In this document: piece after piece, positions 1 through 64,000 of the stretch
Layout of the letters: each line of letters begins with the position of its first letter
Position numbering within the stretch: position 1 is the stretch's first letter
DNA from: an uncultured Gammaproteobacteria bacterium
GTDB lineage: Bacteria; Pseudomonadota; Gammaproteobacteria; Pseudomonadales; Pseudohongiellaceae
Direction: 5' to 3'
Assembly: GCA_913060975.1 (NCBI GenBank)
Contig: CAJXVC010000006.1
Coordinates: 186,001-250,000, forward strand
DNA: 64,000 bases
Made by a program: the position numbers and the translations under genes
Notes under the pieces: model-generated
What the model was told of the DNA's origin: nothing
What the model saw: only the letters and a program-made list of their open reading frames with translations
Database searches by the model: none

Positions 1-186
1 AGGTTGCTTGCGTTGATCGCTATTTAGCCAGAGGGTAAAACGGTGGAGTTGGTAATAATTTCGTAATGTATAAATGATAGCCAGAATGAGAAGGGCCCAA
101 AGCAGCTGACCAATGAGGAAACCGAACAGGGCGACACCTGACCAGATGAGCAGGTGTCTTTTGATGTGGTCATGCCAGTTCCGCAC
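1..186 (-). CDS. phoR: Phosphate regulon sensor kinase PhoR, N-terminus (3' part outside window)
   Basis: Sensor histidine kinase of the PhoR/PhoB phosphate-starvation system, cut by the left window edge; only the first 62 codons are visible. The frame is open to base 1 and begins at a GTG (184-186) preceded by TGAGGA at 7-base spacing, with an in-frame stop further upstream. The peptide is a short basic stretch, a double hydrophobic segment at about residues 12-42, then NYYQLHRFTLWL. That is the typical PhoR start: two membrane passes followed by a YQLxRLxxWL-like linker before the PAS and kinase domains. No kinase motif can be seen, so the call rests on this N-terminal pattern alone. PhoB would be expected upstream of phoR, but the region to the right holds a divergent porin gene instead. 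Confidence 0.7.
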   Translation of the reverse strand, partial: MRNWHDHIKRHLLIWSGVALFGFLIGQLLWALLILAIIYTLRNYYQLHRFTLWLNSDQRKQP

Positions 187-514
187 GCGGCAGTCCTCAG
201 CTTGCTATGGGTTTGAGTGCCATGGTCATCTGGCTGTGAAGCCACTAATCAAGGCGTTCCACGTTCGTCGAGTGTACGGAAAATCCTACAATGCCTGATT
301 GCTAAATCCCAGCAAAATCCAGTGTCAGGCGGCCAGTTCAGGCCGGGCGATTTTCGCATGTCTTATATTTGTGCGCCACACTATCCGCAACGATATTAGA
401 TGCTACAATACGCTCTCTAAACCTACCGGGAAGTTCCGGAATGGTCCGAACATCCACAATCGGATTAGAGACGTAGTGGCAATACATAGCAATTTGGAGG
501 CGACAGAGAAAAGG
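187..514. other. Divergent intergenic region between phoR and the OmpA-like gene
   Basis: About 330 bases without a convincing gene. The frame of the OmpA-like gene is open back to 299, but that stretch encodes no signal peptide or recognisable domain, so I read it as 5' untranslated. It holds an extended -10 candidate at 401-409 and the purine-rich leader of the porin gene. I could not recognise a Pho box. Confidence 0.5.
401..409 (+). promoter_or_regulatory. Extended -10 promoter candidate for the OmpA-like gene
   Basis: TGCTACAAT fits an extended -10 (TGn followed by TACAAT), about 105 bases before the proposed ATG. No good -35 lies at the usual distance, which is tolerated at extended -10 promoters. 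Sequence match only. Confidence 0.3.
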
Positions 515-1549
515 ATGCGTAAATTATCGTTGGTTTTAGGTTTTGTCAGTATTTTGGGTTCATTGAACTCAGTTCAGGCGGCAGAAGGGCAGTTCTACAT
601 TGCGCCAGGCTTACAATGGATGGATTTCGATGGTAATCGGGGGCTGGAAAACGACACTGGTCCGATTCTGGGTCTGGGTTACGATTTCACCGACCGTACC
701 AGTTTTGAGCTGAGCACATTCGATCTGGATCCGTCTGTTAACGGCGGCGGTGAGATTGATCTTGATCACTACAAACTGGACATGTTCTACGATTTGAACG
801 ACAACGACGGCCGCGTAACGCCATTCGTGGTGGGCGGTCTGGGTAACACGGATTTTAACGGTGAAAACTCCACCATGATCGATGTGGGAGCCGGTCTGAA
901 AGTCGGTTTGTCAGGCAATGTAGAGTGGCGCACCGCAATCCGAGCCTTCAATTATCTGGGTGGTGACGACGACAGGGATGTGGGTATCGACTCGAGCCTG
1001 ATTTTCTACTTTGGTCGCGAATCACGTCCTGCGCCACGTCCCACGCCAGAACCGGAGCCAGCGCCTGCGGCACCAGCACCGGATTCGGACCGTGACGGTG
1101 TGCCAGATTCCCGCGACGAGTGTCCCGATACGCCAATGAACTACGCCGTAGATGACGTAGGCTGCCCAATTCCTGTGGAAGAAGTAGCGCGTGTTGAACT
1201 GGACGTCTTGTTCGAGTTCGACCGTGATGTTGTACGCCCTCAGTATCTGCCAGAAATCGAAGAAGTGGCGGAATTCATGGAACAGTATCCTGATGTCGTG
1301 GTTGAGCTTGAAGGCCACACCGACAGCATGGGTACCAACGAATACAATCAGGATCTGTCGCAGCGCCGTGCCAATGCTGTGCGCCAGTCTTTGATTGATG
1401 ACTTCGATGTGCAGGGTAGCCGCATCACAGCCACTGGCTATGGTGAAGAGCAGCCAGTAGCGACGAATGATACGGCCGCTGGTCGCCAAGAGAACCGCCG
1501 CGTTATCACGGTGATCATCAAGACTCTGCAGCGCTATCGTCCGCGCTAA
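515..1549 (+). CDS. OmpA-family outer membrane protein (beta-barrel plus peptidoglycan-binding domain)
   Basis: Outer membrane protein expected to anchor the outer membrane to peptidoglycan. The ATG at 515 is chosen because it begins a clear signal peptide (basic MRK, hydrophobic core, cleavage after VQA near residue 22); GGAGG lies 14 bases upstream and AAAGG directly upstream. Order of the 344 residues: signal peptide; OmpA-like barrel at about 23-165 with alternating aromatic and Gly-rich strands; a Pro/Ala/Glu linker; a thrombospondin type-3-like calcium motif DSDRDGVPDSRDECPDTP; and a C-terminal OmpA/Pal domain at about 225-335 with GHTDSMG and NQDLSQRRANAV, the peptidoglycan-binding signature. 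It is followed by a stem-loop and appears monocistronic. The family is secure; the exact orthologue (OmpA or OprF type) is not. Confidence 0.9.
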   Translation: MRKLSLVLGFVSILGSLNSVQAAEGQFYIAPGLQWMDFDGNRGLENDTGPILGLGYDFTDRTSFELSTFDLDPSVNGGGEIDLDHYKLDMFYDLNDNDGRVTPFVVGGLGNTDFNGENSTMIDVGAGLKVGLSGNVEWRTAIRAFNYLGGDDDRDVGIDSSLIFYFGRESRPAPRPTPEPEPAPAAPAPDSDRDGVPDSRDECPDTPMNYAVDDVGCPIPVEEVARVELDVLFEFDRDVVRPQYLPEIEEVAEFMEQYPDVVVELEGHTDSMGTNEYNQDLSQRRANAVRQSLIDDFDVQGSRITATGYGEEQPVATNDTAAGRQENRRVITVIIKTLQRYRPR

Positions 1550-1558
1550 GCAATTGTT

Positions 1559-1588
1559 AGCCGGCGGTCCAACCGGATCGCCGGCTTT
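1559..1588 (+). terminator. Stem-loop terminator after the OmpA-like gene
   Basis: AGCCGGCG (1559-1566) and CGCCGGCT (1579-1586) form a perfect 8-bp GC-rich stem with a 12-base loop, starting 10 bases after the stop codon. The T tract is short (TTT then CCC), so termination may be partial. Confidence 0.5.
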
Positions 1589-1600
1589 CCCTTCCTGAAT

Positions 1601-2164
1601 ATGACATTCCCCCCACAGCCCCCTGTTTTTGCTATTCAGGATTCCGATTTGGTATGGCAGCCAATTGCTGACTATGGCAATGCACCGGGACAATACTGGA
1701 TGCCCTGGTTGCGGGATCCCGGTTCTCTGACCCAATTACTGAAGGCGCGCAGCAATCAGCAATTCAGCGTGCAAGTGCTGAATGAAGCATGGCAATCGCA
1801 GTTGCCACGGCATTTGCGACGCGAATTTGGCCCGGTCGCCGAAGATCACGAATTCTGGTCTAGACAGGTGCTGCTCAAGGGGCGTGGCGTACCCTGGGTG
1901 ATGGCGCATACACTGATTCCCAAACACAGCTTGCAGGGCAAATTACAGCAATTGCTCGAACTGTCGAACCAGCCATTGGGAGAATTCCTGTTCAGTCAGC
2001 CAGGTTTGATTCGGGCGGGGCTGGAAATTACACCCGCTGGAGAATCTGGCTGGGGCCGGCGCAGTGTGTTTATTCTGCACAGTAAGCCCATCATGGTGGC
2101 CGAATTTTTCCTGCCGGCACTGTTGGACGATGTGCCTGAGACACAAGACGCTTCCGCTAGCTAA
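1601..2164 (+). CDS. ubiC: Chorismate--pyruvate lyase
   Basis: Converts chorismate to 4-hydroxybenzoate and pyruvate, the first committed step of ubiquinone synthesis, in the cytoplasm. The 187 residues match the usual family length. Family features in order: W-x-x-W then GSLTQLL near residues 35-47; a basic RQVLLKGRGVPWVMAHTLIP block near 88-107; PLGEFLFSQPG; and a WGRRSVF motif near 150 followed by VAEFFLP. ubiA, a frequent partner, is not next to it; the next gene is the sigma factor on the same strand. The ATG at 1601 lies 15 bases after the upstream stem-loop and has no strong Shine-Dalgarno sequence. Confidence 0.9.
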   Translation: MTFPPQPPVFAIQDSDLVWQPIADYGNAPGQYWMPWLRDPGSLTQLLKARSNQQFSVQVLNEAWQSQLPRHLRREFGPVAEDHEFWSRQVLLKGRGVPWVMAHTLIPKHSLQGKLQQLLELSNQPLGEFLFSQPGLIRAGLEITPAGESGWGRRSVFILHSKPIMVAEFFLPALLDDVPETQDASAS

Positions 2165-2203
2165 AGCCTCGCGCCGGCGCTGTATTCTGTCGCCAAAATC
2201 CCA

Positions 2204-2232
2204 TTCGAAATTTCCCCTGAATTGTCTATACT
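2204..2232 (+). promoter_or_regulatory. Promoter candidate for rpoS
   Basis: TTCGAA (2204-2209), a 17-base spacer and TATACT (2227-2232). The base before the -10 is C, giving CTATACT, the form favoured by sigma-S holoenzyme, so some self-activation is possible. The -35 is weak. It lies about 70 bases before the rpoS start. Confidence 0.4.
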
Positions 2233-2303
2233 GATTGTCAGTAATTGCCGCTGTCTGTTCAGACGGCGTGCATCAAGCAATGTGGCGAACATGGAGGTTC
2301 ACT

Positions 2304-3188
2304 ATGCTGCAATCCACAGAGGACTCCGAACGAGTTCGTGGCGGCTATGCCGCCGACTACAAGGACACTGCCCAGCGTTATCTACAAGAGATCGGCCGCA
2401 CTGCCTTACTGACGGCAGAGGAAGAAGTGAGCGTCGCGCGAGGTGTGCAGGCTGGCGACGAAGCCTGTCGCCAGCGCATGATTGAAGCCAACCTGCGGCT
2501 GGTTGTGCGCATTGCCAAGCGTTATCTCAATCGAGGGCTATCGCTTGCGGATCTGATCGAAGAGGGCAATCTGGGCCTGATTCATGCTGTTGAAAAATTC
2601 GACCCGGAGAAGGGGTTTCGCTTCTCGACTTATGCCACGTGGTGGATTCGGCAAAATATCGAGCGCGGTTTAATGAATCAGACGCGCACTATTCGCATGC
2701 CTGTTCATGTGGTCAAAGAGCTCAATCAGGTGTTGAAACATCGCTATGAGCTGGCCGCCAGAGGTAAAGGCGACAATGACATCGATGAGCTCGCACTGGC
2801 AGCCAGAAAACCAGCTGCGCGGGTCAAACAATTGTTGGCCATGAATGAAGCCGTGCTGTCAGCCGATGCGCCAATGGGCGTAGAAGAGGGCAAGACCTTG
2901 CTCGATTCGCTGAGCGGCTCTTGTTATCAGGCGCCCGCTTATCAGTGTCAGCGCGAGGAACTTGGTCATTGTCTGGCCAGTTGGTTGCAGGAGTTGTCCG
3001 ACAAGCAACGCAGTATTATTGTCCGGCGCTTTGGCTTCGAAGGCCATGACAGTCAAACGCTGGAAAATGTCGGTCTTGAAGTTGGGTTGACTCGTGAGCG
3101 GGTTCGACAAATTCAGATAGAAGCGCTGCAGATTCTACAAGCTATTATCAAGCGTGATGGGCAGGGGCCTGAAATCATTCCGGGCTAG
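2304..3188 (+). CDS. rpoS: RNA polymerase sigma factor, RpoS type
   Basis: Sigma-70 family factor for stationary-phase and stress transcription. ATG 2304 is chosen because GGAGG at 2293-2297 lies 6 bases upstream; the frame is open for 23 codons before it, but those residues look non-coding. The 294-residue product carries region 1.2 ([17 protein letters not shown]), region 2 ([30 protein letters not shown], then [13 protein letters not shown]), a region 3 MPVHVVKEL, and region 4 with a helix-turn-helix ending [14 protein letters not shown]. The RMPVHVV wording and the short region 1 fit RpoS rather than RpoD. It is somewhat shorter than the usual 330 or so residues. The common nlpD and pcm neighbours are absent, so an RpoS-like paralogue remains possible. 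Confidence 0.85.
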
Positions 3189-3243
3189 TGTTGCTCTGAG
3201 TAATCAAAAACCGCTCAACTTGAATGCCGTCAACGGCTGCATT

Positions 3244-4530
3244 ATGCTCTGCGTCCCTGATACTGCAGTTGATACTGTAGAGTATCGCCATCGAAACAGC
3301 AGAACACAGCAGAGTCCCACACCTTTGAAACCGCAAAATACATCTGGCGCATTGGCTGGCAAGTTAGTAATCGATCTCTCGCGAGTACTCGGCGGGCCGT
3401 ATTGTTCGCAGATCCTCGGTGATCATGGTGCTGAAATCATCAAAATCGAGCCGCCTCGCGGTGACGAGACGCGTGATTGGGGGCCTCCCTTTCATGAGGA
3501 GGATTCGGCCTACTTTATCGGTGTGAATCGAAACAAGCGTTCTATGGGTTTGGATCTCACCAAGCCGGAAGGCAAGGAAGTGCTGCTACGCTTGTTGGCC
3601 GATGCCGACATTCTGCTGGAAAATTACAAACCCGGTACCATGGAGAAATGGGGGCTGGGCTATGAAGAGGTGCTGAAGGAAAAGTTTCCTCGTCTGATTC
3701 ATTGTCGGATCAGTGGCTTTGGCAGTGATGGACCCTGGGGCGGTTTTCCGGGGTACGATGCTATTATTCAGGCCATGGCTGGCTGGTTCAGTATCAATGG
3801 CGAAGAGGGCAGCAAACCCGTACGTCTTGGCCTGGCTGGCGTCGACATGGGCACTGGCCTGTATTCAGCCATTGCCATTCTGATGGCCATGGCGGAACGC
3901 GAAAAATCGGGCAATGGGCAATATCTTGATATGACACTGTACGACTGCGCCGTGTCGCTCATGCACCCGCATATTCCGAATTACAATTTGTCGGGCAATA
4001 TTCCCGGGCCGACAGGAAATGCCCATCCCAACATCAGCCCCTATGACACGTTCCGCACCAGGACTGTCGATATCTTTATTGGGGCTGGCAACAATCGCGC
4101 CTTCGCCAAGCTCTGCAAGGAGCTGGATCGCGAGGACATGATCACCGATGAGCGCTTTGCCAGTAATATTGATCGCGTGAATAACCGCGATGAGTTGAAG
4201 GTGGAAATCGAAGCCAGCCTGATGCGCGTCGATGGTGAGGAAATTTGCAATGTGCTGGCCTCTGCCGGTCTTGCCGCCGGGCCTATTCACAACACCCAGC
4301 AGGTGGTCGATCACCCCCATACGCATCACCGGCAGATGACGGTGCAGCAAGGCTGGTACAAGATGACCGGTACGCCGATCAAGCTGTCTCGCACCCCGGG
4401 CGGTATTCGCCATTTGCCGCCTAAATACGGGGCCAATACCCGTGAACTGTTGCTTGAATTCGGTTTTCAAGAAGCTGAAATCGACAGTTTGTTAGCCGAG
4501 CAGGTCATTCTCGACCGCCGCCAGAGCTAG
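3244..4530 (+). CDS. CaiB/BaiF family (family III) CoA-transferase
   Basis: Moves CoA between carboxylic acids in the cytoplasm; the substrate cannot be told from sequence. The 428-residue protein has the family opening LVIDLSRVLGGPYCSQILGDHGAEIIKIEPP (residues 41-71 in two adjoining parts), LLENYKPGTMEKWGLGYE near 124-141, the catalytic aspartate D201 in GVDMGTGLY, and GPIHNTQQVVDHP near the end. The start is uncertain. An open frame extends back to 3154 inside rpoS, and ATG 3244 has no clear ribosome site and leaves about 35 residues before the domain. A TTG near 3322 would give a more typical length. It is followed by a stem-loop, so it probably ends its own transcript. Confidence 0.85.
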   Translation: MLCVPDTAVDTVEYRHRNSRTQQSPTPLKPQNTSGALAGKLVIDLSRVLGGPYCSQILGDHGAEIIKIEPPRGDETRDWGPPFHEEDSAYFIGVNRNKRSMGLDLTKPEGKEVLLRLLADADILLENYKPGTMEKWGLGYEEVLKEKFPRLIHCRISGFGSDGPWGGFPGYDAIIQAMAGWFSINGEEGSKPVRLGLAGVDMGTGLYSAIAILMAMAEREKSGNGQYLDMTLYDCAVSLMHPHIPNYNLSGNIPGPTGNAHPNISPYDTFRTRTVDIFIGAGNNRAFAKLCKELDREDMITDERFASNIDRVNNRDELKVEIEASLMRVDGEEICNVLASAGLAAGPIHNTQQVVDHPHTHHRQMTVQQGWYKMTGTPIKLSRTPGGIRHLPPKYGANTRELLLEFGFQEAEIDSLLAEQVILDRRQS

Positions 4531-4543
4531 CCAACCCCAATCA

Positions 4544-4565
4544 AACCGGGCTGTTCAGCCCGGTT
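4544..4565 (+). terminator. Stem-loop after the CoA-transferase gene
   Basis: AACCGGGCTG and CAGCCCGGTT form a perfect 10-bp inverted repeat with two bases between. No T tract follows on either strand, so it may be a weak or factor-assisted terminator. Confidence 0.45.
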
Positions 4566-4607
4566 GCGCCCATCTAGCTTACTTTTCACTTTTTTTGTTG
4601 TCGCCTG

Positions 4608-4635
4608 TTGCAAGTTGCTGAGTTGGTGTTATAGT
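4608..4635 (+). promoter_or_regulatory. Promoter of the GntR-ABC operon
   Basis: TTGCAA (4608-4613), a 16-base spacer, TATAGT (4630-4635). Transcription would begin near 4642, giving a leader of roughly 25 bases before the GTG start at 4668. The -10 lies inside the palindromic operator, the layout expected for self-repression. Confidence 0.6.
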
Positions 4636-4647
4636 TATGTATAACAC
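4626..4647. promoter_or_regulatory. Palindromic operator for the YtrA-type GntR repressor
   Basis: GTGTTATA (4626-4633), a 6-base centre, TATAACAC (4640-4647): a perfect inverted repeat with 8-base arms. It covers the -10 element and ends 20 bases before the regulator gene. GntR dimers of the YtrA group typically bind GT-rich/AC-rich dyads of this kind in their own promoters. Confidence 0.65.
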
Positions 4648-4667
4648 TAGATCAGTAGTACACTACC

Positions 4668-5024
4668 GTGCAAATCAACTGGAACAACAAAGAACCAATT
4701 TACCTGCAGCTTCGCGACCGGCTCGTGGAGCTGATTATGGATGGGGATCTGACCGAGGGGGATGCGTTGCCATCCGTGCGTCAGATTTCCAGTGAGCAGC
4801 GCATCAATCCCATAACGGTGTCGAAAGCCCTGCAGCTATTGGTGGACGACGGGTTAGTAGAAAAAAAACGGGGGCTAGGAATGTATGTGGTTAATGGAGC
4901 AAGAGAACAATTGGCAAAACAAGAGCGCGAAAAGTTCCTGCATGACGAATGGCCGCAAATTGCGGAGCGTATTGAAAGACTTGGGCTGGCACTTGATGAC
5001 CTTATTGGCCGCGACAAGAATTGA
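4668..5024 (+). CDS. GntR-family transcriptional regulator, YtrA subfamily
   Basis: DNA-binding repressor of 118 residues. The winged helix at about residues 8-75 has the family opening EPIYLQLRDRLVELIMDG, LPSVRQIS, the recognition helix NPITVSKALQLLVDDGLVEKKRG, and a wing ending GMYVV. A short dimerisation tail of about 40 residues, not a ligand-binding FCD or UTRA domain, places it with YtrA. It starts at GTG with little Shine-Dalgarno sequence on a short leader. ABC transporter genes follow 26 bases downstream, as in ytr-type operons that respond to cell-envelope stress in other bacteria. Self-regulation through the palindrome at 4626-4647 is inferred. Confidence 0.9.
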   Translation: MQINWNNKEPIYLQLRDRLVELIMDGDLTEGDALPSVRQISSEQRINPITVSKALQLLVDDGLVEKKRGLGMYVVNGAREQLAKQEREKFLHDEWPQIAERIERLGLALDDLIGRDKN

Positions 5025-5050
5025 TCGAGCGAAATTATTAGGACAGTTTC

Positions 5051-5917
5051 ATGAACGCAATCGTTGAAGCCAGAGCGCTACGCAAGACCTTTGGGGATTT
5101 TCAGGTGTTGAACAACATCGACCTGAATATACCGCTGGGTTCTATAACCGGACTCATAGGTCCCAATGGCGCTGGCAAGACTACGACCCTGAAAGCCTTG
5201 ATCGGGCTTTGCGATGTCGACGGTGAGCTCACCGTAGCGGGCCGTGACCCGCGCGAGTCCAGACACAAGCTGATGGAAGACGTCTGCTTTATCGCCGATG
5301 TTGGCATATTGCCCAAGTGGCTGCGCGTCAATCAAATCATTGACTATGTTGAAGCAGTCCATCCGCGCTTCGATCGCAGTAAGGCTGAGAAGTTTCTTGC
5401 CACCACTGATATCCCGGCCAAAAAGCGTATCAAGGAATTATCCAAAGGGATGGTGACCCAGTTGCATTTGGCGCTGGTGATGGCAATCGATGTGAAGTTA
5501 CTGGTATTGGATGAGCCAACGCTGGGCCTGGATATTATTTACCGTAAGGAATTTTATGATCGCTTGCTGAATGATTATTTTGACGGCGAGCGCACGATTA
5601 TTATCAGTACCCATCAGGTTGAGGAAATCGAAACCTTGCTCTCACAACTTATTTTCATCAATCGTGGTGAAATCGTGTTGGACAGTCAGATGAGTGAGTT
5701 AGCCGATCACTATGCAGAAGTCGTTGTGGATACAGCGAATCTTGCGCAAGCGGATGCGTTACAACCTATCCACAAGCGGAAATTGCTCGGCAAATATGCC
5801 TATACCTATGAGGGGGTAGCGAAAGACAAGTTACAGGAATTAGGCGAAGTGCTGGTGCCCAGTGTGTCAGACCTGTTTGTAGCCAAGTTGAAAGAGGAAC
5901 GCAATGAACAACTTTGA
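5051..5917 (+). CDS. ABC transporter ATP-binding protein
   Basis: ATPase subunit (288 residues) that would power the membrane protein encoded next. Walker A GPNGAGKTT at residues 37-45, a signature helix LSKGM that departs from the usual LSGGQ, Walker B LLVLDEPTLGLD, and the switch histidine in STHQVEE. The C-terminal 70 or so residues match the regulatory extension of single-ATPase exporters paired with YtrA-like regulators. AGGA about 9 bases upstream of the ATG can act as ribosome site. The permease start overlaps the end of this gene by 14 bases, so translation is probably coupled. The substrate is unknown. Confidence 0.9.
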   Translation: MNAIVEARALRKTFGDFQVLNNIDLNIPLGSITGLIGPNGAGKTTTLKALIGLCDVDGELTVAGRDPRESRHKLMEDVCFIADVGILPKWLRVNQIIDYVEAVHPRFDRSKAEKFLATTDIPAKKRIKELSKGMVTQLHLALVMAIDVKLLVLDEPTLGLDIIYRKEFYDRLLNDYFDGERTIIISTHQVEEIETLLSQLIFINRGEIVLDSQMSELADHYAEVVVDTANLAQADALQPIHKRKLLGKYAYTYEGVAKDKLQELGEVLVPSVSDLFVAKLKEERNEQL

Positions 5918-6755
5918 TCTGCGGCGCTATCGAGCAATGCTGAAGCGCGAAGTACTGGAGCATCCAACATTGTTCTTCGGAGCGCCTGTTTTGGAAGCCT
6001 TGCTAATCGTATTGATTCTGGCCTGGTTACAGACCTTTGTGCCGCTGGAAGAAAAGCGCCTGGCTGTCGAGTACATGGCGGTACTCTTCAATGGCTTGTC
6101 GCCGACTGACATGGCGCCAATCTTTATGCTATTGGCGATTCCATTTGTGGCTTCTTTGTATATCTCTGCAATTGTCTATCTGACGAATTCTCTCTATCAG
6201 GATCGCCGCGATACCAGTGTGCTGTTCTGGCAGTCGATGCCGGTTTCCAATCTGCAAACGGTACTCTCCAAAATTGTCACCATAGGTGTGGTGGTACCGC
6301 TCATCTATATGGGAACGTTGGCCATTATGTATTGTATTGGGGCGATCTGGTTGACTGTGATGGGGCTTAGCTACGAAGTCGAGGTCGCTGGCCTGGGCTA
6401 TATGTTTATGGCCGCGCTCACCAGCCTGGCACTGGTCTATTTATCAACAGTGGTCGCCTCTTTGTGGCTGTTGCCGACGGTTGGCTGGTTGTTGCTGTTC
6501 TCGGCCTTTGCCAAGCGCACACCTCTGTTGTGGGCAATCGGCGCATTTATCCTGTTGGGCTTGATAGAAGGCTTTGTCTTTAACACGCAATATTTGGCAA
6601 ATTGGGTGGAGAGCCGCTCTGACCCTTCTGGTTATTTGATTCTCAGTTTTGGTTCGGTGTTTGACCGCTTGTTCACCTATGACATGCTGTTTGGCATTGC
6701 TGTCGGCTCCATTCTGATCACTGGAGCGGTCTACATGCGCCGCTTTATCGATTAA
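5904..6755 (+). CDS. ABC transporter permease (ABC-2-like)
   Basis: Integral membrane protein of 283 residues, expected in the inner membrane with the ATPase encoded just upstream. I count six likely membrane segments, including ones at about residues 26-42, 72-96, 115-145, 155-205, 210-232 and 258-276. A short basic cytoplasmic N-terminus and a soluble loop after the first segment fit ABC-2 type permeases. It overlaps the ATPase gene by 14 bases and is followed after 10 bases by a small membrane protein gene. No substrate-specific motif can be recognised. Confidence 0.85.
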   Translation: MNNFDLRRYRAMLKREVLEHPTLFFGAPVLEALLIVLILAWLQTFVPLEEKRLAVEYMAVLFNGLSPTDMAPIFMLLAIPFVASLYISAIVYLTNSLYQDRRDTSVLFWQSMPVSNLQTVLSKIVTIGVVVPLIYMGTLAIMYCIGAIWLTVMGLSYEVEVAGLGYMFMAALTSLALVYLSTVVASLWLLPTVGWLLLFSAFAKRTPLLWAIGAFILLGLIEGFVFNTQYLANWVESRSDPSGYLILSFGSVFDRLFTYDMLFGIAVGSILITGAVYMRRFID

Positions 6756-6765
6756 GGGAAGAGTG

Positions 6766-6990
6766 ATGAACAAAATACGCAATCTGATCATGAAAAACCG
6801 CTACACATTACTGCTTACTACGATTTTCGCTTATATCCTCGCGGTGGTCGTTGAAGGCGCAGTAACTGGCCGCGATGCCAGAGTCATCGATCTTGAAAAT
6901 CCGTTTTTCGATCTTGATGTGCGAGATTTCGATGAATTCCGGGAAGCGCGCTCTGACGATGATGACGAAGCTGATTTTGATGACAGGTAA
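6766..6990 (+). CDS. Small membrane protein with a strongly acidic tail
   Basis: A 74-residue protein at the end of the GntR-ABC operon. ATG 6766 follows AAGGGAAGAG at good distance; a GTG directly before it is less likely. Residues 1-11 are basic, 13-32 form one membrane helix, and the rest is rich in Asp and Glu, ending in DDDDEADFDD. By the positive-inside rule the acidic tail would face the periplasm. I do not recognise a family. Its place, 10 bases after the permease stop, suggests an accessory subunit or regulator of the transporter. Confidence 0.7.
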   Translation: MNKIRNLIMKNRYTLLLTTIFAYILAVVVEGAVTGRDARVIDLENPFFDLDVRDFDEFREARSDDDDEADFDDR

Positions 6991-7135
6991 TCCGGGAGTG
7001 GTTGCTATGACGCATAGAAGTCTCGGTGACCACCCGTTAATTGGTTCAAGCTGACACAAAACTATTTGACAACACTACAAAGGCTGGCCTAAAGTTGCCG
7101 ACTTGCTCGCAGCCAGTAGGCGCCAAGCAGATCAG

Positions 7136-7179
7136 ATTGAATGCAGTTTGAATATAGATTGAATATAAATTGTAATTTG
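7136..7179 (+). repeat. Tandem 11-bp repeats upstream of the attenuator
   Basis: Three consecutive 11-base units start at 7136, 7147 and 7158 (ATTGAATGCAG, TTTGAATATAG, ATTGAATATAA), followed by a weaker fourth (ATTGTAATTTG). TTGAAT recurs at 7137, 7148 and 7159, about one helical turn apart on the same DNA face. The middle copy also serves as a possible -35. Phased copies of this kind usually mark a multimeric regulator site. TGAAT-N4-ATTGA partly resembles half of an ArgR box, but not closely enough to name the protein. Confidence 0.6.
7148..7176 (+). promoter_or_regulatory. Promoter of the leader peptide-GNAT-argD operon
   Basis: TTGAAT (7148-7153), a 17-base spacer and TGTAAT (7171-7176): a good vegetative promoter. 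Transcription would start near 7183, giving about 65 bases before the leader peptide ATG and about 240 bases before the terminator end. The -35 is part of the 11-bp repeat array. Confidence 0.55.
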
Positions 7180-7248
7180 GTCGATTAATTAACGCGCTCA
7201 TTGGTAGCGCAACTTGAAGCTCAACCAGAGACGACAAAACAGCAAACC

Positions 7249-7359
7249 ATGCTATTAACGCAAAACAGTTCAGTATCTACTCAAGCAGTTGCCCAGGCGG
7301 CAGCGGCTCGTCGTGCTGCGCGTGCGCGTAGCAAATCTCCCGGAGAGCTGTGGTTGTAA
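7249..7359 (+). CDS. Arginine-rich leader peptide (probable attenuation peptide)
   Basis: A 36-codon open frame ends 26 bases before a strong terminator. The peptide is Ala-rich, with four arginine CGT codons at residues 21, 22, 25 and 27, and ends PGELWL. The last Arg codon (7327-7329) is 57 bases before the terminator stem, close to the spacing in amino-acid leader peptides such as TrpL. The codons after the Arg cluster (7341-7349) overlap a sequence able to pair with the terminator. The next gene but one is an acetylornithine-type aminotransferase. The weak point is the poor Shine-Dalgarno sequence before the ATG. Function is inferred from layout, not homology. Confidence 0.55.
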   Translation: MLLTQNSSVSTQAVAQAAAARRAARARSKSPGELWL

Positions 7360-7422
7360 CTGTCTAGTTTAAAACAGATTCGAAAAACCTCTAAGCGTCT
7401 CCGACCTTAGAGGTTTTTTTTT
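7341..7422 (+). terminator. Attenuator: intrinsic terminator with competing antiterminator pairing
   Basis: AACCTCTAAG (7386-7395) and CTTAGAGGTT (7406-7415) form a perfect 10-bp stem with a 10-base loop and run into nine T residues (7414-7422), a textbook intrinsic terminator. It ends only 17 bases before the GNAT ATG, leaving no room for another promoter, so the downstream genes need readthrough. An alternative helix is possible: CGGAGAGCT (7341-7349) can pair with AGC-g-TCTCCG (7394-7403), nine pairs around one bulged base, which would break the terminator. A ribosome stalled at the Arg codons would leave this segment free; one reaching the stop codon would cover it. Confidence 0.8.
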
Positions 7423-7439
7423 GCCTGAGAGAAATAACT

Positions 7440-8243
7440 ATGGACATACATGCGATTGAATCCGCGGCCCAGCTTGCCTGGCCAGCCCTCATTGAACAGT
7501 CGGCCACGACGGGCGTACTGCGCTTCGCAGCGGGCGTTAGCCGACGTGCCAACTCAATGAATCCGTATCTGGATAAAGCGGTGGATTGTCGCGCCTTGTG
7601 CCAGGAAACAGAAGGCTTCTTTCAATCTCATCAACACCCGGTAATCGTCAAGGTGTTGGTGGCCAGGTCAGGAATGGTCTGTGACTTTCTGGCGCTGGAT
7701 GCACATCTTGATACTGCCGGTTACGGCAAAGAGGGCGACACCATCGTGATGGGTTTGCCGCTGCAGACGCTGGAAAACTCAGCAGGGGCCGATCCACGAA
7801 GAGCGGCGCACAGGAACTGGTGCCTGACCAGCGAAACTGCGAACGATTGGTCCCTGGCCTGGCACGAGGTCCGAGGCCTGCCGGAGACCCACCAATTGGT
7901 GCACAGCCAAATCGTTGCACGTATCGCAGCACCGCGGCAGTTGCTCTGCGTGCGTGACGCCAATGGCAAGGCCTTGGCCACCGGGTTCGCAGTTAATCAG
8001 TATGGCTGTCTGGGCATATTCGGGATGGCGACTCGCCTGGCGCACAGACGCATTGGATTGTCGCAGTTGCTCATACAACAACTGCTGCTCTGGGGTAAAG
8101 CGCAGGGCGCCGGTTTTGCCTATCTGCAGGTCGAAACGACCAATGCAGCAGCGCGCGCACTGTACGAAAAATCAGGATTCAGGAATGAGTATTCCTATTG
8201 GTATCGCGTGAAAAATTTCAACACACAAGGTGAATTATCATGA
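7440..8243 (+). CDS. GNAT-family N-acetyltransferase
   Basis: Predicted acetyl-CoA-dependent acetyltransferase of 267 residues. The C-terminal half (about 160-255) is the GNAT fold: YGCLGIFGMATRLAHRRIGLSQ resembles motif A with its acetyl-CoA loop, and QVETTNAAARALYEKSGF is the typical motif B. The N-terminal half (AWPALIEQSATTGVLRFAAG, then RRANSMNPY) resembles two-domain GNATs. GAGAGA, 8 bases upstream, can serve as ribosome site. The stop overlaps the argD-like start as ATGA, indicating coupling. Pairing with an acetylornithine-type aminotransferase suggests a role near N-acetylated amino acids, but the substrate is not shown by sequence. Confidence 0.8.
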   Translation: MDIHAIESAAQLAWPALIEQSATTGVLRFAAGVSRRANSMNPYLDKAVDCRALCQETEGFFQSHQHPVIVKVLVARSGMVCDFLALDAHLDTAGYGKEGDTIVMGLPLQTLENSAGADPRRAAHRNWCLTSETANDWSLAWHEVRGLPETHQLVHSQIVARIAAPRQLLCVRDANGKALATGFAVNQYGCLGIFGMATRLAHRRIGLSQLLIQQLLLWGKAQGAGFAYLQVETTNAAARALYEKSGFRNEYSYWYRVKNFNTQGELS

Positions 8244-9493
8244 ATGTGCAGGAGACAGAACAACAATTGGGTATTGGTTTTTGCAAGCGGCAACCACTAG
8301 TTGCCGAGCGTGGTGAGGGAGCGTTGGTGTGGGATGCTGCAGGTAAGAAATATCTGGATTTTACCTCGGGCTGGGGAGTGACCTGCCTTGGTCACGCGCA
8401 TCCGGTGATGCGTAATGCGCTGAGCGAGCAGGCCGCCAAACTCTGGCAAAACCCGAATTCCGGCTTTGCCTATTCTCCGGTGCGGGCGCAGTTGCTGGAA
8501 GAACTGCAGAACTGGTTGCCAGCGCCGGCGATGCGAACTTTCTTCGTTAACAGCGGCGCCGAAGCCAACGATGCCGCAATCAAGTTGGCACGCAAGATCA
8601 CGGGTCGTTGCGGCATCGTGTCAACCAGCGGCGGCTTTCATGGCCGGACATTCAATACTTTGACGGTGTCGGTCAATCAATCCAGCGCCGAGGGCTTCCT
8701 GCCTTTATTGCCACACAATCAGTTTGTGAGGTTTGGCGATCCAGGCGAGCTTGAGGCAGCGCTTGGTGCGGACACCGCTGCGCTCATTGTTGAGCCTATT
8801 CAGGGGGAAGGTGGCGTACAAATCCCTGCAGCCGACTATTTGGCACAGGCCAGGGCACTGTGTAAAGCCAACGGCACTTTGTTGATAATCGATGAAATTC
8901 AGACTGGCTTTTGCCGCACTGGCAAACCATTTGCCATGCAGCATGAAAATGCGCTGATAGAGCCAGATTTTCTGACCATGGCCAAGGGCATTGCTGGCGG
9001 TTTCCCGTTTGCTGCGTTGGCCGTATCAGCTGACGTGGCAAAGCAGATCAATGTCGGTGATCACGGCGGAACTTATTGCGGGAACCCTTTGGGGTGTGCA
9101 GTCGCGCTTGCAGTACTGCGCTATCTGCGTGCCCACAATGTCGCGGCCAGTGTCGCCGAAAAGGGGAAGTGGTTGGGAGCTGCACTTACCGAACTGCAGC
9201 AAGAGTTTCCCCAACTAATCGTTCAGGTACGTGGCCGTGGGCTTATTTGGGCCTTGCAACTGGCAGACGATGACATGGTTCAACGGCTAACGGTTGCGAG
9301 CATGGCGAGCGGTTTGCTGGTAACGCCAACACGCAATGGTATTGTGCGTATATTGCCCTCGCTTTTGATGAGCGACGACGAGCTTGAACTGGGCGTTGCT
9401 CTGTTGCGCAAGGCGTTTTCCAGGGCCTCGGTAGCTGTGCCCTCCGACAATAATACGTTAGACTGCGGGGCAAATGAATTGCAAATAAACTGA
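8240..9493 (+). CDS. argD: Class III aminotransferase, acetylornithine type
   Basis: PLP-dependent transaminase of 417 residues, related to acetylornithine/succinyldiaminopimelate aminotransferases of arginine and lysine synthesis. Visible family elements: LDFTSGWGVTCLGHAHP near residue 35; NSGAEANDAAIKLAR near 100; SGGFHGRTFNTLTV near 133; the EPIQGEGGV motif; the cofactor aspartate in IIDEIQTGFCRTG; and the Schiff-base lysine K249 in TMAKGIAGG. Its ATG overlaps the GNAT stop, and the operon continues into oxidoreductase genes. The symbol is by family; another class III substrate, as in a catabolic paralogue, cannot be excluded. Confidence 0.8.
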   Translation: MNVQETEQQLGIGFCKRQPLVAERGEGALVWDAAGKKYLDFTSGWGVTCLGHAHPVMRNALSEQAAKLWQNPNSGFAYSPVRAQLLEELQNWLPAPAMRTFFVNSGAEANDAAIKLARKITGRCGIVSTSGGFHGRTFNTLTVSVNQSSAEGFLPLLPHNQFVRFGDPGELEAALGADTAALIVEPIQGEGGVQIPAADYLAQARALCKANGTLLIIDEIQTGFCRTGKPFAMQHENALIEPDFLTMAKGIAGGFPFAALAVSADVAKQINVGDHGGTYCGNPLGCAVALAVLRYLRAHNVAASVAEKGKWLGAALTELQQEFPQLIVQVRGRGLIWALQLADDDMVQRLTVASMASGLLVTPTRNGIVRILPSLLMSDDELELGVALLRKAFSRASVAVPSDNNTLDCGANELQIN

Positions 9494-9505
9494 CAGGAAT
9501 GCCCA

Positions 9506-10531
9506 ATGATTAAGAACACGCGTGTTATTTTTGCTCAGCGTCCGGTGGGGGAACCGGGTGATGATTGCTTCCGTCTTGAACAGTGCGACGTGCCTGAACT
9601 GGCCGAGAACGAAATACTGATCAAGGTGTGCTGGCTGTCACTGGACCCCTACATGCGTGGCCGAATGAATGATGTGAAATCCTATGCAGCACCGATGGAA
9701 GTCGGTGATGTCATGATTGGGGAATCAGCAGGGATTGTGCTGAAATCGCGTTCTGACAAATTCCAGGTCGGAGACCGCGTCACCGCGCATCGCGGCTGGC
9801 AAAGCTATGTGATATCTCGTGACGATGATCCTCGTCTGATGAAAGTAGATACCGACAATGGCACTCTGTCTGCGCATCTGGGTGTGGTCGGGATGCCGGG
9901 CCGTACGGCTTATTTTGGCTTGACTGAAGTCGGTAAACCCAAAGAAGGCGAAACTCTGGTAGTCGCCGCAGCCTCTGGCGCAGTGGGCTCAGTCGTTGGC
10001 CAGATTGCCAGACTGAAAGGGTTGCGGGTCGTCGGTATTGCCGGCGGTGCCAAGAAATGTCGCTTTGTGAAAGAAGAACTGCATTTCGATGCCTGTATCG
10101 ATTACAAGGCAGGCAATCTGGCCAACGAGCTGGCAGCAGCCTGCCCCAACGGTATTGATGTTTATTTTGAAAATGTCGGCGGTGAAGTTATGCGCGCCGT
10201 AGCGCCTTTGTTAAACCCCGGTGCTCGTGTGCCTATTTGTGGTTATGTTTCCCAGTACAATGCTGAGGACATTACCAAGGCAGAAACACCATTCGATATC
10301 TTGCAAAAACTCGATCCGCTACCGGAGCATCGTTTCTTTGTGGTAACCGAATGGATGGATCGTTGGGTAGAGGCCACCCGTTTGCTAGGCAACTGGGTTA
10401 GCGAAGGCAGAATCCATTACCGGGAAAGCATTGGCGAAGGTCTGGATAACGCACCCGAATTATTTCGCGGTATGTTAAAGGGCAAGAATTTTGGCAAACA
10501 ACTGGTCAAAATTGCAGACGAAGAGCTGTGA
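9506..10531 (+). CDS. NADP-dependent oxidoreductase, CurA/leukotriene B4 dehydrogenase-like MDR
   Basis: Zinc-free medium-chain reductase of 341 residues that typically reduces carbon-carbon double bonds of enones. The N-terminal GroES-like domain holds LSLDPYMRGRMND near residue 45; the Rossmann domain has VVAAASGAVGSVVGQIA near 150-167, and DVYFENVGGEVMRA and GYVSQYNA follow, as in curcumin/prostaglandin reductases. AGGA lies 9 bases before the ATG. The gap to the argD-like stop is only 12 bases, and the next SDR start overlaps its stop as GTGA, so it sits inside the attenuated operon. The substrate is unknown. Confidence 0.85.
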   Translation: MIKNTRVIFAQRPVGEPGDDCFRLEQCDVPELAENEILIKVCWLSLDPYMRGRMNDVKSYAAPMEVGDVMIGESAGIVLKSRSDKFQVGDRVTAHRGWQSYVISRDDDPRLMKVDTDNGTLSAHLGVVGMPGRTAYFGLTEVGKPKEGETLVVAAASGAVGSVVGQIARLKGLRVVGIAGGAKKCRFVKEELHFDACIDYKAGNLANELAAACPNGIDVYFENVGGEVMRAVAPLLNPGARVPICGYVSQYNAEDITKAETPFDILQKLDPLPEHRFFVVTEWMDRWVEATRLLGNWVSEGRIHYRESIGEGLDNAPELFRGMLKGKNFGKQLVKIADEEL

Positions 10532-11364
10532 GCAATACCCTCGACTACAGTGTAGGCAGGCTGTTTTCGCTGGAGGGCAAGACGGCATTGGTCACAGGTG
10601 GTTCCAGCGGCATCGGTCTGATGATCGCCAAGGGGCTGTTGCAGAATGGTGCCAAAGTCGTGATTGCCTCGCGCAAACAAGACAAGTGTGACCTGGCGCT
10701 AGCCGAGTTGTCTCCTTTCGGTGATTGCATGGCTATAGTTGCTGACGTTACGAGTGGTGAGTCCAGGCAGCAATTGTTGGAACAGGTGGCCGCCAGACTG
10801 GGCACTCTCAATTTGCTGGTGAATAACGCCGGAGCAAATTGGGGGGCGCCATTACATGAGTATCCTGACGAAGGCTTTGCCAAGGTCGTAGACACTAATC
10901 TCAATGCCGTCTTTTCATTAACCAGAGACGCGGTACCGCTGCTTGAAATGGCCGCGACCGAGTCTGACCCTGCTCGCATTATAAATATTGGTTCGATGGA
11001 TGGTTTGCATGTGCCAATCGTCCAGCGTGTACCGACATTTGCCTATACCGCCAGCAAGGCAGCGTTGCATCATTTGACGCGCTGTCTGGCTGTGGAATTG
11101 GGCCCCAGACACATTACAGTCAATGCCGTAGCCCCCGGCTTTTTCGAATCGAGAATGACCGATTATGTATTGGGTGAATTTCGCGCTGACATTGAAGACG
11201 ATTGCCCACTGGGGCGTGTGGGTGAACCGGAGGAGATGGTCGGGATTGTTGCTTATCTGGCGTCACGTGCCGGGGCCTATACTACCGGGACTGTAATTCC
11301 GGTCGATGGTGGCACGAATATAGCCAAAGGCAAGCGAGCCTGGATGGACGAAGAGCAAGGCTGA
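10528..11364 (+). CDS. Short-chain dehydrogenase/reductase
   Basis: NAD(P)-dependent SDR of 278 residues. Cofactor motif TGGSSGIG at 23-30, NNAGA at 99-103, and catalytic S156, Y173 and K177 (YTASK), then an APGFFESRM loop and the C-terminal PVDGG. The RhlG/gluconate dehydrogenase-like layout fits an oxo-acyl or sugar alcohol substrate; sequence does not settle which. It starts at GTG overlapping the stop of the preceding reductase by four bases, so translation is coupled. A 112-base gap separates it from the next SDR. Confidence 0.85.
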   Translation: MSNTLDYSVGRLFSLEGKTALVTGGSSGIGLMIAKGLLQNGAKVVIASRKQDKCDLALAELSPFGDCMAIVADVTSGESRQQLLEQVAARLGTLNLLVNNAGANWGAPLHEYPDEGFAKVVDTNLNAVFSLTRDAVPLLEMAATESDPARIINIGSMDGLHVPIVQRVPTFAYTASKAALHHLTRCLAVELGPRHITVNAVAPGFFESRMTDYVLGEFRADIEDDCPLGRVGEPEEMVGIVAYLASRAGAYTTGTVIPVDGGTNIAKGKRAWMDEEQG

Positions 11365-11476
11365 CATGCGACTTGTTATCCCCGAAACCACTTGCTAGTT
11401 TACTTGTCCGGTAGCAAACACGTACGGTCTGGCTAAAGGATGGCGGGACTGTACTGCTAATCAAAATGGAGAAATC

Positions 11477-12241
11477 ATGAGTCTTTTCACCCTTGAGGGG
11501 AAGGTGGCGTTGATCACTGGTTCCACTAAAGGCATTGGTCGTGCCATTGCCGAGCGTATGGCCGAGCACGGCGCTAAAGTTGTCATTTCCAGCCGCAATC
11601 AGGATGCCTGTGATGAAGTTGCCGCAGAGCTGACAGAGCGAGGATTCGAAGCACTGCCCGTCGCCTGCAACATCAATTATCCAGAGCAACTCAAACAGAT
11701 TGTCGAGGCAACACTCGCCAAGTGGGGGCGTATCGACACGCTGGTATGTAATGCCGCACTCAACCCCTATTTTGGACCGTCACAAAACATTCCTGACGAA
11801 GCCTTCGACAAGGTCATGCATGCTAACGTTGGCAGCGTGCACCGCTTATGTCAGTTAGCTATTCCCGGCATGGCCGAGCGTGGTGATGGTGCGGTGATTA
11901 TCGTGTCCTCCATTGGCGGCCTGAAAGGCACAGATGCTCTGGGTGCCTATGCAATTTCCAAAGCGGCTGATATGCAGATTGCCCGTAATCTGGCAGTCGA
12001 ATGGGGCCCAAAAAATATACGCGTTAATTGCATTGCCCCGGGGCTAATCCGTACCGATTTCGCCAAGGCGCTTTGGGAAAATCCGGATATCTATAAAGCG
12101 ACTGTTGCCAAGTATCCGCTGCGGCGCATTGGTGAGCCAGACGAGATCGCCGGTGCGGCTGTTTATCTGGCCTCTGCTGCCGGCACATTCATCACAGGTC
12201 AAACTTTGGTTATTGATGGTGGCGGTACAATCGCCAGCTAA
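11477..12241 (+). CDS. Short-chain dehydrogenase/reductase (FabG-like)
   Basis: Classical SDR of 254 residues with TGSTKGIG at 14-21, CNAA at 91-94 (an NNAG variant), catalytic serine at 144/145, Y158 and K162 (YAISK), then the APGLIRTDF loop and a C-terminal VIDGG. The replacement of NNAG by CNAA is seen in some DHRS4-type SDRs. It precedes an acyl-CoA dehydrogenase gene by 37 bases, so a beta-oxidation-like or short-chain alcohol/ketone role is plausible. The 112-base upstream gap may hold its own promoter; AATGGAGAAATC provides a ribosome site. Confidence 0.85.
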   Translation: MSLFTLEGKVALITGSTKGIGRAIAERMAEHGAKVVISSRNQDACDEVAAELTERGFEALPVACNINYPEQLKQIVEATLAKWGRIDTLVCNAALNPYFGPSQNIPDEAFDKVMHANVGSVHRLCQLAIPGMAERGDGAVIIVSSIGGLKGTDALGAYAISKAADMQIARNLAVEWGPKNIRVNCIAPGLIRTDFAKALWENPDIYKATVAKYPLRRIGEPDEIAGAAVYLASAAGTFITGQTLVIDGGGTIAS

Positions 12242-12278
12242 TAGCTGACTGTCCGACAATCAGGAGAGCTAACGAATC

Positions 12279-13496
12279 ATGAATTTGGGACTATCGGAAG
12301 AGATGGTGGCAGTGCGCGAAAAGCTGCGCGCTTTTGTCAAAGAAAAAGTCGAACCGCTCGAGCAAGAGTATCACCATGAAGTGTCAGTGGGCGATCGTTG
12401 GTCGCACACACCTCGTCAGGAAGAGATTCTCAATGGCTTGAAAGACGAAGCCCGGGCGCAGGGATTATGGAATTTCTTTCTACCCGAGAGTCAGGGTGGT
12501 GCCGGAATTACCAATCTGGAATATGCCCACCTGGCAGAAATAATGGGCCGTAGTCGATTGGCATCTGAATCCATGAATTGCAGCGCACCGGATACTGGCA
12601 ACATGGAAGTGCTTGAACGCTACGGTTCCGATGCACAAAAGAAGCAATGGCTGGAGCCTCTGCTGGCTGGTGAGATTCGCTCGGCGTTTGCCATGACTGA
12701 GCCGGGCGTGGCATCGTCAGACGCCACTAACATCTGCACCAGTGCAGTACTGGATGGTGATGAGTGGGTAATCAACGGCGAAAAATTTTATATCTCCGGA
12801 GCTGGTGATGCGCGTTGCAAGATCATGATCGTCATGGTCATTACTGATCCGGATGCGCCGAAACACAATCGCCAGTCGCAAATTCTCGTGCCCATGGATA
12901 CTGAAGGTGTTGAAGTTGTGCGGCCAATGGAAGTGTTTGGTCGTGATGATGCACCGCATGGGCACATGCATATCAAGTTTCACAATGTGCGTGTTCCGCA
13001 AAGCAATATCATTCTGGGGCGTGGCCGGGGATTTGAAATTTCCCAGGGCCGCCTGGGACCAGGCCGAATCCACCATTGTATGCGTTCGATCGGCGCCGCT
13101 GAAAAAGCACTTGAGCTGATGTGCGAGCGATCGCTGAGCCGGGAAGCCTTTGGTAAACCACTGGCGGAATTGGGTGGCAACTATGACGTGATCGCTGATA
13201 GCCGTATTGAAATCGAGATGTGTCGATTGCTCACTTATCGCACTGCCTGGCTGATGGATACCTTGGGCAACAAAGCGGCACGGGATGCGATCTCGCAGAT
13301 CAAGGTGGCAGTGCCGAACATGTCACTGCGGGTAATTGACAGGGCGATTCAAATGCACGGTGCAGCGGGAGTGAGTCAGGACTTTCCCTTGGCGGCGCTG
13401 TGGACTGGCCAACGCACGTTGCGTTTGGCGGATGGGCCGGATGAAGTGCATCGCCGGGTTGTCGCCAGAAAGGAACTGGCCAAGTATCAACAGTAA
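12279..13496 (+). CDS. Acyl-CoA dehydrogenase (ACAD10/11 type)
   Basis: FAD-dependent oxidation of acyl-CoA to enoyl-CoA, cytoplasmic. The 405 residues follow the family plan: an N-terminal helical domain; [16 protein letters not shown] near 135-150; the beta domain with [14 protein letters not shown]; and the C-terminal helical domain with [34 protein letters not shown] and [18 protein letters not shown]. The [10 protein letters not shown] and GPDEVHRR wording is characteristic of ACAD10/11-like enzymes acting on long or branched substrates. AGGAGAGC precedes the ATG. It is the last gene of the cluster and is followed by a strong bidirectional-looking terminator. Confidence 0.92.
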
Positions 13497-13520
13497 ACTT
13501 AAGCACGTACTTGCACGACG

Positions 13521-13551
13521 AAAATGGGAACTGCGGTTCCCATTTTATTTT
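13521..13551 (+). terminator. Intrinsic terminator after the acyl-CoA dehydrogenase gene
   Basis: AAAATGGGAAC (13521-13531), TGCG loop, GTTCCCATTTT (13536-13546): a perfect 11-bp stem followed by a T-rich tract. It starts 25 bases after the stop. Confidence 0.9.
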
Positions 13552-13629
13552 TCAAGTGTTCAGACTGCCGAGGCTGTCAGTCAGGCCACGCTGTAAACTC
13601 ATCCTGTACTTAACGTTGTAACTTAATCT

Positions 13630-14481
13630 ATGAGCGAACCAGGCATTGCTGTCATTATTCCAACTTTTAACCGCTGTCACCTGCTGCGCCGGGCGCTGGA
13701 CTCTGTGCTGCAACAAACTTATCAAGCGGAAGAAATCTGTGTTGTCGATGACGGTTCTGATGATGGCACTGCGGCCATGCTCGCAGCGGAATTTCCCGAA
13801 GTGACGTTGGTCCAGCAGGCCAATCGCGGCGTGAGTGCAGCACGCAATGCCGGCGTGCGAGCAACCCAAAGTAGTTGGTTGGCCTTTCTCGATTCAGATG
13901 ATGAGTGGTTCCCTGAAAAACTGGAACAACAGATTATCGCCTGGCAAAACAACCCGGATTATCGCCTTGTGCACTGCAACGAAATCTGGGTCCGCCGGGG
14001 TCGTCGGGTCAAGCAGAAGCGCAAACATAGCAAGGCTGGTGGCGATATATTCAAGCAATGCTTGCCACACTGTGCCGTGTCGCCTTCGGCGGTGTTACTG
14101 CAACGTAGCTTGTTGGCAGAAGTGGGCGGTTTTGATGAATTACTCCCGGCCTGTGAAGACTATGATTTGTGGTTGCGGATTTGTGCTCACTATCCGGTGC
14201 TGTTTATCGAAGAACCCTTGCTGCGCAAGCATGGCGGTCATGCCGATCAGTTGTCACGCAAATACTGGGGCATGGACCGCTTTCAAGCTCATGCGCTGGA
14301 TAAATTGCTGGACAACCATGAGTTGTCAGACGAGCAAATTATGGCGAGTAAACAGACCCTGACCGAGAAATGTCAGATACTTCTGCACGGCGCCAGAAAA
14401 CATGATAATGAAGAAGTAAAGCAACTGGTGGCTGCGCTGATGCACAAGCATGAACTGCACGTCTACGCGAGTAATTGCTAA
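13630..14481 (+). CDS. Family 2 glycosyltransferase
   Basis: Predicted cytoplasmic GT-A inverting glycosyltransferase of 283 residues. Motifs: VIIPTFNRCHLLRRALDSVL at the N-terminus; VVDDGSDDGT (nucleotide-sugar binding); NRGVSAARNAG; the DxD-bearing FLDSDDEWFPEKLEQQ; and ACEDYDLWLRI with the catalytic-base region. There is no membrane anchor. It is the first gene of a four-gene operon in which every following start overlaps the preceding stop by one base. Why it is coupled to nucleosidase and radical SAM genes is not obvious. Confidence 0.9.
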   Translation: MSEPGIAVIIPTFNRCHLLRRALDSVLQQTYQAEEICVVDDGSDDGTAAMLAAEFPEVTLVQQANRGVSAARNAGVRATQSSWLAFLDSDDEWFPEKLEQQIIAWQNNPDYRLVHCNEIWVRRGRRVKQKRKHSKAGGDIFKQCLPHCAVSPSAVLLQRSLLAEVGGFDELLPACEDYDLWLRICAHYPVLFIEEPLLRKHGGHADQLSRKYWGMDRFQAHALDKLLDNHELSDEQIMASKQTLTEKCQILLHGARKHDNEEVKQLVAALMHKHELHVYASNC

Positions 14482-15335
14482 TGGCAACTCAAGACGTGAC
14501 TTTGGTTATTGTGGTTGCCCATTCTTTGGAAGCGCGGCCATTGATAGATCATTTTCACTTCAAGTCGGTCAAGTCTTCTGCGTTGCCGCACTATGCTGAT
14601 GATCACGGCAAGCGGTTGATTGTCAGTGGCATGGGCAAAACCAATGCCGCGGCGGCAGTGGGGTACATTTCAGGTCTGTTAGCCGCTCAGACCGTTGCTC
14701 CGGGCTTTGTCAATTTTGGTATTGCAGGTCACGGCAGTCTGGATCTGGGCAGTGGCCTGTTAATCAGCAAGATTATCGATGCCGGTACGGAGGCAGCGTA
14801 TTACCCCACACCGATATCGTGCGGACAAAACATGGCTGTGCTCAAGACTGTCGATCAGCCGGAAAGCATTTATGCGGAAGACCTGGCCTATGACATGGAG
14901 GGCAGTGGCTTTTGGCAGGCTGCCAGCCGCTATTCGACGCTGGATTTGGTGCAATTGTTCAAGGTAGTGTCAGACAATGCAGAAAACGATACCGGCACAG
15001 TCAACAAAGCCCGTATCGAAGCCGTACTTGCTGGACAGCTGGAGGGGTTTGCGCAGCTGGTTACACAACTGCAGGCATTAGTTTCACATCATCACAGATA
15101 TCATGCGGAACCTGTCAGTTGGCAAAGTCTGCGCCAGGTTGGCCATCTGACGGTAAGCGAGCAGCACCAATTGCGCCGTCTGTGCCAGCGCGGAGCAGCA
15201 CTGGGTCTGGACGAGGCATTGCTAGCCCTGGCAGCAACGCCTGTTGGTAGTGGCAAGGAATTATTGCGCGCAGTGGTCCGTTGTGTGGAACAAACCCCGG
15301 TAGCGCAGCCTGACAAGCCCGAGGAGTTCTCCTGA
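14481..15335 (+). CDS. Nucleoside phosphorylase/hydrolase-like protein
   Basis: Protein of 284 residues resembling the MTAN/purine nucleoside phosphorylase family: GMGKTNAAAAVGYI near 50-63, NFGIAGHGSLDLGSG near 78-92, and a DMEG motif at 138-141 matching the ribose-binding/catalytic Met-Glu of MTA/SAH nucleosidases. About 80 C-terminal residues extend beyond the core without a recognised domain. ATG 14481 overlaps the previous stop (TAATG) and is preferred to the upstream TTG. The downstream neighbour is a radical SAM protein, an arrangement that hints at nucleoside or DNA-lesion chemistry. Confidence 0.75.
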   Translation: MATQDVTLVIVVAHSLEARPLIDHFHFKSVKSSALPHYADDHGKRLIVSGMGKTNAAAAVGYISGLLAAQTVAPGFVNFGIAGHGSLDLGSGLLISKIIDAGTEAAYYPTPISCGQNMAVLKTVDQPESIYAEDLAYDMEGSGFWQAASRYSTLDLVQLFKVVSDNAENDTGTVNKARIEAVLAGQLEGFAQLVTQLQALVSHHHRYHAEPVSWQSLRQVGHLTVSEQHQLRRLCQRGAALGLDEALLALAATPVGSGKELLRAVVRCVEQTPVAQPDKPEEFS

Positions 15336-16333
15336 TGTTCTCGGCGATTTATGTGGAAGAAGCCGTTCACGGCACGGAGCGCGTGCAACAAATACTGGCA
15401 CGTTATCCAGGCCTGCCGGTTATTCCCTGTGCGCGTTACGGGGAGGTGTTCAATCGGGCCGGACAAAACTTTCGTGTGCAAAAGCAAAATCCCGCATTGA
15501 TACTGGCAGAGAAACACGGGCCCTGCGTATTGCCTGCGCCAGCCGGTTATGGGTTTGCAGCAGGGGCCAGTTTTTATTTTTCGCACATGCTCAATTGTTT
15601 GTATGACTGCCGCTACTGTTTTCTGCAAGGCATGTATCGCTCTGCTCACTATGTGTTGTTCGTGAATTACGAAGATTTTTCTGCTGATTTGCAAAAGACA
15701 ATCGCCGCACAAGAGGGGCGCTGTGTTTTCTACAGTGGCTATGATTGTGACAGTCTGGCGCTGGAGCCGGTGAGCCGCTTTACGCAATTTTTCCTGCCCA
15801 TGTTTCGTGAATTACCTCAGGCCACTTTGGAGATTCGGACCAAAAGCACGCAAGTGCGTGCATTACTGGAGATGGAGCCGCTGAGCAATTGTGTTATCGC
15901 CATGAGTTTTTCTAGCGAACAAGCTGGAAATCGCTATGAGCATCGCGTACCTGACTTAAGTAAACGTCTTGAGGCCGCTGCAAAACTGCAAGCAGCGGGT
16001 TGGTCCGTCGCGTTGCGATTCGAACCGGTCATCTCAGAACCTGCTGTCGAGCAAGACTACTACGCCTTGTTTGAACGCGTTTTTACAGTACTCGATACCG
16101 ATAAATTACACTCAGTGAGTATTGGCGAATTTCGTATGCCCAGGGACTATCACAAGAAGATTGCCGAGCTTTATCCGGACGAAGCCTTGTTTGCACAGCC
16201 TGTTGTGGTTTCCGATGGGTTGCTGAGTTTGCGCGGCGCAGGCGACGAGCTGTTGCACAAACTGGAAAGCCGATTGCTTTCCTACGTCGAGGCGCGGCAA
16301 TATTACCGCTGCGCTTCTGAGGACATAGCATAA
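15335..16333 (+). CDS. Radical SAM protein, spore photoproduct lyase family
   Basis: Predicted 4Fe-4S radical SAM enzyme of 332 residues. Cluster cysteines C88-x3-C92-x2-C95 lie in LNCLYDCRYCFLQG, which matches the SplB family layout. Further SplB-like features are the GYDCDSLALEPVS segment, EIRTKSTQV near 169-177, and RFEPVI near 231. In Bacillus SplB repairs the thymine dimer called spore photoproduct; homologues in non-spore-formers have unproven roles. The start overlaps the nucleosidase stop (TGATG), and the SDR start overlaps its own stop (TAATG). Confidence 0.85.
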   Translation: MFSAIYVEEAVHGTERVQQILARYPGLPVIPCARYGEVFNRAGQNFRVQKQNPALILAEKHGPCVLPAPAGYGFAAGASFYFSHMLNCLYDCRYCFLQGMYRSAHYVLFVNYEDFSADLQKTIAAQEGRCVFYSGYDCDSLALEPVSRFTQFFLPMFRELPQATLEIRTKSTQVRALLEMEPLSNCVIAMSFSSEQAGNRYEHRVPDLSKRLEAAAKLQAAGWSVALRFEPVISEPAVEQDYYALFERVFTVLDTDKLHSVSIGEFRMPRDYHKKIAELYPDEALFAQPVVVSDGLLSLRGAGDELLHKLESRLLSYVEARQYYRCASEDIA

Positions 16334-17052
16334 TGGCAGTCGTTGATCCCAAGCTGGTCGTGGTAACAGGTGCTTCATCCGGAATTGGCCTGGCGCTGGT
16401 AAAGATGCTATTGGCTCACGATTACCGGGTGTTGGCGCTGAGCCGACATTTTGATGACCCGATTGCCGAGCACGAGAATTTTCGTTTCGAGTCGGTGGAT
16501 TTTTCCGACATCGTGGCACTGACCGCCACCTTGACCGATATGGTTGACGTATTGGATGAGCCGGTACGAGCGTTGATCAACAATGCCGGCGTCGGCAAGA
16601 TGGGCTATCTGGAACAACTGTCCTATGACGATATCCGGGTAACGATGGACGTGAACTTCGTCAGTCACAGTATTGTGACCAAGGCTTTCCTGCCGCATTT
16701 CAAAAAGCAGCGCTCAGGCAATATTATTTTTACTGGCTCAGAGGCGGCCTTGCACGGTAGCCGGCAGGGCAGTGTCTATTGTGCCTCCAAATTTGCATTG
16801 CGTGGTTTTGCTCAGGCCCTGCGTGCTGAATGCGGTAAGTCCGGCGTCAGAGTCAGTATTGTCAATCCCGGCGCGACGCGCACGGCGTTTTTCGATGAGC
16901 TGTACTATCAGCCCGGACCCGCAGCCGAGCATGCACTACAGCCAGAAGATGTTGCGCAGGCCATCATGTCTGTACTGGAGGCTCGTGCCGACGCGGTCAT
17001 CGATGAGATCACCTTATCGCCTTTGACCCACGTGTTTGAGCGCAAACCCTGA
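16333..17052 (+). CDS. Short-chain dehydrogenase/reductase
   Basis: SDR of 239 residues ending the glycosyltransferase-nucleosidase-radical SAM operon. Cofactor motif TGASSGIG near 13-20, NNAGVG near 93-98, and the catalytic tyrosine and lysine in YCASK near 149-153, with TGSEAA supplying the serine. The proline-rich substrate loop VNPGATRTAFFDEL is typical of classical SDRs. The start overlaps the upstream stop by one base. No operon member continues after it; a 175-base gap precedes copC. Confidence 0.85.
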   Translation: MAVVDPKLVVVTGASSGIGLALVKMLLAHDYRVLALSRHFDDPIAEHENFRFESVDFSDIVALTATLTDMVDVLDEPVRALINNAGVGKMGYLEQLSYDDIRVTMDVNFVSHSIVTKAFLPHFKKQRSGNIIFTGSEAALHGSRQGSVYCASKFALRGFAQALRAECGKSGVRVSIVNPGATRTAFFDELYYQPGPAAEHALQPEDVAQAIMSVLEARADAVIDEITLSPLTHVFERKP

Positions 17053-17227
17053 TGCCGCCTGCAGTTCAGACTTTTTCGAATGGCTCTCGGGGAGAAATTT
17101 CACCCGTTGTTCAGCTGGACTGTGACAATATGACGCAGTCAAAAACGCAACAATGATGGCAGCGAGGTCTCTGGATTGAGATAATCAACCGTAACAAGCA
17201 TTTACAGGGATTTTGGAAGGAGAGCGT

Positions 17228-17641
17228 ATGAAGAGCAGCACTATGGACTCAATATTGAATTTTGCCCAGCGCAGGAACCTGATTAGACTGGCCGCTTCGG
17301 TGGTACTGGTATTCGCCAGTTTGTCCGCGCACGCCCATACCGGTTTGAAAGAATCTACGCCGGCTGACGGTGCTACGGTTGCCGCCATACCAGGTTCCAT
17401 CGAACTGGTATTCACAGGCCCTGTACGCCTGGTGAAGCTGGAACTGACCATGGCAGGACACGCCATGCCGACTAATTTCAAGCCAGGCGGCGATGCGGTG
17501 GCTAATTACACGATTGCCACACCGGGCATGCACCCCGGTGATTTCACAGTAAATTGGGCTGTCATTGGTGCCGACGGCCACACGGTTACCAATTCGTTTT
17601 CTTTCAAGGTTGATCCAGCTGCCAATAGCGCGGCTGATTAA
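17228..17641 (+). CDS. copC: Periplasmic copper-binding protein CopC
   Basis: Copper-binding periplasmic protein of 137 residues. ATG 17228 is chosen because GGAAGGAG precedes it at about 6 bases. A signal peptide ends in SAHA, leaving His as the first mature residue (HTGLKESTPADGATV), the usual CopC copper-brace ligand. The second part of the brace, DGH, is seen in GADGHTVTNSFSF near the end. The Ig-like beta fold is marked by GSIELVFTGPVRLVKLEL. copD lies 160 bases downstream on the same strand, the usual partnership for copper uptake or handling. Confidence 0.92.
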   Translation: MKSSTMDSILNFAQRRNLIRLAASVVLVFASLSAHAHTGLKESTPADGATVAAIPGSIELVFTGPVRLVKLELTMAGHAMPTNFKPGGDAVANYTIATPGMHPGDFTVNWAVIGADGHTVTNSFSFKVDPAANSAAD

Positions 17642-17800
17642 CAACGAGGTTGCGCTGGTCGGATTGAAGAGCAGTCTGGCCAGTGCGCTTTTACTTGGCT
17701 GCATCGCTAAAGCACTTTTTTATTCACTGCAGTGTGACTTAGGCGATCCCCTGTCCTGACAAACTGGTCTGGTAAATTCTTTCGGTAGTCTCTTCCATTG

Positions 17801-18721
17801 ATGCAAGCAAGCCCCTGGGAACTGGCCGTTCTGGCCTGTAAATTCTTTACCTATGTTGGTCTGGCGGGTACGGCTGGCTGCGGCTTGGTGCTGGGTTTTT
17901 ATTACGACGGCAGTCGCCGCATGCTTCGCTTCCTGTTGAGCTATGGTTTGGTCGCCGCTTTGATCGGTTTTCAAGCGGTACTGGTCAACTTCCTCATTCA
18001 GGTTGGCATGATTAACAGTCAGGGACTGGCTGGCATGTTCGATTGGACCATGGCAACCATACTTCTGGATACGGCGCAGGGCGATAGTACGTTGTTGCGC
18101 TTGCTCGGCTTCGCAGTGCTTATCACCACTCTTGCATTCGCGCTGTGGCGGAGTCAATCGCTCTCTGCGACACCGTCAATGCAGTTTCGGCTCTGGATCT
18201 TACGCCCGGCTTTTCTGGCGCTACTAATAATCGCCGTCAGTTTTCGCTTAATAGGCCACGTATCTGTGCACGGAGCGCTGGCCCAGCTTGCTATTACCCT
18301 GCACAGTTTGGCGTTCGCGCTCTGGGTCGGCGCCTTGTTGCCTTTGTTGCTTTTGTGCCGATGGCAATCAGCGGATTCCTTGCCGCTTCTCATGCGGCGC
18401 TTTGGCGATCAAGCCATGGTCATCGTGGCAGTCTTGCTGGCATCAGGCATTGGTTTGTTGATTGCGCTGTTGAACTCCCCGTTGCAATTGCTAACTACGT
18501 CCTACGGGCAAGCGTTGGCGATAAAAATAGGCCTGGTGGGAATTCTGCTGGGCCTGGCGGCCCTCAATCGCTTTGTACTGGTTCCCAAGCTGCTTCAGCC
18601 TGGCACGAACATAGCATTGCGGCGCGCCATCAAAATGGAAATGCTGATGGCCACGCTGATTCTGCTGCTAACGGCGTTCCTGTCTACCCTGGTAGGCCCG
18701 ATGAGTGCTTCGATGGCGTAA
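17801..18721 (+). CDS. copD: Copper resistance/uptake membrane protein CopD
   Basis: Inner-membrane protein of 306 residues with about eight hydrophobic segments. CopD family features include GHVSVHG, LHSLAFALWVGALLPLLLL with conserved His and Trp, and a hydrophobic C-terminus with KIGLVGILLGLAALNRF. ATG 17801 is preferred to the adjacent TTG at 17798. It lies downstream of copC, with which it acts in copper import to the cytoplasm in studied bacteria. Its last 38 bases overlap the end of the convergent CadC-like gene, an arrangement that leaves no terminator between them. Confidence 0.9.
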   Translation: MQASPWELAVLACKFFTYVGLAGTAGCGLVLGFYYDGSRRMLRFLLSYGLVAALIGFQAVLVNFLIQVGMINSQGLAGMFDWTMATILLDTAQGDSTLLRLLGFAVLITTLAFALWRSQSLSATPSMQFRLWILRPAFLALLIIAVSFRLIGHVSVHGALAQLAITLHSLAFALWVGALLPLLLLCRWQSADSLPLLMRRFGDQAMVIVAVLLASGIGLLIALLNSPLQLLTTSYGQALAIKIGLVGILLGLAALNRFVLVPKLLQPGTNIALRRAIKMEMLMATLILLLTAFLSTLVGPMSASMA

Positions 18722-19859
18722 ACGCTGCCGGTTGCAGCCAGGTAAGATTTACCGTCGGGCTGCTTTCAGTTTCGTTAGCCGGAGCCTGTTCGATCAACTC
18801 GCTGACCTCCATAGTATCCAGATCAAGACTCAGCAGTGTTGCGTTGTTAGCTACTGCGTTGCCAAACATCGCCGCCGGTGTCATATCCGCGTGACTGGCA
18901 AACAGCAGGCTATTGCCCAATGGTGACCAGGTCAGATTGCTCAGATAGCGGGCACAATTAAACACCGCCACCGGCGCGGTCTCTTCATTCGTGCTGCCGA
19001 CATACACAGTCGAGCCGGTCAAGTCGCGTTTGATATACGCAAAGCGTTCCTTGTCTGCTGACATAACCGGGGTGTCGATGCCGGCGAATTTGCGGCTGTC
19101 TTCAGTGTTGGCGCTGAGGGCAATCTGGTTTTTATTGGGCCAGGATGGGCTCGGCACTATCTGATCAGACAACGGGCTTGGCGCCGGGATCGATGCTTGT
19201 GATTGGCCAGTCGCTTGTGCTGGATTTGACGCTAGCGCGACGGGCGCAAGTGCAGACTCCTGGCCGCTGGTTGGAATTGCTGAGCCAGCTGGATTCCAAA
19301 GCCCCACCACTAATGTCAGGCAGGCAGCAACCATGCCGGCCTGAATGCGCCAATCGCGGGTCACAGAGCTGGTCGCGGCCGTCGTTGACTCGCGGTGCTG
19401 TAGAGGCCCTTGCTGATCGGCCTGATCTGCTGCGCCGATAGCTACAGCAGCCGGATTCTGCACAGGCTTGCAGAGTCGGTAGCCGCGTTTGGGAATCGTC
19501 TGGATAAACTGGCTTCCGGCGGCCTCGGCGGAGTCGAGTTGCTTGCGCAATTCCGACACGGCGCGGGTCAGGGAATTTTCGTTCACAATCACTTTGGGCC
19601 ACAATTCCTGTACCAGCTCATCGCGGCTAAGCACGGCCTCGCCATTCGCCGCCAGATAGCACAGCAAGCGCATCAGGCGCGGCTCCAGATGCCGGGTTTC
19701 CTGATGCTGGGTGTGGCTCAGGGTGTTCAGTTGTGGTTCAACGCGCCAGGGCGCCACGATAAACGTGTCGCTCAATCCTGGCTGACGAGATTTTACGGAC
19801 GTTTCGGTGCCCTTGGCTGCGATGTGACTGTTTTGCGTGTTCTCGGTCAAAATTTCCAT
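18684..19859 (-). CDS. Membrane-anchored winged-helix regulator (CadC/ToxR-like)
   Basis: One-component regulator of 391 residues. The N-terminal OmpR/PhoB-type winged helix at about 33-132 includes LEPRLMRLLCYLAANGE, VLSRDELVQELWP, the recognition helix NSLTRAVSELRKQL and the wing FIQTIPKRGYRL. A single membrane helix lies near 173-192, placing the remaining 200 residues in the periplasm. That part is Ser/Pro/Ala-rich at first, then has WD40-like beta-propeller fragments (DKERFAYIKRD, LTWSPLGNSLLFAS). The sensor is shorter than full propeller domains. It is convergent with copD, and degQ lies divergently upstream; the target genes are unknown. Confidence 0.8.
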   Translation of the reverse strand: MEILTENTQNSHIAAKGTETSVKSRQPGLSDTFIVAPWRVEPQLNTLSHTQHQETRHLEPRLMRLLCYLAANGEAVLSRDELVQELWPKVIVNENSLTRAVSELRKQLDSAEAAGSQFIQTIPKRGYRLCKPVQNPAAVAIGAADQADQQGPLQHRESTTAATSSVTRDWRIQAGMVAACLTLVVGLWNPAGSAIPTSGQESALAPVALASNPAQATGQSQASIPAPSPLSDQIVPSPSWPNKNQIALSANTEDSRKFAGIDTPVMSADKERFAYIKRDLTGSTVYVGSTNEETAPVAVFNCARYLSNLTWSPLGNSLLFASHADMTPAAMFGNAVANNATLLSLDLDTMEVSELIEQAPANETESSPTVNLTWLQPAAFTPSKHSSGLPG

Positions 19860-20181
19860 TTGGCCCCCAAATCAAGCTAATACCGCTGTCTTGTTCATTT
19901 ATCTAGGTACTAGGCAGCTGTTTTCAAGTGTTCTCAGTTAATAAGACGCCTGATACGGTAAAAGGTTGCAGAGCTAGCAGCATCTTGTCTGAGTTGATTT
20001 GTAGTTTACCCCCTGCGCGTCAAAGACAAAGCCTGATTCCGCAATCTGCAGGATTTCTGGATATTAAGTTCACTGCAATTTCAGGTATTTACGCCCCTTC
20101 GAACCTATCTTCCTTCTAAACGTTTAACAGCGCGTGGTGAAAGCACACCACGATTTATTGAGTTAATCGCAGGAGGTAGTC
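19860..20181. other. Divergent intergenic region between the CadC-like regulator and degQ
   Basis: About 320 bases, AT-richer than its surroundings, holding the promoters of both divergent genes. I find no gene and no promoter good enough to assign. The only structured element is a hairpin at 20133-20152 in the degQ leader. An AGGAGG ribosome site at 20171-20176 lies 5 bases before the degQ ATG. Confidence 0.5.
20133..20152 (+). promoter_or_regulatory. Hairpin in the degQ 5' leader
   Basis: CGTGGTG and CACCACG form a perfect 7-bp stem with a 6-base loop (AAAGCA), 18 bases before the AGGAGG ribosome site. There is no T tract, so it may stabilise the mRNA, act as an operator, or be incidental. 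Confidence 0.35.
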
Positions 20182-21579
20182 ATGCACAATATTCTCTCAA
20201 TACGACCCGTTATAGCCGCATTACTGCTGGTGTTGGCCGTGCCCGTGTCAGCTATCAGTGAAGCCGCCAAGCAGCAGGGGATTCCTACTCTGGCGCCGAT
20301 GCTGGAGAAAGTTACCCCCGCTGTAGTCAGCATCAGAGTCAGCAAAGCGATGCCGACCGGGTCCCCCTTTTCATTTGGTGGTCAGATTCCTGATGAGCTG
20401 CGTCGCTTCTTGCCCGACGGTCAGCCACAGCCCAATCAGGGCCGTCAGCAATATGCAACCGGAGCCGGTTCTGGCGTCATTATCGACGCTGCCAATGGAT
20501 ATGTCGTGACCAATCACCACGTAATCGCCGATGCTGCTTCGATCAGCGTGCAGCTCAACGATGGTCGCACTCTGGAAGGCGAGCTGTTGGGTAGTGACCC
20601 CAATACTGACATCGCCCTGGTGCAAGTGCCGGCCGATCAGCTAACCGAGCTCTCTTTTGCTGCTATAGAGACTGTCGATGTGGGTGATTATGTGGTTGCC
20701 ATTGGCAATCCATTCGGCATTGGCCAAACCGTGACCTCGGGCATTGTCAGTGCGCTGGGGCGAGCCGGTCTGAACAACGAGCACTATGAAGATTTCATTC
20801 AGACTGATGCTGCTATCAATATGGGTAACAGCGGTGGGGCGTTAGTCGATCTGGAAGGCAATCTGGTCGGCATCAATACCGCCATTATCAGTGGTTCAGG
20901 TGGTAGTAACGGTGTCGGCTTCGCAGTCCCTGTGGATATGGTAACTGCGGTTATTGGCCATCTGGAGCGCGATGGCGAAGTACGGCGTGGACTGCTTGGC
21001 GTCACCATTGCTGATGTGACACCTGATGTCGCCGAAGCATTGGAGTTGGATATGGCCCAAGGCGCGTTGGTCACCAGCGTCATGCCGGGAAGTGCAGCAG
21101 AATCTGCCGGTATTGAAGTCTCTGATGTGATTGTGTCGCTAGGTGATGAGGCTGTAACTGGCAGCCGGGAATTACGCAATATGGTGGGCCTCATGCGCCG
21201 CGGCGAAGAAGTTGCTCTGCGACTGTATCGCAACGGTGAAGCAATGACTCTGAATGCCATTATTGGCGGCCCTGAGGGGCAGGTGGCTGACAGCGAAGGG
21301 CGCTCGGCGCAAAGTTCAGTCTATCGCGGCGCCCAACTGAGGGATCTGAGCGCCGCAGACCTTGAGTTGGCGGATGAAGGTGTATTGGTTGTTGATGTCC
21401 AGGCACGCAGTCGCGCAGCTGCCGCCGGTTTGCGTCCAGGCGATGTCATTGTCGAAGTCAATCGCCGTTCAGTGGCCGATCTGGCGGCGTTCAATGCTGC
21501 AGTTGAAGGCGCTGAACGCTTGACAGCAATCTCGGTAATTCGTGAAGGGCGTAGCCTGTTGCTCTTCGTGCCGGCATAA
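20182..21579 (+). CDS. degQ: DegQ/Do-type periplasmic serine endoprotease
   Basis: Periplasmic HtrA-family protease/chaperone of 465 residues that removes misfolded envelope proteins. A signal peptide (cleavage after VSA, about residue 24) is followed by a trypsin-like domain with triad H113 (TNHHVI), D143 (NTDIAL) and S217 (GNSGGAL). Two PDZ domains follow at about 253-345 and 370-460, each with an (R/M)xGD or PGSAAESAGI-type peptide-binding loop. The short LA loop and overall length fit DegQ/MucD rather than DegP. AGGAGG precedes the ATG. It appears monocistronic, ending in a strong terminator. Confidence 0.93.
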   Translation: MHNILSIRPVIAALLLVLAVPVSAISEAAKQQGIPTLAPMLEKVTPAVVSIRVSKAMPTGSPFSFGGQIPDELRRFLPDGQPQPNQGRQQYATGAGSGVIIDAANGYVVTNHHVIADAASISVQLNDGRTLEGELLGSDPNTDIALVQVPADQLTELSFAAIETVDVGDYVVAIGNPFGIGQTVTSGIVSALGRAGLNNEHYEDFIQTDAAINMGNSGGALVDLEGNLVGINTAIISGSGGSNGVGFAVPVDMVTAVIGHLERDGEVRRGLLGVTIADVTPDVAEALELDMAQGALVTSVMPGSAAESAGIEVSDVIVSLGDEAVTGSRELRNMVGLMRRGEEVALRLYRNGEAMTLNAIIGGPEGQVADSEGRSAQSSVYRGAQLRDLSAADLELADEGVLVVDVQARSRAAAAGLRPGDVIVEVNRRSVADLAAFNAAVEGAERLTAISVIREGRSLLLFVPA

Positions 21580-21637
21580 GCAGCAATCCTCGCCTTCATC
21601 CCCGGTGACGGCTAAATACTAAAATGTGCCCCCCTTT

Positions 21638-21673
21638 GGCCGATTAACTACTCGTTAAGTCGGCCTTTTTTTT
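21638..21673 (+). terminator. Intrinsic terminator after degQ
   Basis: GGCCGATTAAC pairs with GTTAAGTCGGCC (one bulged base) around a short loop and is followed by eight T residues (21666-21673). It lies about 60 bases after the degQ stop. Confidence 0.9.
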
Positions 21674-21870
21674 GCCTGCGGAAATGAGACTTCCACAATA
21701 GAACGCGTCATGATAGTTTTTGCAGGCCGCGGCGCGGACGGAATAATTCGTTGCAGCATTAGCAACGACGCGGAATTGATTGTCGCAGTCAAACCGCTAG
21801 CGCCCGAACAGGAACAAGCAGGCTTCTCGTCAGGCCATCAATTTACGCACTACCACCGAATAATAAGACA

Positions 21871-23043
21871 ATGACCCTCATGCCTTCCGCCCGTCGAATC
21901 AGTAAGCGTTTTCTGGCGGCTTTAATTACTGCATTGCTGGCTGTTCACAGCCCGGCCTTTGCCGCTGGTGAGGGCGAAGCTGATTACTACAATTACGACT
22001 TTGAGCCATTTTTGAGCTGGCTCAAGGCTGCCACTGATGAAAGAAAGATCCCCGGAGCGGCGGTAGCAATCGTGACACGAGACGGTATTGTTCATCTCGA
22101 CACCTGGGGAGTCAAAAACACGTCGGCGCGCAGCCCGATTGCTGTCGATTCTGTATTTCGCATTGCGTCCATGTCAAAAACCTTCGCAGGTACTGCGGCG
22201 ACCTTGATTGTTGATCAGCAGCTGCAGTCCTGGGATTCGCCGCTGGCAGAATTATTTCCTGCTTTGCAGATTGGCCCGCAGAGCAATTCGAATGCGATTA
22301 CCTTGCGCCATGTTGCCAGCCACTCAACGGGGCTGATGCCGCACTCCTATTCCAACATGCTTGATGCCGGTGTCAGTTACGACAAAATCAAACAGCAGTT
22401 TGCGAAAATCCCTCGAGTGTGTGATCCGGGTGACTGCTACGGTTACCAAAATGTTGTGTTCTCACTGATCGCCGATGTTGTCGAAGAAAAAACTGGCGAT
22501 AGTTACGCGCGATTCATTGAGCATGAGTTGTTTGAACCGCTAGGCATGATGACTGCCAGTGTCGGTTTCGAGGCCTACTCGAATAATAAAACTGCCACGT
22601 CTCCGCATCGTAAATCCAGAAATGGTTGGCGTCCTACCACGACTAATCCGGCTTACTATACCACTGCTCCAGCTGCTGGTATTAACGCCAGTGTGTATGA
22701 CATGACCCTTTGGCTGCGGGCCAATTTGGGTGCGTTCCCTGATGTCTTGCCGCCAGAGACATTGTTTGAGATTCAGCGTCCGGTGGTTGAGACCCCGTAC
22801 GGCAATTACTTCAATCGCTGGCAAGGGCTGGAAAAAGCCTACTACGCGCTCGGCTGGCGCGTGCTCGATTACAAAGGCTTGCGCGCTATTCATCATGGCG
22901 GTGGAGTACGTGGTTACCGCTCTGAAATGGTCTTTGTTCCCGAAGCCAATATTGGCATGGTGGTACTGCTCAATGCCGAGTCCAATGTTGCTAATGATTT
23001 CGTCCCCGCGTTTCTCGACAATCTGAGTTACACAGACCAATAA
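21871..23043 (+). CDS. Serine hydrolase of the class C beta-lactamase/esterase family
   Basis: Secreted penicillin-binding-protein-like hydrolase of 390 residues. A signal peptide ends near AFA (about residue 31). Catalytic motifs: S100-M-S-K103 (SxxK) in RIASMSKTF; Y192-Q-N194 (YxN) in GYQNVV; and a HHGGGVRG segment in the place of the KTG box. The full-length domain with an HGG box usually marks D-aminopeptidase, esterase or uncharacterised EstB/LACTB-like enzymes rather than true AmpC, so antibiotic resistance should not be assumed. An in-frame ATG at 21880 is an alternative start. The nfsA-like gene follows after 25 bases and may be cotranscribed. Confidence 0.85.
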   Translation: MTLMPSARRISKRFLAALITALLAVHSPAFAAGEGEADYYNYDFEPFLSWLKAATDERKIPGAAVAIVTRDGIVHLDTWGVKNTSARSPIAVDSVFRIASMSKTFAGTAATLIVDQQLQSWDSPLAELFPALQIGPQSNSNAITLRHVASHSTGLMPHSYSNMLDAGVSYDKIKQQFAKIPRVCDPGDCYGYQNVVFSLIADVVEEKTGDSYARFIEHELFEPLGMMTASVGFEAYSNNKTATSPHRKSRNGWRPTTTNPAYYTTAPAAGINASVYDMTLWLRANLGAFPDVLPPETLFEIQRPVVETPYGNYFNRWQGLEKAYYALGWRVLDYKGLRAIHHGGGVRGYRSEMVFVPEANIGMVVLLNAESNVANDFVPAFLDNLSYTDQ

Positions 23044-23068
23044 ATTCTTTGCCCGAGGAAATTCTCGC

Positions 23069-23806
23069 ATGCATTCAGTAATCGACCTGCTGAAGTCTCA
23101 TCGCAGTATTCGCAAATTTACGGATCAGCCTGTTACACAAGCGCTTTTTGCTGACCTCGTTGCTGCAGGCCAGGCCGCCGCCACTTCCAGTTTTCTTCAG
23201 GGCAGTACCATTATTCGTGTTACTGATTCAGCCAAGCGCGCCAAAATTGCTGAGCTGGCTGGTAATCAAAAGTACGTAGAAACAGCAGCTGAATTCATGG
23301 TGTTCTGTGCCGACCTCAAGCGGCCCGGAAATTATTGCCGTTTGTATGGTAAAGAGTTTGAAGGCGACTATACCGAACACTTCATTATCGCCACCGTTGA
23401 TGTGGCACTAATGGCGCAGTCGATGGTTACCGCAGCCGAGTCAGCAGGGCTGGGCATTTGCTATATCGGTGGCATTCGCAACAACCCTGCCGAAGTTTCT
23501 GAATTATTGGAACTGCCGCGCGGAGTGTATCCAGTCTTCGGCTTGTGTCTTGGTTATCCGGATCAGGATCCGGAGATCAAGCCGCGCCTGCCAGCCTCGG
23601 TGATCGTCAAGGAAAACGTCTACGACGAAAGTGGGGATGCGGAAACAATCGCAGCTTATGATGAGACAGTTCGTGAATACTACCAAACTCGCACCGGTGG
23701 TGGTCATGGCATTAGTTGGTCAGAACAAGTGGCGACGTTGCTCTCTGAAAAAGCCCGGCCGCACATGCGCGACTTTCTTGCCAGCCAGGGTTTTACTTTC
23801 AAGTAG
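23069..23806 (+). CDS. nfsA: NADPH-dependent FMN nitroreductase, NfsA type
   Basis: Flavin reductase of 245 residues, cytoplasmic, that reduces quinones, nitro compounds or flavins using NADPH. It opens with SHRSIRKFTDQPV, the FMN-binding RSIRxF motif of the family; further features are FMVFCADLKR, ESAGLGICYIGGIRNN (the second FMN site), PVFGLCLGYP, and a C-terminal KARPHMRDFLASQGF typical of NfsA/Frp. GAGGAAATT precedes the ATG. It follows the serine hydrolase by 25 bases. The length and C-terminus fit NfsA rather than NfsB. Confidence 0.88.
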   Translation: MHSVIDLLKSHRSIRKFTDQPVTQALFADLVAAGQAAATSSFLQGSTIIRVTDSAKRAKIAELAGNQKYVETAAEFMVFCADLKRPGNYCRLYGKEFEGDYTEHFIIATVDVALMAQSMVTAAESAGLGICYIGGIRNNPAEVSELLELPRGVYPVFGLCLGYPDQDPEIKPRLPASVIVKENVYDESGDAETIAAYDETVREYYQTRTGGGHGISWSEQVATLLSEKARPHMRDFLASQGFTFK

Positions 23807-23841
23807 CAACGCTGGAAGAATCAGACCTGCAAATAACTGAT

Positions 23842-24639
23842 CTAGCCGAAGTAAACCATGCATTGCCGGGAGAGGGCGCACAATTCGCCATCCTCTGAAT
23901 AGATGCGCCCGGACTGTTGCGAATAACCATCGGCTGCAGCTTCCATTTCATAATCCAGATAAAACCATTCGCTGTGAATCTCTGCCGGGGGTTTGACGAA
24001 CTCCAGTGCCCAGGTCAATGAACTGGCGGGCACTGGTGGCGTCTCAAACCATGACAGCACAACCGGTGGTGGCACATCGGCAATCGCTACGAGCTTTTCG
24101 ACCGGGAAGCTGACCGGGTCTTGCCGGTGCCTGGCCCAGATATTCAGGTGCCGATCAGTGTTGCCGGAAAAGGGCAGGGCGTCGGTCATCCAGTATCCTT
24201 CAAACTTTTCCAAAAAGGCAGGCAGGCGCTTGCGGTGAGCCGAGAAATCCAGGCCGCGCTCGCGACTGATTGGTTCAATGCCAGGTGCGGTTGCGGAGAC
24301 TTTACCAGGGCGTGATTGGCCAAAGATACCCATAGCTTGCAGACACACCTTGCCATCGCTGATCACGCTAGCTTGTGCCTGAGTGACATTCTTGCCCTGC
24401 CGTTGAATGGTGGCATCGACAGTGACAGGACCGGGACCAATAGGGCCAATAAATGACACCAGCAAAGAGCGCATCGGCGGTTCGTCTTGCAGTTGTTTGC
24501 GGATGCCGGTGACTGCCAATGCTGTGGAAATACCGCCGAAAGCGGAGCGACCTTGTGACCAGTCCTCGGTCATCGTCGTTGTGTTGTCAGCGGACTGCAT
24601 TAATTCTTGCAGTAGTTGCTCCATGCTCGTGCCTGTCAT
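23842..24639 (-). CDS. Acyl-CoA thioesterase-like protein (double hotdog)
   Basis: Predicted thioesterase of 265 residues. The ATG at 24637-24639 is chosen since AAGGAAA lies 5-7 bases upstream; the frame is open for 16 more codons but without a ribosome site. The N-terminal half has GRSAFGGISTALAVTGIR and LLVSFIGPIGPGPVTVDAT, typical of TesB-like acyl-CoA thioesterases in which two hotdog folds are fused; the second half has WFETPPVPASSLTWALEFVK and the terminal LCALSRQCMVYF. It is convergent with nfsA with 35 bases between. Acyl-CoA substrate length is not visible from sequence. Confidence 0.8.
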   Translation of the reverse strand: MTGTSMEQLLQELMQSADNTTTMTEDWSQGRSAFGGISTALAVTGIRKQLQDEPPMRSLLVSFIGPIGPGPVTVDATIQRQGKNVTQAQASVISDGKVCLQAMGIFGQSRPGKVSATAPGIEPISRERGLDFSAHRKRLPAFLEKFEGYWMTDALPFSGNTDRHLNIWARHRQDPVSFPVEKLVAIADVPPPVVLSWFETPPVPASSLTWALEFVKPPAEIHSEWFYLDYEMEAAADGYSQQSGRIYSEDGELCALSRQCMVYFG

Positions 24640-24748
24640 TGTGGTTTCCTTGTCCTGTATTCGCGCAGTCTGTTTGGCATCGATCAAGACGACAAAAATC
24701 GGGGTCAGGTAATTTGTCGCCGGCCTTTTCCGTGCTAAGCTAAGTGTC

Positions 24749-25369
24749 GTGAATTTACGATTATACGGTGCTTCTGCGATGGTTTCCCGGTTAGCTCTGA
24801 CAACCTTGCTGACAGGTGGTTTTTTGACGAGTAGTTTGCTTACTGCAACTGCCTATGGTCAACATGCCGGTCATCAAGTGGCGTATTCACACGACGGCGC
24901 AGCAATCGCATCCCAAACCGCGACACAGCCTCCCAATGACGCCATTCTTCCCGAGCCTCCCAACGAATTACAGCTGCTGTTTCCCAGTAATGTGCGCTTG
25001 GTCAAACTGACATTGCACACAGCGCAGCGGGATTGGGTGGATATCGACTTTCGCTACAACCCTATGGCTGATCAGGAATTTGTTTGGCAACTACCCAGCT
25101 TGCAAGATGCAACTTACTACACCGCTGACTGGGCCATTCTGGCGGCCAATGATGAATTAGTGCGTGGTAGCTTCAGTTTTGCCTTCGGTGCCAATGCGGA
25201 ACTGCCTTCGGCTATTCGGGCTGCAGAAGAAGAAAGGTTGCGTATTCAAAACGGTTTGGAACCCGGGGTGCGTGAAGTAGCGCCACCGCCGACCCAGATC
25301 ATCATCAATCGTGAACCACAGCGTTACGACCCGCCGTTTACCATCAATCTCGACAACGATAACCAGTAG
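24749..25369 (+). CDS. CopC-like periplasmic protein with degenerate copper site
   Basis: Secreted protein of 206 residues with a signal peptide (from GTG 24749, or ATG 24779 ten codons later; neither has a strong ribosome site). Residues about 63-150 align with the CopC domain: ELQLLFPSNVRLVKLTLHTA and YYTADWAILAANDELVRGSFSFAFG match the corresponding stretches of the copC product at 17228. The DGH copper ligand of CopC is replaced by NDE here, so the usual copper brace seems lost, although His-rich residues (QHAGHQ) lie near the mature N-terminus. A Pro/Arg-rich C-terminal tail of about 45 residues has no recognised domain. Confidence 0.7.
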   Translation: MNLRLYGASAMVSRLALTTLLTGGFLTSSLLTATAYGQHAGHQVAYSHDGAAIASQTATQPPNDAILPEPPNELQLLFPSNVRLVKLTLHTAQRDWVDIDFRYNPMADQEFVWQLPSLQDATYYTADWAILAANDELVRGSFSFAFGANAELPSAIRAAEEERLRIQNGLEPGVREVAPPPTQIIINREPQRYDPPFTINLDNDNQ

Positions 25370-25457
25370 CTTCGCCATCGTTTTACACCCGGACTCCGTC
25401 TGAGTCTCGCAACTGTTTTGCTTTGCTGATTACTCGCCTTTTTGGCTTTCTGCTGCC

Positions 25458-25486
25458 ATAAAAAAGGGCGGTTAAAAACCGCCCTT
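25458..25486 (-). terminator. Intrinsic terminator of the minus-strand copper-oxidase operon
   Basis: On the minus strand AAGGGCGGTT and AACCGCCCTT form a 10-bp stem with a 3-base loop, followed by a run of T (the A run 25459-25465 on the plus strand). It lies 30 bases after the stop of the gene ending at 25516. Confidence 0.88.
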
Positions 25487-25515
25487 GATTACTCGTGAAC
25501 AGTCACTTGTTGCGA

Positions 25516-26448
25516 CTACTCGCTGACATGCACAGTCACGTAGGCATCGTGATACAAGCCGCCATCATCAGCGCGGCCCCACAAGACATAAGTGCCTGGT
25601 TTATCAAATGTTGCAGTCACTTCAATCGTGCCATCTTCCGGAAGTTCCGGCGGCAACCACAAGGGCCCCCAGGGTGAATTGGCTGACGTGCGTGTGTCTT
25701 CCCATGGCTTTGGCAGTGGTGGGTCGATAGTGACGTTGCCGTCGCCGCGATAAATATTCCACGACAGGAACAGGCCGTTGGTCTTACCGACAGTAACGCG
25801 CGACGGGGCATCAAGCATGCGGCGCATCAAGTCTTCTTCGGATATCTTTGGTTCCCGGTCAGCATCAGGTAGGCCGTCATCCCACACATTGGTACGCAAT
25901 GTGATGGGTTCGCCAACGCGTGCAGTACGCACGCGATCGCCTTGCACTGTAACCACAGGGGGAATATTGGCACGTGATTCCGGGCTGCTGGTGCCGGCGC
26001 CGAGTGATCCTGTTTCCGAGGCGATCACCATGTTATCTACCAGATAGTCCTGACGCAGAGTGGCGTAGGCTTTACGCTCAACACCATTCACGTTCAACGT
26101 CCAGACCAATTCCTTGTCGCCCCAGTCTGCCGGTACTACCACTTCAAAATTGAAGCGATTGCGACGCGGGAGAAACTTGGTGGGCTGACCGCGGTCGGCT
26201 TCACCGGGCGAGAAAAAGTTGTCGTCGCCAACCGGGACGAAAGGTTGTTCTTCCCAGTTTTCATTCATGTAACCAAACATGAACGAGAAAGTGCCGTCAG
26301 GGTTTTCGCGCCAACCTTCATAGGCGGGTTCGACGTGCTGACCCTGACGATAAGTTTGTGCTGACACCAGGCTCGCGCCTAGCAGCAGTGTTAAAGACAG
26401 AGCGGTCGCAACCACTCCACGGGCACACAGTATTGTTGATGCTTTCAT
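25516..26448 (-). CDS. Secreted protein of unknown function next to the copper monooxygenase-like gene
   Basis: A 310-residue exported protein: signal peptide ending SAQ near residue 31, then segments resembling beta-sandwich repeats (FNFEVVVPADWGDKELVWTLN; GTIEVTATFDKPGTYVLWGRADDGG). The C-terminal strand pattern GTYVLWGRADDG resembles cadherin/Ig-like modules. No catalytic motif is seen and I do not recognise a family. It lies 10 bases after the stop of the cytochrome c/copper protein gene, with AGGA before its ATG, so it is probably a partner in the same periplasmic reaction. It ends the operon at a strong terminator. Confidence 0.75.
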   Translation of the reverse strand: MKASTILCARGVVATALSLTLLLGASLVSAQTYRQGQHVEPAYEGWRENPDGTFSFMFGYMNENWEEQPFVPVGDDNFFSPGEADRGQPTKFLPRRNRFNFEVVVPADWGDKELVWTLNVNGVERKAYATLRQDYLVDNMVIASETGSLGAGTSSPESRANIPPVVTVQGDRVRTARVGEPITLRTNVWDDGLPDADREPKISEEDLMRRMLDAPSRVTVGKTNGLFLSWNIYRGDGNVTIDPPLPKPWEDTRTSANSPWGPLWLPPELPEDGTIEVTATFDKPGTYVLWGRADDGGLYHDAYVTVHVSE

Positions 26449-26458
26449 GTCATAAATC

Positions 26459-27895
26459 CTAGTCGCTTGCAGCTATTTCTTCTTCGTTTTCATCAGCGAT
26501 GGGTGCTACCAGTGGTGCGCCGCAAAGCGGGCAACCGATAACGTGATCATTCGGGCCAAGATTCAACGCCTGACGACGCTCTTCCATGGCTTCGAAGAAT
26601 TGTTCTTCAGTCATGGTGGCGCGTATACCCAGATCAATGAACATATTGGTGACTGAGCGATTGCCGGAACCCTGCCAGTTGCGTGGATCAGGCACGTTGG
26701 GGTTGGTTTCGGTATTGTTCATATAACCGGTGATATGCAAGATTGTGCCAGCGGGCAATAACGGTGCGGCGTGATCGGCATAAGGGTAGCCACGTACCCA
26801 GTTATGGTCATAGCCGACACAGGAGAGAGTCTCCACTGTGTAACCCCAGATCGCCTCGAGACACATGCGTTCACCAGGGGCGTGCAAGTGTGGTTCGAAC
26901 GTGATGATCTTGGTGGGCTTTTCCAGCACGGTATAGGCGTGCAGTTCCTGGTCAGTTTCGTTACCGGCGATGCTGATATCGACACCGTTGCCCAGTCCGA
27001 TAAATGCGTTTTGGTATTCGGGTTCGTAGTCTTCATCGTGAAAACGAAAACCGATTTCCAGATGACCGGTGGTATCACGGCCATTGGAATGCAAGTGCAC
27101 AGAGTCTGAGACGAGGTAAGAACCGGCGCGTAACAAACGACCCGCGTCTTCGTCGAAGATATCGGCATTACGACCGACTTCATGGACCGGCCAGGGAATG
27201 GCAATTCCGTCACGGTTGCCTTCCTCGTCCAACATGGCGGTGGCCCAGATCATGTGGTGGAAGATGTACTTGCCACCGACTGTCTCGCGGCCGCTGCCGG
27301 CAGCGGGTACATCGTTGACCTCAACGACTTCAACGGATTTCACGTAACGGTCTTCAGTCAGGCCGGTCGGGATAGATGGAATTTCGCCCCACCAGTCCGG
27401 TGTGCCGGCCAGTTTGGTCACTGGCTCGGAAACGATAATCAGATCTGGCTGCCCGGCGCGCCATTTGACGCTGTCGTCAAACACCAGCGGCTCCGGGGCA
27501 TCGGCGATGTCACCCTTGGGAGTGCCTGAGCGTGCCCACACAGAGATCTTGTCCAATTCTTCATCAGTCAGTGACGGGTCGTTCTTGTAGTCCTGAATAC
27601 CGATGTCTTTTTCCATGTACCACGGTGGCATGGCGCCAGCGCGGTCGCGTAATTGGGTCTTGTATTCGATCAAGCCGGCAAATGGCGCAACTTGATCATA
27701 GGTAACCAGTGGCATAGGTCCGGCGCCGCCATCACGGTGACAGTTCTGGCAACTACGCTGCATGATAGGTTCGATGTCTTTGTGGAAAGTCACATCGGTT
27801 TGTTGGGCCAGCGCTGCGCTGGAGAATGACAGACTGCCGCCAAGGGCCAAACTGCCGAGCAGGGCATTGCGGGTGATGGTGGTGAGAACTCGCAT
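26459..27895 (-). CDS. Cytochrome c fused to a copper type II monooxygenase-like domain
   Basis: Periplasmic protein of 478 residues. After a signal peptide (to about residue 30) comes a haem c domain: C49-Q-N-C52-H53 with a probable axial Met in GAMPPW (M89). The large C-terminal part carries copper-ligand patterns of peptidylglycine/dopamine-beta monooxygenases: HHM at 213-215, H267-x-H269, and H336-x-H338 with M344 in EPHLHAPGERM. A CPLCG pair near the end could form a disulfide. This architecture occurs in proteins annotated as ascorbate-dependent monooxygenases, where the haem domain might pass electrons to copper. AGGAGT precedes the ATG. The substrate is unknown. Confidence 0.8.
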   Translation of the reverse strand: MRVLTTITRNALLGSLALGGSLSFSSAALAQQTDVTFHKDIEPIMQRSCQNCHRDGGAGPMPLVTYDQVAPFAGLIEYKTQLRDRAGAMPPWYMEKDIGIQDYKNDPSLTDEELDKISVWARSGTPKGDIADAPEPLVFDDSVKWRAGQPDLIIVSEPVTKLAGTPDWWGEIPSIPTGLTEDRYVKSVEVVEVNDVPAAGSGRETVGGKYIFHHMIWATAMLDEEGNRDGIAIPWPVHEVGRNADIFDEDAGRLLRAGSYLVSDSVHLHSNGRDTTGHLEIGFRFHDEDYEPEYQNAFIGLGNGVDISIAGNETDQELHAYTVLEKPTKIITFEPHLHAPGERMCLEAIWGYTVETLSCVGYDHNWVRGYPYADHAAPLLPAGTILHITGYMNNTETNPNVPDPRNWQGSGNRSVTNMFIDLGIRATMTEEQFFEAMEERRQALNLGPNDHVIGCPLCGAPLVAPIADENEEEIAASD

Positions 27896-28127
27896 TCGAG
27901 CGATACTCCTGTGATGATTAACGGGACTGAAATGAGTGCTTATTGGTTATTCGAGCAAGCGCCATGCACGCTATGACTTGATGGCTTGAACATTAGCACT
28001 TTTGATTAAACGTTTGTACGTTCGAAAGGTTACCGAATCGCGAGAAATTGTTCAGAATCCATCAGTTATGGAAGAAAACCACTGAAATCACTAACTGATT
28101 CCTTCAGTTGTCAGCCCGGCGCTGGAA

Positions 28128-28907
28128 TCAGGGCTTACGGCCGTCTTCGCGCATTATCTGCCAGAGGTTGCTGCTGGCAAACAGGGCGATGATCAAAACG
28201 ACAAACGCGAAGCTAAACCATTGAACTGCATAGAATAAATTCTGGTTCACATCGATATTGACGGCGGGCCAATGGCGCACCAGTGTGCCAGGTTGGTCGG
28301 CGGTGAGCCTGACTTCATAAGGAAACAGCGGCTGCGCCAGAATATCCGAAATAATGTCGATCTCCAGCGTGCGAATCCGCAGTGGCCATTCACTGGGGTC
28401 AATTTCGCTACTGATGACCCTGGCATCTTCCGGGCGCACATGGATCTGGCCCGTAATGACGACCGGACCTTCAACGGGGTTCAGGTAGGGTGGGGTATCG
28501 GGCGGCAAGATACCGGTAGTCCAGCCACGACTCACCAGCACCAGTTCACCGTTGCTGGCCAGGCGGAAAGGGGTTACCACGCCGTAGCCGATCTGGCTGT
28601 CGAAAAACTCGGCCAACACAAGAATAGTGCGTTCGTTCAGGTATTCACCGCTCAGCGACACGTGCAGGTTCTGCAAGTCCGGGTTGCTGCGCTGCAGCTG
28701 CGCTGGCGTCAATGATTCGATGGCCGGGGCATTGTCTTGCAGGCGTGCATCCAGCGCACGCTGGGCTTCGACTTGTTCGGCGGCCCGGTCCAGCTGCCAG
28801 ATGCCGAGACGGCCCAATCCCATGACTGTCATCAGCACACAGCCTGCAATTAGCCAGTTAAACCGGATATGCAGGTCACCAAGATGAATTTCTCGACGAA
28901 TTTCCAT
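28128..28907 (-). CDS. SURF1-family cytochrome oxidase assembly protein
   Basis: SURF1-like inner-membrane protein of 259 residues, which aids haem a insertion into aa3-type oxidases. The two-helix layout is clear: one membrane segment at about residues 17-36 with LGIWQLDRA next to it, a periplasmic central domain (SLSGEYLNERTILVLAE, GYGVVTPFRL, LVSRGW), and a second segment at about 232-250 with YAVQWFSFAF, the conserved YAxQW motif of SURF1. No cox structural genes are visible nearby. Divergent from the gene at 29049. Confidence 0.88.
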   Translation of the reverse strand: MEIRREIHLGDLHIRFNWLIAGCVLMTVMGLGRLGIWQLDRAAEQVEAQRALDARLQDNAPAIESLTPAQLQRSNPDLQNLHVSLSGEYLNERTILVLAEFFDSQIGYGVVTPFRLASNGELVLVSRGWTTGILPPDTPPYLNPVEGPVVITGQIHVRPEDARVISSEIDPSEWPLRIRTLEIDIISDILAQPLFPYEVRLTADQPGTLVRHWPAVNIDVNQNLFYAVQWFSFAFVVLIIALFASSNLWQIMREDGRKP

Positions 28908-29048
28908 GATTTTACTTGTCAGTAGCGTTGGCGGGCTGCAGACTAATCCAGAGTGTCCCCAGAATCAATGAGTGCCTTGATTTGGCTGTGCTAAACTGCC
29001 AAGCGGCACTGCTGACTATAACAATGATAATAATGGAGATGCCCTGAC

Positions 29049-29891
29049 ATGCTGTTTTCCTTCTCAAGATTTGCCCTTTCACGCCTGCGCCAGTTGAGCC
29101 TTCTCAGTACGCTGAGTCTGTCATTGCTGCTGTCCGGCAGCTCACTTATGGCCGCCGAGGCGGACGCCATCCCCAGATTAGCTAATGGCGATCCTGATTT
29201 TAACGGCCTTTGGCAGGCACTGGGCAATTCGCACTGGAATATTGAACCCAGCGCTGCTGATTTTCCGCCGTCGCCGGAATTGGGCGCATTTGGCGCCTCA
29301 CCCGCCAGCGTGGGAATTGTCGTCGGTGGCGAAATCCCCTACACCGCAGAAGCGCGGGCCCAGCAACAGGCCAATAAAGCCGATTGGTTAGCGCAGGACC
29401 CGGTCGTTAAGTGTTATATGCCGGGCATTCCGCGTGCCAATTACATGCCATTCCCGTTCCAGATCGTGCAATCGCCAGAGCACACGATTTTCGCCTACGA
29501 ATTTGCCAGTGCCAGCCGCATTGTATATATGGACCAGCCTGATTTCGAGGCGCCTATTTATTCGTGGATGGGGCACTCATTGGGGCGCCTGGAAGGCGAT
29601 ACCCTGGTGATCGACGTCACCGATCAGGTGCCAGATACCTGGTTTGATCATGCTGGCAATCACCATACCGAAGACTTGCGAGTCACCGAACGCTATACCC
29701 ATATGGGGCCCAATGTCCTGATGTACGAAGCCACCATGGAAGACGGCAACACCTATACCCGTCCCTGGACGATTCGCTACCCACTTTATCGCCGTCTTGA
29801 TGACAATGCCCAGCTGCTGGAATTCAAGTGTGTAGAGTTCACTGAAGAGTTGCTGTACGGTGAGTTTCGCAAGCAGCCCGAAGGCGAGTAG
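29049..29891 (+). CDS. Exported protein of unknown function
   Basis: A 280-residue protein with a basic N-terminus and signal peptide ending near residue 34 (LMAAEAD). The mature part begins RLANGDPDFNGLWQALG, followed by DPVVKCYMPGIPRANYMPFPFQIVQS and a beta-rich C-terminal half (RIVYMDQP, WMGHSLGRLEGDTLVIDVTD, TERYTHMGPNVLMYEATMED). The PRANYMPFP and GHSLGRLEGDTLVIDV motifs recur in uncharacterised secreted proteins of aerobic bacteria, with no known reaction. TGGAGATG lies about 10 bases before the ATG. It is divergent from SURF1 and is followed by a stem-loop before the MotA/ZorA-like gene. Confidence 0.7.
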   Translation: MLFSFSRFALSRLRQLSLLSTLSLSLLLSGSSLMAAEADAIPRLANGDPDFNGLWQALGNSHWNIEPSAADFPPSPELGAFGASPASVGIVVGGEIPYTAEARAQQQANKADWLAQDPVVKCYMPGIPRANYMPFPFQIVQSPEHTIFAYEFASASRIVYMDQPDFEAPIYSWMGHSLGRLEGDTLVIDVTDQVPDTWFDHAGNHHTEDLRVTERYTHMGPNVLMYEATMEDGNTYTRPWTIRYPLYRRLDDNAQLLEFKCVEFTEELLYGEFRKQPEGE

Positions 29892-29915
29892 GCACAGCTA
29901 TCGCATGATACTGAA

Positions 29916-29948
29916 CTCGTGGCGGCTTGCTGTTCAAGCCGTCACGAG
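29916..29948 (+). terminator. Stem-loop between the exported protein gene and the Zorya-like locus
   Basis: CTCGTGgCGGCTTG pairs with CAAGCCGtCACGAG around a 5-base loop: 13 pairs with a single mismatch. No T tract follows, so termination would be incomplete or factor-assisted, but it separates the preceding gene from the motor locus. Confidence 0.45.
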
Positions 29949-30133
29949 CTTGCGAATACAGGTCGCTCAGCTTGTTAGATGTGTGCTATAACTCCTTGTA
30001 ATTTATAACTAAGCTAGGGAGCCTGGCCGCTGCTGTCAGCAGTTGCCAGATACGTCGCACGTCGCGCTAACCCGAAGCGGTGTAACCGATGCACACCTGT
30101 CGGGCAATGCCTGTTGCAGTTTTTGAAGACCTA

Positions 30134-31363
30134 ATGGACATATTCAGCGATCTTTCCAATATCACCTGGGCGTTAGTACTGGCAATGCTGGTGCTGATTC
30201 TCTATTTCCACGGCCCCAGCTATTCTGCGCAGACGGTGAAAACCGCACCGTCAATCCTCACCAGTTTTGGTATTTTTGGCACCTTTCTCGGTATCGCTTC
30301 TGGCCTGATGCAATTCGACAGTGCTGATATAGAGGCCAGTGTGCCGACCATGATCGATGGTCTGGGCGTCGCCGTCTGGTCATCCATTGTCGGTATTCTT
30401 GGCGCCTTGAGCTTGCGCCTGCGCTATTCGCTGGTGTCCATCCGCCAAGCGAAAAAAACTGACAACGAGCAAACGTCAGTAGGCGACCTGAAAACCGCTA
30501 TCGAGCAGCTCAACGACAATCTGTCGCAAATGCGCGAGGAGAGTCGGGCGGATTCGGCCAGTTTGCTGGCTGCCAATACCGCCTACCGTGAACAAATGGT
30601 GGGTGCCAATACCGATGCATTAACGCAAGCCATCGAAACCGTCATGCGCGAATTCAATAGCCGTATCGAAGTGCAATATGGTGAGAATTTCAAAGAGTTT
30701 AATGAATCCCTCGGCCGACTGCTCGAGTGGCAGCAAAACTATTCCGAACAATTAGCCGAAATGCTCAAGGCCCAGCAAGCCAGTATTGACGTGATGCGCC
30801 AGGCCTCGGAATCCTACGAGCAAATGATTGAGCACTCCCGGGAGTTCAACAAGGTGGCTTCCTCCCTGGGCGAACTGCTCAAGGGGCTTGAGCATCAAAC
30901 CAGTAACCTGGATGGCTATCTGTCCGGTTTGTCGGGTTTGGTCGGCCAAGCTACCGAAGGCTTGCCCGCTTTGAGTGACTACGTCACTGAGTTGACTGTC
31001 AAACTGCGCGATAGTATCGAGCATAACAATCAGTCTCTAACTACGGTGCTCACTCAGGCAGCCCAGGACATTACCCAGACCGTTGAACAAGTAAACCGGG
31101 AACTGGCCGAATCAGTCAAGCAGGCACACAGCGGGCTGGCTGAGCACGTCGAAGCCATGACCAACAAGACCGATGCACATATGCAAAAACTGGATGAGTC
31201 GATGGAGAAAGAGCTCACTCAGGCGCTACAAACATTTGGCTATCAGCTCACAGCCTTGTCGGAAAAATTCGTTAACGATTACATGCCACTGACTGATCGC
31301 CTGAAACAGGTGCTGGCCATCGCCGAGCAGCAAAACAGCAAGTCATCGCAAGCCACCAATTGA
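30134..31363 (+). CDS. MotA/TolQ-type proton channel protein, ZorA-like
   Basis: Predicted ion-channel subunit of 409 residues. ATG 30134 is chosen because it starts the membrane part directly and GAAGA lies 4 bases upstream; the frame is open from 30089. Three membrane segments are seen at about residues 9-27, 38-58 and 70-93, the latter two containing SILTSFGIFGTFLGIASGL and GLGVAVWSSIVGILGALSL, matching MotA/ExbB-like channels. From about residue 105 to the end is a long Gln/Glu/Ala/Ser-rich helical tail with heptad spacing, a hallmark of ZorA, not of MotA or ExbB. A MotB/ZorB-like gene follows after 13 bases. No flagellar, tonB or tol genes are nearby. Confidence 0.8.
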   Translation: MDIFSDLSNITWALVLAMLVLILYFHGPSYSAQTVKTAPSILTSFGIFGTFLGIASGLMQFDSADIEASVPTMIDGLGVAVWSSIVGILGALSLRLRYSLVSIRQAKKTDNEQTSVGDLKTAIEQLNDNLSQMREESRADSASLLAANTAYREQMVGANTDALTQAIETVMREFNSRIEVQYGENFKEFNESLGRLLEWQQNYSEQLAEMLKAQQASIDVMRQASESYEQMIEHSREFNKVASSLGELLKGLEHQTSNLDGYLSGLSGLVGQATEGLPALSDYVTELTVKLRDSIEHNNQSLTTVLTQAAQDITQTVEQVNRELAESVKQAHSGLAEHVEAMTNKTDAHMQKLDESMEKELTQALQTFGYQLTALSEKFVNDYMPLTDRLKQVLAIAEQQNSKSSQATN

Positions 31364-31376
31364 GAACCCGAATGCC

Positions 31377-32078
31377 ATGCTAGGCAGCGAGATCGAACAG
31401 GATACCGAGGAACACTGGATAGCGGTCAGCGACCTGATGAGTGGTCTGATGATGTTGTTCCTGTTGATCGCCATCATGTATTTGGTCATTGTCGAGCGCA
31501 AGAATGAGGAGATCGAGCGCGTCGTGGTGCTTTACGAGGACCTGCGCGAAGAGCTCTATCAGGATCTGTTAGCCGAATTCGCCACTGATTTGCCGCGCTG
31601 GGGTGCCCAGCTGGATGAAGACCTGCGCTTGCGCTTCACCAATACCGATTTGTTGTTTGAAGAGGGCGAGTCCAGCCTGCGACCGCAATTCGCCAGTATT
31701 CTCAGCGACTTCTTTCCCCGCTATCTGGGCATTCTGACGTCCGAACAGTACCGCGATGATGTGCTGGAAGTGCGCATTGAAGGCCATACCTCCAGCTCCT
31801 GGTCGCAGGCCAGTACTGACGATGAAGCCTATATGCGCAACATGGCGCTTTCGCAAGAGCGCACTCGCTCGGCGCTGGGCTATTTAATGGATCTGCAGGC
31901 AGTCAGTCATGAGAAGAATTGGTTGCGTCAGCATCTCACTGCCAATGGTTTGTCTTCTTCGCAGCTGATTACGCAAAACAACGGCGAAGAAGATGCGGAT
32001 CGCTCGCGCCGTGTTGAGTTTGTTGTCGTGACGGATGCGGAAACGCGCCTTTCCACTATTCTGCAGGAATTGAACTAG
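31377..32078 (+). CDS. MotB/OmpA-type peptidoglycan-binding motor protein, ZorB-like
   Basis: A 233-residue single-pass membrane protein. The segment at about 15-37 (SDLMSGLMMLFLLIAIMYL) carries D19 at the cytoplasmic end of the helix, the position of the ion-binding aspartate in MotB and ZorB. After a linker comes an OmpA-like domain at about 85-225: LLFEEGESSLRPQF, VRIEGHTSSSW, ALSQERTRSALGYL and RSRRVEFVVVT, the expected peptidoglycan-binding elements. It begins 13 bases after the ZorA-like stop. Its stop TAG overlaps the GTG start of the next gene by one base. The DLMSGLMMxFL wording is closer to ZorB than to MotB or TolR. Confidence 0.82.
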   Translation: MLGSEIEQDTEEHWIAVSDLMSGLMMLFLLIAIMYLVIVERKNEEIERVVVLYEDLREELYQDLLAEFATDLPRWGAQLDEDLRLRFTNTDLLFEEGESSLRPQFASILSDFFPRYLGILTSEQYRDDVLEVRIEGHTSSSWSQASTDDEAYMRNMALSQERTRSALGYLMDLQAVSHEKNWLRQHLTANGLSSSQLITQNNGEEDADRSRRVEFVVVTDAETRLSTILQELN

Positions 32079-32659
32079 TGGAATTGCCTGATTTCATTGA
32101 GTTTGCCCCGTTCAACAAGATGCGTGAAGACATGGGCACCCGCGAGCTGGGTTATTTCGAGTTATTCGATCCAGCGTTGCATCTCACCGGCGAGGAACGC
32201 TCAGCGCTGGCCAACGGCGGCGTACTTAACAAGTTGGACAACGTCAAGACACTGCCGGACAACACACTGGCCATCAAGAACTCGCGCATGTTGCTTTATA
32301 TCCCCGATGAGAACTGGTTTCGTCAACGCCGTGAGTATCCAACTTATCATGTCGCTCGATGTTCGTTGTTGGATGAGTTGTATAAGGAATCACCAGATCA
32401 GGAATACCTGGTGACGACACGGCTGGCGCAAGACTATGACATGCTGAAATACCGGGATGGTGGCGAATACAGTCTGGCCTCGGTCGGCTTTGTTGTCTGC
32501 AAACACTGTCTGCACAAACTGCGTTACAAGGACTTCGATGAATTCCGCAACCGCAAACGCGGCTATAGTCAGAAGGTGCTCAACGAGTTCAAGCTGGAAG
32601 ATTTCTATCGGCTCTACAAACAATACCCGCTCAGCTTTGGTGGTCGTCAGGAGCAATGA
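32078..32659 (+). CDS. Unrecognised third protein of the Zorya-like locus, possible zinc-binding protein
   Basis: A soluble 193-residue protein, start GTG 32078 sharing one base with the preceding stop (TAGTG), so translation is coupled to the ZorB-like gene. I do not recognise a family. H91-x3-C95 and C141-x2-C144-x-H146 could together make one zinc site; the region between is acidic and aromatic. The C-terminal third is basic with paired aromatic residues (KDFDEFRNRKRGYSQK, EDFYRLYKQYPL), which would suit nucleic-acid or protein contact. No helicase (ZorD), HNH (ZorE) or ZorC-like motif is visible. It takes the operon position of the Zorya effector genes, so an effector or adaptor role is an inference. 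Confidence 0.7.
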   Translation: MELPDFIEFAPFNKMREDMGTRELGYFELFDPALHLTGEERSALANGGVLNKLDNVKTLPDNTLAIKNSRMLLYIPDENWFRQRREYPTYHVARCSLLDELYKESPDQEYLVTTRLAQDYDMLKYRDGGEYSLASVGFVVCKHCLHKLRYKDFDEFRNRKRGYSQKVLNEFKLEDFYRLYKQYPLSFGGRQEQ

Positions 32660-32850
32660 CAGGTTTCTGGCTCGCGCGAACTTGATTGGGCTTGCGGGAT
32701 GTCGGAGTGCCTGGGTGGCATCGTAGTGAGTTGATGAAGCGACGCAGTGCTAAATCGCCAGACCGTCTAGTGTAGTCGGATTTTGTGCGGTCGAAAGCCC
32801 CAGTTGTTGCGTTTGGTCAAACGACCCTATAAAAACCTCTATCAAAATCC

Positions 32851-33213
32851 TCAGTCATTACTCGGGGATTCCTGATTGAGTGTGCCTTCACCGGGCGTGA
32901 CAAAAAGCATAGTAGTGGGCTCATCAATAATGGCCGTATGCCAGATGTCTTTGGGGATAACTACTAAGGCGCCAGGTTTATCCAATATTGTTGATTCTTC
33001 ACCAGCGGCTGACTTCAGCTTCATTTCGGCGCGCCCGCTTAGCAGAATAACCAATTCATCGCCTTGCGGGTGTTTTTCCCAAACGCCCCAGCTCTCACTG
33101 AATTGATGTGCCGAGACCAGTGTGTGGCCTTTAAAGCCGTCGTAGTCGGCATCCAGTGACTGATAGAAATCCGGCCCGACCGGCAGTTGATCTATTTGCA
33201 GGTCGGGTTTCAA
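32851..33213 (-). CDS. Cupin domain protein
   Basis: Small beta-barrel protein of 120 residues with one cupin: motif 1 region GVWEKHPQGDELVILLSGRAEM (metal-binding His, Glu and Asp positions) and motif 2 region PGALVVIPKDIWHTAIIDEP. Such proteins may bind a metal and a small ligand; no function is shown. The TTG at 33213 is the only standard start, without a ribosome site. The frame is open upstream to the stop of the preceding peptidase gene (33265-33267), and the residues there look like natural cupin N-terminal sequence (ISNIFDTFAILKPDL), so a non-AUG start at CTG (33250-33252) is possible. Confidence 0.7.
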   Translation of the reverse strand: MKPDLQIDQLPVGPDFYQSLDADYDGFKGHTLVSAHQFSESWGVWEKHPQGDELVILLSGRAEMKLKSAAGEESTILDKPGALVVIPKDIWHTAIIDEPTTMLFVTPGEGTLNQESPSND

Positions 33214-33264
33214 TATGGCAAAAGTGTCGAAGATATTGCTAATGAAGCGCAGTCCGGTGTCTTG

Positions 33265-34671
33265 TTAATCAGCGCGTTGCAGCAAAGCGGGAGTCAGCCC
33301 GTCGATGCCCACGAGTGCCAAAATGGTGAGAAATGCGGTCTGCGGGCCGACCCAGGAGTCGCCCGGTGCGAACCACTCGTCAGGGGAATGGGCGCCGCCA
33401 CCTTCGCCACCACCGGCTATGGTAATGGCAGGGATGCCTAGTGACATAGGCACGTTGGAATCAGTGCTGGACGTACCAAGTTCCTGTAGTTCTATACCGA
33501 CTTCATCGAAAGCCAGTGCAGCGACTTGCACGATAGGGCTGTCCGATGGCGTGCGTCCCACAGGGCGATCGCCGATCAGTTTAAAATCGACTGTTATTTC
33601 ACCATTGTTCCAGCGGTTGTTTTCTTCCGCAACGGCTTCCAGCGCCGCGGCCTTGGCTTGTTCTTCAAGCTTGGCTAACTCGGCACTGTCATTGGAGCGC
33701 ATGTCGATGGCGAAGACTGCGTCAGCCGCGATGGAGTTCACCGATGTGCCGCCAGCTACCGTACCAACAGTAAACGTGGTTTTTGGATCATCAGGTGTCT
33801 CGAGATCGCCAATCTTGGCAATGGCCCGACCCATGGCATGAATCGCGCTGGCTAATCCAAACGCGCCAAATGAGTGGCCGCCAGGACCTGAGAAAACGAA
33901 TTCGAAGCGGCGTGATCCGGTTCCGGCAGTGGTAATGCGGCGCAAGCGGACGCCATCGATGGATATGAAACCGTCAATTTCCGGAAAATCACGAAACAAG
34001 GCTTTGACGCCGCGCAAATCGCCACGGCCTTCTTCGCCGACATTACCGGAGAAAATGATGTCGCCGCGTGTCTGTATGCCAGTCTCGTTGAGCGCATCAA
34101 TGACTGAGAGCAAGGCGGCCAAGCCGCGGGTATCGTCGCCAATGCCTGGCGCGTAGTAACGCCCGCCCCGTAGCTCGACAGTAGTGTCTACGCCTTCCGG
34201 GAATACTGTATCGAGATGGGCAGCAACCAGCAGGGTAGGCCCATCGCCAGTGCCACGGCGAATGGCAACGGCATTACCTTCGCTATCTATATAGGCATCG
34301 CTTAAACCGCGTAGTTGCAACTGTTCCAGATAATGATTGGCACGGCGAGTTTCCTGAAACGGTGGTGCCGGAATCTCCGTCATACGAAATTGCTCACGGA
34401 TCGTGTCGGGCTCGCGAGCTTGAATGTTGGCCAGTGCGTCGACCACTCTGGAGTCGCTGCTGATGAGTTCAAACTGTTGGCGGATGTCACCATCAATCGG
34501 GACCAATGTCTGTTGTGGAGTATTCTGGGCCAGTGCCAGCAGGGGAAGAGTCAGCAGTGCAAGGGCCGCTACTGAAAGGGCTAGCAACGGGCACAGGGCT
34601 GCACGCAGACGCAATCGCTTGCTACCTGGGTTTGTTGCATTGATGGTTATGACTGTGGCCATGAAATTCAC
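33265..34671 (-). CDS. M20-family metallopeptidase, exported
   Basis: Zinc-dependent aminopeptidase of 468 residues, probably periplasmic: a hydrophobic signal at about residues 24-48 ends LALAQ. Catalytic layout of M20 enzymes: AAHLDTVFP (zinc His and catalytic Asp), GIGDDTRGLAALLSV (bridging Asp), GNVGEEGRGDLRG (catalytic and zinc Glu), DGVRLRRI, and a final GGGAHSPDEWF zinc His. The internal GGHSFGAFG and VNSIAADA segments mark the dimerisation domain. It starts at GTG 34671 or ATG 34662, both with a purine-rich site. The cupin gene follows in the same frame. Most similar in layout to PepT/PepV-like exported peptidases. Confidence 0.85.
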   Translation of the reverse strand: MNFMATVITINATNPGSKRLRLRAALCPLLALSVAALALLTLPLLALAQNTPQQTLVPIDGDIRQQFELISSDSRVVDALANIQAREPDTIREQFRMTEIPAPPFQETRRANHYLEQLQLRGLSDAYIDSEGNAVAIRRGTGDGPTLLVAAHLDTVFPEGVDTTVELRGGRYYAPGIGDDTRGLAALLSVIDALNETGIQTRGDIIFSGNVGEEGRGDLRGVKALFRDFPEIDGFISIDGVRLRRITTAGTGSRRFEFVFSGPGGHSFGAFGLASAIHAMGRAIAKIGDLETPDDPKTTFTVGTVAGGTSVNSIAADAVFAIDMRSNDSAELAKLEEQAKAAALEAVAEENNRWNNGEITVDFKLIGDRPVGRTPSDSPIVQVAALAFDEVGIELQELGTSSTDSNVPMSLGIPAITIAGGGEGGGAHSPDEWFAPGDSWVGPQTAFLTILALVGIDGLTPALLQRAD

Positions 34672-34764
34672 TCGCTACCTCTTAACTCAATGGGTTTGGA
34701 TCTGATTCAACTAACAAGGTTTAACCTGGGATACATCGGCAACCCACAATATTCAATTTGCTGT

Positions 34765-35340
34765 TCAGGCAGATTCCAGTAGTCGCATGCGGAAGCCACG
34801 ACCACCTTTGGAAAGCGTGCGGCGCTCGCGCATGCGCGCATGCAATTGTGCGCGTTTGCTGGCGATCCAGTCTTCGCGTCCGACATGAGTGTCAAGACCG
34901 CTGGCTTTGCGTCGGGATTCTTCGGCTTTTCTGAACTCACAAAATTCCTGATAGGATTTGATTTCATGGCTCAACTGCTGGCACACCAATTCGGCATACA
35001 GTGCATCATCAAGATAGCCGATACCGGGAATATCATCCGGAATGACATCGTTGGGTTCGATAAAATAATACAACACGCTGTGGATGCTGCGGCACTCCGC
35101 AGTCGTGAGTTGCCATTCGCTATCCTGAACCATATTCAACAGCACTTGCAGTTTTAGTAAACGCTCAGCGATAAATTCGGGCAGTTGCAAGGATTGAGCC
35201 TTGCCGATCAGCTCGGCTGCGGCTTCTTCAATGTCAGCAGTAGGCACGCTGTTATCCAGCAATTGTTCCCCTTTATCAATGCTGTCCTGAAAGCGTTGCA
35301 GATCTTCATCACTCAGAGTGATTGTTAATTCTATTGGCAT
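34765..35340 (-). CDS. YkvA/DUF1232 protein (copy 1)
   Basis: Protein of 191 residues with a DUF1232/YkvA core: DVIPDDIPGIGYLDDALYAEL near residues 97-117, preceded by LLKLQVLLNMVQDSEWQL. Unlike membrane-bound YkvA members, this version has charged ends and no strong membrane helix; the C-terminus is Arg-rich (RAQLHARMRERR). A homologue of nearly the same length is encoded at 42253-42801. Function is unknown; the DUF1232 family is linked only loosely to membranes and stress. Divergent from the class V aminotransferase gene. Confidence 0.75.
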   Translation of the reverse strand: MPIELTITLSDEDLQRFQDSIDKGEQLLDNSVPTADIEEAAAELIGKAQSLQLPEFIAERLLKLQVLLNMVQDSEWQLTTAECRSIHSVLYYFIEPNDVIPDDIPGIGYLDDALYAELVCQQLSHEIKSYQEFCEFRKAEESRRKASGLDTHVGREDWIASKRAQLHARMRERRTLSKGGRGFRMRLLESA

Positions 35341-35592
35341 GGTGACAAACTCATTATTCTGGTTTTTAGCTGGCTCTCAAAAGCAATCTGGCTGCCACTA
35401 GTGTGCCCTGACAGCCGCGATTGATCAACGTCCAGCATGGTGTTTAGGCCGCTGAATTGGGGATTTGGCGGTGATATTGCATAGATGCGTACAAGCCCTG
35501 CGGGGCATTCGCACCAGAGTACTGGCAAGCTTGTCATAGGTTTGCCGCACTAAACGGTTTATGCTTTGCTTTATTACTCTGCGAGGTCTGTT

Positions 35593-36906
35593 ATGACGGC
35601 TCTTTTTTCCCAGCGCACTGTTTCCCGGCGCACGCTGCTCAAGGCGATGGCATCGCTGCCTACGCTCTCTCTCCCGACGCTGTTGCAAGCGCAAACCGCT
35701 GAGATGACTCTGTCGATTCCAGATGGCTCGCCCCAGCAACTGGCCGCTGATGAGTCATTTTGGCGCACTGTGGGCAATTATTATGATCGTACGGAAGGCA
35801 TTGTTAATCTGGAGCATGGTTATTGGGGAAAGATGGCCAGACCGGTACAAACTGCTTATCTGGACGCCACCCGCTTTGTAAACGCACAGAATTCTTTTTA
35901 TGCCCGCAAGCAGTACGGCGCCGATCTGCGAGCCAGTGTGGCGAGCGTTGCCGAAGCGCTGGGCGCGCAACCGGATGAGATCGTGCTGACCCGCAATGCT
36001 ACTGAAGCCATTCACAATCTGCTACGGCAATATCAGGGCTTGCAAGCAGGAGATGGCATTCTGTTGGCGGATGTGGACTACCCCAGTTTTAAAACCACGG
36101 TGCGATGGCTGGCCGACGAGCGTCAGTTGCAAGCCGTGGAAGTGCAATTACCCTGGCGCGCCAGCCAGCAAGAAATTCTCGATCGCTATGTGCAAGCTTT
36201 TGAAGCGTACCCGAATCTCAAACTCATGTTGTTAACTCATGTCAGCAACCAACATGGTTTGACGCTACCGGTAGCAGCCATCGCCGAGCAGGCCAAATCG
36301 CGCGGCATTGATGTTATCTGTGACAGTGCGCAGTCCTGGGGTTTGCTGGATTTCAATATCAATGATCTGAACGTCGATTGGGCCGGATTTAACCTGCACA
36401 AGTGGTTAGGCTCGCCGGTTGGTGTTGGTGCCCTGTACATGCGCCGGGGCTCTCTCGCGAAGATTGCTCCGTATCCGGGTGAGGAAGATCCTGAGAATAC
36501 GCGCGCGGCTACACGTATCCATACCGCTACCTCGAATTTCGCTGCCATGATGGTAGTGCCCGAGGCTATTGCCTTTCACCAAAAACTGGGCCCGGCCAAC
36601 AAGGAAGCGCGCTTGCGTTATTTGCGCGCGGCATGGACAGCACCAGCTGAACAGATGCCGCACATCGAAGTGTTGGGCGGTAAGGACGAACAGTCCTGGA
36701 GTGGTATGGGTGCGTTTCGATTGCGCGGTCAAAGCTCGGCAGCCGAGGTTAATCAATTGCAGCAGCGGCTGGAAAACGAGTTCGGTATATTTACGGTGGG
36801 GCGCTTTGGCCTGGCTGATGGCGCTTGCATTCGCATCACACCGCAAGTCTTTACGTCACTCGAAGAGGTTCAGCAGTTGGTTGCGGCGCTGGAGCAGTTG
36901 GCTTGA
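35593..36906 (+). CDS. Class V aminotransferase (isopenicillin-N epimerase-like) with Tat signal
   Basis: PLP enzyme of 437 residues. ATG 35593 is preferred since GCGAGG lies 6 bases upstream; a TTG nine codons earlier also fits the frame. The N-terminus has a twin-arginine signal SRRTLLKAMAS (11-21) with hydrophobic stretch and a cleavage-like LQAQT, so the protein is probably exported folded with its cofactor. The aminotransferase domain shows EHGYWGKMARPV, TRNATEAIHNLL, the PLP aspartate in VICDSAQSWG and the Schiff-base lysine K270 in NLHKWLGSPVG. Related enzymes epimerise or desulfurise amino acids; the substrate cannot be assigned. Confidence 0.85.
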   Translation: MTALFSQRTVSRRTLLKAMASLPTLSLPTLLQAQTAEMTLSIPDGSPQQLAADESFWRTVGNYYDRTEGIVNLEHGYWGKMARPVQTAYLDATRFVNAQNSFYARKQYGADLRASVASVAEALGAQPDEIVLTRNATEAIHNLLRQYQGLQAGDGILLADVDYPSFKTTVRWLADERQLQAVEVQLPWRASQQEILDRYVQAFEAYPNLKLMLLTHVSNQHGLTLPVAAIAEQAKSRGIDVICDSAQSWGLLDFNINDLNVDWAGFNLHKWLGSPVGVGALYMRRGSLAKIAPYPGEEDPENTRAATRIHTATSNFAAMMVVPEAIAFHQKLGPANKEARLRYLRAAWTAPAEQMPHIEVLGGKDEQSWSGMGAFRLRGQSSAAEVNQLQQRLENEFGIFTVGRFGLADGACIRITPQVFTSLEEVQQLVAALEQLA

Positions 36907-36929
36907 TCGCCGACGCTATCTAAAACCAG

Positions 36930-37463
36930 TTAGCTGCCAGTACGCAAGGGTGCCAGAGCCCGGTCAATAATCGATAGCAGTGTGCTGATGACCAGTGCTT
37001 GTCCCGCCCAATGTAGTGCGCTGATCAAAGCCTGGCTCCAGCCGGAGTTGGGGCTCAATGCGGCAATGGACAGGATGAGCAAGGGAGCGAAGTAGAAGAT
37101 GCCATTCCAGCGCCCCAGAAAACTCATCTTCAGGGATTTTTGCCGGTGCCAGTAATAGGAGTCCAGCACGTATTGGGCGAACGCGATCACGATGAGTATC
37201 GGCAGGATAAGAGGGCTGAGGCCAAGCCAGCCCGCGACCAGCAAGCCCGAAGTCACGAACAGAAAGTCAGTGCCGTGATCGAACAGCATGCCGCGGCTAC
37301 TGGCTTCGTTACGCGCACGCGCCACGATGCCATCAAAATAATCGCTGGCAATGGCCACGATCACGATTACGATCAACCACCAACCCGATTCCCGCCAGTT
37401 CAGCAGCAGCCAACAAAATGGCGCTATGAGTAACAGCCGAACTGACGTGAGCAGGTTGGCCAT
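36930..37463 (-). CDS. CDP-alcohol phosphatidyltransferase family protein
   Basis: Integral membrane phospholipid-synthesis enzyme of 177 residues. The family motif D-x2-D-G-x2-A-R-x8-G-x3-D-x3-D is seen in DYFDGIVARARNEASSRG, followed by MLFDHGTDF. About five hydrophobic segments surround it. It would transfer a CDP-linked phosphatidyl group to an alcohol; whether glycerol phosphate, inositol, serine or another acceptor is unclear. It lies two bases after the stop of the membrane protein gene at 37466 and forms an operon with it and the epimerase-like gene further upstream. Confidence 0.85.
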   Translation of the reverse strand: MANLLTSVRLLLIAPFCWLLLNWRESGWWLIVIVIVAIASDYFDGIVARARNEASSRGMLFDHGTDFLFVTSGLLVAGWLGLSPLILPILIVIAFAQYVLDSYYWHRQKSLKMSFLGRWNGIFYFAPLLILSIAALSPNSGWSQALISALHWAGQALVISTLLSIIDRALAPLRTGS

Positions 37464-37465
37464 TG

Positions 37466-38458
37466 TCAGGCGAACAATTCTCGCTGGGCGCGGCGCCAGA
37501 ACACCAAGCCAATAAGCGCATTGAACAAGATAAAGAAATTATGTTGTACAAAGCCGAAGGCTGCCATAGCACCTTCATTTTCCGGGAACAACACTACCCA
37601 GATCGTAATAGCCGCTGCTCGCATCGGGGTTGGTACCGCCGCTGCGAAAAAGATCACCGGCAAGTAGGGCAGCAGGGTCAGTATCGAGGCTTCCACGCCG
37701 AACAGGTTTAGCGCGGTGGTATAAACCACGATCGCGGCAATCAGGGCAGGAGAGCGCAGCAGGAAGAACAATACGTAGTGAATTGGCGTGGCTTGGCGAA
37801 AAGCGTCCAGCAAGCGACGTTCACGAAACTTGTTGTTCGGCAGGATCGTGCCATTGAAGTACAGAATCCAAAGAACCAGAACAACCAGAGCCACAACGCT
37901 TATATAAGGCAGGATCTGGAAAGCCGGTGGTAGTTCGCCAGCACTGAAGACGAAACCGATTGTGGCCCAGACCAGCAGATAGAATATTTCACAAAACATG
38001 ATGAACAGCATCACCGAGCCGACTTCCCAGCCCGGAATTTTGTCCCGTTTGTTTAAATAGTATGCCATGGCGCCTTTGCCGATCTGCTCATTGAAGATCG
38101 AGATGATATAGGCGCTGGCACGTATCGGCAGAATATTCTTGTAGCGTATAGGGGCCACAAACCAGTTCAGGGCGCGTGTCACGACCAGTGTATCGATCAG
38201 GAAATAGAACAGCGAATAGCCAATCATCAGGGCCAGCCATGGCACCCATTCAACGGCTGCAAACACATCGGCCATGTATTCAGGCAGGCTGACACCAGAA
38301 CGCATTGCCGCGCCATTCAGTCGATAGTAAAGATAGGCAAAACACAGAGCGGTAAGAATAAGAAAGGCGACCCGGCCCAGCGGGCTGGATTTCTTTTTCG
38401 CCGGCACAGGTTCTTGCTCGGGGATGGTTGGTTCGGTCGGCTCGGTTTGTTCGGTCAT
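37466..38458 (-). CDS. Polytopic membrane protein, lysylphosphatidylglycerol synthase TM-like
   Basis: A 330-residue inner-membrane protein with a soluble, Glu/Pro/Lys-rich N-terminus of about 28 residues and about eight membrane segments. The pattern ALNWFVAPIRYKNILPIRASAYIISIFNEQIGKGAMAYYL resembles the NNxxPxxxGxxxR-like core of UPF0104/AglD transmembrane proteins, which flip or modify polyprenyl- or lipid-linked groups. Between the CDP-alcohol transferase gene and the epimerase-like gene, with gaps of 1-2 bases on each side, it probably belongs to one lipid- or glycolipid-related pathway. Function is not established. Confidence 0.65.
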   Translation of the reverse strand: MTEQTEPTEPTIPEQEPVPAKKKSSPLGRVAFLILTALCFAYLYYRLNGAAMRSGVSLPEYMADVFAAVEWVPWLALMIGYSLFYFLIDTLVVTRALNWFVAPIRYKNILPIRASAYIISIFNEQIGKGAMAYYLNKRDKIPGWEVGSVMLFIMFCEIFYLLVWATIGFVFSAGELPPAFQILPYISVVALVVLVLWILYFNGTILPNNKFRERRLLDAFRQATPIHYVLFFLLRSPALIAAIVVYTTALNLFGVEASILTLLPYLPVIFFAAAVPTPMRAAAITIWVVLFPENEGAMAAFGFVQHNFFILFNALIGLVFWRRAQRELFA

Positions 38459-38459
38459 A

Positions 38460-39356
38460 TCAGCTATTCGCTCTTAATATTTTACTTATCGTATCCTGTA
38501 GCGGTGTGAGCGTCACGCCCAGCTCACTATCAGCATTATGGCTGGTTTTTTCATCAGTTGTAATGACATCGATAACCGTAGGGGAGATGCCGCCACCTTT
38601 GACGATGCTGGTCACTGCCGCGCCAATCTTTGCCAGCCAAATAGGGACACTGCCGATTTTGATTTCCTTGCCCAGCTCTGTAGCAAAGCGGCGAATCAAG
38701 TCACAATAGGCGATAGGTTCAGGTCCGGCCAACTCATAGGTAGTGGACCCGCTTACTTCGCGCTTGCACAGGTTGCTGATAGCCACGCTGAGATCGTCGA
38801 TATCCAGCGGATGCATGACATAATGCCCGCCGCCCAGGACTTTGGCCTCGTCTTGCTTGGCCGCGCCAAGCAATGACCAGGCACCGGCAGTGCTCGGCCC
38901 CAGTAATAAAGGCGTGCGTAAAATACTGACATTCAGACCAGACTCTTCCGCCAACTTTTCGGCCGCGCCTTTGGAGCGGTAGTAGGCGTTTTTGGAATCC
39001 GGCCTGGCACCGATAACGCTGATGAAAATGAAATGCTGGGCGTTATTGGCTTTTGCCGCAGCCAGCACCGCAGCGGTTGCTGCTACGTTGGCTGTTGCGT
39101 AGTTACTGTGTTTGTTTTCGATGAGAATACCGGCTAAATGAATGACGACATTGGCACCCGAAGCGGCTTGCTCCAGACCGGCAGCATCGTCATAGGCGAT
39201 CACAGTCGGCACTATCTTGGCGTCGCTCGGCAGCGAGTTGAAGGCTTTTTCAGAGCGCACACCTGCGATGATGGATTCCACTGCGGGATCGCGACCCAGA
39301 TGGTCCAATAGATTAATGCCAACGCTACTATTGGCGCCTGTTATAACAATTTTCAT
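38460..39356 (-). CDS. NAD(P)-binding extended SDR (NDUFA9/nucleotide-sugar epimerase-like)
   Basis: Atypical extended SDR of 298 residues: IVITGANSSVGINLL (GxxGxxG), VVIHLAGI, and AYYRSKGAAEKL near 123-135, with YRSKxxxE replacing the usual YxxxK spacing; LRTPLLLGPS follows. Such NmrA/NDUFA9-like proteins serve as epimerases, reductases or assembly factors in ubiquinone or complex I contexts; no one substrate is indicated. It is the first gene of the three-gene membrane cluster, its stop abutting the next start. Confidence 0.75.
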   Translation of the reverse strand: MKIVITGANSSVGINLLDHLGRDPAVESIIAGVRSEKAFNSLPSDAKIVPTVIAYDDAAGLEQAASGANVVIHLAGILIENKHSNYATANVAATAAVLAAAKANNAQHFIFISVIGARPDSKNAYYRSKGAAEKLAEESGLNVSILRTPLLLGPSTAGAWSLLGAAKQDEAKVLGGGHYVMHPLDIDDLSVAISNLCKREVSGSTTYELAGPEPIAYCDLIRRFATELGKEIKIGSVPIWLAKIGAAVTSIVKGGGISPTVIDVITTDEKTSHNADSELGVTLTPLQDTISKILRANS

Positions 39357-39508
39357 AATGGTTTATCTGTCCTTGTGACGGTATTTGCTGTCATCCAATT
39401 TCATCTATCCGGTGTTACTTAACCCCAAGCGAGTCTGGCACCGGTTTGGCGCGAATCGCTCAAAGAGTCTTGTACGTCGGCAAGAGTGGAACGGGATTGC
39501 TTTGATGT

Positions 39509-39532
39509 TGATTATTGATAGCTGATTATTGA
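39509..39532 (+). repeat. Short direct repeat between the cofGH gene and the SDR
   Basis: TGATTATTGA occurs twice, at 39509-39518 and 39523-39532, 14 bases apart. It lies just past the end of the minus-strand cofGH gene. No matching regulator is known to me. Confidence 0.35.
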
Positions 39533-39541
39533 CCTGCCTGC

Positions 39542-41998
39542 TTAGTGTATTTCGGCCAGAGGCAAGGTTTTCTTGGATCGCTGGAGTTTCCCCGCGGGTG
39601 TTTGTTCGCAAGGGGTGAGGGCTTGTGCTTGCAAGGCAGCCAAGCGCTGCGCCTCAGGTGCAGGTTGATAGCGAGTATTGCGCATCAGCGGTTGCTTGCC
39701 GGCAGCTTCAATGGCTTGTTCGATCTCTGTAACTGGCCATTCCTGACCATGCTCGGCGCCTGCCGCTCGAGTGATGCTCTCGTTCATCAAGGTGCCGCCC
39801 AGATCATTGGCGCCAGCGGACAAGCAGGCCAATGCGCCGTCATGCCCCATCTTGACCCAGGAGGCCTGGATATTGTCGATCAAGCCGTGCAGCACGATGC
39901 GAGCCACGGCATGCATTAAAATAGATTCGCGAAACGTGGGCCCACAACGGGAGCGACCGCGCAGATACATGGGGGCTTCCATGTGCACATAGGACAGAGG
40001 CACGAATTCGGTGAAACCGCCGGTACGTTCCTGTAGCGCCCGAATGTGCAGAAGATGGTGGGCCCAGTGTTCGGGCGTATCAACGTGTCCGAACATGATA
40101 GTTGCGGTGGTATTGAAGCCAGTGCGATGCGCTGCCGCCATCACTTCCAGCCATTGTTCGGTATTCAGTTTGTCGGCGCAGATGATCGCGCGTACATCGT
40201 CATGCAGGATTTCGGCAGCAGTGCCCGGCAAAGTATCGAGGCCGGCCTTCTGTAATTGTTGCAGGAACTCATCGAGGGATAGATTCGCTGTCGCGGCGCC
40301 TTGCCAGACTTCCAGTGGCGAGAACGCATGCACATGCAACTCCGGTACTGCCTGTTTAACAGTCTCGACAATATCGATATAGGTTTGGCCGGTGTAGTCG
40401 GGATGAATACCGCCTTGCATACACACTTCTGTGGCACCGCGTTGCCAGGCTTCCTGACAACGCCGAATGATTTCATCGGCACTCAGGTCATAGGGTTTGC
40501 CGCGCAAATCTTCATGCTGTTTGCCTTTGGAGAAGGCACAAAAGCGGCAGTTGAAATAACACACGTTGGTGTAATTGATATTGCGATTGACGACATAGCT
40601 CACGGTGTCGCCTTTGCTTGCCTGACGCAGGGCATCGGCTTGCTGGCAGACATAGGTAAAATCATTGCCGCGGGCGCTGAACAAATGCGTCACATCTGCA
40701 ATCGACGGTGCCTGACCCTGCTTGCAAGCTTCAATAATGGCTGTCATAAGGGCATCAGGTGCATGGTTGATGCGATGCTCGGTAATCAGCTCATGATCAA
40801 GAGTTGGCATCGGTCGATGCGAACCGGATAGCCAGCTGTCTCTTCGTGCGAAACCTTCACTGTCAACTTGTCGCGCCAAAACCGGTTGTACTGCAGGGTC
40901 GATCCAGGTCGATGCCTGCTGCGCATAGGCAGGGTAGACAGTTAGGCGTTGTTCGAGAAACTTGCCAGCTTGCGCCGTGTCATTGGCAAGTGCATCAAGA
41001 TGTGGCCAGGGCGCTTCGGGATTGACATGGTCCGGTGTCAGCGGCGAAACGCCACCCCAGTCGTTGATGCCGGCATCGATAAGTTGCGCGAGCACGCCGG
41101 GGCTCAAATTCGGCGGTGCCTGAATATTCATGTCGGCACCAAAGATCAGCCTTGCGATGGCCAACGTCCAGAGCAGCTCGTCGAGATCCGGCTCCGGAGC
41201 CTGTGCCATTTTGGTGTTTGCCTTGGCCCGGAAATTCTGCACGATGATTTCCTGAATGTGGCCGTACTCTTCATGCAATTTTCGAATCGCCAACAAGGAT
41301 TCGATTCGCTCCGGACGTGTCTCACCGATACCGATCAAAATGCCCGTTGTGAACGGCACCTTGGCCTGTCCAGCCAGCGCCATTGTCTCGAGTCGTGTTG
41401 CTGGGACTTTATCGGGAGAGCCGTAGTGGGGCATGCCTTTTTCGCACAACCGTTCCGAGGCGGATTCGAGCATGATGCCCATAGAGGCACTTACTTGCCG
41501 TAGTTGGGCAATCTCGTCACTCGTCATGTTGCCCGCATTGATATGCGGCAATAATCCGGTTTCTTGCAGAACGCGATCAGCGACGGCCGCGACATAGTCA
41601 AGCGTGCTGGCATAGCCCATTTCGGCCAGTGCTTCTCGGGCAGCGCGGTAGCGCAGCTCGGGTTTTTCACCCAGGGTAAACAACGCTTCCTGACAGCCCA
41701 TCTCCGCACCTTGTCGGCACAATTGCACGACTTCCTCGACAGGCATGAAAACCTGTTCAAGTTTCTTCGGTGTTTGGGCAAATGTGCAGTAATGGCAAAC
41801 ATCGCGGCACAGTTGCGTGAGCGGGATGAAGACTTTGCGGGAATAGGTCACCACGTTGCCGTGCGCGGCGTCACGCAAGGCCCTGGCTTGTGCTGTGAGA
41901 GCTTCGAGGTCAGTACGGTCTGCCAGCGCCAGGGCCTCGGCAGCGTCCAATCGGAAGTCGAGCGGATTGTTGTGTTGCTCTGTTGTGCGTGTCGTCAT
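39542..41998 (-). CDS. cofGH: FO synthase, fused CofG-CofH (FbiC-type)
   Basis: Two radical SAM enzymes fused in one 818-residue cytoplasmic protein. They build FO, the chromophore of coenzyme F420, from 5-amino-6-ribitylaminouracil and tyrosine. The CofG half (about 45-385) has C64-x3-C68-x2-C71 (CRDVCHYC) with TLGEKPELRY and GINDWGGVSPLT; the CofH half (about 410-770) has C480-x3-C484-x2-C487 (CYFNCRFC) with GGIHPDY, HAFSPLEVW and GANDLGGTLMNESI. The same fusion is called FbiC in actinobacteria. F420 is rare in gammaproteobacteria. cofC, cofD and cofE are not visible here, so FO may also serve a photolyase antenna. Confidence 0.93.
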   Translation of the reverse strand: MTTRTTEQHNNPLDFRLDAAEALALADRTDLEALTAQARALRDAAHGNVVTYSRKVFIPLTQLCRDVCHYCTFAQTPKKLEQVFMPVEEVVQLCRQGAEMGCQEALFTLGEKPELRYRAAREALAEMGYASTLDYVAAVADRVLQETGLLPHINAGNMTSDEIAQLRQVSASMGIMLESASERLCEKGMPHYGSPDKVPATRLETMALAGQAKVPFTTGILIGIGETRPERIESLLAIRKLHEEYGHIQEIIVQNFRAKANTKMAQAPEPDLDELLWTLAIARLIFGADMNIQAPPNLSPGVLAQLIDAGINDWGGVSPLTPDHVNPEAPWPHLDALANDTAQAGKFLEQRLTVYPAYAQQASTWIDPAVQPVLARQVDSEGFARRDSWLSGSHRPMPTLDHELITEHRINHAPDALMTAIIEACKQGQAPSIADVTHLFSARGNDFTYVCQQADALRQASKGDTVSYVVNRNINYTNVCYFNCRFCAFSKGKQHEDLRGKPYDLSADEIIRRCQEAWQRGATEVCMQGGIHPDYTGQTYIDIVETVKQAVPELHVHAFSPLEVWQGAATANLSLDEFLQQLQKAGLDTLPGTAAEILHDDVRAIICADKLNTEQWLEVMAAAHRTGFNTTATIMFGHVDTPEHWAHHLLHIRALQERTGGFTEFVPLSYVHMEAPMYLRGRSRCGPTFRESILMHAVARIVLHGLIDNIQASWVKMGHDGALACLSAGANDLGGTLMNESITRAAGAEHGQEWPVTEIEQAIEAAGKQPLMRNTRYQPAPEAQRLAALQAQALTPCEQTPAGKLQRSKKTLPLAEIH

Positions 41999-42252
41999 TA
42001 TTGCTTTACTGCTGCACGATTAGAGAGCCCTAGCCTAACAGCGAACCAGCAAAAAAGAGAGTGAAATTAGCCCGAGCAACCGCGTCCTGGCCGGTGTCAG
42101 TCGCAAGATTCCCGGGATTGACGGCAAATTCCTGTTCGTGATGCACAACACCCACCGGATCGCAGGTGTTTGCTACTGCTAGTCTGGCAAGCCTGGACAC
42201 GCTACAGCAGCTTACGACTGGGCAGCATCACGCCCGCCTACTGATCAGGCAA

Positions 42253-42801
42253 CTACAGAATATGGAAGGTGAATTCATCGCCAGTTGGCCGGCTGGCTGC
42301 CAGACGCGCATGTAATTCCTGGCGTTTACCTTGCAGCTGTCGGTCGCGGTCCTCAGGGCTGCTTTGTGCAATGCCGGATTGACTCCGGAACTTACAAAAT
42401 TCGTTATATGCCTGAATCTCGGCTGCCAATTCGCGTATGACGATCTCCACAAACATGGCGTCGTCGAGAAAGCCAATACCCGGGATGTGGTCAGGGATTA
42501 AGTCTGCCGGGTCGGCGAAGTAGGCGAGGGCGCCGATAATGCGATTGCGGTCGGCATCGGTCATACCCCATTCAGTGTCTTGCATCATATCCAGCAGTAC
42601 CTTGAGCTCCATCAGCCGCCCGGCAATGAAATCGGGCAAGTCGGCATTGATGGCAGTTTCAACTATCTTGCGTGTCGCCGCTTCGATGGCTTTCTGTGAT
42701 TGTGGCTGGGCTGTTTGTGCGCATGCCGCTTGCGCAAGCGTCTTGAAACGGGCCAGATCCCGATCACTTAGTGTAAAGGTGATATCCAGTGGCATGGGCA
42801 T
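42253..42801 (-). CDS. YkvA/DUF1232 protein (copy 2)
   Basis: A 182-residue paralogue of the protein at 34765-35340. It shares an opening MPxxxTxTLSDxDLxRF, LLDMMQDTEWGM, DLIPDHIPGIGFLDDAMFVE and an Arg/Gln-rich C-terminus (GKRQELHARLAAS). The core DUF1232 domain lies at about residues 75-140. No membrane segment is clear. It is separated from copy 1 by about 7 kb, so it is not a fresh tandem duplication. Function is unknown. Confidence 0.75.
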   Translation of the reverse strand: MPMPLDITFTLSDRDLARFKTLAQAACAQTAQPQSQKAIEAATRKIVETAINADLPDFIAGRLMELKVLLDMMQDTEWGMTDADRNRIIGALAYFADPADLIPDHIPGIGFLDDAMFVEIVIRELAAEIQAYNEFCKFRSQSGIAQSSPEDRDRQLQGKRQELHARLAASRPTGDEFTFHIL

Positions 42802-42960
42802 TCCTTGCGAACACAGTTATTGAGGGAGAGTTCGTCATTGAGGTAATACGATTGCCCAATATACGCAAATTTTCTCTGGCCTGCAGCGCAATCGTTCTCT
42901 GGCTGCTGTCACAAGAAGTGTCACAAGGGTTGTCGCGGGGAGAGGAGTATGATTACTGGC

Positions 42961-45159
42961 TCAATTGATACTGACTTTGCCAAGCAGCCAGTTTATATCG
43001 GGTTCTTGTTGAGCAATCCGTAATTTTCGGAGCTGGAAATTCAGCAGCGGCGACTCAAGGCGCAGACGTTCGAACAACTTGCGGTCGAACAGGATAAGGT
43101 CGCATCCAGTATCGCTTGTGATGGTTCCAGTGAGATCGCGAGCCAGGGGGCGCCAGCCATAATCGTATTCATTGTGCATGCCCGCGCCGTCGAGACTGGC
43201 TTCACCACTGGCTAACAAGCACCAGTTGTCACTAGTCAGCTTGAACGATTCACCGGGTGCGACTTTCTTTAATTCGCCGATCTGGCACAGCTTGTCACTG
43301 ACCGTGGAGTTGAGGTCGGCAAATTGTGGTTGGGCGGCAATGAGCGGCCGCATAGCCCAGCGCGACAACAACTGATCCTGAAATCCTTCGCTGCGAATAA
43401 ATGATCTGAAGGTTTCTTCCGCAAACACGCACAGCGTGACGGGAGTTTGTGCAATGACGCTGGCATTGCGAGTGCCAGAGCCTGTGATGACAGCCATTTC
43501 ACCCACCACATCTCCTGCCTGCAACTTGGCCTGGCGATGTAATTGTTCACCGTCGTGGCGGACGACTTCGCAGTAACCAGTCAAAATCAAATATACGAAA
43601 CCCTGCGTGGATGCATTTTGGACGATGATGACATCATCGGCGTTGTAGCGTCGGATTTCCTCTTCTGCCAGCAGACTACGCATCCAGCGATTGGGGAAGG
43701 GGCGCCCCAGCCACTCGGTCAGATAATGATTGATCTGTGATGTGTAGATAGAGTTGTCACCCTCCAGCACGGTATAGCGTTTGCCGCTGGTAGCCAGTGA
43801 GAATGAAGTATTGAATTGGGTGTCGAGTTCATCCACATGGACGAATATGACGCGATCAGCGTTAGATTCCATCGCATCTGCGGGGTCACCATGAATAGCG
43901 CCAGCGCCACCATCGGCTACCAGTAAGGAAAAGCGGTCGGCATACAATCTTTCCAGATTGCTGGTCGTGCTCTGACGGACGATACCGCGCTTAGTCATTT
44001 CGCGCACGGTGGTCATACTATGGTTGTCACCAACAATGCACAGGTCACGTTCGATGCCTTTATGCACAGCGGAAAAGGTTGCACCGATAGTCGGGATGCT
44101 ATGCACAGTGACATGGGTATCTATAGTGAGGCCATAATAATTCAGCGTTTCACCCGGGGTGACTTCAACCAGACGTAAATGCTCGGCAACAGCGTCTGTG
44201 GTCCAGCCGATGCTGAGGGCGATCTTTTCAACCGCCATGTTGAAAATTTCCACTGTGGTTATAATTTCCACGCGCTTGGGCATCAGCAGCAAGGGCACCA
44301 GGGCCGCATGATCGTCATGCAAGTGGGTCAGGAAGATGGCGCCGATCTGATTCTTGGAGATGCCACGGGCAAACAGGTGGTGGTCCAGGTAAGGAATACA
44401 GTCGATTAGCAGATATTCGCCGTTATAGCACAGCGCTAATCCAGTGCAGGGTTCGTCAGGTGTGAAACCGGATGCGCCACCCAACACCTCGATGCCTAGT
44501 TTCACCAGGCCGCCAGGCACGTAGTCGGGTTGCACTGAATAGGGTGGAGCGATAGTAATGTCGTCGTTCAGGTCAATTCGGGATGTAGTTGCGGTACTTG
44601 AAACTTCAAACACGTCTGTATCGATATGCTTGATCTGTTGATCACCAACCCAGGCAGACCCATTCACGAATGGAATTGCATTAAAGAAGTCCTCGACTGG
44701 GATTACCTTGCCCTGCTTGTCTTTTAGCGCCAATTCTATGGCGACTGCCAGCCACTCGTCTTTCAAGCCACTTTCCGTCCGCCACTCGGTCAGTTCATCC
44801 CGAGTCGGGCCCAGCAGGGTAAAGCGCAGCAGGCGCAAGGCCTGACTGATATCGGCTTCCTCGCCAACCAGATTGAGACGTCGGCCTTCGGCATAGCCTT
44901 TGCTGACGAAAAGGAAGAAGTAGAGTGGGAATTCGAGGCTATTGGTTTGTGCGCCACCTTTCTCACGGATGTCTGGCAATACCAGTGTGTCGAACCGGGA
45001 TGTGCCATGTTGCAACAAGCCTTTGAGCACTTCAGGAGGCTGACCGAACAGCAGGGTCCCATTACTGTCTTCAAGCAGGCGGGAACCAGCGCATGGCTGG
45101 ACAATCGTGTGCTCTCCTACCTGGGCAATAGCAGGGAACCTGGGGTGGATAATAGCCAT
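42961..45159 (-). CDS. Metallo-beta-lactamase-fold hydrolase fused to a cyclic-nucleotide-binding domain
   Basis: A 732-residue multidomain protein without a signal peptide. About 220-480 is a metallo-beta-lactamase fold with H279-x-H281-x-D283-H284 (LTHLHDDH) and further His/Asp positions in VHSIPTIG, VGDNH and FVHVDE. About 515-630 is a cyclic-nucleotide-binding domain with YLILTGYCEVVRHDGEQ and AGDVVGEMAVITGSGTRNASV, the phosphate-binding cassette pattern. The N-terminal 200 residues have no recognised domain, and about 100 C-terminal residues look like a second, degraded cNMP domain. A cNMP-controlled hydrolase is inferred. Confidence 0.8.
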   Translation of the reverse strand: MAIIHPRFPAIAQVGEHTIVQPCAGSRLLEDSNGTLLFGQPPEVLKGLLQHGTSRFDTLVLPDIREKGGAQTNSLEFPLYFFLFVSKGYAEGRRLNLVGEEADISQALRLLRFTLLGPTRDELTEWRTESGLKDEWLAVAIELALKDKQGKVIPVEDFFNAIPFVNGSAWVGDQQIKHIDTDVFEVSSTATTSRIDLNDDITIAPPYSVQPDYVPGGLVKLGIEVLGGASGFTPDEPCTGLALCYNGEYLLIDCIPYLDHHLFARGISKNQIGAIFLTHLHDDHAALVPLLLMPKRVEIITTVEIFNMAVEKIALSIGWTTDAVAEHLRLVEVTPGETLNYYGLTIDTHVTVHSIPTIGATFSAVHKGIERDLCIVGDNHSMTTVREMTKRGIVRQSTTSNLERLYADRFSLLVADGGAGAIHGDPADAMESNADRVIFVHVDELDTQFNTSFSLATSGKRYTVLEGDNSIYTSQINHYLTEWLGRPFPNRWMRSLLAEEEIRRYNADDVIIVQNASTQGFVYLILTGYCEVVRHDGEQLHRQAKLQAGDVVGEMAVITGSGTRNASVIAQTPVTLCVFAEETFRSFIRSEGFQDQLLSRWAMRPLIAAQPQFADLNSTVSDKLCQIGELKKVAPGESFKLTSDNWCLLASGEASLDGAGMHNEYDYGWRPLARDLTGTITSDTGCDLILFDRKLFERLRLESPLLNFQLRKLRIAQQEPDINWLLGKVSIN

Positions 45160-45644
45160 ATAATAGTATCGATTTTATTCTGGTTTCGTCATTGGCGACG
45201 ATAGCTTTACGTTACTCGATTGCTAGGTGGCAGAGCCAGTATTTTGTAGGGCGGATATCGGGTCAATTTCCGGAAGTATTTCTGAGGGGAATTTCGCCAA
45301 TATTTAATAGCTGAGATTAGATAGCCATCATAATCCATTGTAATAAAAGAAAAATTCAGAAATTGTTAAAGTGCTGCATGAGCAGGAGTCGGTCGCTATC
45401 GACAGTGGTACTGAGAATTGCCCAAGTGATAGCGCTGGGCTCTGAGAAAGGCGCCGTCCTGAGAGTCAAAGGGGGCACGATCAGGTTCTGCTGTGAGTCG
45501 CACAAGGAGCGGCGGGGCAGCATAACCTAAAAGATGTTATTGGGTGGTTACGTGGCGCTAGAATGCATTGAGTGCGAAAAATGGCTGTAGCCTTTTGGCT
45601 ACAGCCATTCTAGATCAAAACGTCAAAATTCTGGCAGTTGTGCT
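45160..45644. other. Long intergenic region between the metallo-hydrolase and PQQ dehydrogenase genes
   Basis: About 485 bases upstream of the MBL/cNMP gene (minus strand) and downstream of the PQQ dehydrogenase. It is AT-rich near 45290-45365, where the MBL gene promoter should lie, but no promoter is clear. A 50-codon frame at 45378-45530 lacks a ribosome site and was rejected. The terminator at 45575-45609 is the only structured element I can identify. Confidence 0.5.
45575..45609 (-). terminator. Intrinsic terminator of the PQQ dehydrogenase operon
   Basis: On the minus strand AATGGCTGTAGCC and GGCTACAGCCATT form a perfect 13-bp stem with an AAAA loop, followed by TTT and C. It lies 35 bases after the stop of the PQQ dehydrogenase gene. 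Confidence 0.85.
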
Positions 45645-47294
45645 TTATTCCTCCAGAGCAAAGGTATAGACCACATTGCCAGAGGCTATAGTCACGTATT
45701 GGCGACCATCGATTGCGTAAGTCATAGGAGCAGCGTGTACTCTGGCTCCCAATGAGATATTCCACAGTTCATCGCCCGTTGCCGCATCCAGCGCGAAGAA
45801 ATAACCGTCAGCGCTGCCAGTGAAGACCAGTCCACCAGCAGTGGTCGTAATGCCAGCCGAAGAGCGGGGCATGATAGGAAATTCCCAGACTATATCTGCC
45901 GTTGTTGGATCGATAGCCCGGATTGAGCTGTGGAACGCATCCATGGGCTGCAGGTAGCGACCTCCGCCCCCGGTGAAACGCTCGCCTTCCTCGTAATCTT
46001 CGTCACGCTTGAAGAATTCCTGAGCGCCATCAAACGAAGTCACATAGAAAAGGCCAGTATCCTGACTATAGCCAGGCGAATACCAGTTAGTGGCGCCGAC
46101 AATGGGTGGTGCAACGAGGGTGCCTTCGTAAGTAGGTGCCATGCCGGGTACGCGGATTGGGCGGCCGGATACCGGATCGAGACCTTCAGCCCAGGTTTGC
46201 GTGGCATAGGGTTTGCCGTGCAGGAATTCACCGTTGGCACGATCAATCGTATAGAAGAATGCGTTGCGGTTGGCCCATAACATTGATTTTACGGTCCGGC
46301 CATCCATTTCAATATCGGCCAGGATCGGTATCTGGATCGAATCGTAGTCATGCACGTCATGAGGGGTGAATTGAAAGTGCCAATCGATTTCGCCGGTATC
46401 ACCATTGAGTGCCAGCGCTGAATCGGAATACAGGTTGTCACCCAGACGCACGTCACCGTTCCAGTCTGGGCCTGGATTGCCGGTGCCCCAGTAAATCAAA
46501 TTCAAGTCGGGGTCATAGGAGCCGGTTAGCCATGTAGCTGCACCGCCGGTGCGCCAGGAGTCATCAGACCAGGTGTCATTGCCAAACTCGCCGGGGCCTG
46601 GAATAGCGTAGGTCCGCCAGATGCGTTCACCTGTTTCCGGGTCATAGGCATCGATAAAACCGCGGATACCAAATTCACCGCCAGCAATACCGGTGACCAC
46701 TTTGTCCTTAACAATCAAGGGGGCAGCTGTCTTACTATAACCAGCGTCATGGGCTGCTACTTCAACATCCCACAGCAAGTTACCCGTGCGCGCATCAATG
46801 GCGACGAGATGGGCATCGAGTGTGCTCATGAACAATGTCTCGCCAAGAATGGCGACACCGCGGTTGTTTCGGCCACAGCAAATTCGCAAGTCATCGGGCA
46901 TTTCATGATCATAGCGCCAGTATTCGCGGCCAGTTCTGGCGTCGACCGCAACCACGTTGCTGGGGGCTTCGGTAATAAACATGATGCCATCGACAACCAG
47001 CGGTACAGTCTCGGCGCGATCAATGACCGGTATCTGATACGACCACTGCATTTCCAATTGATGCACATTGTCCGTGGTGACCTGATCCAGCAGGCTGTAG
47101 CGTTGGCTATCCAGCGTGCCGGAATACATCAGCCAGTTTTCTGGCTCATTGCGAGCATCGACCAGACGTTCCCATGTAACCGGTGTAAATGCCGGCGTGA
47201 TCACTGTCGAGAACTGTTGTTCCTGAGCAGTTTCCTGCGCAGTGACTTGCCAACTGGCTAACAAGCAGGTGATAGCTAGGGTAATTTTTTTCAT
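45645..47294 (-). CDS. PQQ-dependent alcohol dehydrogenase, lanthanide-type active site
   Basis: Periplasmic quinoprotein of 549 residues; signal peptide to about residue 19. It is an eight-bladed propeller with repeated W-motifs (GREYWRYD, GNLLWDV, GERIWRT, GEIDWHF, DELWNIS). The vicinal disulfide C139-C140 that covers PQQ is present. Expected metal ligands are E207 (GGEFG), N273 (TGNPGP) and D316; D318, two residues later in PHDVHDYDS, is the extra Asp that marks lanthanide-dependent members. The substrate may be an alcohol or aldehyde; the XoxF/ExaF choice is open. Its ATG overlaps the stop of the dihaem cytochrome gene by one base (TAATG), so electrons probably pass to that cytochrome. 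Confidence 0.9.
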   Translation of the reverse strand: MKKITLAITCLLASWQVTAQETAQEQQFSTVITPAFTPVTWERLVDARNEPENWLMYSGTLDSQRYSLLDQVTTDNVHQLEMQWSYQIPVIDRAETVPLVVDGIMFITEAPSNVVAVDARTGREYWRYDHEMPDDLRICCGRNNRGVAILGETLFMSTLDAHLVAIDARTGNLLWDVEVAAHDAGYSKTAAPLIVKDKVVTGIAGGEFGIRGFIDAYDPETGERIWRTYAIPGPGEFGNDTWSDDSWRTGGAATWLTGSYDPDLNLIYWGTGNPGPDWNGDVRLGDNLYSDSALALNGDTGEIDWHFQFTPHDVHDYDSIQIPILADIEMDGRTVKSMLWANRNAFFYTIDRANGEFLHGKPYATQTWAEGLDPVSGRPIRVPGMAPTYEGTLVAPPIVGATNWYSPGYSQDTGLFYVTSFDGAQEFFKRDEDYEEGERFTGGGGRYLQPMDAFHSSIRAIDPTTADIVWEFPIMPRSSAGITTTAGGLVFTGSADGYFFALDAATGDELWNISLGARVHAAPMTYAIDGRQYVTIASGNVVYTFALEE

Positions 47295-48109
47295 TATTGT
47301 TGTACCTCACGGCGCAGCGAAAATAGATAGGCCACCAGATCGTCCAATTCTGATTCAGTCAAACGACCGTCGTAGCTGGGCATGGTGGATGTTTCAATCC
47401 GGTCGTAGTTGGCGATGCGGTTTTTTGGGTAGGACCACAGCTCGGCATTGTCATCCATGATACGCAATGAAAAGCTGTCTTCATTCATGCGGAAACCTTG
47501 CCGAACTGACCCTTCACGGTCGGTGACACGCAGCTGCCACCAACGTGGGTCGACATCAGCATCGGGATTGACCAGCGCAGTCATCAGATCATCGGGTGTG
47601 CTGTTTTCGCCGACACGGGACAGGTCCGGCCCCATACGGCCGCCTTCACCCTCGATCATATGGCAGCTACTGCAATCTGCCGCACCATTGAACAAGCGGG
47701 CGCCGGAATCAGCATCGCCTGCCAGTTCCACGCTGGCCGGGTCGTAGCGCAATGAACCGATATAGGAGACCAACTGCCACACTGTCGCATCCGGCACTTC
47801 TGAATCGACAGGGAGCATGGCGGTGCCGGGCACACCTTCGCGGATAATATTGAATATACCGGCGTCCGAACTGGCACGGTTGAGACGTCCAGTGAGGTCG
47901 GGGGCGCCAGTCTCATCGTTACCTTTGGCATCGAAACCGTGGCACCGGGAACACTGACGCTCGAAATAGCGTTGCCCAAGGCGGATATCGACGGCGGTAT
48001 TGTAGAGATTGCCGGCATCTTCCCCGTGACTGGGGAGCGAGGTGACTATAAAAGCGGATAGGGCTGCAGCTGACAGGCCGAGCCATCGAAGTGGGGAAAT
48101 CTGACCCAT
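47294..48109 (-). CDS. Periplasmic dihaem cytochrome c
   Basis: Exported protein of 271 residues. ATG 48109 is chosen for the AGGAG site 5 bases upstream. After a signal/anchor segment at about residues 8-24 come two haem c domains: CSRCH near residue 53 (with a Met in TAMLPV) and CSSCH near 146, with TMPSYDG possibly giving the second axial Met. It is the first gene of the operon; the PQQ dehydrogenase start overlaps its stop. The expected role is electron acceptor of the dehydrogenase, delivering electrons to the oxidase. No free pqq synthesis genes are seen here. Confidence 0.9.
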   Translation of the reverse strand: MGQISPLRWLGLSAAALSAFIVTSLPSHGEDAGNLYNTAVDIRLGQRYFERQCSRCHGFDAKGNDETGAPDLTGRLNRASSDAGIFNIIREGVPGTAMLPVDSEVPDATVWQLVSYIGSLRYDPASVELAGDADSGARLFNGAADCSSCHMIEGEGGRMGPDLSRVGENSTPDDLMTALVNPDADVDPRWWQLRVTDREGSVRQGFRMNEDSFSLRIMDDNAELWSYPKNRIANYDRIETSTMPSYDGRLTESELDDLVAYLFSLRREVQQ

Positions 48110-48245
48110 ATGCACTCCTGATTTTGATATTGTTATTGTTAGGTAGCTATAAGGTAAGAGTCTCTAGTGTAACACCGCCGGGAGTGGTTGCAATCTCGTG
48201 GTATTTCAGACAGATATGGCTAGCTCGATGAGGGCCGAAGCCAGC

Positions 48246-49385
48246 TTAGCCTGTAGCCGGTGTTGTCAGAGCCTGCTCGATGATATTGAGAAAGACGCTG
48301 CAACCAATAGTGATCAGTGCATCAGGAAAATCGTAATCGCTGTGGTGAAGATCAGCTTGTTCGGTGCCAGCCCCGAGGCCAAACAAAGCGCCTGGATAGC
48401 GAGCTGTCAGCACGCCAAAATCTTCTGACCAGCGAAACGGGTGCTCGGGGACTAGCAAGTCTTGTTGCATCGCGGCCTGTTTGACCATGGCGACGGGCGC
48501 GCTGGCGTTGACGGTCGCTGGAAACACATCTGCATAGTGAATTGCGGCTGTCAGACCAGCCTGCTGAGCCAGTTGCTGCACAGCTTGCTCGGCGTAGGCA
48601 ACAAAGTTCTGCATGGTGCTATCGAGTTCACTGCGCAGTGTTAACCACAACTGTGCAGTTGCCGGTGCGGTGCCAAAGGCTTTCTCGCCGAGTTGTGCGC
48701 CGACAATCGTGCTAAACGCAATTTCATCAGGGTTGGCCAATTCCGCGGGTAAGGGTTGCAGCGCATTGATCAGCGCGGCGAGTACCGGGGCAGGGCTGCG
48801 GCCAGTCTCCGGGTGTGCAGCATGGGCAGATACGCCGGTAAGCTCTATGGACATGCCGCGCGAAGCTGCCGTGATAGGGCCGTCCCTGATCACAACCTGA
48901 CCGAGTGGATGACCGGGCAGATTGTGCAAGGCAAACACATAATCCGGTGTGAGTTGCTGGAACTGTGGGTCATCAACAACTGCTTGTGCGCCTTGCCCGG
49001 TTTCTTCGGCAGGTTGAAACAATAAGACAACTCGACCTGCGCAAGGACGCTGCTTCGTTAATCGCGTGGCGACTGCAGCAAGAATAGCCATGTGACCATC
49101 GTGACCACAACTATGGGCTTTGCAGGATGTTACGGAGCGATGCGCGAAGCGGTTACTTTCATGCACGGGCAGTGCGTCCAATTCACATCGCAATAGCACC
49201 GTTGTACTGGTGTCCTTGCCAAAGACCGCTGCGACACCATGTCCACCTAGTGAGGTATAAATCGAATCGGGTTGTAGTGGTTCCAGAAATGCCACAATAC
49301 GTTGCGCCGTCAGCTTTTCCTCGCCAGACAGTTCCGGATGTTGATGAAGTTCATGGCGTAGCTGAACAAGAGCGTCAGTTGTCAT
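48246..49385 (-). CDS. M20D amidohydrolase (hippurate hydrolase/aminoacylase-like)
   Basis: Metal-dependent amidohydrolase of 379 residues, cytoplasmic. It opens [14 protein letters not shown], the M20D start, and continues with the metal-binding C93-G-H95-D-G-H98, the catalytic/ligand Glu pair in [21 protein letters not shown], the dimerisation domain with [13 protein letters not shown], and the terminal LHHSDYDF. Family members release amino acids from N-acyl or indole conjugates; the native substrate is unknown. The ATG overlaps the stop of the YaiI gene as ATGA, and both are cotranscribed. Confidence 0.88.
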
Positions 49386-49840
49386 GTTTTACGCCGGTGT
49401 AAATATTTGTCGAGTTGTTCAGCAAACGCTTTGCGGTCGCGCGCGTGCATCGCCGCGGGGCCGCCGGTGTGCTCGCCACTAAAGCGAAGCGTTTCCATAA
49501 AATCGCGCATCGTCAGTTTGGCCTTGATGCTGGACTTGTCAAACACTTCTCCGCGCGGGCTGAGCGCAAGCGCATCCTTACCGAGTGCTTCTGCGGCGAG
49601 CGGGATATCCGCTGTGATGAGCAGGTCGCCGGCATTGATACGCTTGACGATCTCATTGTCAGCGGCATCGAATCCGGCACTGACTTGCAAGGTAGTGATA
49701 TGGGGTGATTTCGGTACGCCGATAGGTTGATTGGCGACCAGGGTCACGGCAATACCTTCTCGTTCGGCGGCGCGGAAAAGTATCTCCTTGATGACCACCG
49801 GACAGGCATCGGCATCGACCCAGATTTGCGTGTTCGACAT
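49382..49840 (-). CDS. YaiI/YqxD family (UPF0178) protein
   Basis: A 152-residue protein of the UPF0178 family, with a PIN/NYN-like fold. Visible features are [37 protein letters not shown] and [26 protein letters not shown], with scattered conserved acidic residues that could bind metal. No reaction has been shown for the family. The ATG at 49840 has no notable ribosome site. Its stop is overlapped by the start of the M20D gene by four bases. Confidence 0.85.
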
Positions 49841-49934
49841 TAGTTGTGTTGTCTCTTTATATAGATATTACTATCACTATCGCTCTGGTATCGTCATCAG
49901 TTGACGCATGGTGTTGCTGCTTGGAGCATGGCAG

Positions 49935-50312
49935 TTAATCTGCCAACCAGTCGCATGCCGCATTGTAGTCTTCAAAATACTTTACTTCACCTGAAAGAAA
50001 CCAGCCACCGACCCTGGCAGTTATGTCCTGCCAGTTCTTGTTGCCGTAAATGGCAATTTTTTTGAATTCTTTGCGGTGCTTTACGCCGAGCCGGAAATCA
50101 TCCCAGGCTGCCCGGGCATCCCAGCCTTCCATCTCTGTCCCATCAACCAAAGCCTTGATAGCAGGGTTATCGACTGCTGCCAGAGCGCTATCCAGCATCG
50201 GGGTAATGATTTCGTAATCGGCGTGAGTCAACTTGCCTGACGCTTTCAGGGTCAGAAAAAACTCGGAGCCTACTCGTTCGATTCCAATAGTCAGACCGTG
50301 GCGTTGCATCAT
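49935..50312 (-). CDS. SpoIIAA-like (STAS-domain) protein
   Basis: Small cytoplasmic protein of 125 residues. The upstream of two adjacent ATG codons (50310-50312) is chosen since AAGGAGAT lies 4-5 bases before it; the frame is open for 21 further codons upstream but without a ribosome site. Sequence and length match the SpoIIAA-like family (DUF3478): FFLTLKASGKLTHADYEIITPMLDS, IKALVDGTEMEGWDARAAWDDFRLGVKHRKEFKKIAIYG, and WFLSGEVKYFEDYNAACDWL. The family is related to anti-anti-sigma folds but is of unproven role. Transcribed alone, divergent from the export operon. Confidence 0.85.
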   Translation of the reverse strand: MMQRHGLTIGIERVGSEFFLTLKASGKLTHADYEIITPMLDSALAAVDNPAIKALVDGTEMEGWDARAAWDDFRLGVKHRKEFKKIAIYGNKNWQDITARVGGWFLSGEVKYFEDYNAACDWLAD

Positions 50313-50746
50313 GGTATCTCCTTTGGTTGTGTCATCGGATGTACTTCTGTTGCCTGGCAATTTTATGTGTACCACAGCAAGGTGAGCATGGCCAATTCAT
50401 CAAGAAGTCCAGTCAGCAATTGCTTTTGTTACGCCTCGCTGCGTAGTCATTGCAGTGTAAAGGTGATTGTCATGGGGGTTTGGAAAAAGAGCAGAAGATG
50501 AGCAGAGATTAATATAGAGGGAAAGCTGCGGCTGTGAAAAGGATAGAAGTAGGACAAGGTAGCACGAGGTGGGGTGAGATAGAGCACAATAAAGCGCTGG
50601 AGAAAGCCATAGACGAAAGTGCCAGAGAAGGGCGCAGGCAAATTTTAGGGGGCGCTCGCAAACTGCGCAGAAAATAGTGTAACCATCGCGCAATAACCAT
50701 CGTCTAACCGGGCAAAGAAAGCAAAATAGCTGCAAGTGGGAAAACT
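50313..50746. other. Intergenic region upstream of the export operon
   Basis: About 430 bases, divergent between the SpoIIAA-like gene and the HlyD-like gene. Open frames here on the minus strand are antisense or have low-complexity, Cys/Ser/Phe-rich peptides and no ribosome site. It should hold promoters for both neighbours; I could not identify them. Confidence 0.45.
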
Positions 50747-52021
50747 TTGAAAATTGCTGATACTGCCAATCAGGACGTTGTCCTCGAACCTGATTCACCG
50801 CGCAAATTCTGGATACTCGGGGCTTTGGGGCTGGTTGCTGCAGGGCTGCTGACCTGGTGGCTGTTGCCGTCACTACAGCGCTGGGCGCTAGCTGAGCAAT
50901 CAGTCTCTGCTGAACGGTTGCGCTTCTCTGAAGTAACTCGAGGCAATTTTATTCGCGATATTTCAGTGCAGGGTCGGGTCGTGGCCGCTGTCAGCCCAAC
51001 CTTGTATGCCAGCCAGTCTGGTGTAGTGACTTTCCTCGTTGAATCCGGCGACTCTGTTGCCGCCGGCCAGGTACTGGCCAATATCGCTAGTCCTGAGATT
51101 GAAAACCGACTGGCACAGGAAGAATCGCGCCTGATTTCCCTGCAAGTTGAACTGGATCGCCAGGGCATTACAACCCGGCAACAAAAGCTGGCCAATCAGC
51201 GCGCAGAAGATGAGGCGAGTATTGATCTCAAAGCCGCGCAGCGGGAAATGGCACGCGCCGAACGAGCCTTTGAGCAGGGCGCCATGATCGAAGTGGATTA
51301 TGAGAAAGCCCAGGACGATTTGCTCACCGCCGAGCTGCTACACAAGCACGCCGTGCTGGATACCGATCTGGACAACGAGCGGCTTGAGTTTGAGTTGCAA
51401 ACCCGCCGCCTGAACCTTGAACAGCAAGAATTATTGGTTGCCGATTTGTCACGTCAGGTGGATGAGCTGGATATCGTCTCACCAGTGAGTGGCATCGTTG
51501 GTAATCTCGCCGTCAACCAAAAAACCAATGTGGCGCAGAATCAGCCGATTCTCAGTGTCGTCGATTTATCTGCCTTTGAAGTGGAAATCCAGGTCTCGGA
51601 AAGTTACGCCGACGATCTCGCTATTGGCATGCTGGCGAATGTGCGTGCTGGCGCCAGTACTTATCCGGCCACGCTAATCGCGGTGTCACCGGAAATTATC
51701 GATAACCAGGTGTCCGGTCGTGTGCGTTTTAACAATTCGGTGCCGGCCGGCTTGCGCCAGAACCAGCGTTTGACCACACGAGTGTTGCTGGAAGAAAAAC
51801 AAAATGTGCTGATGGTGGAGCGCGGCCAATTCTTTGACAGCGGCAACGGTCGCGTGGCCTATGTTGTTGAAGACGGCGTGGCTTATCGGCGCCCGATTGT
51901 CAGCGGCGCTACCAGTTTGAATCAGGTTGAAATCGTTGACGGTTTGCGGGCCGGAGAAACCATTATTACATCGAGTACCGAGATGTTTAACAGTGCAGAG
52001 TCGGTGCTGATCAATAACTAG
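50747..52021 (+). CDS. Periplasmic adaptor (membrane fusion) protein, MacA/HlyD-like
   Basis: Inner-membrane-anchored adaptor of 424 residues. It begins at TTG 50747 with GTGGG just before; no ATG near by gives a membrane anchor. A short cytoplasmic N-terminus, one membrane helix at about 22-41, then a lipoyl-type half-motif (VSPTLYASQSGVVTFLVESGDSVAAGQVLANI), a long coiled-coil hairpin at about 125-230, the second lipoyl half (LDIVSPVSGIVGNLAVN) and a beta-barrel with GLRAGETIITSS near the end. ABC ATPase and permease genes follow, so it is the periplasmic link of an export system. An outer membrane channel partner is not seen. Confidence 0.88.
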   Translation: MKIADTANQDVVLEPDSPRKFWILGALGLVAAGLLTWWLLPSLQRWALAEQSVSAERLRFSEVTRGNFIRDISVQGRVVAAVSPTLYASQSGVVTFLVESGDSVAAGQVLANIASPEIENRLAQEESRLISLQVELDRQGITTRQQKLANQRAEDEASIDLKAAQREMARAERAFEQGAMIEVDYEKAQDDLLTAELLHKHAVLDTDLDNERLEFELQTRRLNLEQQELLVADLSRQVDELDIVSPVSGIVGNLAVNQKTNVAQNQPILSVVDLSAFEVEIQVSESYADDLAIGMLANVRAGASTYPATLIAVSPEIIDNQVSGRVRFNNSVPAGLRQNQRLTTRVLLEEKQNVLMVERGQFFDSGNGRVAYVVEDGVAYRRPIVSGATSLNQVEIVDGLRAGETIITSSTEMFNSAESVLINN

Positions 52022-52035
52022 GAAGAGGTGACGGT

Positions 52036-52740
52036 ATGTTGCAGATGAACAATGTCAGCAAAGTGTTTCGAACTGATACGGTGCAAACCAGTGCGCTGAA
52101 AGACTTTTCACTCACTGTTGATGAGGGAGAATTCGTAACCATTACCGGGCCTTCAGGTTGTGGCAAGACGACTTTTCTGAATATTGCGGGACTGCTTGAA
52201 ACTTACACTTCCGGAACTTATTTGCTCGACGGAGTCGATGTCTCGCAACTTGGCGATTTCCAGCGCGCCCGACTACGCAACGAGAAAATTGGCTTCATCT
52301 TCCAAAGCTTTAATCTTATGCCGGATCTGAACCTGTTCGACAATGTCGATGTGCCGCTGCGTTATCGGGGTATGAAAGCCAGCGAGCGCAAGCCTTTGAT
52401 TGAGAACGCACTCGAATCAGTAGGGTTGGCGTCGCGGATGAAACATCTGCCGGCGCAATTATCCGGTGGGCAACAGCAGCGTGTCGCCATTGCCAGGGCG
52501 CTTGTTGGCTCGCCGTTGTTTTTACTGGCGGATGAGCCGACAGGAAATCTCGACTCCAATACAGCGCTGGGCGTGATGGAGCTGTTGCAGGAAATTAACG
52601 ACAAGGGCACGACCATCATCATGGTCACCCACGATCAACTATTGGCGAAGCAATCGCAGCGCAATATTCATATTCTGGATGGGCGGATCAGTACCGGCGA
52701 TCAGGCTGAAGCACTGGCGCCAGCCGCGGAAGTGGCGTAA
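52036..52740 (+). CDS. ABC transporter ATPase, MacB/LolD type
   Basis: ATPase of 234 residues. Walker A GPSGCGKTT at 38-46, Q-loop QSFNLMPDLNLFDNV, signature LSGGQQQR, Walker B LLADEPTGNLDS and the switch histidine in VTHDQ. This pattern with SGCGKTTFLNIAGLLE is typical of the mechanotransmission group of MacB, LolD and FtsE. GAGGTGACGGT gives a ribosome site. It lies 14 bases after the adaptor and before two FtsX-type permease genes, so it probably drives both in a heterodimer. Confidence 0.93.
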   Translation: MLQMNNVSKVFRTDTVQTSALKDFSLTVDEGEFVTITGPSGCGKTTFLNIAGLLETYTSGTYLLDGVDVSQLGDFQRARLRNEKIGFIFQSFNLMPDLNLFDNVDVPLRYRGMKASERKPLIENALESVGLASRMKHLPAQLSGGQQQRVAIARALVGSPLFLLADEPTGNLDSNTALGVMELLQEINDKGTTIIMVTHDQLLAKQSQRNIHILDGRISTGDQAEALAPAAEVA

Positions 52741-52777
52741 CCAGTTAGCCTGAAATTCACAAAGTGAGCGAATAGCT

Positions 52778-54085
52778 ATGTTTTTCTATTACCTGCGCTT
52801 GAGTGCGCTGAGTTACAAGCGCAATCCTGTTCTGAGCACGCTCATGGTTCTGGCTATTGCTATCGGCATTGGTGCCTACATGGTCGTCTTCACTATGCAG
52901 CACACCATGGGTGGAGATCCTATTCCACATAAGAGCGATCAGTTATTTCATGTTTCATTGGATACTGGTGATCCCGAGCGGGATGATGATCCGCCAGAGC
53001 AGTTGACCTACATCGATACCATGGCTTTGCTGGAGGCTAATAGAGCCTATCGGCAGACTGCGACATCGAAGTTTTCTGCGATTATCGAACCGGAAAATCC
53101 GGAGATTCGTCCTTTCGCCAGTCTTGGTCGTGGCGCCTTTGCTGATTTCTTTCCCATGTTTGATGTGCCGTTTCTCTATGGGTCGGGTTGGAGCCCGGAT
53201 GCCGACCAGAACAGGGAGCAGGTGGTTGTTCTCTCTCAGGAAACCAATGAACGATTGTTTGGTGGCAACAACTCAGTTGGTGAGACGATCCGCTTCGATG
53301 GTGCGCTATTCCAAGTCGTCGGTGTGTTGGCTGAATGGACGCCAATCCCGAAATATTATGATGTCAACAATGGCCCGTTTGATGAGGGTGAGGAACTCTA
53401 TATTCCCTGGTATCTGATCGTCGAGCGAGAGATGTCACGCTCGGGTAATACCAATTGTTGGAAGTCTATTGAAGGTACAGGATTTCAGGCCTTTCTGAAT
53501 TCCGAGTGTGTGTGGATTCAATATTGGGTGGAACTGGAGGATAGCGATGCCGAGGCTGAATATCTGACGTTCCTGAATAATTACGCCAACGAACAAAAGG
53601 CACTAGGCCGTTTTCAACGCGAGCTCAACAACAATTTGTATGATGTTAACGAGTGGATGATCGAACAAGAAGTGCTGCCTGATGAAACCCGGATACTCAA
53701 TATCCTTGCGGCAATGTTACTGGCTGTTTGTTTGCTAAACACTATTGGCTTGCTGCTAGCCAAGTTTCTCGGCAAGTCGGCAGAGATTGGCGCACGCCAG
53801 GCACTCGGTGCTCACAAAGGCTCGCTGTTTATTCAACACATGATCGAGGCAGGATTCATCGGATTGCTTGGTGGGTTACTGGGTCTGATTGTGGCCTATT
53901 TCGGTCTTGAGGGTGTAAAAATACTATTAGGCAATGCGCGTATGCAGACTGAATGGATGCACGTGGATACCACGGTAGTGACAGTTACGGTTGCACTGGC
54001 AATTGTCTGCACGATTGTGGCCGGTCTCTATCCGATCTGGCGAGCTTGCAATGTTAATCCTTCGATTCATTTGAAAACGCAGTAG
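52778..54085 (+). CDS. MacB/FtsX-type ABC permease 1
   Basis: Permease of 435 residues. Membrane segment at about 23-43 (LSTLMVLAIAIGIGAYMVVF), then a large periplasmic MacB-like domain (about 45-300) with FASLGRGAFADFFPMFDVPFLYGSGW and FGGNNSVGETIRFDGALFQVVGVLAEWTP, then three C-terminal segments (about 305-330, 355-380, 400-422) with ARQALGAHKGSLFIQHMIEA, the coupling-helix region of FtsX folds. In studied MacB the ATPase is fused to the permease; here it is encoded separately by the gene at 52036. A second, related permease follows after 70 bases. Confidence 0.88.
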   Translation: MFFYYLRLSALSYKRNPVLSTLMVLAIAIGIGAYMVVFTMQHTMGGDPIPHKSDQLFHVSLDTGDPERDDDPPEQLTYIDTMALLEANRAYRQTATSKFSAIIEPENPEIRPFASLGRGAFADFFPMFDVPFLYGSGWSPDADQNREQVVVLSQETNERLFGGNNSVGETIRFDGALFQVVGVLAEWTPIPKYYDVNNGPFDEGEELYIPWYLIVEREMSRSGNTNCWKSIEGTGFQAFLNSECVWIQYWVELEDSDAEAEYLTFLNNYANEQKALGRFQRELNNNLYDVNEWMIEQEVLPDETRILNILAAMLLAVCLLNTIGLLLAKFLGKSAEIGARQALGAHKGSLFIQHMIEAGFIGLLGGLLGLIVAYFGLEGVKILLGNARMQTEWMHVDTTVVTVTVALAIVCTIVAGLYPIWRACNVNPSIHLKTQ

Positions 54086-54155
54086 CTAAATATTTCACGC
54101 AAGCATCAGTATATCGGGCTTGTCACTACCAACACATTGAATAGCGGGCCAGGTT

Positions 54156-55370
54156 ATGGAAATCGGACCAATTCTTCGTGCCCTATGGCACAACAAGCTC
54201 GGAGCGATGCTCATCGCCGTGCAGATTGCAGTCACCATGACGGTGATCATCAATGCAATTTTTATAATTAATGAGCGCTCGCGTCTTATGGCCAGGCCAA
54301 GTGGTTTGGAGGAGGCGAATCTCTTTCATCTTACCAGTGTTGGTTATGGTGACGATTTCAATGAACAGGTGACAAGTGATGATGACCTGAACATGCTGCG
54401 ACAACTACCGGGTGTGGTCAATGCAACGGCAGTCAACGCCATACCGGTAAGCGGCAGTGGTTCCTCGACTGGGGTGCGAATCGATATGGATGATCGCACC
54501 GCCAACGTTGGCACAGCGATTTATCGTGTCGATGAGCAAGTCTTCGACACTCTTGGGCTCAATTTTATTGCTGGTGAAGGCTTCGATGTTACAGACATGC
54601 GTTACCGATCTTCAGCGGGGACGACCGACGCAGACAAGGTGGTCATGACTGAAGCGTTGGCTGCCATCTTGTTTCCGGATCTGACACCGAATGAGGTCAT
54701 TGGCGAAACTCTCTATACCGATCAGGTGACTGCCTTGCAGATTGTTGGCATCGTTGAGCGCTTACAGGCGCCGTGGCCTTCCTGGGAGAATGTGGAAAGT
54801 TCGGTACTGATTCCTGAGCAGTTCCTTGATACGTATTCTTTGTATGTAGTGCGAACTGAACCTGGGCAGCGTGATCAAGTGATGCGTGCGGCCGAGGATC
54901 TGCTGGCAGGCAGTGGTGCTGATCGAGTCATACGCGGCGTCAACTCGCTGGAGCAAACGCGCAGTGAAACCTATGGTGCTGATAGCGCCTTGAGTTCGAT
55001 TCTTAAGACTGTTGTGGTGACACTGGTCTTTATCAATAGCATGGGGATTGTTGGCTTGGCAGTGTTCAGTATCAACAAGCGGCGTAAGCAAATCGGTACG
55101 CGTCGAGCACTGGGTGCGAGCAAATTCGAAATCTTGCGCTATTTTCTCTTGGAGAACTTGCTGATTACAACCGTGGGTGTTTTAGTCGGTGCGGTATTAA
55201 CTATCGCCTTGAGTATTGTGTTGACAACTAATTTCAACATGCCTGCCATGGCCTGGTATTACGCGCCATTGGGTGCGCTGGCATTAATAGCGATCGGACA
55301 ACTTGCAGCGCTTGGGCCATCAGTCAGAGCCACGACAATTACGCCGGCTACGGCAACGCGTACTGTCTGA
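54156..55370 (+). CDS. MacB/FtsX-type ABC permease 2
   Basis: Second permease, 404 residues, with the same plan as permease 1: N-terminal membrane segment at about 14-35, a periplasmic MacB-like core (about 40-270; VVMTEALAAILFPDLTPNEVIGETL and QIVGIVERLQAPW), and C-terminal segments with NKRRKQIGTRRALGASKFEILRYFLLENLLIT, the FtsX coupling region. The two permeases are distant in sequence, suggesting a heterodimer. It ends two bases before the convergent GNAT stop. Confidence 0.88.
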   Translation: MEIGPILRALWHNKLGAMLIAVQIAVTMTVIINAIFIINERSRLMARPSGLEEANLFHLTSVGYGDDFNEQVTSDDDLNMLRQLPGVVNATAVNAIPVSGSGSSTGVRIDMDDRTANVGTAIYRVDEQVFDTLGLNFIAGEGFDVTDMRYRSSAGTTDADKVVMTEALAAILFPDLTPNEVIGETLYTDQVTALQIVGIVERLQAPWPSWENVESSVLIPEQFLDTYSLYVVRTEPGQRDQVMRAAEDLLAGSGADRVIRGVNSLEQTRSETYGADSALSSILKTVVVTLVFINSMGIVGLAVFSINKRRKQIGTRRALGASKFEILRYFLLENLLITTVGVLVGAVLTIALSIVLTTNFNMPAMAWYYAPLGALALIAIGQLAALGPSVRATTITPATATRTV

Positions 55371-55372
55371 CC

Positions 55373-55792
55373 CTAGCGTTTGATCTTCAGCGCCATGCCA
55401 ATCGAGGCTGGCGCTGTCGGGGCAAAACCAAACTTCTTATAGAGGGCAGGGGCATGATCATCGGCGATCATGGAGACATAGGCGGATTCGGGCGCGTGGG
55501 CATGCAGATAGTCCATGATCGCTTGCATGACCTTTTGGCCTAATCCCTGACGTTGAAAGTCGGGATGCACGGCAATATCAACCACCTCAAAGTTACAGCC
55601 ACCATCACCTACGACGCGCCCCATGGCAATCAGTCGCTTGCCTTGCCGAATGGTGGTGGCAAACAGGCTATTTGGTAGCCCGATACTGGCCGCCTCATTG
55701 TTGCGATCCGATAATCCACAGGCGATTCGTAACGCACGGAATTCTTCTACGCCGGGGATCTCGTTAATTTGTTGCGGGGCTGTTGACTGCAT
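55373..55792 (-). CDS. GNAT-family N-acetyltransferase
   Basis: Single-domain acetyltransferase of 139 residues. It has CGLSDRNNEAASIGLPNSLFATTIRQGKRLIAMGRVVGDGG near the start, motif A VDIAVHPDFQRQGLGQKVMQAIMDY with the acetyl-CoA loop QRQGLG, and motif B HAPALYKKFGFAP. It resembles YhbS/PA4534-like GNATs. It is convergent with the permease gene, with only two bases between the stop codons. The ATG at 55792 has no strong ribosome site. The substrate is unknown. Confidence 0.88.
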   Translation of the reverse strand: MQSTAPQQINEIPGVEEFRALRIACGLSDRNNEAASIGLPNSLFATTIRQGKRLIAMGRVVGDGGCNFEVVDIAVHPDFQRQGLGQKVMQAIMDYLHAHAPESAYVSMIADDHAPALYKKFGFAPTAPASIGMALKIKR

Positions 55793-55894
55793 TTGCTATT
55801 GTTTGAAATTGGAAGAGGCTTGTTTTACAAGAATAAACCTTGCGCTTCTGGCTAATCGCTATACTCTGACATCAACCATGCTCTTTTATCTAAC

Positions 55895-55950
55895 TTGGAA
55901 TCTTTCTCTGAGTCATTCTTTGAATCTTTCTTTGAATTTTCCTTGGATAG
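55895..55950 (+). repeat. TTGAATCTTTCT-type short tandem repeats
   Basis: Imperfect copies of an 11-14 base unit (TTGGAATCTTTCTC, TTGAATCTTTCT, TTGAATTTTCC, TTGGATAGC) in the gap before the methyltransferase gene. A 30-codon frame (ATG 55879) runs through it but looks like a by-product of the repeats. It may vary in length between strains. Confidence 0.45.
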
Positions 55951-55991
55951 CTGGGATTGCCCAATATTAGCTATCAGGATAACGACAGGTC

Positions 55992-56648
55992 ATGGTACTA
56001 CCCCTGCGATTACGCTACCAGACTGTGGAGTTTGGCAGCACCGATATCCATATTTGTTCGCTCCGCGATAAACAGGAATTCAACGACGCTGAAGGTATCG
56101 CTGAAGAACTTGGTATCTCTTCCGCGCAGTGGCCGCTGTTTGGTGTGGTTTGGCCCTCCAGTCTGGTATTGGCCCATTACATGTCTGAGTTCGATTTTGG
56201 CGTCAAACGCATTCTCGAAGTAGGTTGTGGCATGGCGCTGTCGAGTTTGTTACTCAACAAGAAAAAGGCCGATATTACCGCCACTGACTATCATCCAGAT
56301 GCTGAGCATTTTCTCCATCGCAACACGGCGCTGAACAATGATAGTCAAATCGACTTTGAGCGTGTGAACTGGTCCGATGACACAGATTCGTTAGGCTTGT
56401 TCGATGTGATAATTGGCAGCGACTTGCTTTACGAAGACGAACACATTGAACTGCTTGGCGATTTTATCGTCAGCCATGCCTCACCATTGTGTGAAGTGAT
56501 CATTGTCGACCCCGGGCGGGGGCGCAAGAACAAGCTGAGCACACAACTCACCAACGCCGGGTTCACTGGCACACACAGTAAACCGCTGCATACCGATTAT
56601 CTTGATGTGCCGTTCAAGGGCTATATCCTCAGTTTCATACGCGGCTAG
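55992..56648 (+). CDS. SAM-dependent methyltransferase (Nnt1/METTL-like)
   Basis: Rossmann-fold methyltransferase of 218 residues. The SAM site ILEVGCGMALSSLLLNKKKADITATDYH is at about 76-103, with WPSSLVLAHYM just upstream and DVIIGSDLLYEDEHIELLGDF further on; this GSDLLYE pattern is typical of family 16 (protein-lysine/eEF-type) methyltransferases. ACAGG is a possible ribosome site. Its last four bases overlap the stop of the convergent small membrane protein gene. The target protein or molecule is unknown. Confidence 0.85.
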   Translation: MVLPLRLRYQTVEFGSTDIHICSLRDKQEFNDAEGIAEELGISSAQWPLFGVVWPSSLVLAHYMSEFDFGVKRILEVGCGMALSSLLLNKKKADITATDYHPDAEHFLHRNTALNNDSQIDFERVNWSDDTDSLGLFDVIIGSDLLYEDEHIELLGDFIVSHASPLCEVIIVDPGRGRKNKLSTQLTNAGFTGTHSKPLHTDYLDVPFKGYILSFIRG

Positions 56649-56929
56649 TTCTTCTTGAAAAAGCCAAAGCGCTGCAGCAGGAAATGTATCAAGGCGATTG
56701 TTACAAAACTGCTGAAGAAGGCAGGCAAGAACCAGCTCTCGGCCGTGTCGTAAACAAAACGCCAGTTGGTCCCAGTGTCATCATGGAAAATCCCCGACGG
56801 GTTTGCCAGCCAATCCCAGCCAGTGAATAGCAAAGTGAGAAACAGGGCGATGCAAAAAGCGACTTTAGTGGCAATTAACCAGGAACTGATTAATTGTGCT
56901 CTCCAATTAGATTTGAATGCAGGTTTCAA
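56645..56929 (-). CDS. Small two-helix membrane protein
   Basis: A 94-residue protein with membrane segments at about 18-38 (ATKVAFCIALFLTLLFTGW) and 65-85 (FLPAFFSSFVTIALIHFLLQRF), and a short loop with FHDDTGTNWRFVYDTAESW between. It begins at TTG 56929 with GGA about 10 bases upstream. It ends convergently on the methyltransferase gene. I do not recognise a family. Confidence 0.6.
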   Translation of the reverse strand: MKPAFKSNWRAQLISSWLIATKVAFCIALFLTLLFTGWDWLANPSGIFHDDTGTNWRFVYDTAESWFLPAFFSSFVTIALIHFLLQRFGFFKKN

Positions 56930-56953
56930 ATTCGTGATATCCGGACTAGATGT

Positions 56954-57310
56954 TTATTCAGGTATTGGTAAATTGTGCATCTTAAGAAAGCTGAGTTTAT
57001 CCCAATAGCCTCTTTGTAAGGCGATCTTGCCTTCGACGACCCAAAAGAATCCACAGCCTCGCAGCCCGAGTGGATCTTGCCATTCCAGAATAGCCCATTC
57101 ACCGTCTTCGAAAATATTCTCCACCAGACAGACCATCTCAGCAGCGGCAAATTCTCTTGTGAACATCTCGCGAATCGCTTCGCGGCCAGTAACTGGCTGC
57201 TCGGCTACTTGATGATTGATGGCATCTTCATGATAAAACTGAGCGAGTTCTTCGGCATTGCCGGTATTGAAGGTGACAACCCACTGTTTCACTAACTCAC
57301 GCGGTGACAT
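56954..57310 (-). CDS. SnoaL-like/nuclear transport factor 2 fold protein
   Basis: Protein of 118 residues. ATG 57310 is chosen since GAGGATG precedes it at suitable distance; the frame is open for 84 more codons but they overlap the DUF2007 gene and look non-coding. Family elements are LVKQWVVTFNTGNAEELAQFYHEDAINHQV near the start, GREAIREMF, a beta-strand run EWAILEWQDPLG, and the final FWVVEGKIALQRGYWDKLSF. Such folds may be enzymes or binding proteins; the ligand is unknown. Confidence 0.85.
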   Translation of the reverse strand: MSPRELVKQWVVTFNTGNAEELAQFYHEDAINHQVAEQPVTGREAIREMFTREFAAAEMVCLVENIFEDGEWAILEWQDPLGLRGCGFFWVVEGKIALQRGYWDKLSFLKMHNLPIPE

Positions 57311-57365
57311 TGATTCATCCTCTTGGTGCCGCCTGTTTGTTAATAAGTGTGGCAATTGCGGCCGA

Positions 57366-57671
57366 TCACGCCGGCAATGCCCCGCAGTTCCAGCAAGAAT
57401 CAAACGAACCCGCATTGCGTTCCTGGCAGTTGGGGCAGGTCCACTCTGATTTGCTGGCCGCTTCGGACAATTCCTTTTCAACCAGCGCAATGGCCTTTTC
57501 AGCTTGCGACTCATCGGCAACCCATAGCTCAACAGGGATGCTTTCGAGACCAACATGGCCACCTGAGGCGTGGTGCTCGTTCTTCAATGTACAGTCGATA
57601 CCGTTAACTTCCAGGAGGCCTTTGACCGTGTGTACCTGAGTCAGGTTTTCATGGGAATACACTTTTTTCAT
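57366..57671 (-). CDS. DUF2007 protein with C-terminal zinc ribbon
   Basis: A 101-residue protein. The N-terminal part (YSHENLTQVHTVKGLLEVNGIDC, HVGLESIPVELWV, AEKAIALVEKEL) is the DUF2007 putative signal-transducing domain. The C-terminus has a zinc ribbon, CPNC-x10-CWNC, near residues 79-97. Cytoplasmic, function unknown; members are often described as putative prokaryotic signal transducers. The start codon at 57671 has AAGAAAT just before it. Confidence 0.85.
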   Translation of the reverse strand: MKKVYSHENLTQVHTVKGLLEVNGIDCTLKNEHHASGGHVGLESIPVELWVADESQAEKAIALVEKELSEAASKSEWTCPNCQERNAGSFDSCWNCGALPA

Positions 57672-57780
57672 TTCTCTTCCTGAGCTTGCGTAAATTCAAT
57701 TATCCAAAATCAACAGGATTCAGCATAGGACAAGTCAGCGCCGCACACAATGCAGAGCTATTGGCAATATCGGGGCGGTG

Positions 57781-58146
57781 CTAGAGAAAACCGCCGCTGC
57801 TCAGCAGTAGCGGGGGAAGCCACAAGGCCAACGCAATGCTTAGCGAGCAGGCGAACACCAGGATCATACTGCTGCCCACAGCGTGGGGTAAGAATACTTT
57901 TGGTTGAAACATGTACAGGCTGGCGAGCAGGGTAAGCGTAGCAAATACGCCCTGAAGCCAGATGGCAAATCGATTCGATAGAGTGCTGAGTAATTGTCTG
58001 GACTGTAAAAGCAGAAACAGGACCAGTGCTTCCAGGCCCAGTAAATCGACCATCAACACAAACTCCAGTGCAAATGGCACCGCAAATGGCGCGACGATGA
58101 GCACTGCACCGATAATGGCTACTTTTACGATTGTAGATCTCAGCAT
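57781..58146 (-). CDS. Small polytopic membrane protein of unknown function
   Basis: A 121-residue hydrophobic protein; ATG 58146 is preferred because GGAG lies 9 bases upstream and it begins the first membrane segment. Four segments are likely, at about 6-26, 32-48, 60-81 and 94-115. Only one base separates its start from the stop of the lipoprotein gene upstream, so the two are probably cotranscribed. No family is recognised. Confidence 0.65.
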   Translation of the reverse strand: MLRSTIVKVAIIGAVLIVAPFAVPFALEFVLMVDLLGLEALVLFLLLQSRQLLSTLSNRFAIWLQGVFATLTLLASLYMFQPKVFLPHAVGSSMILVFACSLSIALALWLPPLLLSSGGFL

Positions 58147-58147
58147 G

Positions 58148-58528
58148 TTAATTGCTCCAGGTCGGCGAATTCTCCCGAATGGCATACGCTGAATTACTCA
58201 GCCAGCCTTGCCCGGTGAGCAGCTCGCGGCCCGTTTGCTTGCTGTATAAAAAATGGAACATGGTCTTGCCTTGAGAGCCATCTCGAATGGAGCTGTAAAC
58301 CCATTCTTCAGTAGTATCAAATACGCTTGCTGATTCGTTCAGGGAGGCCACATCGAGCATGGGAACACTGGCCCGAATCGCTTCGGGTTCGCCAAATTCA
58401 CCTAGCAATTCACTGCGGGATTGCATGCCGGCAAAGGCGCGATGATCAGGCAGCGGCGGTGTGCAACGGGTCAGTAGCAATGTGCTCAATCCAAGGACCA
58501 CTAAAATTGTACGTGATGGTAAGAACAT
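58148..58528 (-). CDS. Small putative lipoprotein
   Basis: A 126-residue protein with an N-terminal hydrophobic segment ending LLLTRC (cysteine near residue 22), a lipobox-like sequence although Arg at the -1 position is unusual. The mature part has HRAFAGMQSRSELLGEFGEPEAI, a pattern of small outer-membrane-assembly (BamE/SmpA-like) lipoproteins, and TEEWVYS further on. Periplasmic location is likely; lipid attachment is uncertain. The next gene on the strand starts one base after its stop. Confidence 0.65.
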   Translation of the reverse strand: MFLPSRTILVVLGLSTLLLTRCTPPLPDHRAFAGMQSRSELLGEFGEPEAIRASVPMLDVASLNESASVFDTTEEWVYSSIRDGSQGKTMFHFLYSKQTGRELLTGQGWLSNSAYAIRENSPTWSN

Positions 58529-58607
58529 TGGTATGACGCAGTTAGCCTGTTGTTTGAAGCGCTAGTGAATGGACCTGACTGTTAGCGAGTATAACGCAGT
58601 TTTCGGG

Positions 58608-59033
58608 CTATTCTTGCCCATTGCGCCGCGCATTTAACTCGCGCAGAAAATCGCCTTGCAGTCTGGGTGAAATCATCACGCTTTTATTATTGCCGTAGCG
58701 CAGGCGAAGGCGATCAAGCGAGAGCGCCGGGCTGGATAAAGGATTTCTGGTGGGCTGCACATCATGTATGTCAGCGATAGCGATCTGCTTGGTGAAAGGG
58801 CCGCAACGGATATGGAGTTTTTCGGTGCCGAGAACGTAGCGAGTGCTCAATAAAATCCAAAGTGGCAAGCCGATACCGAAAGCCAATGTCAGGAGGACGG
58901 AGAATGGATCACCTGCATCAGTGCGCCAGGAGTTCATGACGGCATAGATACTGACAACGGGGACAAGCAGCAGGATTGCGCCAAGCCACTTGTCTATTTT
59001 TGAAGGGTAGAGCTGTTGCAAATTGGTCTCCAA
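58608..59033 (-). CDS. Bacterial PH-domain membrane protein
   Basis: Protein of 141 residues. Two membrane segments lie at about 17-34 and 44-64, then a bacterial PH domain (RYVLGTEKLHIRCGPFTKQIAIADIHDVQPTRNPLSSPALSLDRLRLRYG) as in YdbS/YyaB-like proteins. The KLHIRCGPFTKQI and LSLDRLRLRYG elements are characteristic. No function is known for this group. It stands alone between the lipoprotein and rsgA genes. Confidence 0.8.
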   Translation of the reverse strand: METNLQQLYPSKIDKWLGAILLLVPVVSIYAVMNSWRTDAGDPFSVLLTLAFGIGLPLWILLSTRYVLGTEKLHIRCGPFTKQIAIADIHDVQPTRNPLSSPALSLDRLRLRYGNNKSVMISPRLQGDFLRELNARRNGQE

Positions 59034-59140
59034 GGGTAGTCGATTGCGTTCTGTAGATATGAAGAGATGAAGATTCAGCTTACAGTACTAAATGCCCGGC
59101 CTGGTGAACTGGTCAGGCAGCAAACCTCAGGTACTGCAAC

Positions 59141-60205
59141 TCAATAATCTGGTTTCCTGTTCTGTTTGAAGCGTTTGACAGTTTTGACCATCTTGGCGAA
59201 TTCCCGGCCCTGAGCCCGTTTTTGCGCCAGCGTTGTTGTTGCCAGCGCATCTTCACGTTGCAATTTATTGTAGCTGCTCAATCGGCGCGCATCGATCTGC
59301 TCATCGATTATGGCTTGTTGCACTGCGCATCCGGGTTCTGACTCATGGTGGCAGTCAGAGAACTGGCATTGAGAAGCCAGTCGTTCAATATCTGCAAATA
59401 CTGTTCCTATTGAATCGGCAATATCTGCCACGCGCAACTCACGCATACCGGGTACATCAATGACCAGGCCGCCACCGGGTAAGACATGCAATTGACGATG
59501 AGTCGTGGTATGTCGGCCTTTCTTGTCGTCTTCGCGGATCGCTCCGGTAGCAACGACAGTGTTGCCGGCGAGCGAATTCAGCAGTGTCGACTTGCCTACA
59601 CCGGACGAGCCTACCAGCGCCACAGTGGTTGTGTTGGATATCCATGCGCGCACGTTGTCGAGTGTTGCCGGGTCGAGGGCATTGACTTTTTCCACGGCAA
59701 CATCAGCCTGCACTTTCCGAGCGCGCTCGATAAAATCATCGGCATCAGCTTCCGCAACCAGATCTGCTTTACTCAATACGATGACCGGTGTGGCGCCAGC
59801 TTCGATACATAAAGTGAGATAGCGTTCCAGGCGCGATTCCTTGAATTCATCATTACAGGACGACACGATAAAGAGCACATCAATGTTGGCAGCGATCGGT
59901 TGCAGGTCAGTGCCGCTGCCGGCGCCGAGGCGTTTGAACAGACTCTTTCTCTCCAGCACTTGCTCGATGCGAGTCAGTGAAGCATCCAATACAACCCAGT
60001 CACCCACAGTGGGGCGTGCTTCGTTGCTGGCTTGTATTAAATCGGGGCTGAGATCGACAGTCAGTTCACTTGCACCATTCATCACACTGCTTTTCGAACG
60101 CTGAACGGCCATGACACGGGCAAGCCGTTCTGTCATCAGATCAGGGTCGTTGAGTTGCTGGATGAAGTAGGGGACCAGACCCAGCTCGAACAAGTTTGTA
60201 CTCAT
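59141..60205 (-). CDS. rsgA: Ribosome small subunit-dependent GTPase A
   Basis: Circularly permuted GTPase (354 residues) that acts in late 30S subunit maturation. An N-terminal OB-like domain (TVGDWVVLDASLTRIEQVLERKSLFKR) is followed by the permuted G domain with G4 SKADL before G1 GSSGVGKSTLLN and G3 DVPGMREL, and a C-terminal zinc-binding segment C-x5-C-x-H-x5-C (CQFSDCHHESEPGC). It is slightly longer than the E. coli protein. It stands alone, not next to orn or psd as in many gammaproteobacteria. Confidence 0.93.
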   Translation of the reverse strand: MSTNLFELGLVPYFIQQLNDPDLMTERLARVMAVQRSKSSVMNGASELTVDLSPDLIQASNEARPTVGDWVVLDASLTRIEQVLERKSLFKRLGAGSGTDLQPIAANIDVLFIVSSCNDEFKESRLERYLTLCIEAGATPVIVLSKADLVAEADADDFIERARKVQADVAVEKVNALDPATLDNVRAWISNTTTVALVGSSGVGKSTLLNSLAGNTVVATGAIREDDKKGRHTTTHRQLHVLPGGGLVIDVPGMRELRVADIADSIGTVFADIERLASQCQFSDCHHESEPGCAVQQAIIDEQIDARRLSSYNKLQREDALATTTLAQKRAQGREFAKMVKTVKRFKQNRKPDY

Positions 60206-60248
60206 GGTTCAGCAGAGCCTGAATTAATGGGAGAGCCAGAGCAAGCTG

Positions 60249-60887
60249 TCAATCAGCTGCCGCGAAATGCGCTAACTGATCATTATACGCTTTATTAAAA
60301 CAAGGTCTGGCCACAGCTCTGGCAACATAACTGCGGCACGCTGCATAATCGGACAAGCCATCGAATCGGTCGACCAATCGGAGTACGTCGGACATGAGTA
60401 TATCGGCAATAGAGAAATCCTCAGTCAACCATTCCCGCGCATCCAGCACATTGTCCATATGCTGCAGCCGGGCTTCCAAAAATTGATTCAGGCCCTGCCG
60501 CCCCGGAGTCTCTTCCTGATCATTCATGAACTGATAGATTGACCACGGAACACTGGGCATTTCTACAGAGTTCAGTGCTGCAAATACCCACTGAATGACC
60601 TGACTGCGTTGGTGTGGGTCGGTGGGTAACAGGGAGTCGCTGCGCTCACCAATGTGCAAGAGAATTGCACCGCTTTCGAAAATAGTCAGATCGCCATCAG
60701 TCAGCCAGGGTATTTGTCCGAATGGGTGATGCTCATAGTGACTGGCACCACGGTCCTTGAATGGTGTGGATACGACCTTGTATGCCAGGTTTGCCTCTTC
60801 CAGTGCCCAGCGGGCGCGTAAATCTCGCACATAGCCTCGTGGCGTCTCTGGAACCCAATCATAGGTCGTTAAAATCAGTTCGTTCAT
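60249..60887 (-). CDS. Glutathione S-transferase family protein
   Basis: Cytoplasmic protein of 212 residues. ATG 60887 begins the thioredoxin-fold part directly (NELILTTYDW); the frame is open to 60971 but without typical sequence. The N-terminal domain has VSTPFKDRGASHYEHHPFGQIPWL and the glutathione-binding FESGAILLHIGER. The C-terminal helical domain has DFSIADILMSDVLRLV (the N-capping S/T-x-x-D motif). A generic GST; the class cannot be assigned. Confidence 0.88.
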   Translation of the reverse strand: MNELILTTYDWVPETPRGYVRDLRARWALEEANLAYKVVSTPFKDRGASHYEHHPFGQIPWLTDGDLTIFESGAILLHIGERSDSLLPTDPHQRSQVIQWVFAALNSVEMPSVPWSIYQFMNDQEETPGRQGLNQFLEARLQHMDNVLDAREWLTEDFSIADILMSDVLRLVDRFDGLSDYAACRSYVARAVARPCFNKAYNDQLAHFAAAD

Positions 60888-61044
60888 AGTTCGCTGCGGA
60901 AATTGAAGTGCTCGGTTATTGAGTTGAATTGATAGGGTTCCAGCGTACTGGATATGAATTTCAGATGCCAATGCGTTGTGGATTTGTGGCTCTCAGAAAC
61001 TGCGGCAAAGGTTTCCCCCCGTTTATCGCATTGGCAAAGCCTGA

Positions 61045-61719
61045 CTAACGCCCAGGTCCGGCAAGCCAAGTGCTTAAGGGATTCAGCCACTCTGGCCGCG
61101 GAGTATAGAAGGCGCCGTGTTTGAAACCGGTAGTGATCGCAATCTCCTTTGTTGAAGAGGCGCGGGCGCTGCGGCTTAGTAGCTCATGGCAAGACTTCAC
61201 TGCATCGGTTGTCTCGTAGATCGACAGAATATTGCCGGTCAGGCGTATGGGTGGATCTGTAGGAAAATCGCCATCGAAACAAACCGCCATGACTGCTGTG
61301 TTGATCTGTAAATCATTGAGCTGGTTCGCGGCCTTCAGTGTGATCTGCGCGCCTCTGGAAAACCCCACAAGTGCAATATTGTCAGCTTGCACGCCGGCGT
61401 TAATCAAACGACGGACCCAATTTGACAGTTTTACCGCGTATTGATCGGCGTCGGTCCCGGCGGGACGATGATGGGCAATGACATTAAATGTGCCGCTGTT
61501 GAATAGGGCTTCTGCTATTGCAGGAAAGTCATAGGTGCCGAATTCCGGATGCACAGGTTGCGGGTTGTTACCTTCGACTATGAGCCCGTGCGAATAAAAG
61601 ATATAAGTTTCATCCGCGTTGATCTGTGGGGGAAAATCACCAAACAGCTCGGCGGCAATTACCGGCGAGCCGATAGTTGCAATCAGCAGTAACAACAGTG
61701 GTATGCATATAGTTTTCAA
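61045..61719 (-). CDS. Exported alpha/beta hydrolase-fold protein
   Basis: Protein of 224 residues. TTG 61719 is chosen since AAGG lies about 6 bases upstream and it opens a signal peptide (KTICIPLLLLLIATIG, cleavage near VIAAE); longer in-frame starts overlap the next gene. The hydrolase core has IFYSHGLIVEG, VALVGFSRGAQITLKA-like nucleophile elbow G-F-S-R-G, and late Asp/His candidates (DAVKSC; FKHGAFY). The length is near the minimum for the fold. A lipase/esterase-like role in the periplasm is inferred; the substrate is unknown. Confidence 0.75.
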   Translation of the reverse strand: MKTICIPLLLLLIATIGSPVIAAELFGDFPPQINADETYIFYSHGLIVEGNNPQPVHPEFGTYDFPAIAEALFNSGTFNVIAHHRPAGTDADQYAVKLSNWVRRLINAGVQADNIALVGFSRGAQITLKAANQLNDLQINTAVMAVCFDGDFPTDPPIRLTGNILSIYETTDAVKSCHELLSRSARASSTKEIAITTGFKHGAFYTPRPEWLNPLSTWLAGPGR

Positions 61720-61741
61720 TGCTGACCTTGCTTGATCTGGC

Positions 61742-61978
61742 TCAGTCGCTGACCACATCGGGATTGAAAACGACAAATTCAGGGCTGACGAATTCAGAGC
61801 TTTCGAAATTTTCGTACTCCCACTCATCCCCCATGTCTTCTATGGAATCGGCGCAGCGATACAGAAAGGAAGCCAATTCCCGCAGGGCGGACGGTTCAGC
61901 CGAGACTACGGTTTCACACAGTTCATTCAGCTGTGACTTGTTGGCTTTGGTTCTTCCGTAAATCTTCATGTCTGACAT
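61742..61978 (-). CDS. Imm32-like immunity-family protein
   Basis: A 78-residue acidic protein. The KIYGRT start, SALRELASFLYRCADSIEDMG, and PEFVVFNP end resemble the Imm32 immunity family of polymorphic-toxin systems, though families with this fold also occur away from toxins. It begins at ATG 61978 or 61969. No toxin gene is visible nearby, so it could be a solitary immunity protein or a general domain. The exported hydrolase gene starts 22 bases downstream. Confidence 0.6.
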   Translation of the reverse strand: MSDMKIYGRTKANKSQLNELCETVVSAEPSALRELASFLYRCADSIEDMGDEWEYENFESSEFVSPEFVVFNPDVVSD

Positions 61979-62027
61979 AGCCTGAGTTAGTTAAGTGGAC
62001 TGGTTAAATTTGTTGTTGCGCTGCCGG

Positions 62028-62618
62028 TTATGGGCTCTTCCCTTGCAGTTCCCAAATCACTATACCATCAATGCTGCTGTGAATTGCCTGGCTGACCTCC
62101 AGATTACAAGTTCGAGCATAAGCCGGGATTCTGCCTGATTGTCGGTAGCGCCGGAACTTTGAGTAATGGCCGGATATCATTTCATCGAACTCTGTGGCAA
62201 TGCGACCAGCCAGGCTGTGCGCCTCAGCATAATCTGCGATCAACAGGCGGCCGCTCATCGTGCTTACTTGTCTCAGGATATCGCAGGCTTCACCACCGTC
62301 CATCTCATGCAAGCATAAAGTGCTGGTCACTACGTCATAAGAATCCTGCATTAGCTCTAGTGCATTCAGACAATCGAAGCGAAGGTTGGTTGCCGAACAC
62401 TCAACTAATTTATTGTTGGCGTATTGAATCATCTGTCGGTCCAGATCGATGCCGTGACCTTTGCCGATTTTATTGCTTGCTCTGAAGAGAAGGTCGCCTG
62501 TACCACAGCCAATATCCAATACTGAGGCACCGGCATCGAATAGTGCGACCAATTCTTCCCGAAGTGGTGCGAGGACTTTATCTGCGGCATTGGCTTTTAG
62601 CCAGACCCTGAAACTCAT
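62028..62618 (-). CDS. Class I SAM-dependent methyltransferase
   Basis: Rossmann methyltransferase of 196 residues. SAM motif I is VLDIGCGTGDLL (about 33-44), followed by GKGHGIDLDRQMIQYAN, an acidic strand-2 motif, and DVVTSTLCLHEM in the motif III position; RLLIADYAE closes the core. It starts as ATGA overlapping the stop of the small membrane protein gene at 62615. The substrate cannot be assigned from sequence. Confidence 0.85.
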   Translation of the reverse strand: MSFRVWLKANAADKVLAPLREELVALFDAGASVLDIGCGTGDLLFRASNKIGKGHGIDLDRQMIQYANNKLVECSATNLRFDCLNALELMQDSYDVVTSTLCLHEMDGGEACDILRQVSTMSGRLLIADYAEAHSLAGRIATEFDEMISGHYSKFRRYRQSGRIPAYARTCNLEVSQAIHSSIDGIVIWELQGKSP

Positions 62619-63022
62619 TCGGCTCCATTGCTATTATCAGCATTGTTGTCCAGTGGTTTGTCAGGTGCTTTGTTCTCATCATAGCGCAGCGTCGCGAAGG
62701 CGCAGAACAGACACAGAATAAAGAGGATCGTGGGCCTGTAAGGCTCGCCATTGGTCAGGCCGGTCATGACAATAAACCAGCCAGCATTGAGAAACAGGAT
62801 AAAAAGCCAGGTCATCACGATGTTGACTTTGCGCTTGACGATTCGTAGCCGAATCAGCAAGGCAATGCCGAGGCAGTAGATGACGACCAACAAACTGGGC
62901 GTGGCGAAAAAGCCGTCGACAACCGGGTTCATGTAGGCATTGTACAGATCGAACAGAAAAGCCAGAGCAAGAAAAACGAATACGATTTGATTGGCCTGGA
63001 TTATTGCTTTGATTTTGTTCAT
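62615..63022 (-). CDS. Small membrane protein upstream of the methyltransferase
   Basis: A 135-residue protein with four likely membrane segments at about 10-30, 40-58, 68-88 and 95-112, then a polar tail rich in Asp and Asn (DKPLDNNADNSNGAE). The ATG at 63022 has a weak ribosome site. Its stop overlaps the methyltransferase start, so the two are translated together. No family is recognised. Confidence 0.7.
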   Translation of the reverse strand: MNKIKAIIQANQIVFVFLALAFLFDLYNAYMNPVVDGFFATPSLLVVIYCLGIALLIRLRIVKRKVNIVMTWLFILFLNAGWFIVMTGLTNGEPYRPTILFILCLFCAFATLRYDENKAPDKPLDNNADNSNGAE

Positions 63023-63193
63023 TCAGCTCTTTTGGACAAGGTGATTGGCGTCGACAGCCTCGCCCCTGCGAGGGGGCACTGGGCCGCCGACTGGATAGGC
63101 CAGATTATAAAGCTTCCCGGCACTGCTCGCATTAGCTCTCGTTCGTGCGCAACTGTTCGATCAGACAATCAAGCTAACTGCCATTGATAAACC

Positions 63194-64000
63194 TCAACGT
63201 GGCGGACGGGCATGGGCAGCGCCACGAAAAATGGCATTCATCATGATGACATTCAGGCCGTCGAGATAGGCGCGCACGGTTGGGTCCTGGGTAAAGCCAA
63301 TCACTTCACCTGCACCCATTGATTCCTGAACCACGAACGGCTTGTAGGCCAACTGCCGGCGGTTCTCGTCCCACAGATAACCGCTGGCGAGTAAATCGTC
63401 CGGGCCCTGAAAGCGCACGACGTTGACACCGTCACTTATGCGAATTGGTGTGTAGATGTCAGAGCCGCGAATCAGCACATTCAACTGAGGCGCTACACCA
63501 GCGCTCAGCCAGTGTTCCGGGTGGACATCGGCTTTCACCAGCACACCGGATACGGGGTAGGGATCTTCAGCCAGCCCGACGGTTAAATCTTCATATTCTT
63601 CGACTTCGGTCAGGTACTGGCCGGCTACAGTGGTTTCCGATTCATCCTCGTCGGGCTGATCGACTTCAAGCACGGCGCGCTCACGTCGAATAGATAGTAA
63701 ATCCACGTCCGGGTCGGCCAGAAAACTGGTGGCATTGCCGAGGCTGATCAACACGCCCCCGTCGGCAACCCAATCTCTGAGATTGTCTATGCCAGACTCC
63801 CCGAGTGCGGCTGCATAGCCTGCACCATTCATCAGCGGCAGAATCAGTACTTGATAACGCCGCAGATCGGCGCTGCGCAATCGGTCAACGCGAATCGGCG
63901 TGACCGGGTAATCAAACTGCCGCTCGATGACAAACCGGGTATTGCCGGCGCTGTAAGCGGCTGTTGGTTCATCCCAGGCCATGGCGATTTTCGGTGCATT
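63194..64000 (-). CDS. C-terminal part of an M14-type carboxypeptidase-like protein (5' part outside window)
   Basis: The last 268 residues of a larger protein; the frame is open through the window edge at 64000, so the internal ATG at 63982 is not the true start. Visible sequence has the GATase-like domain found at the C-terminus of some M14 zinc peptidases: FDYPVTPIRVDRLRSADLRRYQVLILPLMNG, then DWVADGGVLISLGNATSFLAD, and a beta-rich end with GAGEVIGFTQDPTVRAYLDGLNVIMMNAIF. No catalytic zinc motif is in the visible part. Family assignment rests on the C-terminal domain only. Confidence 0.6.
   Translation of the reverse strand, partial: NAPKIAMAWDEPTAAYSAGNTRFVIERQFDYPVTPIRVDRLRSADLRRYQVLILPLMNGAGYAAALGESGIDNLRDWVADGGVLISLGNATSFLADPDVDLLSIRRERAVLEVDQPDEDESETTVAGQYLTEVEEYEDLTVGLAEDPYPVSGVLVKADVHPEHWLSAGVAPQLNVLIRGSDIYTPIRISDGVNVVRFQGPDDLLASGYLWDENRRQLAYKPFVVQESMGAGEVIGFTQDPTVRAYLDGLNVIMMNAIFRGAAHARPPR

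What the first reader, a model, noticed from the sequence alone, without database searches (positions are those of the whole stretch)
7249..7422. Probable arginine-responsive transcription attenuator ahead of an ArgD-like operon
Seen in sequence: a 36-codon frame with four CGT arginine codons, a strong terminator 26 bases after its stop, and the next gene beginning 17 bases after the terminator. CGGAGAGCT (7341-7349) can pair with AGC-g-TCTCCG (7394-7403), which would disrupt the terminator. The last Arg codon lies 57 bases before the terminator, like Trp codons in the trp leader. The operon contains a GNAT and an acetylornithine-type aminotransferase. Inference: stalling at Arg codons would favour antitermination. 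The leader's ribosome site is weak and Ala codons are even more frequent, so alanine or chance is not excluded.
Basis: partly seen in the sequence, partly recalled or inferred. Interest (0 to 1): 0.72.

Follow-up and report, generated by a model that had tools for sequence, protein, structure and literature searches.

The report
Arginine-sensing leader-peptide transcription attenuator
A short, arginine-rich leader gene followed by a switchable transcription terminator sits in front of arginine-making genes in a family of environmental bacteria, and its conservation in dozens of relatives makes it very likely that it turns those genes on when arginine runs short.

Summary
The downstream GNAT gene has a match in 37 of 84 genomes of the genus; I read 33 upstream, and all 33 carry the same anatomy: sigma-70-like promoter, ATG leader of 30-49 codons, Arg-codon cluster (usually RRxxR) and terminator. 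In 32 aligned, the three core positions are Arg in 31, 31 and 32 rows, varying almost only synonymously, while neighbouring Ala codons change. The antiterminator strand (GGAG; GAAG once) lies in all three frames relative to the leader, always 14-19 nt before its stop. Terminator and antiterminator covary. Of 22 loci read outside the genus, 20 (five genera, two families) have an Arg-rich leader and terminator ahead of an ArgD-like gene; one is masked, one is an exception. E. coli-type ArgR was not found in the genus (0 of 84) or family sample (0 of 99). Best explanation: ribosome-mediated attenuation sensing charged tRNA-Arg. The off state is probably a ribosome at the leader stop masking GGAG; the 1:2 helix looks weak. 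My paper searches found no arginine-biosynthesis attenuator of this kind.

The parts
7066..7095 (+). sigma-70-like promoter TTGACA-N18-TAAAGT
   Evidence: not above shuffles in the window alone; a site scoring at least 9 of 12 ahead of the leader in 33 of 33 same-genus loci (no control run); function inferred
7249..7359 (+). leader peptide gene, 36 codons, MLLTQNSSVSTQAVAQAAAARRAARARSKSPGELWL*
   Evidence: sequence; ATG-started leader of 30-49 aa in 33 of 33 loci
7309..7329 (+). regulatory Arg codons (CGT CGT GCT GCG CGT GCG CGT)
   Evidence: Arg at the three core positions in 31, 31 and 32 of 32 aligned loci, with synonymous variation
7301..7313 (+). segment 1: can pair with segment 2 (anti-antiterminator), weak
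   Evidence: 82.3% of cells paired; covariation score above all 500 shuffles, but slid versions equal it on double changes; loses to 2:3 at equilibrium
7341..7349 (+). segment 2, CGGAGAGCT: upstream strand of the antiterminator, inside the end of the leader frame
   Evidence: covarying pairs with 7394-7403; in all three frames, 14-19 nt before the stop in 32 of 32
7350..7357 (+). GTGGTTGT: possible inner antiterminator strand, pairs with 7384-7391
   Evidence: 85.7% of cells paired but no covariation beyond shuffles
7394..7403 (+). segment 3, AGCGTCTCCG: end of terminator 5' arm plus loop, pairs with segment 2
7383..7422 (+). intrinsic terminator (13-bp stem, 10-base loop, T-run)
   Evidence: 94.2% of cells paired, 3 pairs with double changes; about -20 kcal/mol
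7440..8243 (+). GNAT acetyltransferase, probable N-acetylglutamate synthase of CG3035/Rv0428c type
   Evidence: Pfam Rv0428c_C above cut-off; NCBIfam NF049894 E 1.7e-24 but below its cut-off; 15 of 15 aligned relatives match the same model
8240..9493 (+). second ArgD-like class III aminotransferase
   Evidence: TIGR00707 366.7 bits, cut-off 410; a canonical ArgD lies elsewhere in the genome

Best explanation
A classical leader-peptide (ribosome-mediated) transcription attenuator that senses charged tRNA-Arg. RNA polymerase starts at the promoter 7066-7095 and a ribosome translates the 36-codon leader. With enough arginine, the ribosome runs to the stop at 7357 and covers GGAG (7341-7349), so segment 3 is free to form the terminator and transcription stops before the N-acetylglutamate-synthase-like and ArgD-like genes. 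With scarce arginine, the ribosome stalls at the CGT codons (7309-7329). Its leading edge then falls short of GGAG, segment 2 pairs with segment 3, the terminator cannot form and the operon is transcribed. Shown by comparison: the leader, the conserved Arg codons, the two mutually exclusive helices and the stop position. Inferred: ribosome stalling, the response to arginine, and the enzymes' roles. Uncertain: what happens when the leader is not translated at all.
For: Same promoter, leader, Arg cluster and terminator in 33 of 33 same-genus loci read. Core Arg positions 31/32, 31/32 and 32/32. At Arg codons 4 and 8 all 380 differing sequence pairs are synonymous; at codon 5, 208 synonymous and 29 not (30 of 32 rows used); the other two frames show almost no synonymous change. 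GGAG (GAAG in L039) sits in all three frames but always 14-19 nt before the stop, and 17-24 nt from the first base of the third core Arg codon. Terminator and antiterminator covary. A ribosome mask at the stop drops predicted antiterminator pairing to a mean of 0.01, against 0.92-0.93 for masks at the Arg codons. Leader and terminator ahead of an ArgD-like gene in 20 of 22 loci read outside the genus. The element sits ahead of GNAT+ArgD-like (23 of 33) or GNAT without it (10 of 33) in the genus (window), and ahead of ArgD-like alone in other genera. No E. coli-type ArgR: 0 of 84, 0 of 99.
Against: No expression data. At equilibrium the antiterminator already forms in untranslated RNA (mean 0.85), and a mask at codons 1-3 gives 0.85-0.92, so the folding model does not single out the Arg codons; it singles out the stop. 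In L034, L040 and L045 the modelled pairing is low even with a ribosome at the Arg codons; in L045 a shifted register forms. On the count of pairs with double changes, 2, 34 and 26 of 500 shuffles reach the observed value for terminator, antiterminator and 1:2 helix. Weak Shine-Dalgarno. One relative (G469) keeps a terminator ahead of GNAT but shows no Arg cluster in the roughly 100 nt readable upstream. A canonical ArgA and ArgD exist elsewhere in the same genome. 47 of 84 genomes of the genus have no GNAT match and 50 no model match, so the switch is not universal there.
Confidence: 0.88

Rival explanations
1. The leader senses alanine, not arginine.
For: Ala codons outnumber Arg codons in the window's leader and are common in relatives.
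Against: Ala positions vary to Val, Ile, Ser, Gly, Leu, Pro, Thr, Asp, Glu and Arg and carry 57-218 non-synonymous differing pairs each, against 0, 29 and 0 at the Arg positions. L034 reads SGTRRGSRE, with no Ala in the aligned nine codons. Downstream genes are arginine-type. The Ala codons' GC-rich bases could be explained by 1:2 pairing.
Confidence: 0.02
2. The nascent peptide itself, or free arginine or ornithine, arrests the ribosome, as in the speF leader or the fungal arginine attenuator peptide (the latter recalled), rather than shortage of charged tRNA-Arg.
For: An Arg-rich leader with conserved Arg residues; the speF leader orf34 also has two consecutive Arg codons (PMC6386406 passages).
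Against: The peptide after the Arg cluster is not conserved and is read in three frames (GELWF, ESCGFN, PESRGFI, SRSAVS), so there is no conserved arrest sequence near the stop; only Arg and the stop position are kept.
Confidence: 0.07
3. A regulatory protein or trans-RNA binds the GGAG/terminator region and the Arg-rich frame is incidental.
For: GGAG and the loop are conserved at the nucleotide level.
Against: Synonymous-only conservation of Arg and a fixed GGAG-to-stop distance across frame changes point to translation. In other genera the pairing sequences differ but the arrangement is kept.
Confidence: 0.02
4. An ordinary terminator or a stand-alone small RNA with chance complementarity; no regulation of the downstream genes.
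For: Rfam gives only weak matches to unrelated models.
Against: The element lies ahead of GNAT and/or ArgD-like genes in 33 same-genus loci and 20 others; in G008 both the leader and the GNAT look degenerate.
Confidence: 0.01

Closest known systems
trp/his/leu/ilv/phe/thr leader-peptide attenuators
   Same: Short leader with regulatory codons, stop near the antiterminator strand, mutually exclusive antiterminator and terminator, biosynthetic genes downstream.
   Different: Regulatory codons are Arg; 1:2 helix weak at equilibrium; no Rfam model reaches its gathering score. The list of known systems is recalled and partly appears in passages of PMC1262725, PMC2965389 and PMC2659441.
speF leader orf34 of Salmonella (PMC6386406; abstract and passages seen)
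   Same: Ribosome pausing at consecutive Arg codons in a short upstream frame changes mRNA folding under low arginine.
   Different: There it works through Rho, RNase G and RBS access for ornithine decarboxylase, with a conserved peptide core; here an intrinsic terminator ahead of arginine-synthesis-type genes and no conserved peptide beyond the Arg region.
carAB leader of Pseudomonas (PMC4997734; passages seen)
   Same: Attenuation, with a leader peptide in P. aeruginosa, ahead of a gene shared by arginine and pyrimidine synthesis.
   Different: The attenuation is described there as pyrimidine-controlled, and arginine acts at the transcriptional level.
Arginine T-boxes
   Same: T-boxes are named for arginine genes in other species (a passage of PMC1262725); that they sense tRNA charging is recalled.
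   Different: They bind tRNA directly and need no leader peptide (recalled); no T-box match in the window.
A Val-rich leader before a gene that looks by eye like acetolactate synthase in G612
   Same: Found by the same covariance model in another order, with leader and terminator.
   Different: Codons are Val; it looks like an ordinary ilv attenuator and serves as an unplanned positive control.

Membership tests
Ribosome-mediated (leader-peptide) transcription attenuator | Short translatable leader ORF with clustered codons of one amino acid | tested here: met
   33 of 33 loci have an ATG leader of 30-49 aa; Arg positions conserved, variation almost only synonymous. Translation itself not tested
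Ribosome-mediated (leader-peptide) transcription attenuator | Intrinsic terminator between leader and first gene | tested here: met
Ribosome-mediated (leader-peptide) transcription attenuator | Antiterminator mutually exclusive with the terminator | tested here: met
   32 of 32, counted; in other genera 16 of 18 with at least 8 such pairs (no shuffle control), the other two with a longer stretch; L228 and L230 not folded
Ribosome-mediated (leader-peptide) transcription attenuator | Ribosome at the stop masks the antiterminator; ribosome at the regulatory codons does not | tested here: met
   geometry: GGAG 14-19 nt before the stop, 17-24 nt from the first base of the third core Arg codon; masks in folding. 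Model only, and masks further upstream leave it free too
Ribosome-mediated (leader-peptide) transcription attenuator | Anti-antiterminator (1:2) so that the untranslated leader terminates | tested here: inconclusive
   1:2 helix 82.3% paired, mixed covariation controls, and antiterminator still 0.85 in naked RNA at equilibrium
Ribosome-mediated (leader-peptide) transcription attenuator | Regulated genes make the sensed amino acid | tested here: met
   ArgD-like and N-acetylglutamate-synthase-like genes by sequence; enzyme activity not tested
Ribosome-mediated (leader-peptide) transcription attenuator | Readthrough rises when the amino acid is limiting | not testable with these tools
   needs reporter or RNA-seq data
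CG3035-type N-acetylglutamate synthase (NF049894), for the GNAT | Score above the curated cut-off | tested here: not met
   86.6 bits against a cut-off of 280; so a relative, not filed as a member
TIGR00707 ArgD, for the aminotransferase | Score above the curated cut-off of 410 | tested here: not met
   366.7 bits; ArgD-like paralog. The other copy in the genome passes with 448.3
Rfam leader, T-box and riboswitch families | Match at gathering score | tested here: not met
   0 matches in the window; weak Phe_leader 15.8 bits against 55
speF/orf34 leader | Conserved HIRRT peptide core | tested here: not met
   by eye: leaders read mostly AARRxxRA with variable tails; motif taken from a passage of PMC6386406

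The most novel reading that the evidence does not exclude
In this family (probably Pseudohongiellaceae), which lacks an E. coli-type ArgR, arginine-responsive leader-peptide attenuation took over control of early arginine synthesis. The switch travelled with, and was rebuilt in different base-pairing sequences around, a dedicated second ArgD and/or a replacement N-acetylglutamate synthase. It would be the first documented arginine member of the classical attenuators.
Probability: 0.6. Interest if true: 0.68.

Novelty: new variant of a known kind. Interest (0 to 1): 0.62.

Why it matters
Leader-peptide attenuators are textbook for Trp, His, Leu, Ile/Val, Thr and Phe, while arginine genes are usually described as controlled by ArgR or T-boxes (recalled). 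An arginine member, seen in five genera of a family in which no E. coli-type ArgR was found in 99 genomes sampled, and in one genome of another family (ArgR not tested there), would fill a gap, suggest how regulation is rewired where that repressor is missing, and provide a compact Arg sensor. The drift of the antiterminator strand through three reading frames against fixed Arg codons is also unusually clean comparative evidence that ribosome position, not peptide sequence, is what selection keeps.

Tried and rejected
Alanine sensing: rejected on codon variation. Peptide-arrest model: disfavoured because the tail is read in three frames. A second mini-ORF starting at GTG/TTG/ATG just after GGAG, with GGAG as its Shine-Dalgarno, was noticed by eye but not tested; the same bases could serve the inner antiterminator helix, which itself shows no covariation. 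More copies in the same genome: the only second model hit in G000 (E 5e-4, terminator half only) shows no Arg leader; weak second hits in G081, G003, G100, G012 and G097 were read and rejected too; those in G059, G035 and G031 were not read. PDB sequence search of the GNAT alignment gave only general GNAT domains among the 60 rows shown of 125. The order-wide model search gave 37 of 390 genomes at E <= 0.001, two of them of this genus. I read 17 of the full-length hits: five lie ahead of ArgD-like genes (L158, L160, L163, L164, L165) and were accepted; four precede a transporter (see noticed); the rest looked by eye like tRNA or rRNA ends or gene ends.

Rows dropped: L037 was left out of alignment A1 by oversight; it conforms. 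L019 and L034 were left out of the synonymous/non-synonymous count (shifted frame, N). Four of 37 GNAT-match genomes (G069, G089, G087, G025) were not examined upstream (contig end or short weak matches). Outside the genus only 22 ArgD-like loci were read; further matches listed were not fetched.

Full report
OBSERVATION. The region folds better than all but 1 of 200 shuffles. Rfam has no match at gathering score in the window.

GENES. The gene at 7440-8243 is a GNAT acetyltransferase. It passes the Pfam cut-off for Rv0428c_C and matches the CG3035 N-acetylglutamate synthase model at E 1.7e-24, but below its curated cut-off (86.6 against 280 bits); all 15 members of the GNAT alignment match the same model. 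The gene at 8240-9493 is ArgD-like (366.7 bits, cut-off 410). The genome has a canonical ArgD elsewhere (448.3 bits), a canonical ArgA and ArgJ. So the operon is a second set of early arginine genes rather than the only one.

ORGANISM. The same-genus contigs recovered with titles are metagenome-assembled genomes labelled Gammaproteobacteria, Pseudomonadales or Proteobacteria, one Pseudohongiella and two 'SAR86 cluster'. The family name Pseudohongiellaceae is my inference.

SAME-GENUS CONSERVATION. The GNAT protein has a match in 37 of 84 genomes of the genus, the window's own included. I read 33 of these upstream (30 loci plus three fetched); four were not read (G069, G089, G087, G025). All 33 have a sigma-70-like promoter scoring at least 9 of 12 (no control run), an ATG-started leader of 30-49 codons, an Arg cluster and the terminator. 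The ATG lies 20-23 codons before the Arg cluster in 27 of 33. 32 of the 33 were aligned (A1); L037 was omitted by oversight. A covariance model from A1 matches 34 of 84 genomes: the 32 that built it, G098 (L037) and G008, where the leader looks decayed. The other 50 genomes have no model match, so the switch is not universal in the genus.

CODONS. In A1 the three core Arg positions are Arg in 31, 31 and 32 of 32 rows; L019 and L041 each carry one Cys. Among 30 rows compared pairwise, codons 4 and 8 differ only synonymously (204 and 176 pairs, 0 non-synonymous), and codon 5 has 208 synonymous and 29 non-synonymous pairs, as many as one deviating row gives. The Ala codons 1, 2, 3, 6, 7 and 9 have 57 to 218 non-synonymous pairs. 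Over the nine codons the leader frame has 1476 synonymous and 754 non-synonymous pairs; the two other frames 136 against 1920 and 116 against 1800. Pairs count sequences, not events, but the pattern is that of selection on Arg codons in the leader frame.

FRAME DRIFT. The antiterminator strand GGAG (GAAG in L039, where the partner still pairs) is conserved as nucleotides but lies in all three frames relative to the Arg cluster, so the peptides end in GELWF, ESCGFN, PESRGFI, SRSAVS and the like. Yet the leader's stop always falls 14-19 nt after the start of GGAG, and GGAG starts 17-24 nt from the first base of the third core Arg codon. A ribosome at the stop would cover GGAG; one stalled at the Arg codons should not.

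STRUCTURE. Terminator: 94.2% of cells paired, 3 pairs with double changes. Antiterminator: 82.5%, 5 pairs. 1:2 helix: 82.3%, 4 pairs. For all three no shuffle of 500 reaches the covariation score, but on pairs with double changes 2, 34 and 26 of 500 shuffles do, and slid versions of the 1:2 helix equal it on double changes; the tool warns that relatedness inflates the shuffle control. The inner GGUUUU/AAAACC helix is 85.7% paired without covariation. Folding with a ribosome mask gives mean antiterminator probability 0.85 with no ribosome, 0.92-0.93 with the A site at the Arg codons, 0.85-0.92 at codons 1-3 before them, and 0.01 at the stop. So in this equilibrium model the stop-codon ribosome is the 'off' switch, any ribosome further upstream leaves the antiterminator free, and the 1:2 helix is too weak to enforce termination of untranslated RNA. 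Kinetics were not modelled, and with the 3' arm present the full-length fold is more stable in every row. L034, L040 and L045 give low values even with a ribosome at the Arg codons.

BEYOND THE GENUS. I read 22 loci upstream of the ArgD-like gene in other genera. Twenty have an Ala/Arg-rich leader and a terminator: 18, and L228 and L230, read by eye. They come from four other genera of the family plus one genome of another family (G301). L213 is masked. L190 (G469) has the GNAT and a terminator but no Arg cluster in the roughly 100 nt before the contig end; this is an exception or a lost leader. The pairing sequences differ between genera; 16 of the 18 form at least 8 such pairs, without a shuffle control, and the other two (L191, L207) do so when a longer stretch is folded. 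The script picked a wrong frame for many of these loci and was replaced. The ArgD-like paralog at E <= 1e-100 occurs in 9 of 293 genomes of the order: eight of this family, the own genome included, and G301. The model finds one further match at E <= 1e-5 among 369 genomes of the class; it is a Val-rich leader before a gene that looks by eye like acetolactate synthase.

GENE CONTEXT. In 23 of 33 same-genus loci the ArgD-like gene follows the GNAT (22 and the window); in 10 it was not found there. Of those ten, seven lack an ArgA match over the cut-off (G012, G090, G078, G081, G004, G031, G062), against one of the 23 (G017) (Fisher p 2e-4, not corrected for relatedness). Only G012 and G090 of the seven are at least 90% complete. 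This suggests, but does not prove, that the GNAT can replace ArgA. The E. coli-type ArgR was not found: 0 of 84 genomes of the genus (controls 9 of 14) and 0 of 99 of the family for its C-terminal domain (controls 8 of 14). The unrelated AraC-type ArgR known from Pseudomonas (recalled) was not tested.

MECHANISM. Best supported: ribosome-mediated attenuation sensing tRNA-Arg charging. Shown comparatively: leader, codons, helices, geometry. Inferred: stalling, regulation by arginine, enzyme roles.

LITERATURE. Nine full-text searches listed no paper that I recognised as describing a bacterial leader-peptide transcription attenuator for arginine synthesis; the library lacks most subscription papers, so an earlier description cannot be excluded. 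Closest: the speF orf34 leader (PMC6386406, abstract and passages) and the pyrimidine-type carAB leader of Pseudomonas (PMC4997734, passages). A survey of Actinobacteria reports no conserved RNA structure ahead of arginine operons there and names T-boxes for arginine elsewhere (PMC1262725, passages). Of PMC2965389, PMC2659441, PMC8632094 and PMC7815308 I saw only passages found by term.

VERDICT. Real, conserved, and a new amino-acid specificity of a known kind of switch.

Noticed in passing
L159, L162, L170, L183 (family f40): Leader-plus-terminator elements also precede an ORF that looks by eye like a major-facilitator transporter; in L170 GGAGACG can pair with CGTCTCC of the terminator loop. 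The leaders lack an RRxxR cluster, so the signal is unknown.
   Followed up: partly
window 9506-11364: An NADPH-dependent reductase and an SDR gene follow within a few bases of the ArgD-like gene; relatives without the ArgD-like gene mostly still have them after the GNAT, so they may share the attenuated transcript.
   Followed up: partly
window 7341-7375 and A1 columns 46-75: GGAG is followed by a GTG, TTG or ATG and a very short frame in the relatives read by eye; it could be a second mini-ORF or a by-product of antiterminator pairing.
   Followed up: no
G000:C3:52702-53934 and window 8240-9493: Two ArgD-family aminotransferases, 37% identical over the match, coexist in this genome; many family members show the same pair.
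   Followed up: partly
L225 (G008): A leader that looks decayed sits ahead of a GNAT remnant, as if both were being lost together.
   Followed up: partly
L046 (G035) and L047 (G066): The GNAT match is split into two pieces in both genomes (with stops in one piece in G035), although the attenuator is intact; broken gene or assembly error not decided.
   Followed up: no
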